The translations under genes were made by a program, and so were the position numbers. The notes below the pieces were generated by a model. It was not told the DNA's origin. It ran no database searches and saw nothing but the letters and a program-made list of their open reading frames with translations. Below, one piece after another: positions 1-35,247 of a DNA stretch of 35,247 nt. This DNA is from Rhodothermales bacterium. GTDB lineage: Bacteria; Bacteroidota; Rhodothermia; Rhodothermales; JAHQVL01. Where the stretch lies: positions 1-35,247 of the forward strand of contig JAWXAX010000230.1 of NCBI GenBank assembly GCA_034439735.1, in the 5' to 3' direction. Within the stretch, counting starts at the first letter, position 1. The number at the start of each line of letters is the position of its first letter.

Positions 1-288
1 CACCATGTCCGAGTCCACAAAGAGGGACCGCTCGAACGGCATGAACAGGTGCAGCTGGTGCTTGAATCCGATGATCGAGCGGTTCCCCTCCGGCAGCTCG
101 CCAATGTGGTCGAACAGCGTATCCAGCCCGTAGTGTTGAAGGACCTCGACATGATCCGGCGGGCAATACAGCGCAACCGGCCGACTCGTGTCGTGTCGTC
201 GCAGGGTCAATACGGAGGCGACCGCATCGCGAACGTATCGGTCCGGTCCATACGTGTGGTAAACGTATCCTTCTTCGAACGTGGACAT
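1..288 (-). CDS. Glycosyltransferase-like protein, N-terminal part (runs off left edge)
   Basis: Reading the minus strand from an ATG at 288 gives 96 open codons to the window edge, so only the N-terminal part is present. The peptide begins MSTFEEGYVYHTYGPDRYV and reaches FVDSDMV at about residues 90-96. A hydrophobic strand followed by Asp-Ser-Asp is the DxD-type metal and nucleotide-sugar site of GT-A fold glycosyltransferases, and the pattern of a short beta strand, a stretch like RPVALYCPP, then the DxD fits the GT8-like group. An in-frame TAG at 301-303 limits the start to ATG 288 or TTG 300; there is no strong ribosome site. It lies 97 bp downstream of the mlaC-like gene on the same strand and may be cotranscribed. 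The acceptor and sugar cannot be told from this fragment. Confidence 0.62.
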   Translation of the reverse strand, partial: MSTFEEGYVYHTYGPDRYVRDAVASVLTLRRHDTSRPVALYCPPDHVEVLQHYGLDTLFDHIGELPEGNRSIIGFKHQLHLFMPFERSLFVDSDMV

Positions 289-385
289 CTGAATCTTCAA
301 CTAGGGCAGCTGACTAGAAGGAAACCACACGTACGCACCGCCCCTGCCGAGGTTCTCCCCCGGCTCGGGACTAGATCGTGGTCTC

Positions 386-982
386 TCAGCCTGTAGCACT
401 CATTTTATCCAGCTTCTTCTGCAAGCTAGCCAACAAGGCGTCGAACCCGCGTTTACGCACATACGTCTGGAACGAGCGGGCATATCCTTCCGTCGTGCTC
501 ACACCGTCCAGGATGATGTCGTCGACACGCCATTCGTCGTTGCGGAAGCCCAACGCGTACGCCACCTGCATGGGCTTTTCTTTATAGAGGGTCGAGGTTT
601 CAACGTGGGCGCTGTCGCTGTCGATCGATATCTTCCCGACGGTCATTTTTAATCGGTAAATCGAGAGATCGGCGAGCGATTGGCCTTTGACAATTTCGCT
701 AAAAACATTGACAAATTCCGTGCGCTGCTCGGGCGTCAGCGGGTCCCACTGAGGACCAAGCGCTGTCCGTGCCATACGCTCGAAGTCGATCTGGCCGTTG
801 ATGAGCTGCTTGAGATCGTCGCTCTCGGCCTCCGTCAATTCGGCTTTGTCGCCAAGCATGGCTTTGATCTCGCGATCCCGATCGAGGAGCAATTTACGGA
901 CGACATCTTCCTGCGCGAACGCCCTCAGCGGCGAGGCGATGAGCAGAAAAAAAGCAAGGGCAGTGTATAGGATGGTAGACAT
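386..982 (-). CDS. mlaC: MlaC/Ttg2D-family periplasmic phospholipid-binding protein
   Basis: The 198-residue protein has a clear signal peptide (hydrophobic residues 8-19, likely cleaved after A23 in AFA-Q). The mature part has the layout of the MlaC / toluene-tolerance Ttg2D family: a helical N-terminal half with INGQIDFERMARTALG, then an alpha+beta half containing VETSTLYKEKPMQVAYALG and WRVDDIILDGVS. Family members carry phospholipids through the periplasm between an outer-membrane complex and the inner-membrane MlaFEDB transporter. Length is normal (about 200). It sits 82 bp downstream of a TolC-family gene on the same strand, probably in one operon. No MlaE permease, MlaF ATPase or MCE-domain MlaD gene lies in this window, so its partner is elsewhere or differs. 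The gene symbol reflects family, not proven orthology. Confidence 0.85.
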   Translation of the reverse strand: MSTILYTALAFFLLIASPLRAFAQEDVVRKLLLDRDREIKAMLGDKAELTEAESDDLKQLINGQIDFERMARTALGPQWDPLTPEQRTEFVNVFSEIVKGQSLADLSIYRLKMTVGKISIDSDSAHVETSTLYKEKPMQVAYALGFRNDEWRVDDIILDGVSTTEGYARSFQTYVRKRGFDALLASLQKKLDKMSATG

Positions 983-1064
983 TGTATTGAGCGATAGGGC
1001 TGGTGAGGGTTTCTGATGCGGGGAAACGGGCGATTCTCGTCGATTTCCCGCTGGATACCCTCAT

Positions 1065-2489
1065 TTAGTCAACGAGTGTGCCACCATCCGCCTGCGTGAG
1101 GAGCATGCCGGCCGCGTGGAGCAGGCGGAGCACCGCGACATTGTATCGCTGCACGGTCTCGTAATACTGAGCCTCGATCTGTAATTCGGCTTGAACGGCC
1201 TTGACGAGGTTTTCCGTGTCGCCAAGGTCGAGGTCGAAGCTCACCAACTCCGCCTGCAGCCAGTTTTTGGCGATGCTCAGACTTTGCGTCTGCGCATCGA
1301 GCGCGGCGCGGGCGATCACTAGATTGCGGTAGGCTTCTTCTACCTGGAACAACACGAGTTGCTCCAACCCTTCCTGCTGGTAACGAACCTGATTCCGTTC
1401 GGCCTCGGCCTGTTCGACGCGCGCGTGAGTCTGGAAAACGTTTAGATTCTGGCGCAGCCCCAGGCCGGCCCGCACGGATCGCCCCCGGAAGGGGTCGCCC
1501 ACATACGGCGTCGGCTGGCGGAAACGGCCCTCTGCGCCCGAGAGGTTGGTCGATAGGCCGGCGAAGAGCTTGGGATAATAGTGCGACCTCGCCACGCCCA
1601 CCAGCGCCTCGCGGGCCGCCAGCCCGGCGCGGGCCTTCGCCATTTCGGGTCGGTGCGCAAACGCCTGATCGAAGTACACCGCCAGTTCTTCCGGTGCGTA
1701 ATCGATGGGATCGAGCACGGTGGTGTCGGGCAGGACGACGGTGCCATCGGGGAGGAATAGCTGCCGTTTAAGCGCCGTGCGGGCGGTCTCCCGTCGCTGA
1801 GTGACTTCCACCACTCGCCGCATGAACTCCTGCTCGGTGAGCTCTACCTGGAAGAGATCCGCGTCATCAACATCCTCGGCCCCTTCGTCCAGCAGCCGGC
1901 GGATCTCGCGCTTCGCCTGTTCGACGATAGCACCGGCGCGATCCGTGAGTCGGTATAATTCATCCGTCAGCAGCAGACTGTAATAGAGCTCGCCCGTCCG
2001 CAATGCCACCTCCGAGCGGCGGATGTCCACCGATGCCTCTTCGACGGCGATACCGTGACGCGCCGCGTTGATGTTGCCGCTCAACTCGCCCCAGGTGTAC
2101 AGGGGCTGGAGGACTTCGGCTTGGATCTGGTAGTAGGGGCTCAGATTGCTCCAGTCGTTCCGAACATCCGGGTTGAGGTATAACGCGTCGGTAGGGGTGT
2201 CGCCGATGCCTTTGAGGCCGGGCGCGAGAGAATGGCCGGTCGTCAGGCGGAAGTCGGTCAGGAATCGACTGGCCCGCGCCAGATCGTAGCGGGCTTCGGC
2301 AAAATCGCGCTGGGAAGCCACGTCTCCAATCTCCGGGCTGGCTGCCAGGGCGCGAAGGATAGCTTCGGTGACTGATACGCTGAGCGTGTCTCCGGCCGGC
2401 TGCCGCGCCCCAGCGCCGGCGGGCGTCATCGCCAGGAAGACGGCGACGGCCAGCGAGCAAATCAGGGGGCGAAGAACACGATTCAGCAT
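1065..2489 (-). CDS. TolC-family outer-membrane efflux/export protein
   Basis: The protein of about 474 residues has a signal peptide (hydrophobic segment near residues 9-23, cleavage near AGA-R) followed by the long alternating alpha-helical segments typical of TolC/OEP outer-membrane channels: LSVSVTEAILRALAASPEIG near the N-terminus, a FLPDGTVVLPDTT turn, RPEMAKARAGLAAREALVGV at the start of the second repeat, and YYPKLFAGLSTNLSG. These trimeric channels span the outer membrane and periplasm and pair with RND, ABC or MFS export pumps. ATG 2489 is preferred because the signal peptide follows directly; a TTG at 2501 would add four residues. It is the first gene of a minus-strand run with the mlaC-like gene. 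No inner-membrane pump or adaptor gene is adjacent, so the substrate is unknown. Confidence 0.87.
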   Translation of the reverse strand: MLNRVLRPLICSLAVAVFLAMTPAGAGARQPAGDTLSVSVTEAILRALAASPEIGDVASQRDFAEARYDLARASRFLTDFRLTTGHSLAPGLKGIGDTPTDALYLNPDVRNDWSNLSPYYQIQAEVLQPLYTWGELSGNINAARHGIAVEEASVDIRRSEVALRTGELYYSLLLTDELYRLTDRAGAIVEQAKREIRRLLDEGAEDVDDADLFQVELTEQEFMRRVVEVTQRRETARTALKRQLFLPDGTVVLPDTTVLDPIDYAPEELAVYFDQAFAHRPEMAKARAGLAAREALVGVARSHYYPKLFAGLSTNLSGAEGRFRQPTPYVGDPFRGRSVRAGLGLRQNLNVFQTHARVEQAEAERNQVRYQQEGLEQLVLFQVEEAYRNLVIARAALDAQTQSLSIAKNWLQAELVSFDLDLGDTENLVKAVQAELQIEAQYYETVQRYNVAVLRLLHAAGMLLTQADGGTLVD

Positions 2490-2690
2490 AACAGGGAGCA
2501 AAAAGATGAACGGTGGCCGTAGCTGTAACCTGAGCCATGGACCGGGGCCTGCCCGTCACAAACGATACGCCCGACCTCTACACTACACGGCCACAGGGTC
2601 GATTATGGCACGGCGGCTCAGGATCGGAGCCGCCTCCGATGGGTTCAAGGTAACGCGCGGGTAAACAAAAAGACCATCTGGCCCATCGCT

Positions 2691-2984
2691 ATGTCATCCA
2701 GTCATCGTCCACAACGACTCGGGGAAGTGCTCGGCGCTTTGATCGAAAGGCTCGGGATCGAGCATAAGCTGGACGATGCGCGCATTGTCGATGCCTGGCG
2801 CGAAATCGCCGGCGCGCCCATAGATGCCGTAACAGGCCGGGTCTGGGTAAATAAAGGGATTCTGTACGTCACCGTCACATCCGCCCCGTGGCGGCAAGAG
2901 CTCTTTCTGCATCGAAATGCATGGCGGCGGCGGCTTAACGACCGGCTCGGCACCGCACTCGTCCAAGAGATCGTCTTCCGATAA
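2691..2984 (+). CDS. DUF721 / DciA-like protein
   Basis: This 97-residue protein matches the DUF721 (DciA-like) pattern: an N-terminal helix LGEVLGALIERLGIEHKL, then VDAWREIAGAPI, followed by a strand-rich part with GILYVTVTSAPWRQELFLHR and a final helix. In bacteria without DnaC or DnaI, DciA helps load the replicative helicase DnaB; short DUF721 proteins are widespread in Bacteroidota-like genomes, where the role is less tested. The start ATG 2691 is the only one that keeps the conserved helix. It is a single plus-strand gene, divergent from the TolC gene (about 200 bp apart) and only 14 bp from the convergent fabF stop. No other replication gene is next to it. Confidence 0.8.
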   Translation: MSSSHRPQRLGEVLGALIERLGIEHKLDDARIVDAWREIAGAPIDAVTGRVWVNKGILYVTVTSAPWRQELFLHRNAWRRRLNDRLGTALVQEIVFR

Positions 2985-2998
2985 CGTTAACCGTTGAA

Positions 2999-4261
2999 TC
3001 AGGCCTCGGCGTATTTCTTGAAGACAACCGACGTATTGTGCCCTCCAAAGCCGAAGGCATTGCTGACGGCGTACTGAACGGTGCGGCGGTGCGGCGTATT
3101 AAACGTGTAGTTGAGCCGGCAGGACTCGTCCTTCTCCTTGAAGTTGATGGTGGGGGGAATGATATCGTATTTCGTGGCCAGGATGGAGGCGATGGCCTCG
3201 ACGGCGCCGGCGGCGCCGAGGAGGTGCCCCGTCATGCTCTTTGTGGAGGAGACGTTCAGGCGGTAGGCATGTTCTCCGAAGACCTGTTCGATGGCTTTCG
3301 ACTCGGCGACGTCGCCCAACGGGGTGGAGGTGCCATGCATGTTGATATAATCAACGTCCGTCGGCTTGATGCCGGCGTCGCGGAGGGCCATGAGCATCGC
3401 GAGCCGCGCGCCGTTGCCCTCGGGGTCCGGCGCCGTCAGATGGTACGCATCGCCCGAAAGCCCGATGCCGACGATCTCGGCATAGATACGCGCGCCGCGT
3501 TGGAGAGCGAAGTCCAGTTCCTCGAGGTACAGGGCGCCAGCGCCCTCGCCGAGCACGAACCCGTCGCGCGTGGCGTCGAACGGGCGGCTGGCGGTTTCCG
3601 GCGTGTCGTTGCGGGTCGAGAGCGCCTTCAGGGCGCAGAAGCCCCCGATGCCCAGCGGATTCACGGCGGCCTCGCTGCCGCCGCACACGGCGGCGTGGAT
3701 CAGGCCTCGCTGAATCATCACGAAGGCGTCGCCGATGTTGTTGTTGCCGGTGGCGCAGGCGGAGACGATGGCGTAGTTCGGGCCCCGGAAACCGTGCTTC
3801 ATCGAGATATGCCCCGCCGCGATATCCGGGATAAGCATCGGGATGAAGAACGGGGAGATCCGGTTGGGCCCTTGTGTCAGGTAGATTTCCGTCTGCTCCT
3901 GGAACGTCTGCAGGCCGCCGATGCCGCTGCCGAAGATGACGGCCGTGCCGTCGCGATCATCGGTAGATAACGCCGCCGAGTCGATGCCGGCGTCCTTGAT
4001 GGCCTGGTCGGCCGCGACGATCGCCAACTGGGTGAACCGGTCGGCCCGGCGCGTTGCTTTTTTGTCCATGAACGCCAGGACGTCGAAGCCCTTGAGTTCA
4101 CAGGCAAAACGGGTAGGATAGTCGGAAGCGTCAAACGCGGTGATCGGGCCGGCGCCGCTCTTCCCCTCCATCATGCCCTGCCAGAATGTCTCGACATCGA
4201 GACCGATCGGCGTGAGGGCGCCCATGCCAGTGATGACGACCCTGCGCATTTCGTTTATCAT
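2999..4261 (-). CDS. fabF: Beta-ketoacyl-ACP synthase II
   Basis: Condensing enzyme of type II fatty acid synthesis, adding malonyl-ACP to acyl-ACP in the cytoplasm. The protein starts RRVVITGMGALTPIGLD and has the full thiolase-fold active site: nucleophile C169 in SACATGNNN, H309 in NMHGTSTPLGD and H346 in STKSMTGHLLGAAG, ending with the glycine-rich AFGFGGHNTS. At 420 residues it is close to the usual 410-415. A TTG at 4351 would extend the frame by 30 residues, but that stretch encodes a terminator hairpin and has no family similarity, so ATG 4261 is chosen; ATG 4249 is also possible. It follows acpP, the classic acpP-fabF order, but rnc, often the next gene, is about 23 kb away. Confidence 0.95.
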   Translation of the reverse strand: MINEMRRVVITGMGALTPIGLDVETFWQGMMEGKSGAGPITAFDASDYPTRFACELKGFDVLAFMDKKATRRADRFTQLAIVAADQAIKDAGIDSAALSTDDRDGTAVIFGSGIGGLQTFQEQTEIYLTQGPNRISPFFIPMLIPDIAAGHISMKHGFRGPNYAIVSACATGNNNIGDAFVMIQRGLIHAAVCGGSEAAVNPLGIGGFCALKALSTRNDTPETASRPFDATRDGFVLGEGAGALYLEELDFALQRGARIYAEIVGIGLSGDAYHLTAPDPEGNGARLAMLMALRDAGIKPTDVDYINMHGTSTPLGDVAESKAIEQVFGEHAYRLNVSSTKSMTGHLLGAAGAVEAIASILATKYDIIPPTINFKEKDESCRLNYTFNTPHRRTVQYAVSNAFGFGGHNTSVVFKKYAEA

Positions 4262-4293
4262 AACACACCCGTCGGGTTCTGGTCCATGCCGAC

Positions 4294-4340
4294 AAAAATG
4301 CCCGGCGCGCTGCTCTTCGGGTGGGAGCGGCGCGCCGGGC
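4294..4340 (-). terminator. Intrinsic terminator between acpP and fabF
   Basis: The arms GCCCGGCGCGC (4300-4310) and GCGCGCCGGGC (4330-4340) form a perfect 11-bp GC stem with a 19-nt loop. Read on the minus strand it is followed by ATTTTTG (4294-4299). It lies downstream of acpP and upstream of the fabF start, so it should stop a fraction of transcripts between the two genes. Partial read-through would give more acyl carrier protein than FabF (inference). Confidence 0.75.
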
Positions 4341-4352
4341 CAGGATACCAAT

Positions 4353-4589
4353 TCAGCTCGTTTTTTCTTTCAGATAGGCAACGGCATGGCCCACCGTGGA
4401 GATCTTCTCGGCGTCTTCGTCGGGAATTGTCACGTCAAACTCCTTCTCGAACTCCATGATGAGCTCAACGGTGTCGAGTGAGTCGGCGCCCAGGTCGTTG
4501 ATGAAGTTGGACTCGATGGTGATGTTGTCTTCCTCGACGCCAAGTTTGTCGGCAACGATGGCGAAGACTTTAGATTGGATCTCGGACAT
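4353..4589 (-). CDS. acpP: Acyl carrier protein
   Basis: A 78-residue acidic helical protein that carries acyl chains on a phosphopantetheine arm during fatty acid synthesis. The attachment site is S37 in [10 protein letters not shown], preceded by the conserved [11 protein letters not shown] segment, and the helix III region reads [19 protein letters not shown]. Length and sequence are standard. It is followed by a strong terminator and then fabF, and preceded by a TetR-like gene 168 bp upstream on the same strand. No obvious Shine-Dalgarno sequence is seen before ATG 4589, which suggests SD-independent initiation. Confidence 0.96.
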
Positions 4590-4757
4590 AACAGGCGTTC
4601 TTGCTGATGGTATGGTGGGTGTGTGCCGGGTCGCATTCGCGAGCGCGCCAAATTAAACCAGGGCGCCGGTAGAAGCAATGCTGGGGCAAACAGCCGTGCA
4701 AACAGGCGGCTTTAATCACCTGCGACGAACGTTTGTTTCGCCCCGGGCCAGGGCCCC

Positions 4758-5348
4758 TCACGCGCACATATTCATCATAGCCATCCGTCGGAGATGCTGG
4801 AGCGCCGAACGGAGGTAGGTGGTTGTCTGGTAGACGCGGCTCAGTCGGAAGGCCCCTTCCAACGTACAAACGATGTGCGAGGCAAACGCAGGAGGCTCGA
4901 TCGTGCGCACGAAGTCGCCCAGCAACTGGCCGCGGCGGAGGACGTGTTCGATGGCGAGCTGAACACCCATCAGCTCCCGACGCGCCTGGGCTTTGATGTC
5001 CGGATCGATGCCCTCTTCGCTGAGAGCGTTAAACAATGCGCACCCGCCTTTAAACGGGGGATGGGAAAAAAGATACTCGAAGCCGTCAAAGATGGCCGCA
5101 AGTTGGTCGGGCGCGCTGGCGTGCGCCGCGATCACCCGGTGGAGATGGGCGACGGACTGGCCGGCGGCGTACGCAAAGGCGGCCTTCGCAAACTGCTGGG
5201 GATTTTCAAACGCCCAGCTCCGCTCGGTCTCGGTGTCCACACACGCACGCCACACATCAGTAAAATACCGATCGCTGTAGCCAATGTGGTTAAATAGCTG
5301 TGCCGCCTCCTGAAGTACCGGCTTTTTGATGACGCCTTCTGTACGCAT
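4758..5348 (-). CDS. TetR-family-like regulator with divergent DNA-reading helix
   Basis: The 196-residue protein has a TetR-like N-terminus (VLQEAAQLFNHIGYSDRYFTDVW, residues 11-33) and a TetR C-terminal ligand domain with the familiar KGGCALFNALSEEGIDPDIK segment (compare GCPxxNxxxE in AcrR/AcuR-type proteins). The recognition helix is odd. Where TetR proteins have AGVSKGTLYxYF, this one has CVDTETERSWAF (residues 36-47) in the same spacing, acidic and without the Ser-Lys-Gly-x-Leu-Tyr residues. It may read DNA differently or act without DNA binding. Start ATG 5348 follows an AT-rich GAATTATATCG stretch. It lies upstream of acpP on the same strand and next to the long metK leader; its target is unknown. 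Confidence 0.65.
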   Translation of the reverse strand: MRTEGVIKKPVLQEAAQLFNHIGYSDRYFTDVWRACVDTETERSWAFENPQQFAKAAFAYAAGQSVAHLHRVIAAHASAPDQLAAIFDGFEYLFSHPPFKGGCALFNALSEEGIDPDIKAQARRELMGVQLAIEHVLRRGQLLGDFVRTIEPPAFASHIVCTLEGAFRLSRVYQTTTYLRSALQHLRRMAMMNMCA

Positions 5349-5789
5349 ACGATATAATTCTACTCAGCCTATACCCCTCAGGGAAAAGCCGAAACCGTTC
5401 GCAATGTTCTGTGTCCCAGTAGCCCTCAACACGAATCCTCGACACGGAAAGCACCAAAGAAAAGCGCTTCCATGGCGATTGTCAACTGCCTGTGGGCCGG
5501 CGAGGCGTAATTCATAGTTCGCCGTTGATCACCGTCTTCTAGCCATATGTATGCCGTTTTGGTTCCACGCCGGCACGCGCTTTTTCCAGCACGTGTGCCT
5601 CTCTCGCCCGTACTGCTTTGGGTGGCTTATGCGGCGTCGAATTCGTATTCCCGATCGAATCATTGTTCCCGCTGTGTCGTGCAATGTCGCCATCGCCTGG
5701 TTGCCGCCGAGCGCAACGATCGAGCCTCGCTCTTTTTTTACCTTCACGATTTTTAACTCCCCCTCTTTAACTCCAAGTTTCAGTTAAGC
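5349..5789. other. 441-bp non-coding leader of metK
   Basis: No convincing gene is present; short open frames on both strands lack family features. On the plus strand it carries a terminator-like hairpin close to metK (see 5709-5739) and is unusually long for a leader. I could not match it to the SAM-I, SAM-II or SAH riboswitch core motifs by eye. Confidence 0.5.
5709..5739 (+). promoter_or_regulatory. Candidate attenuator hairpin upstream of metK
   Basis: GAGCG (5709-5713) can pair with CGCTC (5728-5732), followed directly by seven T (5733-5739), 50 bp before the metK ATG. An alternative stem GTTGC (5700-5704) with GCAAC (5713-5717) overlaps the 5' arm and would compete with it. This resembles a terminator/antiterminator switch, but the stems are only 5 bp, so the evidence is weak. 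Confidence 0.35.
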
Positions 5790-6959
5790 ATGGCTTATCT
5801 CTTTACATCCGAATCCGTATCCGAAGGGCATCCGGATAAAGTTGCCGATCAGATCTCCGACGCCATTCTTGATGCGTTGCTCGAGCAAGATTCCCGCAGC
5901 CGCGTCGCCGTGGAAACCCTGGTCACGACCGGGCTCGTCATGTTATCCGGAGAAGTGACCACCAGCGCGTATATCGATGTGCAGCAGATTGCGCGGGACG
6001 TGATTCGGGAAATCGGGTATGTCGACCCCCGGCTTCGCTTCGACGCGGAATCCTGCGCGGTGCTGAGCAGTATCCACGAGCAGAGCCCGGACATCAGCCA
6101 GGGGGTCACCGAAGGCGCCGGCCTGTATGCCGAGCAGGGCGCGGGCGACCAGGGCATGATGTTTGGTTACGCCTCTTGTGAGACGGAGGAACTGATGCCG
6201 ATGACGCTCGTCTTCTCCCACGGCCTGGTCCGCGAACTGGCGAACATTCGTAAGCACACGAACCTGATGCCGTACCTTCGCCCGGATGCCAAGAGCCAGG
6301 TCACGATCGAGTACGAGGATGACCGCCGCACCCCGCGCCGAGTCCATACCGTGGTGGTCTCAACACAGCACGATGAGGAGGTTTCACAGAAGCGGATCTA
6401 CGAAGATGTGCGCGAAATCCTGCTACCTCGTGTTATCTCGGCGGATTTGATCGATAAAGATCTCATCCTGCACGTCAACCCGACGGGGCGCTTCGTCATC
6501 GGCGGCCCCCACGGTGACACGGGGCTTACGGGCCGCAAGATCATCGTCGATACCTATGGCGGTCGTGGCGCCCATGGTGGTGGTGCGTTTAGCGGCAAAG
6601 ACCCTTCGAAGGTCGACCGCTCGGCCGCTTATGCGGCGCGGCACGTGGCCAAAAACCTGGTCGCCGCCGGCCTGGCCGAGGAAGTCCTCGTCCAGATCGC
6701 CTACGCCATCGGCGTGGCCTCTCCCGTGTCGATCGACGTCAGCACCTATGGCACGGGAGTTGTTGACGACAAGCAGCTGGTGCAACTCGTCCGCGAGACG
6801 TTCGATCTGCGCCCGACCTCCATCATTCGTCAGCTAGACCTGCTTAGGCCGAAATATCGTCAGACGGCGGCGTACGGTCACTTCGGTCGCTCAGAATTCT
6901 CATGGGAAGCGTTGGATCGCGTCGATACCCTGAAGCGCGGAGCCGCGCAGTTGGCTTGA
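5790..6959 (+). CDS. metK: S-adenosylmethionine synthetase
   Basis: Makes S-adenosylmethionine from methionine and ATP in the cytoplasm. All signatures are present: the N-terminal [13 protein letters not shown] (GHPDK at 13-17, ATP and metal binding), [11 protein letters not shown] (117-127), and the P-loop-like [16 protein letters not shown] near residues 260-275. The length of 389 is standard for bacterial MetK. Start ATG 5790 is clear from the family N-terminus [10 protein letters not shown]. The next gene, a secreted protease, overlaps its 3' end if the ATG at 6902 is used. With ahcY about 4.3 kb downstream it forms part of the SAM cycle. The long upstream leader suggests regulated expression. 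Confidence 0.97.
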
Positions 6960-9900
6960 GTCTGTTCGGGCGCCAAAACCGCTTGCGACGGGGTGGGCCC
7001 GGGAAGCTGGCCGCGCTGGTGCTGCTCGTGGCGCTCGCGACGGCGCCCGGTGCGCATGCCCAGGTCCGCCCGGGCCGTGCCCGGATGGCGGAAAGGCTAT
7101 CCACGCCGGCCGCCGAACGCTTCGCACTCGCCGACACGCTCACACGGTTTCGCACACGAACCGTCCCGGGCGGGCGCCTTGACCTCGACTCCGGTGTGCT
7201 GCGCGCCGCCTACCGGATCCCGGCGGACGGGTCGCTCCTGGACGGTACCGCGGAAGCATCCGCCCGTCGCTACCTGGCCAGGGAAGCGGGGGCTTTTGGA
7301 CTCGATCCGTCGTTGCAGGACCTGGTGGTGATCGGTCGGGTGGTAGGCGAACGGAGCAGTCATCTCACCTTTCAGCAGGTGTATCGCGGCATCCCGGTCT
7401 ACAATCGCACGGTGCGCGTCAATCTCGATGCGCGTGGCGCACCCACCCAGGTGCTCAGCGGCTATGCGCCGGCGCTCGCGCCGCCGTCGGGCATCGCCCC
7501 CGCGCCGATCCTCTCGCCCGAGGATGTCGTCGCGCTGGCCCGAGGGTTCTTGCGCGGCGACATGGCCCGCCATACGCCGCCCGGCCCGGTCATCCTCCCG
7601 GATCCCTTCCGGCTCGCGTGGCGGCTCGTGGCCTGGGGCGCCGTCAGTCATGCGGAATGGGAGATTCTGGTGGACGACGCCACCGGCGAGCCCATCCAGA
7701 TCCGTGACCTCAGCACCCACGCTCATGCCTATCCCGCCGGCGATTCGCCATCGTTCCTATCAAGGCGGGCGCCCTCGAACCCTCTTCCCTCGATTGCCCG
7801 TGTGCCCGGCCAGGGATATGTGTTCGACCCGGATCCCCTCACGACCTCCGGCGCCGCGTATGCCCTGCCGTTCGTCGATGCAGATGATGAGGACGTACCC
7901 GAGATCAACAACCAGCGCGTACTGGTCGACCTACCCGACATCAGTCTGGGCGGCGATGGGCTCTACCGGCTGGATGGACCGCACGTCCGTATCGTCGGCG
8001 AAAGCCCCGCCGGCAACCTCGTCTACGATCCTCCCGCCGAAGCTCAACCGGATGGCTTCCGATACGGGCGCGCCGATGACGCCTTCGAGGCGGTGAACGT
8101 CTACTACCATGTCGATAAAAGCCAGCGCCACGTCAAGTCGCTCGACATTGGCCGCTCGATCCAGGATCGCGCGATATCGATCAACCCCCACGGCCTGGGC
8201 AATGAGGACAACTCACGCTTCTATCCTACCCTGAATTACATCGCGTTTGGGGCCGGCGGCGTCGACGATGCGGAGGATGCGTTTGTCATCTGGCATGAAT
8301 ACGGACATGCGCTTCTCCAGGAAAGCGCTCCCGGGCTGTTGGACGGTACCGAGGGGCGCGCCTTACATGAGGGCTGGGCGGATTATTGGGCCGCGTCGTA
8401 CGCCCGCTCGTTGGCCGAACAAGGGATTGCCCCGCGAAACGACTGGCAGCGGTTCTTCAAGTGGGACAGCGGAGACGGCGCGATCTGGGCCGGCAGGCAA
8501 CTTGCCTTCCAGGGCGTGTACCCGACCGCCACGGACTGTGACGACCGCCCGTTTGCCTGCGACATCTACTCGGACGGCATGTTGTGGGCCGTTGCGCAGA
8601 TGTCGGTATACGACGTCCTTGGGCGTACGATTACCGATCGACTGAACCTGGCCTCCCACGCCTATCTGATGCACCCGGTCACCTTTCGCGATGCGGACGA
8701 GGCGATCGTCCAGGCGGATATCGATCTGTACGGCGGCGAACATGTCAACCTGTTGTTCGAACTGTTCGATCAACGCGGGCTCATCGAACACCAGAACTTC
8801 AGTCCGCTGGTGATCCATACGCCCATCACCTGGGTTGAGCAACTGGGTGGAACCGTCATCTTCGAAGTCTCTGCCGTGGGGATATCCGCTGAGATCGACC
8901 AGGTGACGATCCAATATGGATTCGGCAGCACGCTTACCGAGCAACTCACCCTCGCTCCGGTGGGCGACGATCGCTACGTCGGCGCGGTCGACATGCCGGC
9001 CGAGTCCGGGACGGTCATTTACGCCGTGGAGGTGCGCGACAAAACGGGCCTCATGAGCCGGCTGCCGTCAATCGCGGAGGAAACGCGGTACGCCTTTACC
9101 CTCGGACCGGACACCGAGCCGCCCACGATCGCTCACGAGCCGATCGGTCTCGTCGCGCTGGCCGACTGGCCGCCGGCGGTTTCTGCGCAGTCGACCGATA
9201 ATCTGGGGGTCGATTCGCTTACGGTCGAGTTTCAGATCGTCGATCCCCTGGGCCGGGTGATAGCCGACTCTTCGTTTGGCCTGGTCGCCGGCGAGGATGA
9301 CTATTCGGCAGCGTTTCCGGTATCCGTCGCCTCGATGTCGCCGGCCAGCGTGGTCACTTACCGGCTCCTTGCCCACGATCAGGCGCTGGTCCCCAACACG
9401 AGCACGCTACCGGCCGATGGCCTCTTCTCCTTCTCGATAGTCTCTGAAGGCGGGGTGTTACGGTATTACGACTTTGAGGCGGCGGTGGAGGGGGTCGAAG
9501 CGGATGGATCCTGGCAGATGGATACACCTACGTACGGGACACATTTTGCGCATTCAGGCGACCAGCTCTGGGGCACCAACCCGCGGGGCCCTTATGGGGA
9601 AGCGGCCGGCCGGTCGTCCCTCCAACTGCCGTCCCTGAGGGTCAGTACGGCGGGCGATACCTATCTGGTGTTCTGGCATTATGTCGATACGGAACACGAC
9701 GGCACCGCCGGCCCCGGGCGGGCTACGCTGGCCACCCTCTGGGATGGCGGTAACGTCAAGGCATCGACGGATAACGGCGTATCGTGGGTCATACTCCAGC
9801 CCGTGGGCGGCTATGACGGCACGATTGCCACGGGTCGAAATAATCCAATGGGGGGAGAGCCCGGATTTGGCGGGTTCAGTTATGGCTGGCAGCGCGCGTT

Positions 9901-11143
9901 ATTCGCCCTCCCTATCGCGGAAGAGGTGTCGATCCGGTTCGACTTCGGCGTCGATGATGGTAATGAGCAGCAGGCTCGTGCATTCGCCGGCTGGTATATC
10001 GACGACATCACGGTTCTCGGGGAGCCTCCTACGGATACCGCCCCGCCACAGGCCGGCGTCCTGCCGGCGGCCGTCCAGTCGCCAGGCCCGGGTCAGCCCT
10101 TGCCCGATCTATACGTGGAGGCCACGGACGACGTGGGCGTTCGGTCGGTTGAGGTCCTTTACACGGCCTACACTGCGGCCGGAGCCAGTGAAGGAAGTGT
10201 GCGGCTGGTGATGAGCGAGCAGAACCCGCTGGTGTTTCAGGCACCCTTTGTAGTTGCCGAGGCCGCTTCGATGGTGGTGGGCGACAGCCTCGTGTATCGA
10301 GTGCGCGTGACGGATTTCGACGGAAAAACGGCACTCTATCCGGCGCTGGGTCAACGGGCGTTCAGGGTCGAATACCGCCTGCAGGAGGCCATTGACCTGG
10401 CCGTGGATGCGGTGGCCACCGGGGTATGGCGCCGAGAGGGGACGGACTGGGTGGTGGAGAGCAACGATGCGGCGCCAGTGCTCTCCAGCCTTGTGTTCGC
10501 CAGGCAAGACCTGCCGTCGAATGTCGATCAACTATCGCTGCTCTTCCTGTACCGCGTATCCTTTTTGATGGACGAGAGCCGGGGGATGAACGTGAAGGTT
10601 TCGGAGGATGGGGGCGCCACGTGGGACCTGCTCGAACCGGTGGGCGGGTATGGTGAGTCGTTAACCGAAGGGCCCCTCGCCGGCGAGCCAGTGTTTCGGG
10701 GTGGGGCGGAAGGTCTGCAGCAAGCGACATTCGATTTGATGGATCGTCGTGGCCGGCAACTGATCGTGCGGCTTGATGCCGCCGCGGGGGTGTTCGACGA
10801 GACGGAAGTCTGGCAGCTGAGCGCGGCTACCCTGCGTTATGCTACGCTGGATCCTGTTAATGGGGGATTTGAGATTCCACGCGAACTGGCATTACACGCC
10901 AACTACCCGGATCCATTTGCCGCCTCGACCACGATCGGCTATACGATCCCCGACGACGTCCGTGTTGGGCTTGCCGTGTATGACATGCTCGGGCGCCTGC
11001 GCGCACGCCTGGTCGACGCCAACCAGTCCGCGGGTACCTATACACATTTGTTTGATGCTGGCGAACTCGCCAGCGGCGTGTATCTTCTCCGCCTCGATAC
11101 GCCGATGGGTAGCCGGGTGGAGCGGATGGTCGTGGCCCGGTGA
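6902..11143 (+). CDS. Secreted M36/M4-like metalloprotease with T9SS sorting domain
   Basis: A 1413-residue exported zinc protease. In order: signal peptide (hydrophobic residues about 36-50, cleavage near AHA-Q53/54); FTP-like propeptide (about 85-195, with [19 protein letters not shown]); PepSY-like region (about 205-265); gluzincin catalytic domain with zinc motif HEYGH (465-469) and third ligand E490 in HEGWADYW, as in fungalysin-type M36 enzymes; beta-rich domains; an immune-inhibitor-A-like segment ending [11 protein letters not shown] near 1035; a second related segment; and a C-terminal sorting domain ([21 protein letters not shown]) that directs export by type IX secretion. ATG 6902 overlaps metK by 58 bp; TTG 6956 or TTG 6983 would give a shorter, more typical signal peptide. 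Substrate is unknown. Confidence 0.88.
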
Positions 11144-11252
11144 GGATGGGTCTGCGATCGGAGGCGCTTTAATTTATTTTTCGAGGCCGCGCAACCTCAC
11201 TTGCACGGCTACTGTTTACACCGCGATTTAGGAGCGTCCTCGTGGCAATTAC

Positions 11253-11264
11253 GCGGCCGGCCGC
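11253..11264. repeat. Perfect 12-bp palindrome in ahcY leader
   Basis: GCGGCCGGCCGC reads the same on both strands and ends 35 bp before the ahcY start. It could be an operator or a small RNA hairpin, but a GC-rich palindrome of this size may also be chance. Confidence 0.3.
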
Positions 11265-11299
11265 TCATTGGCATAAAAACTACCCTCGAAAGGAAGATC

Positions 11300-12577
11300 A
11301 TGGACTACAAACAAGGAGCCTATAAAGTACGCGACCTGAGCCTCGCCGATGCCGGCCGCATGCGCATCGAGTGGGCCGAGAGCCGCATGCCCGTGCTGAT
11401 GCGGCTGCGTGATAAGTATGCCGCCGCCAAGCCCTTCAAAGGATACAAGATCACGGGCTGCCTGCACGTGACGAAGGAAACGGCGGTGCTGATCGAAACG
11501 CTCGCCGCCTGTGGCGCGGAAGTGGCGTGGAGCGGCTGCAATCCACTCAGTACCAACGACGAAGTTGCGGCGGCCCTCGCGAAATCCGGCATTGAGATTT
11601 ATGCCTGGCATGGCATGAACACGGAAGAATTCTACTGGTGCATCGATCGGACGATCGACAAAACCCCGCACCTCACGCTGGACGACGGCGCCGACCTTAT
11701 CTTCACCGTCCACAACCGGTTCCCGGAGAAAGCCGACACCATCATCGGCGGCAGTGAGGAGACCACGACCGGCGTCCACCGCCTCCGTGCGATGGCGGCT
11801 GACGGCAAGATGTTGTATCCCGTGTATGCCGTGAACGACGCCGAGACGAAGTGGGACTTTGACAACGTCTACGGGACGGGTCAGAGCACCCTCGACGGGG
11901 TGTTGCGGGCAACGAGTGTGTTGATCGCCGGCAAGAATGTCGTCGTCGCCGGCTACGGCCACTGCGGCCGCGGCGTGGCGATGCGCGCGAAAGGCCTGGG
12001 CGCCAACGTGATTGTCACCGAGGTGAAGCCCACGGCGGCGCTGAAGGCGATCCTGGAGGGCAACAGTGTGATGACGATGGAGGACGCGGCGAAGGTAGGG
12101 GACATCTTCATCACGGCGACGGGCATGAGCGACGTGGTGCGAGGTCGGCATTTCGCGAAGATGAAAGACGGCGCCATCGTGTGTAACACGGGGCATTACG
12201 ATTTCGAACTCAATCTGAAGGAGCTGGCCGAGTTGTCGAAAGATACCCGCGTCATTCGCGCCAACAACCGGGAGTACACGCTGGAAAATGGCCGGCGCGT
12301 CTACGTGCTCGCCGACGGCCGTCTGGTGAACCTCGCGGCGGCGGAAGGGCATCCGTCGGAGGTGATGGACATGAGCTTCGCCAATCAGTTCATGGCGCAC
12401 CTGACGCTCGTTCAGGCCCATGAGCGGGGCGATGCGTTGCAGCCGATCGTGTACGACCTGCCGCAGGAATTGGACCAGGAGATCGCCAGCGTCAAGCTGG
12501 AGACGATGGGTCTTTCGATCGATTCACTGACCGAGGAGCAGGTAGCCTACGCGACAGACTACGCCGCCGGCACCTGA
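11300..12577 (+). CDS. ahcY: Adenosylhomocysteinase, short form
   Basis: Splits S-adenosylhomocysteine to adenosine and homocysteine, relieving inhibition of methyltransferases. NAD binds at GYGHCGRG (218-225); substrate-site segments LHVTKETAVLIETL, GSEETTTGVHRL and NTGHYDFELN are present. The chosen ATG 11300 has a good ribosome site, AAAGGAAG; the frame stays open upstream to 11201 but without family similarity. At 425 residues it ends at about YATDYAAGT and lacks the C-terminal Lys...Tyr tail that in most bacterial and eukaryotic enzymes reaches into the neighbouring subunit's NAD site; this and the GYGHCGRG variant resemble archaeal and thermophile enzymes. It is followed by a strong terminator and belongs with metK in the SAM cycle. 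Confidence 0.96.
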   Translation: MDYKQGAYKVRDLSLADAGRMRIEWAESRMPVLMRLRDKYAAAKPFKGYKITGCLHVTKETAVLIETLAACGAEVAWSGCNPLSTNDEVAAALAKSGIEIYAWHGMNTEEFYWCIDRTIDKTPHLTLDDGADLIFTVHNRFPEKADTIIGGSEETTTGVHRLRAMAADGKMLYPVYAVNDAETKWDFDNVYGTGQSTLDGVLRATSVLIAGKNVVVAGYGHCGRGVAMRAKGLGANVIVTEVKPTAALKAILEGNSVMTMEDAAKVGDIFITATGMSDVVRGRHFAKMKDGAIVCNTGHYDFELNLKELAELSKDTRVIRANNREYTLENGRRVYVLADGRLVNLAAAEGHPSEVMDMSFANQFMAHLTLVQAHERGDALQPIVYDLPQELDQEIASVKLETMGLSIDSLTEEQVAYATDYAAGT

Positions 12578-12601
12578 TCGATCTTTGGGATCAAGCTCGA
12601 T

Positions 12602-12640
12602 AAAAAAGCCGCGGCGGGCAATCCGTCGCGGCTTTTGTGT
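12602..12640. terminator. Bidirectional intrinsic terminator between ahcY and fdxA
   Basis: AAAAGCCGCG (12604-12613) pairs perfectly with CGCGGCTTTT (12627-12636), 13-nt loop. The A and T runs on the two sides give a U-tract on either strand, so it can end both ahcY (+) and the ferredoxin gene (-), which converge here with about 77 bp between stops. Confidence 0.85.
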
Positions 12641-12654
12641 AGCTGGTGGTTGCG

Positions 12655-13014
12655 TTAATCTGGCTGTTCCCCGGATTCCCAGGTCAGGATATCCTGCTCT
12701 GATTTCTCTTTTGTTGCCCACGTGCTGGCATCGGGCATGGGGTCGCTCTTGGAGGTGACATTGTGGCCCTGGCTCTGCCACTGGTTGGCCAGATAGCTAT
12801 TCCATTCGGAGTAGTGCTTGAGGTGCTCCGGTAGCTCGTCATCGGCATAGATGGCCTCGACCGGGCAGACCGGGACGCAGGCATTGCAGTCGATGCATTC
12901 GTCGGGGTGGATCACCAGGAAATTGGGCCCTTCATAAAAACAATCGACCGGGCAGACCTCGACGCAGTCGGTGTGTTTGCAGTTGATACAGGCCTCGGTT
13001 ACAACGTAAGGCAT
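12655..13014 (-). CDS. fdxA: Seven-iron ferredoxin (3Fe-4S / 4Fe-4S), FdxA type
   Basis: A 119-residue ferredoxin whose first 60 residues follow Azotobacter ferredoxin I closely. Cysteines are at 9, 12, 17, 21, 25, 40, 43, 46 and 50 ([18 protein letters not shown] and [13 protein letters not shown]), the FdxA pattern for one [3Fe-4S] and one [4Fe-4S] cluster. The C-terminal half (about residue 60 onward, [20 protein letters not shown]) is the extension usual for this family. It carries electrons in the cytoplasm; the partner is unknown. A strong ribosome site, GGGAGG, lies 8 nt before ATG 13014. It is 135 bp downstream of ruvB on the same strand, probably separate in function. Confidence 0.93.
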
Positions 13015-13149
13015 AAGAGCATCCTCCCTGGTAGGACGGTTTGGGTAAGTGCGGAACGATTAACAGGTGCCTTCAACGGGCGGTCGGAAAATACATCCGG
13101 CACGGAGGGAAACCAAGTCGAGCCCCGGTTTTGTCATCCGGTGGAGGCG

Positions 13150-14163
13150 TCACTCGAACAGTTCGCCTGTGCGGAGCGGTGGAATGCGGTTGAAGTGGGC
13201 GTAGGCACGAGGCGTGGCGACACGTCCGCGGGGGGTGCGTTCGATAAAGCCTTCCAGAATCAGATAGGGTTCGTACACCTCCTCGATGGTGCCCGGCTCT
13301 TCGCCGGCGGAAACGGCGAGGTTGGAAAGACCGGTCGGCCCGCCGGAAAATTTTTCTATCAGGGTGAGCAAAATGCGCTTATCCATTTCGTCCAACCCCT
13401 CGGTGTCGACGTCCAGAGCGTTCAACGCGTGGTCTGCCAGGGCGCGCGTGATGCGGCCGTCTCCCTGGACCTGCGCGAAGTCCCGCGTGCGTCGGAGGAG
13501 ACGGTTGGCGATGCGCGGGGTGCCGCGACTGCGGCGCGCGATCTCGTAGGCGCCGGACGCATCGATCTCAAGATTCAGGATCTGGGCGGAGCGGACGACA
13601 ATCCGCTGGAGCAGTTCGGCGTCGTAGTAGTCGTAGCGGAAGTCGATGCCGAATCGCGCGCGGAGGGGCGCCGTCAGCAGGCCTTTTCGGGTAGTGGCGC
13701 CGACGAGTGTAAAGGAGGGCAGGGCGATCTGGACGCTCCGCGCGTTGGGGCCGGCGTCGATCACGATGTCGATCTTGTAGTCTTCCATCGCCGAATACAG
13801 GTACTCCTCGACGATCGGGCTGAGGCGGTGGATCTCGTCGATGAAGAGGACGTCGCCCTCTTCCAGGTTGGTGAGGATGCCGGCGATGCTAGCTGGCTTG
13901 TCGAGTACGGGGCCGCTGGTCGACTTGAGGCCGGCGCCCATTTCGGAGGCGATGATATGAGCGAGTGTCGTTTTTCCAAGTCCGGGCGGGCCCGAGAGTA
14001 GAACGTGGTCAAGCGTTTCGCTGCGTTGCAGGGCCGCCGTCATGAAGATCTGCAGGTTGTCCTTGATCTTCTGCTGCCCGATGAAGTCGCCCAACCGATT
14101 GGGCCGGAGCGCGCGCTCGAAATCCTCTTCGCGAGGGTCGGTGGCGGTACGGTGGGAGATCAT
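13150..14163 (-). CDS. ruvB: Holliday junction branch migration ATPase RuvB
   Basis: Hexameric AAA+ motor that drives Holliday junction migration with RuvA. The 337-residue protein contains the RuvB N-terminus [19 protein letters not shown], Walker [10 protein letters not shown] (58-66), Walker [10 protein letters not shown] (D109, E110), the sensor region GATTRKGLL, the arginine-finger region [11 protein letters not shown], and the winged-helix C-terminal domain ending [14 protein letters not shown]. Length and start (ATG 14163) are standard. It is divergent from the DUF3109-rpoN unit with 196 bp between. ruvA and ruvC are not in this window. Confidence 0.97.
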
Positions 14164-14322
14164 ACGTGTTGTCTAAAAGAGCGCCGTTTAGGAAGGCCAG
14201 AGCGCGACCACTAACGCCCGCGTTTGTCCCAAGATAGGGATTTCCTTTTATTGATTCCGGTGACTGCGACCCGCTGTCCGATGACGCCCTGAAAAGATAT
14301 TTTCATGAAACCGTGTCGGCCA

Positions 14323-14351
14323 TTGACAAGCGATCCTTATAACCTTATCTT
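14323..14351 (+). promoter_or_regulatory. Candidate promoter for DUF3109-rpoN; possibly leaderless
   Basis: TTGACA (14323-14328), a 17-bp spacer, then TATCTT (14346-14351). The usual start point, about 7 nt after the -10 box, falls at or next to ATG 14360, so the transcript would have almost no 5' leader. TATCTTTTG also resembles the Bacteroidota -7 box TAnnTTTG with one extra T. Confidence 0.5.
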
Positions 14352-14359
14352 TTGGCATT

Positions 14360-14956
14360 ATGTTTGCTGTAGGTAGCGTATTAGTGTCGGACAACGTGCT
14401 CGATGCCCCGTTCACCTGCAACCTCGGAGCGTGCCTGGGCGGGTGCTGTGTTGTCGGAACATCCGGCGCCCCACTAGAGCCGGACGAGCGAGCGGAGTTG
14501 GAGCGGGCACTGCCCCGGGTTCGCAAGTATTTGCGGCCCGAAGCCCTCGAGATCATCGACGAGCATGGCCCCTGGGAAGAGCTAGAAGCAGGTCGGTACG
14601 CCACACAGTGTGTGGATAGTGCCGAGTGTGTATTCGTCATCTTCGAGGGCCCGATCGCGAAGTGCAGCCTTCAAAAGGCGTACCATGCCGGCCGCATCGA
14701 CTTCGAAAAGCCCGTGTCGTGCCACCTCTACCCGATCCGCATTCAGCGGTATGGCGACTACGAGGCCCTGAATTACGAGCAAATCAGCCTTTGCACCCCG
14801 GCTGTCCATCATGGGCAGCGGCTTGGCATGCAGCTAATAGACTTCCTACGCGAACCGCTTGTGCGCAAGTATGGCGAAGAATGGTATAAGCAGTTCCGTG
14901 AGGCATGCATCGAGCGTCGAAAGACGCTGGGCTTGCATCGGGACTCGAACAGTTGA
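14360..14956 (+). CDS. DUF3109 family cysteine-rich protein
   Basis: The 198-residue protein belongs to DUF3109, a family common in Bacteroidota and related to YkgJ-like metal-binding proteins. It has a conserved cysteine cluster CNLGACLGGCC (C20, C25, C29, C30) and later cysteines at C84, C90, C102, C121 and C145 (for instance KPVSCHLYPIRI), which suggests a bound metal ion or Fe-S cluster; the function is not established. It has no signal peptide or membrane segment, so it is likely cytoplasmic. The start ATG 14360 lies immediately after a promoter-like sequence. It ends 15 bp before rpoN and is probably in the same operon. Confidence 0.85.
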   Translation: MFAVGSVLVSDNVLDAPFTCNLGACLGGCCVVGTSGAPLEPDERAELERALPRVRKYLRPEALEIIDEHGPWEELEAGRYATQCVDSAECVFVIFEGPIAKCSLQKAYHAGRIDFEKPVSCHLYPIRIQRYGDYEALNYEQISLCTPAVHHGQRLGMQLIDFLREPLVRKYGEEWYKQFREACIERRKTLGLHRDSNS

Positions 14957-14971
14957 CCTTGGGAGACCACG

Positions 14972-16474
14972 ATGCTAAACCTTCATCAAAGACAATCGCT
15001 TCAGCAGAAGCTTTCGCCGCAGCAGATTCAGTACATCAAGTTGCTGCAACTGCCGACGCTGGCGCTTGAACAGCGGATCAAGGCCGAACTCGAGTCCAAT
15101 CCGTTGCTTGAGGAAGGCGACGACGAAGAAATCAAGGAAGAAACGGAGCCGCAGCAGGAAGGCGCCGACGATTCCATCGAGCAGATCGAACTCCAGAAAG
15201 AAGATCAGATCAACAAGGAGGACGACTACGACTGGGACGAATTCCTGAACAGTGCGGAGGATCTCTATGGCTACAAGGCGCAGGTCGATCACAGCGAAGA
15301 GGAAGACGATCGCGAATTCCCGCTGCCGGCGCGGGTTTCCATGGCCGAACACCTTCTTGATCAGTTGCCCTTCCTGAATCTTAATGAAACCGAGTTGCTC
15401 ATCGCGGAACAGATCATCGGTTCGATCGATGAGGACGGCTACTTGAGACGGCCGCTGGAATCGATCATCGACGACATCATGTTCAACCAGGGCCTCATGC
15501 TTTCGGATGAGGATGTCGAACAGGTGCTCCAGCGCGTCCAGCGGCTTGACCCCGTCGGCATCGCCGCCCGCGACCTGCGCGAGTGCCTCCTCGTTCAGCT
15601 CGACAACCTTCCCGATGACCTTCGCGGCCGCGAAGTGGCCGTCGCGATGCTCGAAAAAGCGTATAAGGCGTTCACCATGAAGCATTTCGATGCGATCATG
15701 AAACGCCTTGACGCCTCGTCGGAAGAACTGAAAGAGGCGTTCGATCTCATCCAGCGCCTCAACCCCAAGCCCGGAGAAGGGGAGTTCACGGCGGCGCAGA
15801 ACTACATCACGCCGGATTTCTCCGTCGTGTTCGTCGAGGGCGAATTTTACATCAATCTGAACGGCGGCAATACGCCGGAATTACGCATCTCTCGCCAGTA
15901 TCGGCAGATGCTCCATCAGATCTCCGCCGAGAAAAAGAACCCCGAACGCAAAAACGGGAGTTCGTTCGACTCGGAAACCAAGCAGTTCCTGCGCGGCAAA
16001 CTCGAGTCCGCCCGCTGGTTCATCAACTCGATCAACCAGCGCCGGCAGACAATGATGAAGGTCATGCGCGCCATCGTCGAAATCCAGGAGGACTTCTTCA
16101 AGTTCGGCGAGGGCTTCCTGCGGCCGATGATCCTCAAAGACGTTGCCGAACGCATCAGCATGGACATCTCCACAGTCAGCCGCGTCGTCAACGGGAAATA
16201 TGTCCAGACCGAATTCGGCGTCTACGAACTGAAATATTTCTTCTCCGAAGGCCTCTCCACCGACAGTGGCGAGGAGATCTCCAACAAGGAAGTAAAAGCG
16301 ATTATCGAAACGATCATCGGCGGCGAAGAAAAGCGAAAGCCGCTGTCGGACCAGAAGATCGCCCAGATGCTGGAAGATAAAGGCTTTCAGATTGCCCGAC
16401 GCACCGTCACCAAATACCGCGAGCAGCTCGGCATTCCCGTGGCGCGTCTCCGGAAGGAAATTGTACTCTCCTGA
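14972..16474 (+). CDS. rpoN: RNA polymerase sigma-54 factor
   Basis: Alternative sigma factor that recognises -24/-12 promoters and needs an AAA+ activator to open them. The 500-residue protein has Region I (LHQRQSLQQKLSPQQIQYIKLLQLP, 4-28), a long acidic Region II (about 48-120, rich in Glu and Asp), the core-binding region, a helix-turn-helix near 385-425 (LKDVAERISMDISTVSRVVNGKY) and the RpoN box ARRTVTKYRE (about 475-484) that binds the -24 element. A ribosome site GGGAG precedes ATG 14972. It is the second gene after DUF3109. The usual neighbours hpf and ptsN are absent; instead a small gene with its own sigma-54 promoter follows. No activator gene lies in the window. Confidence 0.97.
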   Translation: MLNLHQRQSLQQKLSPQQIQYIKLLQLPTLALEQRIKAELESNPLLEEGDDEEIKEETEPQQEGADDSIEQIELQKEDQINKEDDYDWDEFLNSAEDLYGYKAQVDHSEEEDDREFPLPARVSMAEHLLDQLPFLNLNETELLIAEQIIGSIDEDGYLRRPLESIIDDIMFNQGLMLSDEDVEQVLQRVQRLDPVGIAARDLRECLLVQLDNLPDDLRGREVAVAMLEKAYKAFTMKHFDAIMKRLDASSEELKEAFDLIQRLNPKPGEGEFTAAQNYITPDFSVVFVEGEFYINLNGGNTPELRISRQYRQMLHQISAEKKNPERKNGSSFDSETKQFLRGKLESARWFINSINQRRQTMMKVMRAIVEIQEDFFKFGEGFLRPMILKDVAERISMDISTVSRVVNGKYVQTEFGVYELKYFFSEGLSTDSGEEISNKEVKAIIETIIGGEEKRKPLSDQKIAQMLEDKGFQIARRTVTKYREQLGIPVARLRKEIVLS

Positions 16475-16561
16475 ATACACGGCTGGCAACTTCTGTTCAC
16501 TACCCTCGTGCTCCCGTCTTTCCGCGGCCGGCTTGCTTCCGCCCTGGCTCATCTCGCTCCC

Positions 16562-16581
16562 GACCGATTGGGTCTTTTTTT
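16562..16581 (+). terminator. Weak terminator candidate after rpoN
   Basis: GACC (16562-16565) and GGTC (16571-16574) can form a short hairpin followed by seven T. The 4-bp stem is weak, but the position between rpoN and a separate promoter is sensible. Confidence 0.3.
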
Positions 16582-16606
16582 CGATCCAGGTGCGATAGTA
16601 TCGACC

Positions 16607-16622
16607 TGGCCCGTTCTTTGCT
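16607..16622 (+). promoter_or_regulatory. Sigma-54 (-24/-12) promoter
   Basis: TGGCCCGTTCTTTGCT matches the RpoN consensus TGGCACG-N4-TTGCW with one change; the invariant GG (16608-16609) and GC (16620-16621) have exactly 10 bp between them. The predicted start is near 16633, giving a leader of about 47 nt before ATG 16680. It lies just downstream of rpoN itself. Confidence 0.78.
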
Positions 16623-16679
16623 TAAGTATTGTGTAATTATTCGACCGACAGTCCCCCGAAGACCTAGTGAGGCTCACGT

Positions 16680-16958
16680 ATGACCACGCATCCGCGGCAA
16701 CACGCCGCTCCTCAGCACACTCTCCGCCAACACTCCGCGCTGCCCCGGCTCTTTGCGTTATATGTTACTGGTAAAATCGCCGAGACGTCCTGGACCGACA
16801 TGATGAACGCGATCGACGAAGGCGTTGAGACGCCCGAAGAACGCGAAGGACTCGCCAAGTATTTCGCGGACGCCTGTGCTGAAACTGGCGCCGAGGCGAT
16901 GAAAGTGCCGGCCCTACATGAAATTCAGGCGCTCCTTGGCGCCATGCGCGCTAACTGA
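16680..16958 (+). CDS. Small unrecognised protein under a sigma-54 promoter
   Basis: I do not recognise this 92-residue protein. The first 25 residues are rich in Gln, His and Arg (RQHAAPQHTLRQHSALPRL); the rest is mostly acidic predicted helix (GKIAETSWTDMMNAIDEG, TPEEREGLAKYFADACAET, HEIQALLGAM). There is no signal peptide and no membrane segment. It is well supported as a gene: a GTGAGG ribosome site sits 7 nt before ATG 16680, a near-consensus sigma-54 promoter lies upstream and an intrinsic terminator downstream. Its position next to rpoN and its promoter type suggest a product of the sigma-54 regulon, perhaps a stress, nitrogen or surface-related regulator (inference only). Confidence 0.72.
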   Translation: MTTHPRQHAAPQHTLRQHSALPRLFALYVTGKIAETSWTDMMNAIDEGVETPEEREGLAKYFADACAETGAEAMKVPALHEIQALLGAMRAN

Positions 16959-17032
16959 ACCACCCCATTTTTCCCAGGAAACGGAATCTGGCGGTATTCG
17001 TGGCTGGTGCCGCCGGGTTTTCCTGATAAAAC

Positions 17033-17062
17033 GACTGCTCCCCGTAAGGCGCAGTCTTTTTT
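17033..17062 (+). terminator. Intrinsic terminator after the 92-residue gene
   Basis: GACTGC (17033-17038) pairs with GCAGTC (17051-17056), with two more G-C pairs possible after a mismatch inside the loop, and six T follow (17057-17062). On the minus strand GCAGTC is followed by GTTTTATC, so it may also help end the convergent dehydrogenase gene. Confidence 0.72.
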
Positions 17063-17093
17063 ATGGCGTTTGGCCAGGGTTCAGCCCGGCCGT

Positions 17094-20000
17094 TTAGCGT
17101 AGGGTCGCCAGATAACTGACGACATCGCGCAGTTCGCGCCGGCTCATCATGAGACCCATCGCAGGCATGGCGGACGCGCCGGTTTCGCGCGTCTGAATAC
17201 GGGCCGTGGGAACTTCATGCACCGTACCGTCGGCGTCGATAAGCCGAACCGTAGCCTCGTCTTCTTCCCGTACCGTCCCGCGCACCACGCGGCCGTCATC
17301 CAGCGTCAATGCGACCAACCCGTAGCCGGGAGCGATCCGGTTGCCTGGAGCGACCAGCGCTTCGAGTATCTGTTCGCGTTGGAGGGTCGACGCGATCCGG
17401 GACAGGTCCGGCCCGATGTCGCCACCCTGCCCCTCAATCGCGTGGCATCGCATGCACTGTGCGGCTTCGTGGCGCTGCACGACCCGCTGGCCTTGTGTGG
17501 CGTCGCCGCCCAGGAGGGCGTCCTCAAAAGCGATCCGCGGCTCAGCCGAAGCGCGGCTTGCGTAGTATCCGGCTACAAGAGCACCGAGGGTGTCCGCGCC
17601 GTGTGATTCGGCCGCCTCAAGGAGATCGAGTTTGAGTTCCGGCCGCCAATCACCGCTTTTGAGCCGGGCGAAGAGTCTCAGCAGCACATCGCGCGCATGG
17701 TCGGATGGAACGAGTCCGAGCGCACGTAGGGCGGCCTGTTGTTCGGGGATCGGAGCCCTGTCCAGCACGGCGTATAACATTTCCGCCACACTGGCGCCGG
17801 GGAGCGATGCGCCCGGTATGAGGCCGAGCGCGGTCATGCGAACGGTCTCGGCTCGGTCGGAGAGGGCGCGTTGGATGGCGTTCGCGAGGCCGTCATCGCC
17901 GAGCGCGTTGAGGGCCTGGAGGGCGGCGATTCGGAGTTCCGGTGCGGGTGCACCGCGCAGCCGTTCATGGAGCGCCGGCAAGGCGGATTCGTCTTGAAGC
18001 CGGCTCACGGCCTCGGCGGTAGCGATCGCCACGGCAACAGGGCCCTGTTGTAGCAACGGGGACGAAATCGACGCCAGCGCCTCGCGAGCCGGCGCCGCAT
18101 CCCGTGGCGCCGGACCGTGATAGAGGCCATCGACACGATCCACGACCGAGGGTGTTGCCCAAACACCGAGTGCGGCGAGTGCCTCAACGCGAAGCGCCTC
18201 GGGGGCGTCCGGGCGGTTGGCAAAGGCCGCGAGACGGGCGGTGGCCTCGGGTCCGCCTACGCGACTGTTGGCGTTGATGATGCGCCGGAGCAGCGGTTCT
18301 TCGGTGAATCGCGATTCGTCGAGCAGGGCGGCGAGTGCCGGCAGCGCGGCCTCGATACCGCCGTCGTCGTTGATGGCGCGCGCGGCCTCGGTGACGATGT
18401 ATAAATCGGCGTCGTCCAGGAAGGTCGCCACGCCATCGTGGCGCAGTCGGCGCAGGGCGACAACGGCGGCGATGCGAAGCGCGCGGGACGGGTGATCACG
18501 CAGCGCCACCAGCGGTGCAGCTTCGCCGATGCGGGCCAGGGCGATCACGCCGGCGTGCCGGAGGTGGGCATCTACGTCGTTATTGGCTTCGAGCATCGCC
18601 AGCAGGCCTGGAACGGCGGCCGTATCGGCCAGCCGGCCGAGCGCCTCCGCCGCATACAGCTGAACGCGGGGTGAGGCGTCCGCGAGCAGCGGGCGAAGCG
18701 CTTCGGCGGCGGCGGCGTGGCGGACATCTCCGAGCGTTTTCGCGGCCTGGGCGCGGATCTCGGCCTCGTCATCCCCAAGCAACGAAACGAGCGCATCGGC
18801 ATACGCGGCGTTCGCGCGCGCCATCTGCCCGATCCCCCAGATGCCGTGGACGCGGCTCTGGAGCGCGTCGGCGTCGTTTGCGGCGATGCGTAGCGTCTCA
18901 AAGCCGGCGTTGCCAGCGGCGGCGAGAGCGAACTGCGCTTCGAGGCGGACACGCATGTCCGCGTGCCCGAGGAGGCCGGCGAGGCGCTCCTCGTCCATTT
19001 CCTCGAAATCCTCCAGGAGCAACTGCCGGGTTTCGTCGCGGAGCGGATGCGGGGAGTTGGTATCGATCTTCCAGATCCGGCCGGCGTCTTTGGGGCCCCA
19101 TCCGTCGATCCAGTCGGCGGCATACAGGGCGCCGTCCGGGCCGAAGTCGAGCCCCGACGTGAGGATGCCTCGCGAGACCTCCGTGTCCTGGTCGAGTTCG
19201 AACGACGCGCCACGCGGGTTGAGGGAAAAGGCAAAGATGCGGGAACGCGCCGGCGAACCGGTGAACTCGGCCACGAAGAACCGGTCCTTCCAGGCCTCGC
19301 CGAGGCCCGTACCCGGGTTGTAGACCATGCCGGCCGGCCCACTGTGGTAGGCCGCGAGCGGCGGGAGGATGTAGGCCGCCTGGCCCTCGAAGCGGGGCTT
19401 GTAGAGCGACTCATCCATCCAGACCTTGTAAGCGTTGTTGTCCGGGTCGATGTATTTGCCGAACTGCCAGTTAGTGCGCCATCCGCTATCCGACCCCTCG
19501 ATGAGGTGGACGAGCCGCTCGTGCTCGCCGGGGTGGTCGCCGTCGTTGTCGACCGTGATGAGGTTGCCGAAGGCGTCGAAGACAAACTCGTGGGTATTAC
19601 GGAGGCCGGCGGCGAAGACCTCGAAGCCGCTGCCGTCGGGCTCCGAGCGGAGGATGGCGCCCTGGTTGGGATAGGCCCAGGCCTTTCCATCGGGCCCGGT
19701 CACATTCAGGCCGATGTCGCCGATGGACCAGTAGATGCGGCCGTCGGGGCCGACGGTCAGTCCGGACATGCCGTGAGCGCCGAAGCCGATGTGGACGGCG
19801 TAGCCGTGGCTGATGGAGGTCATCTCATCGGCCTGGCCATCGCCGGAGGTGTCTGTCAATCGCCACAGATCCGGCGCGACACCCAGGTAGACATCGTCGC
19901 GGAAGGGCATGACGGCGCCAGCGAGGTCGGAGATTTCGGTGTTGAAGCCGGCCACGTACCGCTGGGACCGGTCCGCCACGCCATCACCGGAGGTATCTTC

Positions 20001-20471
20001 GATCCGGTAGATTTCCTCCTGCTCGACGGTGAGGTCGCGCCAGTCGTGGGAGCCATCGCCATTCAGGTCGGGGAACCAGCTGTTCTCGGCGCTCCGTTCG
20101 GGTGCGAGCTCACGATGCAGGAAGGTGCGCCGGTCTTCCGGGGATTGCCAGCTGATTGACTCGATCATCCATTCGCGATAGCCACGGATGTCGAATTCAG
20201 AGTGTTCTATCCGGTGGGTACGGGTGATGTAGGCGCCACCGCGGTTGTCGAAGGCGAGCGCGATCGGGTCCGCCATGAGCCGTTCGGAAGCCCAGAGGGA
20301 GAGGGAGAGCCCGTCGGCGAGCTGGACGCTGGCGGTGGCGAGGATGGAGTCCGCCTCGAGTTTCGCCGCGTCGGGGTCGAGGGTTGTTATCTGGAGGGGG
20401 ACGGCCGGCTCGGACGAACAGGCAGCGAGTAGGAGCGACGCCAGCAGGGCGCCCGGCAGGAAGTGACGCAT
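17094..20471 (-). CDS. Lipoprotein dehydrogenase: beta-propeller, HEAT repeats, cytochrome c (PVC-type)
   Basis: A 1125-residue exported lipoprotein. A lipobox LAAC (C18) anchors it to a membrane. Residues about 45-475 form a beta-propeller of the PVC-type/glucose-sorbosone dehydrogenase kind with Asp-rich calcium-like loops (DLNGDGSHDW, DTSGDGVADR, DTSGDGQADE). About 485-985 are HEAT-like repeats. The C-terminus is a cytochrome c domain with heme site CMRCH (C1006, C1009, H1010) and a likely Met ligand in MPAMG near 1102-1105. Such proteins are known mainly from Planctomycetes, Verrucomicrobia and Bacteroidota-like genomes and are thought to oxidise sugars or related alcohols and pass electrons to the heme; the substrate is unknown. 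It is the last gene of a three-gene run with the membrane protein and the aminopeptidase. Confidence 0.88.
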   Translation of the reverse strand: MRHFLPGALLASLLLAACSSEPAVPLQITTLDPDAAKLEADSILATASVQLADGLSLSLWASERLMADPIALAFDNRGGAYITRTHRIEHSEFDIRGYREWMIESISWQSPEDRRTFLHRELAPERSAENSWFPDLNGDGSHDWRDLTVEQEEIYRIEDTSGDGVADRSQRYVAGFNTEISDLAGAVMPFRDDVYLGVAPDLWRLTDTSGDGQADEMTSISHGYAVHIGFGAHGMSGLTVGPDGRIYWSIGDIGLNVTGPDGKAWAYPNQGAILRSEPDGSGFEVFAAGLRNTHEFVFDAFGNLITVDNDGDHPGEHERLVHLIEGSDSGWRTNWQFGKYIDPDNNAYKVWMDESLYKPRFEGQAAYILPPLAAYHSGPAGMVYNPGTGLGEAWKDRFFVAEFTGSPARSRIFAFSLNPRGASFELDQDTEVSRGILTSGLDFGPDGALYAADWIDGWGPKDAGRIWKIDTNSPHPLRDETRQLLLEDFEEMDEERLAGLLGHADMRVRLEAQFALAAAGNAGFETLRIAANDADALQSRVHGIWGIGQMARANAAYADALVSLLGDDEAEIRAQAAKTLGDVRHAAAAEALRPLLADASPRVQLYAAEALGRLADTAAVPGLLAMLEANNDVDAHLRHAGVIALARIGEAAPLVALRDHPSRALRIAAVVALRRLRHDGVATFLDDADLYIVTEAARAINDDGGIEAALPALAALLDESRFTEEPLLRRIINANSRVGGPEATARLAAFANRPDAPEALRVEALAALGVWATPSVVDRVDGLYHGPAPRDAAPAREALASISSPLLQQGPVAVAIATAEAVSRLQDESALPALHERLRGAPAPELRIAALQALNALGDDGLANAIQRALSDRAETVRMTALGLIPGASLPGASVAEMLYAVLDRAPIPEQQAALRALGLVPSDHARDVLLRLFARLKSGDWRPELKLDLLEAAESHGADTLGALVAGYYASRASAEPRIAFEDALLGGDATQGQRVVQRHEAAQCMRCHAIEGQGGDIGPDLSRIASTLQREQILEALVAPGNRIAPGYGLVALTLDDGRVVRGTVREEDEATVRLIDADGTVHEVPTARIQTRETGASAMPAMGLMMSRRELRDVVSYLATLR

Positions 20472-20501
20472 CGGAGCGAGGGAGGTTGGGGGATAAAAAA
20501 A

Positions 20502-21401
20502 TCAGGCGATGGCCGGCCCCGCTTCGGGGGCGCCGGCGACGACAGCAGATGGCGCGGCCATCCAGACACGCTCGAAGAGCGCTACTTCGCTACCGGCCCA
20601 CGCCACCGTAACGGCCGCTCGTACGAGGAGGAGCCCTTGCTGGAGCAAAAAGGCGACCCACACGCCGGCGGCGGAGGATGCGCCCTGGGCGCCGATAAGC
20701 GTCGGGACGGCGAGGATGGCGAGGGCAACAAAAAACCAGAACAGGTACAGCACGCTGGCGCTGCCGTGTCGGAAGGGCCACACAGCCCCGGTTGCAAACG
20801 CCGACAGGGTGCGCTCATGGCGGACGACCAGGGCCAGCCGCCCGTAACGTTCGAACAGATCGACCATCGCCATACCGGTGATCAGCAGGGTGGGGCGGAT
20901 CACGAAAAACGTCCAGAATGTACCGACCTCGCCGCTCCAGGCGGCCGCTAGTGCGCTCGAAGCTACGACGACGACGCTGCCGATCAGGATGCGAATCAGC
21001 AGCCAGATGAGCGCTAGCAGGATCCCACGCGGCGCATACCGGCCGACGCCGCGCCAGAAAGGCCACGTGCCGCCCTGTTGCAGGGCGTAGACGAGCCCGA
21101 CGCCGGCGACGACGCGCCACGCCATATAAAGCGGGATGAGCCAGAGCAACTGGAGCGCTACGGCGTCCAGGCTGGGACCGATCTGAACGAGTGCCTCTTG
21201 CCAGAGCAGGATGTCGAAATCGAGGAGCTTCTGGTCCCCGAATCCGCTCTGACCGATGCTGTCGACCAGCAGTTGGTAAAGGGGGAACGAGAGGAGGAGC
21301 GCGCTGACGAGGTTGACGGCATAGACGAGCAGTACCAGCGTCGGACGCCGGCGGGCATCGTCCAGTCCGGCTCGGATGCTGGTCGATACAGGATTCGACA
21401 T
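20502..21401 (-). CDS. Multi-pass membrane protein of unknown function
   Basis: I do not assign a function to this 299-residue protein. About six hydrophobic segments are visible: near 21-46, 82-105, 125-148, 163-180, 215-238 and 243-266, joined by short loops with RRRPT, FWRGVGRYAPRG and VVRHERTLSAF. The general form resembles the uncharacterised membrane proteins with a repeated helix pattern that are often found beside proteases or lipoproteins. It lies 30 bp before the dehydrogenase gene and 39 bp after the M1 aminopeptidase, all on one strand, so it is probably cotranscribed and may assist one of them. Confidence 0.8.
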   Translation of the reverse strand: MSNPVSTSIRAGLDDARRRPTLVLLVYAVNLVSALLLSFPLYQLLVDSIGQSGFGDQKLLDFDILLWQEALVQIGPSLDAVALQLLWLIPLYMAWRVVAGVGLVYALQQGGTWPFWRGVGRYAPRGILLALIWLLIRILIGSVVVVASSALAAAWSGEVGTFWTFFVIRPTLLITGMAMVDLFERYGRLALVVRHERTLSAFATGAVWPFRHGSASVLYLFWFFVALAILAVPTLIGAQGASSAAGVWVAFLLQQGLLLVRAAVTVAWAGSEVALFERVWMAAPSAVVAGAPEAGPAIA

Positions 21402-21440
21402 AGGGATGAAACGAGCTTGAGGAGTCGATCGGGGGGGGTG

Positions 21441-23435
21441 TTAGAACAGGCCGCCGAACAGATAAAACAGTTGTTGGAGCCAGACGGTCGCGTTGAACTG
21501 CTGCCGGCGGGCGTAGGTGGTTTCGGGTTCAACGAGCCGGCGGTTGTTCAGGCGATCGACATCGAGCCATACGATGTGGTCGGGGTCGATAAATACTTCC
21601 GCGATGGGCGTGTCTCGGTTGAACGACAGCTCGTGTTTCGCTCCCTGTCCGTCCCAGGCCACGTCCTCGACGGAGCCGTCGGCGAAGCGCACGCGGACGA
21701 CTTGAGGGAATACGCCGTTGTCCTTTCGGAGGAGCGTCGCCACGCTCTGGTAGCGCCCGCCGTCTTCCGTCGGCGGGGTGTTGACGATCGCGTCGACCGC
21801 GTAGTCGACCACGGCGGTGCCGTACACGTAGGGATCGAAAAACCAGGTCATGGGCTGGCCGGCGACCTCCTCGACGATCGCGATGAAGTCGCGCGTCGTG
21901 GGATGCTTGAACCGCCAGCGTTCGTAGTAGGTATGCAGGATGCGCTGCATGGCGTCCCAGCCGAGGTAGCGTTCGAGCGTGGCGAGCACGACAGCCGGCT
22001 TGGCGTAGGAGGCTTTTCCGTAGTCGGATGATGACATCTCCCAGGTTTTTGCGAACATGGGGCCGCTGGAAGGATTGTTTTTGAGGTAGCTCATGCGCTG
22101 CACCTCGCCGTCGCTCAGTTCAATGCCAGGGATGTCCATCACCGAGCCGCGCCCGTAGTGCGTATCCATGATGCGCATTTCGATGTAGGAGTTCATCCCT
22201 TCGTCCATCCACGATTCCTCGAACTCGTTGCTGGCGAGGAGGCCATAGAAGTACTGGTGTCCAAATTCGTGAATCGTCACCAGTTCGAGTGGGCGCGCCC
22301 ATTCGGGCAGCATATAGAACGTGCCGCAGGTGATGAGGGTGGGGTACTCCATGCCGTTGCTGCCGCCGATGCCGTCGACCAGCGTAAGGGTGTCATAGGG
22401 GTATTCGCCGAGCCACTGGTCGTAGTAGTCGAGCGCGACTTTCGCGGCGTCGAAGTGGCGCTGGACCTGGGCGCGGTGTTCGGGTTGGATGAGGAGTTTG
22501 ATGGCGACGTGGCGCCACTGGTCGGTGAATTCGAGCAGGTCGCCGCTGGCCGTCCAGGCGAAATCGTGCACATCGTCGGCGCGGTAGGTGACCTGTTTCT
22601 GGCCGTTCAGGATGACCTCGCCCACCTGTTTACCCGTGGCGCCGATGCGGTAATGTTCGGGCGCCGTGAGGGAGACTTCGTAGGTGCCGAAGTCCGCGTA
22701 GAACTCGCTATTGGCGTGGAACTGGTGGGTATTCCACTGGCCGGCGGGGGCGTCGGCCGGCACATAGCGCTGGCCTGGGACTTCGTAGACGCCGAGTTTG
22801 GGAAACCACTGGGCGACCATGAAGAACAGGCTGTCGTTGTCCTTGCGTTCCCAGCCGGTGCGCGCGAAGATCTGCGGCATGCGGGAGGTGAAGTCGATAT
22901 CCAGCGTGATCTCGGCGCCAGGGGCGACGGGTTCGGGGAGTTGGACGGAAACGACCGTGCGATCCTGCGTGTTGTCGTCGTCCGGATGGATGAACGTGAT
23001 GGCGTCGGTGAGGTCGATCGATTCCGGAGCGGCGCCGAGTGGGCCGGCGTCGCCGGGGGTGTTGCGGACGATCTGCATCCGGTTGATGTCGATCCCTCCC
23101 CAGCGTTCCTCGCCGTCGGCGGAGAAGCCGCGGTGCCGGCCGCCGCTTTCCTTCATGAACGTACTGGTGGAGTCTCGGAAGGCGTTCAGGTAGAGGTGGA
23201 ACTGGAGTTCGCCGACCGGGACGGAATCCGGGTTGCGCCAGGTGACCCGTTGCCGGCCCTCGATCGACCGGGTGGAGGGATCGAGGGTGACTTCCATCTC
23301 ATAGGCGACGCGTCGTTCGCTGAGGGGGCTATCGTGGATCGTCTGCGCCGCGGCCGGGATGCTGACGAAGCACACGAGTCCGAGTCCAAAGGCGATTTTG
23401 AAGGCGCGCACGCCGGCGCCATGAACCTTATGCAT
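21441..23435 (-). CDS. M1-family zinc aminopeptidase (gluzincin), secreted
   Basis: A secreted or periplasmic zinc peptidase of 664 residues. A signal peptide covers about residues 1-31 (hydrophobic LGLVCFVSIPAAA, cleavage before Q). The N-terminal beta domain reads YEMEVTLDPSTRSIEGRQRV; the catalytic domain has GGSNGMEYP (the M1 exopeptidase GxMEN-type motif, altered) and the zinc site H389 E390 ... H393 with third ligand E412, the M1 pattern HExxH-x18-E. An upstream GTG at 23483 would add 16 residues, but ATG 23435 places the signal peptide at the start. The substrate is unknown; family members trim peptides from the N-terminus. It heads a three-gene minus-strand run and is divergent from the HMG-CoA-lyase-like gene. 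Confidence 0.88.
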   Translation of the reverse strand: MHKVHGAGVRAFKIAFGLGLVCFVSIPAAAQTIHDSPLSERRVAYEMEVTLDPSTRSIEGRQRVTWRNPDSVPVGELQFHLYLNAFRDSTSTFMKESGGRHRGFSADGEERWGGIDINRMQIVRNTPGDAGPLGAAPESIDLTDAITFIHPDDDNTQDRTVVSVQLPEPVAPGAEITLDIDFTSRMPQIFARTGWERKDNDSLFFMVAQWFPKLGVYEVPGQRYVPADAPAGQWNTHQFHANSEFYADFGTYEVSLTAPEHYRIGATGKQVGEVILNGQKQVTYRADDVHDFAWTASGDLLEFTDQWRHVAIKLLIQPEHRAQVQRHFDAAKVALDYYDQWLGEYPYDTLTLVDGIGGSNGMEYPTLITCGTFYMLPEWARPLELVTIHEFGHQYFYGLLASNEFEESWMDEGMNSYIEMRIMDTHYGRGSVMDIPGIELSDGEVQRMSYLKNNPSSGPMFAKTWEMSSSDYGKASYAKPAVVLATLERYLGWDAMQRILHTYYERWRFKHPTTRDFIAIVEEVAGQPMTWFFDPYVYGTAVVDYAVDAIVNTPPTEDGGRYQSVATLLRKDNGVFPQVVRVRFADGSVEDVAWDGQGAKHELSFNRDTPIAEVFIDPDHIVWLDVDRLNNRRLVEPETTYARRQQFNATVWLQQLFYLFGGLF

Positions 23436-23568
23436 ACAACTTGCGTTGGGTGAAAAGCCGACGGAAACAGCCGGCAGCGCCACATGAAACGGCGCGTGAC
23501 AACGAAGAATCCGGTCTTTATGGTACGCCGCGGGCTACCGAGTTGCAACGTAAACCAGCGCTTCCCGC

Positions 23569-24464
23569 ATGATGTCCCTACCCGCCCGCGTGACCATCGC
23601 CGAGGTCGGCATGCGCGATGGCTTCCAGTTCGAGGCGAAGCCGATTCCCACCGACCTGAAGCGCGAGGTGCTGCAGGGCCTGGTGGCGGCCGGCGTGCCG
23701 CGGATCCAGGTCACGTCGTTCGTCCACCCGACGCGGGTACCGCAGATGGCGGATGCCGAAGAGTTATGCGCCCGGCTGCCCGAGGGTGACACCGTGTACA
23801 CGGGTCTGGCGCTGAACGCGCGGGGCGTGGAGCGGGCGGCGGCAGCCGGCCTGGGGTTCGTCGATCTGTCGATCTCGACCAATGATCGACATAGCCGCGA
23901 CAATGCGGGTATGTCGCTCGTTGAGGCTATCGAGGAGGCTGAAGTGATGATCGGCCTTGCCCGCCGGCTGGGGATTCAGGCGCAGATGGGCCTCCAGTGT
24001 GTGTTTGGCTACGCCGCGCCGGGCGACACGCCGTTGGATCGGGTGGTAGATTTGGCGCGCCGGTATGCCCTTCTCGGGCTCGAGTCGCTCTCCCTGGCCG
24101 ATACCACCGGGATGGCCCATCCTGTATCGATCCAGCGAGTGGTAGAAGAGGTCCAGTCCGTCGTTGGGGATGTGCCCATCGTGCTGCATCTTCACGACAC
24201 GCGCGGCCTGGGCATGGCCAACGTGCTCGCCGCGCTTCAGGCCGGCGTGACCCGGTTCGACGCCTCGATGGGCGGCCTCGGCGGATGTCCGTTTATCCCG
24301 GGCGCGACAGGCAATATCGCGACGGAGGATACGATCTATCTACTCGAAGCCATGGGGATCGAGACGGGGATTGACCGCCGTCGGGTGGGGGCGATCACGC
24401 GCGGGTTAGAGGCGTTTTTAGGCCGTGAGTTGCCGGGTAAGATGCATCGGCTGGACGTGAAAAG

Positions 24465-24477
<13 letters not shown>
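23569..24477 (+). CDS. Hydroxymethylglutaryl-CoA lyase-like enzyme
   Basis: A TIM-barrel enzyme of the HMG-CoA lyase family (302 residues), which splits 3-hydroxy-3-methylglutaryl-CoA to acetyl-CoA and acetoacetate in leucine breakdown. Key sites: MRDGFQ (R16, D17), the metal-binding HLHDTRG, and the signature [19 protein letters not shown] with its catalytic cysteine. It starts at ATG 23569, with a second ATG immediately after. Related DRE-TIM enzymes can act on other hydroxy-acyl-CoAs, so the exact substrate is less certain than the family. It lies alone, without other leucine-degradation genes, and its last 13 bp overlap the end of the opposing gcvP. Confidence 0.88.
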
Positions 24478-27341
<2,864 letters not shown>

Positions 27342-27512
27342 ACGGGCGCAGGCATTCAGCAACGGGACGATACCTCCGCGGCGGGTAAAGTAAGCCTTCA
27401 GAGCGGCAGGCTGGCCATCCGGGGCGCGGTATCTGGATGGGGCTGGAAAGGCGCGACGAACCGGGAAGTTTCTCGTCCCTCGAACCCGCCGCGCATATTC
27501 ATAAAATAACCC

Positions 27513-28340
27513 TTATCCGCCTTTTTCGCGGAGGCGTTTCAGCGCTTCGCGCGCGGCGCGCTGCTCGGCGAGTTTTTTGCTGCCAGCCTGGCCGCGGCCA
27601 CTCGGGTTGCCCTGCAGGATGGCCTCGACGGTGAAGGTGCGCGCGTGGCTCGGGCCGTCCTCGGAGACGACGCAATAGGTGGGTTGGGACCATCCCCGGG
27701 CCTGGGCAAATTCCAGGAGGAGGCTTTTGTAATTGTCGTGGTGCTGGGACAATTCGGCGAGGTCCACGTCGGCGAACATCGTGCGATGAATAAACGTCCG
27801 TGCGGCCGTCAGCCCCAGATCCAGGTAGATCGCCCCGATGAGCGCTTCAAATGCATCGGCCAGGATAGTGCGGTTCTCCCGGCCCTGCTCCTGGATCATG
27901 TTTTTGCTCATCAGGATGAATCGGCCGAGGTCGATCTGCTCGGCGCACTCGGCCAGGGCTTTGCCGTTGACCAGCTTGGCGCGCAAACGCGTCAGAAAGC
28001 CTTCATCCTTCGTCGGGAAAATCTGATAGAGATGTTCGGCGGTGATAAAACCCAGGACCGCATCTCCCAGGAATTCGAGCCGTTCATTCGACCGCAACGC
28101 TGTATTCGTCTCGCCCCGAAGCAGCGAGCGGTGACGCATGGCGCGCTCGTACAGGCTCATGTCGCGGACGCGGAAACCGACTAACTGTTCAATCTCCGGG
28201 CGGGCGAGGGGGGAAGGGGGGTGTTCTCGCCGGAAGTAGCCCCCGAAGAGTCCTCGAATAAGCCTTTGAAGAAAGGAAGTCGATGTGTTCGACGCGGCAG
28301 ACTGCAAGATCGCGCACCATTGGTCATTACTTCGGCACAA
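27513..28340 (-). CDS. rnc: Ribonuclease III
   Basis: Double-stranded RNA endonuclease for rRNA and mRNA processing. The catalytic domain has the RNase III signature NERLEFLGDAVLG (E89, D93) and DAFEALIGAIYLDLG (D162, E165); a dsRNA-binding domain follows at about 200-271 (SLLLEFAQARGW, GSKKLAEQRAAREALKRL). No ATG fits: the conserved IEQLVGFRVRDMSLYERAMRHRS must be included, so the start is TTG 28340 or, more likely if the TATCTTTG there is a promoter, TTG 28307. The first 40 or so residues are a poorly conserved extension, making 275 residues against the usual 220-260. It is divergent from an aldehyde dehydrogenase gene and apart from acpP-fabF. Confidence 0.93.
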   Translation of the reverse strand: MCRSNDQWCAILQSAASNTSTSFLQRLIRGLFGGYFRREHPPSPLARPEIEQLVGFRVRDMSLYERAMRHRSLLRGETNTALRSNERLEFLGDAVLGFITAEHLYQIFPTKDEGFLTRLRAKLVNGKALAECAEQIDLGRFILMSKNMIQEQGRENRTILADAFEALIGAIYLDLGLTAARTFIHRTMFADVDLAELSQHHDNYKSLLLEFAQARGWSQPTYCVVSEDGPSHARTFTVEAILQGNPSGRGQAGSKKLAEQRAAREALKRLREKGG

Positions 28341-28345
28341 AGATA
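28338..28345 (-). promoter_or_regulatory. Possible -7 promoter box of rnc (TATCTTTG)
   Basis: On the minus strand TATCTTTG fits the Bacteroidota housekeeping -7 consensus TAnnTTTG exactly, with a TGAC element about 21 bp upstream. It overlaps the TTG at 28340, which would then be untranscribed and favour the TTG at 28307 as the start codon. Confidence 0.3.
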
Positions 28346-28453
28346 AGCGAAAACATAAAAAAAGAAGTCACCCCTCGGAAGTGCTCATGATTTAGGGGAG
28401 AGTCCTTCGTATTTTCACACCTTACTTTCGCTTTCGATTTTGTGTAGCATCAC

Positions 28454-29818
28454 ATGTCATACACGTCGCTCAATCCGGCCACCGGCCACGTGATCGCTAC
28501 CATGTCCTGCCAGGGACCCGATGCCGTGGAAGACGCGCTCGTTCGCGCGACCGCTACGTATGCGATTCACCAGTACGATTCCTTTGCGACACGCGGGGCG
28601 TTATTTGAGGAGCTCGCGGAACTGCTCGAACGCCGGCTCGAGGCGCTTGCCGCACTGATCGTTTCGGAGGTAGGCAAGCCGATCCGGCAGGCGCGTGGGG
28701 AAGTGCGGAAGTGCGCGTCCGCATGCCGGTATTATGCCGCGCACGCCGAAGCTTTTCTGGCGAATGAGACGGTGGCCACCGAGGCGCGCACCTCGTATGT
28801 CGCGTTCGATCCGCTGGGAACGATCCTGGCGATCATGCCCTGGAATTTTCCGTTCTGGCAGCTATTTCGGTTTGCCGCGCCGGCGTTGATGGCCGGCAAT
28901 GTCGCCATCCTCAAACACGCCACCAATGTGCCGCGCTGCGCCGATGCCATCGCCGGCCTGTTCCGCGATGCAGGCTTTCCGGCCGGTTTCATGCAGAACC
29001 TGTATGTGGAGCACGAGGCCGTTGAAGCGTTGATTGCCGACCCCCGGATCCAGGCGGTGACGCTTACGGGCAGCAGCCGCGCCGGCCGCTCCGTGGCCGC
29101 GCTGGCGGGACAGGCGCTGAAAAAAGTGGTCCTGGAGCTCGGCGGCTCGGATGCATTTATCGTCCTGGCTGATGCCGACCTCGAGGCGGCCGTCGAGGCG
29201 GCGGTTGCAAGCCGCATGCAGAACAACGGGCAGAGCTGTATCGCCGCGAAGCGGTTCATTCTGGATAGATCGATTGCCGACGCCTTCCTGGAGGCTTTCG
29301 TCGCGCGCGTCGAGGCGTTACAGGTGGGGGACCCGATGGCGGAAACGACGGACATCGGCCCGATGGCGCGGGCTGATCTGCGGGACACGCTCCACGAGCA
29401 GGTGCTTCGTACCGTTCAGGAGGGTGGCCGCCTGATTACCGGCGGCAAGGCGCTCGCCGGACCGGGCTTTTATTACGCGCCGACGGTGATCGGGGACGTA
29501 GAGCCAGAGATGACGGCCTTTCAAGAAGAGCTCTTCGGACCCGTTGCGGCGGTGAGTGTGGTGCAGGACGTGGACGAGGCGATCTACTTCGCCAACCGGT
29601 CCCGCTTCGGGTTGGGCGGGACGCTATTTACCCGCGACCGCGCGCGGGGGGAGATGCTCGCACGCCAGCTTCAGGCCGGCTGTACATTTGTCAATGCGAT
29701 GGTACGAAGCGATCCGCGGCTGCCGTTCGGGGGAGTCAAGGAAAGCGGCATCGGGCGTGAACTCTCGCATTTCGGGATGCGGGAGTTCGTGAACATCAAG
29801 TCGGTGTGGGTGGAGTGA
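28454..29818 (+). CDS. NAD(P)-dependent aldehyde dehydrogenase (succinate-semialdehyde type)
   Basis: Oxidises an aldehyde to its acid in the cytoplasm. The 454-residue protein has MPWNFPFWQLFRFAAPALMAG (cofactor and substrate entry), catalytic base E228 in LELGGSD, nucleophile C262 in NNGQSCIAAKRF and the LPFGGVKESGIGRE C-terminal motif. Phrases such as MPWNFPFWQ and GQSCIAAKR are typical of the succinate-semialdehyde dehydrogenase subfamily (GabD/Sad, YneI-like), so that substrate is likely but unproven. The start ATG 28454 is clear from the family start. It is divergent from rnc and 244 bp before the NADH dehydrogenase gene, with repeats between, so probably its own transcript. Confidence 0.9.
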   Translation: MSYTSLNPATGHVIATMSCQGPDAVEDALVRATATYAIHQYDSFATRGALFEELAELLERRLEALAALIVSEVGKPIRQARGEVRKCASACRYYAAHAEAFLANETVATEARTSYVAFDPLGTILAIMPWNFPFWQLFRFAAPALMAGNVAILKHATNVPRCADAIAGLFRDAGFPAGFMQNLYVEHEAVEALIADPRIQAVTLTGSSRAGRSVAALAGQALKKVVLELGGSDAFIVLADADLEAAVEAAVASRMQNNGQSCIAAKRFILDRSIADAFLEAFVARVEALQVGDPMAETTDIGPMARADLRDTLHEQVLRTVQEGGRLITGGKALAGPGFYYAPTVIGDVEPEMTAFQEELFGPVAAVSVVQDVDEAIYFANRSRFGLGGTLFTRDRARGEMLARQLQAGCTFVNAMVRSDPRLPFGGVKESGIGRELSHFGMREFVNIKSVWVE

Positions 29819-29841
29819 GCATCCGAACTCCGTTCGGCTGT

Positions 29842-29929
29842 GGTTCAAGGGGGATCAGGTTTAAGGTTTAAGGAATGGAGATCAGATCAATACCCTCCCT
29901 CAAGCCTTTAACCGTGAACTTCAAACCCT
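29842..29929. repeat. GGTTTAA heptamer repeats in inverted arms
   Basis: The left arm has GGTTCAAGG (29842-29850) and GGTTTAAGGTTTAAGG (29858-29873); the right arm (29905-29929) is the imperfect complement, reading GGTTTGA, GGTTAAAGG on the other strand. Together they can fold as an imperfect hairpin of about 16-24 bp. Such repeats are seen in intergenic regions but their role is unknown. Confidence 0.55.
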
Positions 29930-29936
29930 AATACGC

Positions 29937-30002
29937 TGGACAGTTTTGTAACGGGAACGTGCCTGACTACCAGGAATGACCGGGATGTGCGATAACTGTC
30001 CA
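29937..30002. repeat. 66-bp segment bounded by 9-bp inverted repeats
   Basis: TGGACAGTT (29937-29945) and AACTGTCCA (29994-30002) are perfect inverted repeats at the two ends of a 66-bp segment, with no target-site duplication seen. The right end also forms ACTGT-CC-ACAGT. It may be a tiny transposon-like remnant or a regulatory hairpin. Confidence 0.45.
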
Positions 30003-30006
30003 CAGT

Positions 30007-30055
30007 TTTTCACTTTTCACTTCCCACTTTTCACTTTTCACTTTTCACTTTTACC
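30007..30055 (+). repeat. Seven tandem TTTTCAC heptamers before the NADH dehydrogenase
   Basis: Seven consecutive 7-bp units, most exactly TTTTCAC (third unit TTCCCAC, last TTTTACC), end 7 bp before ATG 30063. The unit length is not a multiple of three and the tract sits where promoter or leader spacing matters, so copy-number change could alter expression. Confidence 0.8.
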
Positions 30056-30062
30056 TTCCCCC

Positions 30063-31337
30063 ATGCCCCTACCGTCTCCTCCGATCCCTCGTATCGTCAT
30101 CGTCGGCGCCGGCTTTGGCGGGATCACACTGGCTCGGGCGCTACGCAAGGCGCCCGTCGACGTGCTCCTCATCGATAAGCAAAATTTCCACACGTTCCAG
30201 CCGCTCCTCTACCAGGTCGCCACGGCGGGGCTTGAGGCCGAGGAGATTGCCCATGCCGTTCGCGGGATGTTCCACGGGCAGCGCAACTTCGCCTTCCGGA
30301 TGGATACCGTGGCTGGCATCGATATGCTGCGGAAACGGGTTTTGTTCGAGGATGAGGCCGAGATTTCCTACGACTTTCTGGTGCTGGCGGCCGGTGCGGT
30401 AACCAACTACTTTGGAGTCGAGGGGGCGGAATCAAACGGTTTTTCGCTGAAGAGCCTGCCCGAAGCCATCCGCCTGCGGTCCCACATCATCGGGATGTTT
30501 GAACGCGCGAGTGAGCATCCCGAGTTGATCGACGATGGGGCGCTGTCGCTTGTCGTGGTGGGTGGCGGCCCTACGGGCGTGGAGATGGCCGGCGCGTTAT
30601 ACGAGCTGGCCTGCAAGGTGCTCGCGCGCGATTTCCCCGCCCTGGCGATGCAACGGGTGTCGATTCGATTGATCGAGGCGCTGGATCGTCTCCTTACCCC
30701 GTTCCATCCCGATTCACAGGCGCATGCGCTCAAAGCGCTGCGGAAGCGCGGGGTGGACGTGATGCTGGATCGGCAAGTGGTCCGCGTCACAAAGACCCGC
30801 GTTTATCTGAGCGATGGCGCGGAGCTGCAGGCCCACACGCTGATCTGGGCCGCAGGCGTCCAGGCCAATCCGCTCGCCGGCGCCCTTGGACTGGAGCGCG
30901 TGCGTGGTGGCCGGCTCGCGGTCGCGCCCGATCTCAGCCTGCCCGGGTACCCCGAGGTATTCGCCATAGGAGACGTGGCCGGTAGTAAAGATGAAACGGG
31001 AACGCTGCACCCCCAGCTGGCGCCCGTTGCCATGCAGGGCGCGCATCACGTGGCGCGTACCATCCGGGCGCGGCTAGAGGGTAAAGCCTCCTCACCGTTT
31101 GTGTATACCGACCGGGGTATCATGGCGACAATCGGGCGGAATACGGCCGTGGCAGAGTTGTGGGGAGGGATCCGAACCCGTGGATTTGTGGCGTGGGTGA
31201 TGTGGCTCGTGCTCCACCTGATGCAACTGGTCGGGTTCCGCAACAAGCTCCAGGTGCTCATCAACTGGGCCTGGAACTACGCCACATACGACCGGAGTGC
31301 GCGGCTGATTCTGCCCATCGGCGAGAAGCGGGAGTAG
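30063..31337 (+). CDS. ndh: Type II NADH dehydrogenase-like FAD oxidoreductase
   Basis: A single-chain NADH:quinone oxidoreductase of the NDH-2 family, which passes electrons from NADH to membrane quinone without pumping protons. The 424-residue protein has an FAD-binding GAGFGG near the N-terminus, the QPLLYQVATAGLEAEEIAH loop typical of NDH-2, an NADH-binding VVVGGGPTGVEMAG, the second FAD motif VFAIGDVAG, and a hydrophobic C-terminal segment (VMWLVLHLMQLVGF) for membrane attachment. ATG 30063 is chosen; the frame is open back to 29976 but that part is encoded by the heptamer repeats (FHFPLFTFHFSLL) and has no family likeness. No Shine-Dalgarno sequence is visible in the pyrimidine-rich leader. 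Confidence 0.92.
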   Translation: MPLPSPPIPRIVIVGAGFGGITLARALRKAPVDVLLIDKQNFHTFQPLLYQVATAGLEAEEIAHAVRGMFHGQRNFAFRMDTVAGIDMLRKRVLFEDEAEISYDFLVLAAGAVTNYFGVEGAESNGFSLKSLPEAIRLRSHIIGMFERASEHPELIDDGALSLVVVGGGPTGVEMAGALYELACKVLARDFPALAMQRVSIRLIEALDRLLTPFHPDSQAHALKALRKRGVDVMLDRQVVRVTKTRVYLSDGAELQAHTLIWAAGVQANPLAGALGLERVRGGRLAVAPDLSLPGYPEVFAIGDVAGSKDETGTLHPQLAPVAMQGAHHVARTIRARLEGKASSPFVYTDRGIMATIGRNTAVAELWGGIRTRGFVAWVMWLVLHLMQLVGFRNKLQVLINWAWNYATYDRSARLILPIGEKRE

Positions 31338-31342
31338 GGAGT

Positions 31343-31398
31343 ATGGGAGTGTGTTGGATTGTAGCCTATTAGCCACCCCCCCACTCCCACACTCCCAT
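31343..31398. terminator. Hairpin between NADH dehydrogenase and subtilase genes
   Basis: ATGGGAGTGTG (31343-31353) and CACACTCCCAT (31388-31398) are perfect 11-bp inverted repeats between two converging genes. No U-tract follows, so it may be a factor-assisted terminator or mRNA end stabiliser. The arms are built from GGGAGT-type short repeats. Confidence 0.5.
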
Positions 31399-31404
31399 CC
31401 CGAC

Positions 31405-33081
31405 TTACTTCATCAGCAGCATCTGCCGGATCTGGCTGAAGGAGCCGGCTTCGATCTTGTAGAAGTAGGCGCCGCTGGGCAGGTTGTGTGCCTGGAACTG
31501 GACCTCGTGCGTGCCGGCGGCGAGGGCGCCGTCGACGAGCACGGCCACTTCACGTCCGAGGAGGTCGTACACCGCGAGGCGGGTATTGGCCTGCTCGGGG
31601 AGCCCGAAGACGATGGCGGTCGTCGGGTTGAAGGGGTTCGGGTAGTTCTGGGTGAGAGAGAACTCGGTGGGCAGGTCGGCCGCGAGGCGTTCCATGGCCG
31701 GCGTGTCGAGGGTCAGCTCGCCGGCGGAGCCGGTGATGCCCTGGATGGCGTCAACGCGTCCCCAGCCGAAATAGGTGTCGTTACCCGGGTTGTCGCCCAG
31801 CTTATCCGACCAGTTTTTCATGATATCCCGGACGCGGTAGATGTCCGCATTCGGGTATTTCCCGCGGATGATCGCGGCGACGCCGGCGGCATGTGGGGCG
31901 GCCATGCTCGTTCCACCCGCCCATCCCCAGCCATCGGCGATGGTGCTGAAGACGAGGTCGAACACCCAGCAGGGGCGGACGAGGCCGCCGACGAGGCAGT
32001 TCTCGTTCCCCGGGTAGAGGGCATCGCCGCCGGGGCCGGCGAAGTCGATACTATTCTTGCCATAGTTCGTGTAGCTCGTCGGGATGTCCAGGTTGGTCGA
32101 CGGGTCGAGCGCCCACCCGATGGGGGTGGTCGCGGAGATGGAGAGAACGTCATCCGCGTCGGACGGCAGGTGGATGTAGCCGGCATCCAGGTTGGTGGCC
32201 GAATTGCCCGCCGAGGCGATCACGAGCACGTCGTGGGCGCGGGCGTAGGCGGTAGCCACTTCCAGCGCGGCGCGGACTTCTTTCTGCGCGCCGTCGAACT
32301 GGCCGGCTTTCGGAAAGAGCGCGCCGAGGCTCATGTTGATGACGTCCGCGCCCTGGTCGACGGCGTGGACGATACCGGCGATGACGCCGTCAAACGAGCC
32401 GCTGCCGGTGAACTCGGACAGCACCTTCACCGCGATCAGCTTGGCCTCGGGGGCGACACCGATCGTGCCGATGCCGTTGTCGGCCGCGAGCACGGTGCCG
32501 GCGACGTGCGTGCCGTGGTTGAAGAAGAATCCGGGCTGAACGCAGACCGCCTCGCCGGCGACGAACGAGGCGCTTTTGGCGAGCATCAGGTTGGGCGCGA
32601 TGTCCGGATGGTCGCAGTCCACACCGCTATCGAGCACGGCAACCGTGACGCCCTTGCCGCGGGCGCCCTGATTCCAGGCCTCGACGGCGTCGACGGCGTC
32701 ATGGCCCCACTGTAGATCGAAGAAGAAGTCGTCGTCGCCGCTGGCCGGCGGGTTGCTGAAATCCTGGGTTAGTACGGCCTCGCGCTTGATCGGGTTGACC
32801 CAACGGACAGTCGGGTTGGATGTCAGGAATTCGATGGAGGCATCTCCCGAAAGGTCTGCGACAAATCGCGGATTGGAGGTCGCTACGGCTACCATCTGGA
32901 TACTGGACAGATCCCGGGTGACGGTTCCGCCGGCGGCGGTGATCCGGGAGACGGCGGCTTCCATCTGGCCGTCTCGGGCGCGCACCAGGTAACTGTCCTG
33001 AGCGCTAGCTTCCATGCCGGCGGCGCCCCACGCCAGGGTAGCGGCCAGTAATGTCTGCTTGAGTAATGAGTTCGCTTTCAT
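31405..33081 (-). CDS. Subtilisin-like serine protease (S8) with T9SS sorting domain
   Basis: A secreted serine protease of 558 residues. Signal peptide at about 1-28 (ASA-Q), an inhibitor-I9-like propeptide (about 30-95), then the S8 catalytic domain with D151 (VLDSGVD), H189 (NHGTHVAG), oxyanion N293 (SAGNSA) and S392 (GGTSMAAPHAAG). The last 80 residues are a type IX secretion sorting domain: NYPNPFNPTT, AVYDLLGREVAVL, LPSGAYFYKIEAG. Start ATG 33081 is clear from the signal peptide. It converges with the NADH dehydrogenase gene. It is the second T9SS-type protease in the window; the secretion machinery itself is not here. Substrate is likely environmental protein (inference). Confidence 0.94.
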   Translation of the reverse strand: MKANSLLKQTLLAATLAWGAAGMEASAQDSYLVRARDGQMEAAVSRITAAGGTVTRDLSSIQMVAVATSNPRFVADLSGDASIEFLTSNPTVRWVNPIKREAVLTQDFSNPPASGDDDFFFDLQWGHDAVDAVEAWNQGARGKGVTVAVLDSGVDCDHPDIAPNLMLAKSASFVAGEAVCVQPGFFFNHGTHVAGTVLAADNGIGTIGVAPEAKLIAVKVLSEFTGSGSFDGVIAGIVHAVDQGADVINMSLGALFPKAGQFDGAQKEVRAALEVATAYARAHDVLVIASAGNSATNLDAGYIHLPSDADDVLSISATTPIGWALDPSTNLDIPTSYTNYGKNSIDFAGPGGDALYPGNENCLVGGLVRPCWVFDLVFSTIADGWGWAGGTSMAAPHAAGVAAIIRGKYPNADIYRVRDIMKNWSDKLGDNPGNDTYFGWGRVDAIQGITGSAGELTLDTPAMERLAADLPTEFSLTQNYPNPFNPTTAIVFGLPEQANTRLAVYDLLGREVAVLVDGALAAGTHEVQFQAHNLPSGAYFYKIEAGSFSQIRQMLLMK

Positions 33082-33383
33082 GTGGAGTTGTGGATTGGTA
33101 ACGATGAAACATCACAAACGGGAGGCGAAAGACGAGGGGCCAGAGACCTATCAGAGCGTAACCGGGGAATGTATGGCTCCGGGAAATGACTGTGGATCAA
33201 CATAACTCGAAACTGCAGTACTGAGCATACTCGTTCTGGCCAAATTGTCGTGCCGATGATGCGCCAATGGCCTATGTCTGCATGTACTTTCGTACTGCGC
33301 CAGCTGCCAGATGCAAGACAAAAAATGCCCGGCAGATTGAGTCTGCCGGGCATTTCGCATGAGCCGGGGGGAGGACGCCTCGA
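33082..33383. other. Intergenic region upstream of the subtilase gene
   Basis: No gene is seen in this 302 bp. It should hold the subtilase promoter and ends with the nhaA terminator (33320-33355). A small symmetric site GTACTTTCGTAC lies near 33285-33296; its meaning is unknown. Confidence 0.4.
33320..33355 (-). terminator. Intrinsic terminator of nhaA
   Basis: AAATGCCCGGCAG (33323-33335) and CTGCCGGGCATTT (33343-33355) form a perfect 13-bp stem with a 7-nt loop. On the minus strand it is followed by a run of T (33320-33325), 28 bp after the nhaA stop. Confidence 0.93.
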
Positions 33384-34853
33384 CTACATGTTGGCGTAGA
33401 CGGGTTGTTCTTCGCGGATCGTTTCGGCGGCCGTGGTAGCGGGGCGCGTCTCCTCGACACGCACCAGCACGGGGCGGTAGCTCGGCACGGCCGGTTCGAG
33501 CGTCGCCGGGGCTTCCTGAGCCTGCTCGGCGTTGGCGCTGCGGCTGAGCATGATCCATCCGGCGATGCCGGCGATGGTTGATGCGATCAAGATGCCCAGC
33601 TTCGCGCTATCGATCATGGCGGCATCGGTGAAAGCCAGGTTCGAGACAAAGAGCGACATCGTGAAGCCGATGCCGGCCAGCAGGCTCACGCCATAAAACT
33701 GAGCCCAGGTGGTGCCGGTGGGCATTTCGGCGAGCCCGAGCCGGATCGAAAGCCAGGAGAAGAGCGTGACGCCGATCTGCTTGCCCAGGAAAAGCCCCGC
33801 GATTACGCCGATCGTCACATGGCTGGTGAGCGCGGCGGTGATGTCGGTGCCGACAAACCGGACGCCGGCGTTGGCAAAGGCGAAGACCGGCATGATCAGG
33901 AAGGCGACCCAGCCATGGAGGGCGTGTTCCATGCGGACGAGCGGCGAACTGACTTCCTTGCAGGCATGCTCGAGGTCGTGCACGACTTTTTCCTGGCCGT
34001 GTTTGAGTTCCTTCTGATTCGGCTCGCTCATCCCCATGTACTTGTACGCGAGGTCCCGGCTGACGGCGATGAAAGCGTACGCGCCTATCTGGCGGGTAGA
34101 CGGGATCGTGAGTGCCAGTAACACACCCGAGATCGTGGCGTGGATGCCGCTCTGCAGGAAGGCCACCCAAAGCCCGATGCCCAGCATGATGTAAGGCGCC
34201 GGCCGGCGGACACCCATCCGATTCAGGGCGACGAGCGCCGCCAGGAAGCCGCCGCCGATCGCCAGGCTCGTCAGGTTCAGCTGCGCCGTGTAGAAAAAGG
34301 CGATCACGAGCACAGCGCCGAGGTCATCGACGATCGCGAGTGCAGTCAGGAAGATCTTCAGCGACAGCGGCACCCGCTTGCCGAGCAGGATGACGACGCC
34401 GAGGGCAAACGCGATGTCCGTGGCCATCGGGATGCCCCAGCCGCCGGCGGAAGCGGTGCCGGCATTGAAGATGGCATAGAAAGCAGCCGGCACGATCATC
34501 CCCCCGATCGCCGCCATGATCGGCAGCGCGGCTTTCTTCGGAGAGGCTAGCTCACCCGTGAGCATCTCACGCTTGATCTCGAGCCCGACCATAAAAAAGA
34601 AGATCACCATCAGGCCGTCGTTGATCCAGTGCATCAGGTGCATGGATATCATGCTGTGGCCGATCTCGAGCGCGATGTGGGTTTCCCACAGGTGAAAGTA
34701 CGCAGCCGAAAACGGCGAATTGGCCCACACAATGGCAGCCACCGCGCACAACAACAGTAAGATCCCGCCAGAGGCTTCCATATGGATGAAGCGCTGTACC
34801 GGGAGGACGAAGGCTTTCGTGAAGAATCCTGGATTCTGGTGCGTTACCTGCAT
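33384..34853 (-). CDS. nhaA: Na+/H+ antiporter NhaA
   Basis: Inner-membrane antiporter that expels Na+ (and Li+) in exchange for protons. The 489-residue protein has the family landmarks GLEIKREMLTGEL, the ion-binding aspartates D146 (IPMATDIAFALG) and D176-D177 (AIVDDLGAVLVIA), equivalent to D133, D163 and D164 of the E. coli protein, and about eleven or twelve membrane helices. It is longer than the E. coli form (388), with a charged cytoplasmic loop (SEPNQKELKHGQEKVVHDLE) and a C-terminal tail of about 45 residues, as in the long NhaA subgroup. Start ATG 34853; a GAGG lies 10 nt upstream. A strong terminator follows. It suits a salty habitat. Confidence 0.95.
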   Translation of the reverse strand: MQVTHQNPGFFTKAFVLPVQRFIHMEASGGILLLLCAVAAIVWANSPFSAAYFHLWETHIALEIGHSMISMHLMHWINDGLMVIFFFMVGLEIKREMLTGELASPKKAALPIMAAIGGMIVPAAFYAIFNAGTASAGGWGIPMATDIAFALGVVILLGKRVPLSLKIFLTALAIVDDLGAVLVIAFFYTAQLNLTSLAIGGGFLAALVALNRMGVRRPAPYIMLGIGLWVAFLQSGIHATISGVLLALTIPSTRQIGAYAFIAVSRDLAYKYMGMSEPNQKELKHGQEKVVHDLEHACKEVSSPLVRMEHALHGWVAFLIMPVFAFANAGVRFVGTDITAALTSHVTIGVIAGLFLGKQIGVTLFSWLSIRLGLAEMPTGTTWAQFYGVSLLAGIGFTMSLFVSNLAFTDAAMIDSAKLGILIASTIAGIAGWIMLSRSANAEQAQEAPATLEPAVPSYRPVLVRVEETRPATTAAETIREEQPVYANM

Positions 34854-35247
34854 GGCGTCTTAACCTCGAGTAAAAGGAGTCGATGAAGCGGGTAGAGCTT
34901 CTCGGAATGGGCTGTCCTGGCCGGGTAGGCCGCTCATAGGGCGAGACTACGACGACGTATCCCGCGTCTGCTGGCTGAACTGGCCACGTGCCTCGATCGC
35001 TATAGCCCCTGGCTGACGCTATGGCATGGTGTTATGCCTGGCGCGGCGGGCATCACGATCTGCCGGTGGGCGGCGACGTGGGACAACAGCCTGTGTGTGT
35101 TTCCTGACCGTGTGGCTCAGCGCCTGTGGGGAGGGCCGACAGACGCTGAAGCAGGCGGGGCTTCCCATGCCGCATCGTTGCTCGGGGAAGGGCGCACCTG
35201 CTAACGAAAGTATCGGCGTGGCGCGGTTGGACTTAAATGGGGGGAGG
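34854..35247. other. 394-bp region upstream of nhaA, no gene seen
   Basis: No supported coding region on either strand. It contains the nhaA leader and promoter, and several GC-rich inverted segments, such as GGCCGGGTAGGCC near 34918. Known Li+- and Na+-responsive riboswitches occur before nhaA-type genes, but I could not confirm one by eye. Confidence 0.45.

Follow-up and report, generated by a model that had tools for sequence, protein, structure and literature searches.

Introduction

The sigma-54 promoter consensus is YTGGCACG-N4-TTGCW. Two described systems are close to the locus analysed here. In Proteobacteria, rpoN, the gene of sigma-54, is linked to hpf, ptsN, rapZ and npr; our locus resembles these arrangements in having a small gene 3' of rpoN, but the product of this gene has no family match, the gene has a sigma-54-type promoter and transcription unit of its own, and its linkage to rpoN is loose. 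The second system is the PspF-type envelope stress regulon. The likeness consists in a receiver-less activator, a small regulon and a possible envelope signal; here, however, the candidate activator is linked to miaB and lptE and not to psp genes, the signal is a predicted one, and the target protein is unrelated by Pfam/NCBIfam scan. Francke et al. 2011 (PMC3162934) see sigma-54 as controlling the bacterial exterior, a theme that fits an lptE-linked activator and an htrA target; the main text of that paper mentions neither Rhodothermus nor Salinibacter nor Bacteroidetes. Our literature search naming Rhodothermus or Salinibacter found nothing relevant. The locus provides a conserved, predictable sigma-54 target for a group in which sigma-54 has received little study, and points to two candidate activators; its undescribed protein family may have a part in reporting or controlling either envelope stress or sigma-54.

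Organization of the locus

The analysed stretch (the window, 35,247 nucleotides) corresponds to the whole of contig C230 in the 5.13 Mb genome assembly of a Rhodothermales bacterium. The named relatives of its rpoN come from Rhodothermaceae/Rhodothermia metagenome assemblies, on which grounds the order of the compared genomes is taken as Rhodothermales. Its relevant features are collected in Table 1. The only rpoN copy of the genome (stop codon 16472-16474) follows a gene for a DUF3109 protein, which is found 5' of rpoN in most relatives and is probably the first gene of the rpoN transcription unit. Since a sigma-70-like promoter stands at DUF3109-rpoN, rpoN itself is not seen as sigma-54-driven; in relatives, TTGACA-N17-TACGTT recurs equally close to the DUF3109 ATG. 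A sigma-54-like element over the DUF3109 start (14350) was rejected, as it is not conserved in relatives. The short distance between the -10 hexamer and the ATG (window positions 14323-14360) suggests a leaderless or nearly leaderless DUF3109-rpoN mRNA.

Table 1. Coordinates of the features around rpoN and the small gene in the window
Feature	Position	Strand	Details
Sigma-70-like promoter of DUF3109-rpoN, TTGACA-N17-TATCTT	14323..14351	+	~8 bp 5' of DUF3109 ATG
DUF3109 protein gene	14360..14956	+	Pfam PF11307, E 1.3e-63
rpoN (sigma-54)	14972..16474	+	PF00309, PF04963, PF04552: all three domains
Weak terminator-like site 3' of rpoN	16559..16582	+	CCCGACCGATTGGG then T-run
-24/-12 element TGGCCCG-N4-TTGC of the candidate sigma-54 promoter	16607..16621	+	sequence and conservation
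Predicted transcription start	16632..16633	+	~12 bp 3' of the -12 element, by spacing rule
GAGG, possible ribosome-binding site	16669..16672	+	sequence; 7 bp 5' of ATG
Small gene, 92-residue helical protein, order-specific family	16680..16958	+	
Intrinsic terminator of the small gene, GACTGC...GCAGTC then T6	17035..17064	+	-13.9 kcal/mol, z -3.63

The initial annotation had placed a sigma-54 promoter about 130 bp after the rpoN stop, facing a small gene with its own ribosome-binding site and terminator. The layout bears this out. The sequence TGGCCCGTTCTTTGC has T at 16607, GG at 16608-16609, G at 16620 and C at 16621, so the exact GG-N10-GC spacing is present; it lies on the + strand, 132 bp 3' of the rpoN stop and 58 bp 5' of the ATG. 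The GAGG is a possible ribosome-binding site, and the terminator is strong, with none of 200 shuffles folding equally well. Between rpoN and the promoter, a terminator-like site that the initial annotation does not mention has a stem no better than those of shuffles (z -0.25). As also annotated, hpf and ptsN are absent from the neighbourhood: the upstream neighbours are ruvB and the DUF3109 gene, and on the downstream side a convergent HEAT/cytochrome gene follows.

An order-specific protein family

The same annotation was wrong in calling the small gene an orphan. Homologues were detected by tblastn in 38 of 60 relatives and by profile search in 73 of 114 genomes of the order Rhodothermales, while among 395 genomes of the phylum the matches were limited to members of the order, bar one marginal match. 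Judged by these searches, the gene belongs to an order-wide family, with no convincing member outside Rhodothermales. The homologues measure 64-106 residues as called, their start codons being partly uncertain, and L24, Y28, G31, E54, R55 and A57 are invariant or nearly so. The AlphaFold model has four helices (pLDDT 81). Searches of Pfam, NCBIfam and PDB sequences with the protein gave nothing significant, and Foldseek found no significant fold match in PDB and viral structures for the predicted structure; the product represents an undescribed protein family without a match in Pfam, NCBIfam or solved structures. Matches to Protein A were set aside as reflecting helical composition only; no stretch passes by itself. 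Read by eye, the sequence shows no obvious signal peptide or membrane segment, and the protein is therefore probably cytoplasmic.

Conservation of the -24/-12 element

A genome-wide count gives 10 occurrences of the exact pattern TGGCNCGN4TTGC, compared with 27 of the backward control. With no enrichment of the pattern, the match before the small gene is no evidence by itself, and it is conservation that carries the case. Three of the additional matches share one location, the end of the gene that precedes flhA (presumably flhB), where coding sequence accounts for them.

We searched the upstream regions of the homologues (61 non-redundant regions of 130 bp each) for motifs by EM, setting no prior. 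The motif recovered de novo is TTTGGCcCGGTaTTTG[C/T], i.e. the -24/-12 element, with an objective of 370 as against 60-70 for dinucleotide-shuffled sets. The GG is conserved at 99% and the T-T-G core at 84-99%, and the element is positioned about 50-125 bp 5' of the ATG in the homologues. The trained matrix reaches a shuffle P<=0.01 in 64 of 73 genes; when each family is left out of the training in turn, the same threshold is still passed by 55 of 72 genes, the window gene scoring 0.005. The conserved element spans 11 families. Most relatives that keep the gene thus keep the element as well, and about nine homologues are without a clear site.

The element is found with the gene also in families f4, f12 and f13, where the gene is unlinked from rpoN. 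Conversely, 18 relatives lacking the gene were examined over the 4.5 kb following rpoN (less at contig ends), and this stretch contains neither an HMM match nor a site above 12.1 bits in any of them. This association with the gene, together with the absence of the element after rpoN where the gene is missing, indicates that the element belongs to the gene and not to rpoN. It also bears on an alternative, a chance match before an unrelated small ORF transcribed by read-through from rpoN. The lack of genome-wide enrichment and the weak stem after rpoN would both agree with this alternative, but given the conservation across 11 families and the coupling of the element to the gene we assign it next to no probability.

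The element resembles sigma-54-dependent promoters in its GG-N10-G spacing, in its TGGC-C-G and TTG blocks and in its intergenic position before a gene. It differs from the consensus in two respects: in Rhodothermales the -12 G is often followed by T or A instead of C (C.38, T.39, A.16), and there is an additional, strongly conserved T (TTTG). The relaxed base after the -12 G might indicate binding by another factor or sigma, as might the motifs lying just upstream in some families. In f5 genomes these are GGTTA[CT], about 33-37 bp before the 18-bp motif, and GTGTC, at about 12-15 bp; in f15 genomes it is GTGTAA, at about 17-41 bp. Farther away, some f3 and f12 genomes have GTAAC at about 67-78 bp. 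Yet the combination of GG-N10-G, TGGC-C-G and TTTG is the hallmark of sigma-54, a search of the + strand from rpoN to the small-gene ATG gave no sigma-70-like promoter, and the same element precedes htrA (see below), all of which makes recognition by a different factor very improbable. We consider it likely, on comparative grounds, that the conserved element is a genuine sigma-54 promoter driving a single-gene unit. The central proposal of the initial annotation, a sigma-54 promoter for the small gene, is in this way strongly supported by order-wide conservation, including families in which the gene is unlinked from rpoN. As to enhancer sites, the de novo search of the upstream regions found no order-wide motif and only the family-specific elements listed above, which may be activator sites, integration-factor sites or a second promoter.

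Linkage to rpoN

We found rpoN in all 60 relatives. The small gene lies downstream of it, on the same strand and within 5 kb, in 55 of 73 genomes; the distance is at most 1 kb in 19 and at most 400 bp in nine of the 73. The two genes are direct neighbours in several families (f1, f2, f5, f8 and f15), which suggests that this is the ancestral arrangement and that insertions came later. In f4 the small gene is found beside a division cluster instead (genes read by eye), and some of the other cases are explained by contig ends. As far as gene order tells, the linkage to rpoN is old but loose. The reading of adjacency as linked function or feedback, put forward in the initial annotation, agrees with the age of the linkage but is weakened by the rarity of direct adjacency, by the persistence of the gene where it is unlinked and by the sigma-70-like promoter that DUF3109-rpoN has of its own.

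A gene so placed could encode a protein devoted to feedback on sigma-54 or its activators, such as an anti-sigma factor or adaptor, which would account for its position beside rpoN. The old same-strand linkage, the sigma-54-type promoter and the small, helical product are compatible with such a role. We nevertheless regard it as unlikely: the linkage has been lost in several families that keep both gene and promoter, genomes without the gene retain rpoN and do not differ in activator number from those with it, and the protein has no resemblance to a known anti-sigma factor in the Pfam, NCBIfam and PDB-sequence searches. That an order-specific, sigma-54-induced protein in turn regulates sigma-54 polymerase or its activators, and so constitutes a new class of feedback regulators beside rpoN, appears more doubtful still.

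Candidate activators

Besides sigma-54, the genome of the window encodes AAA+ activators, with ten full-length sigma-54 activator domains. All 11 f15 genomes examined have the small gene with a strong element, and each has exactly two activators. In one of them, G042, both are orthologous to activators of the window genome. The first is an NtrC-type response regulator (locus L069), located beside a TPR protein and a LolD-like ABC gene; the second is a receiver-less activator (locus L073, 49-3418) between miaB and lptE. These miaB/lptE and TPR neighbours are conserved, and the order miaB-activator-lptE is the same in distant members of the order (L178, L184), with lptE adjacent in L180 as well. 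By reciprocal best hit, both activators are present in every genome sampled for comparison, with the exception of the receiver-less one in G027. As f15 has the gene and its promoter and only these two activators, both of which occur in the window genome, one of them probably activates the small gene, assuming the same regulator in f15 and in the lineage of the window. A motif scan of the activator loci of the window genome gave weak matches only.

At the small-gene promoter, sigma-54 RNA polymerase would stay in a closed complex until remodelled by an AAA+ activator (bEBP), the likeliest activators being the receiver-less bEBP of the miaB-bEBP-lptE cluster and the NtrC-type response regulator. 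The single-gene unit would then yield the small helical protein only under a signal. Since two families have the same promoter type before htrA, and since lptE is linked to one of the candidate activators, this signal would most likely be cell-envelope or protein-folding stress, with the small protein acting as a stress effector or adaptor.

htrA, motility and other sites

In G042, a stricter pattern has three matches: one before the small gene, one inside an ORF, and one 35 bp before the protease gene htrA/degP. A matrix built from small-gene sites only detects htrA sites at P<=0.01 in seven of nine f15 and three of five f5 genomes (upstream loci L216-L220, L223, L232, L229, L241 and L242), and in none of 14 genomes of other families, the window genome included. 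Together with the lptE-linked activator, the htrA sites suggest an envelope-stress regulon, the htrA evidence coming from f15 and f5 and not from the lineage of the window; a stress role of the small protein itself is a tentative possibility. The restriction of the conserved htrA/degP element to f15 and part of f5 suggests regulon turnover within the order.

Sigma-54-controlled motility or surface structures offer another context for the protein, to which the distribution of flagellar FlhA might point: it is present in eight of 12 sampled genomes with the small gene and in two of 10 without it. Four carriers of the gene, however, lack FlhA (G042, G052, G005 and G020) and retain gene and site all the same, so that a role in motility or surface structures seems distinctly improbable.

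The window contains a second strong -24/-12-like site, CTATGGCACGGGAGTTGT, at 6746-6763 on the + strand (16.3 bits); by a rough estimate, about a third of a hit as strong is expected in the window by chance. It lies 138 bp 5' of a gene for a secreted M36-like metalloprotease of 1413 aa, which has an FTP propeptide and a weak Por secretion tail.
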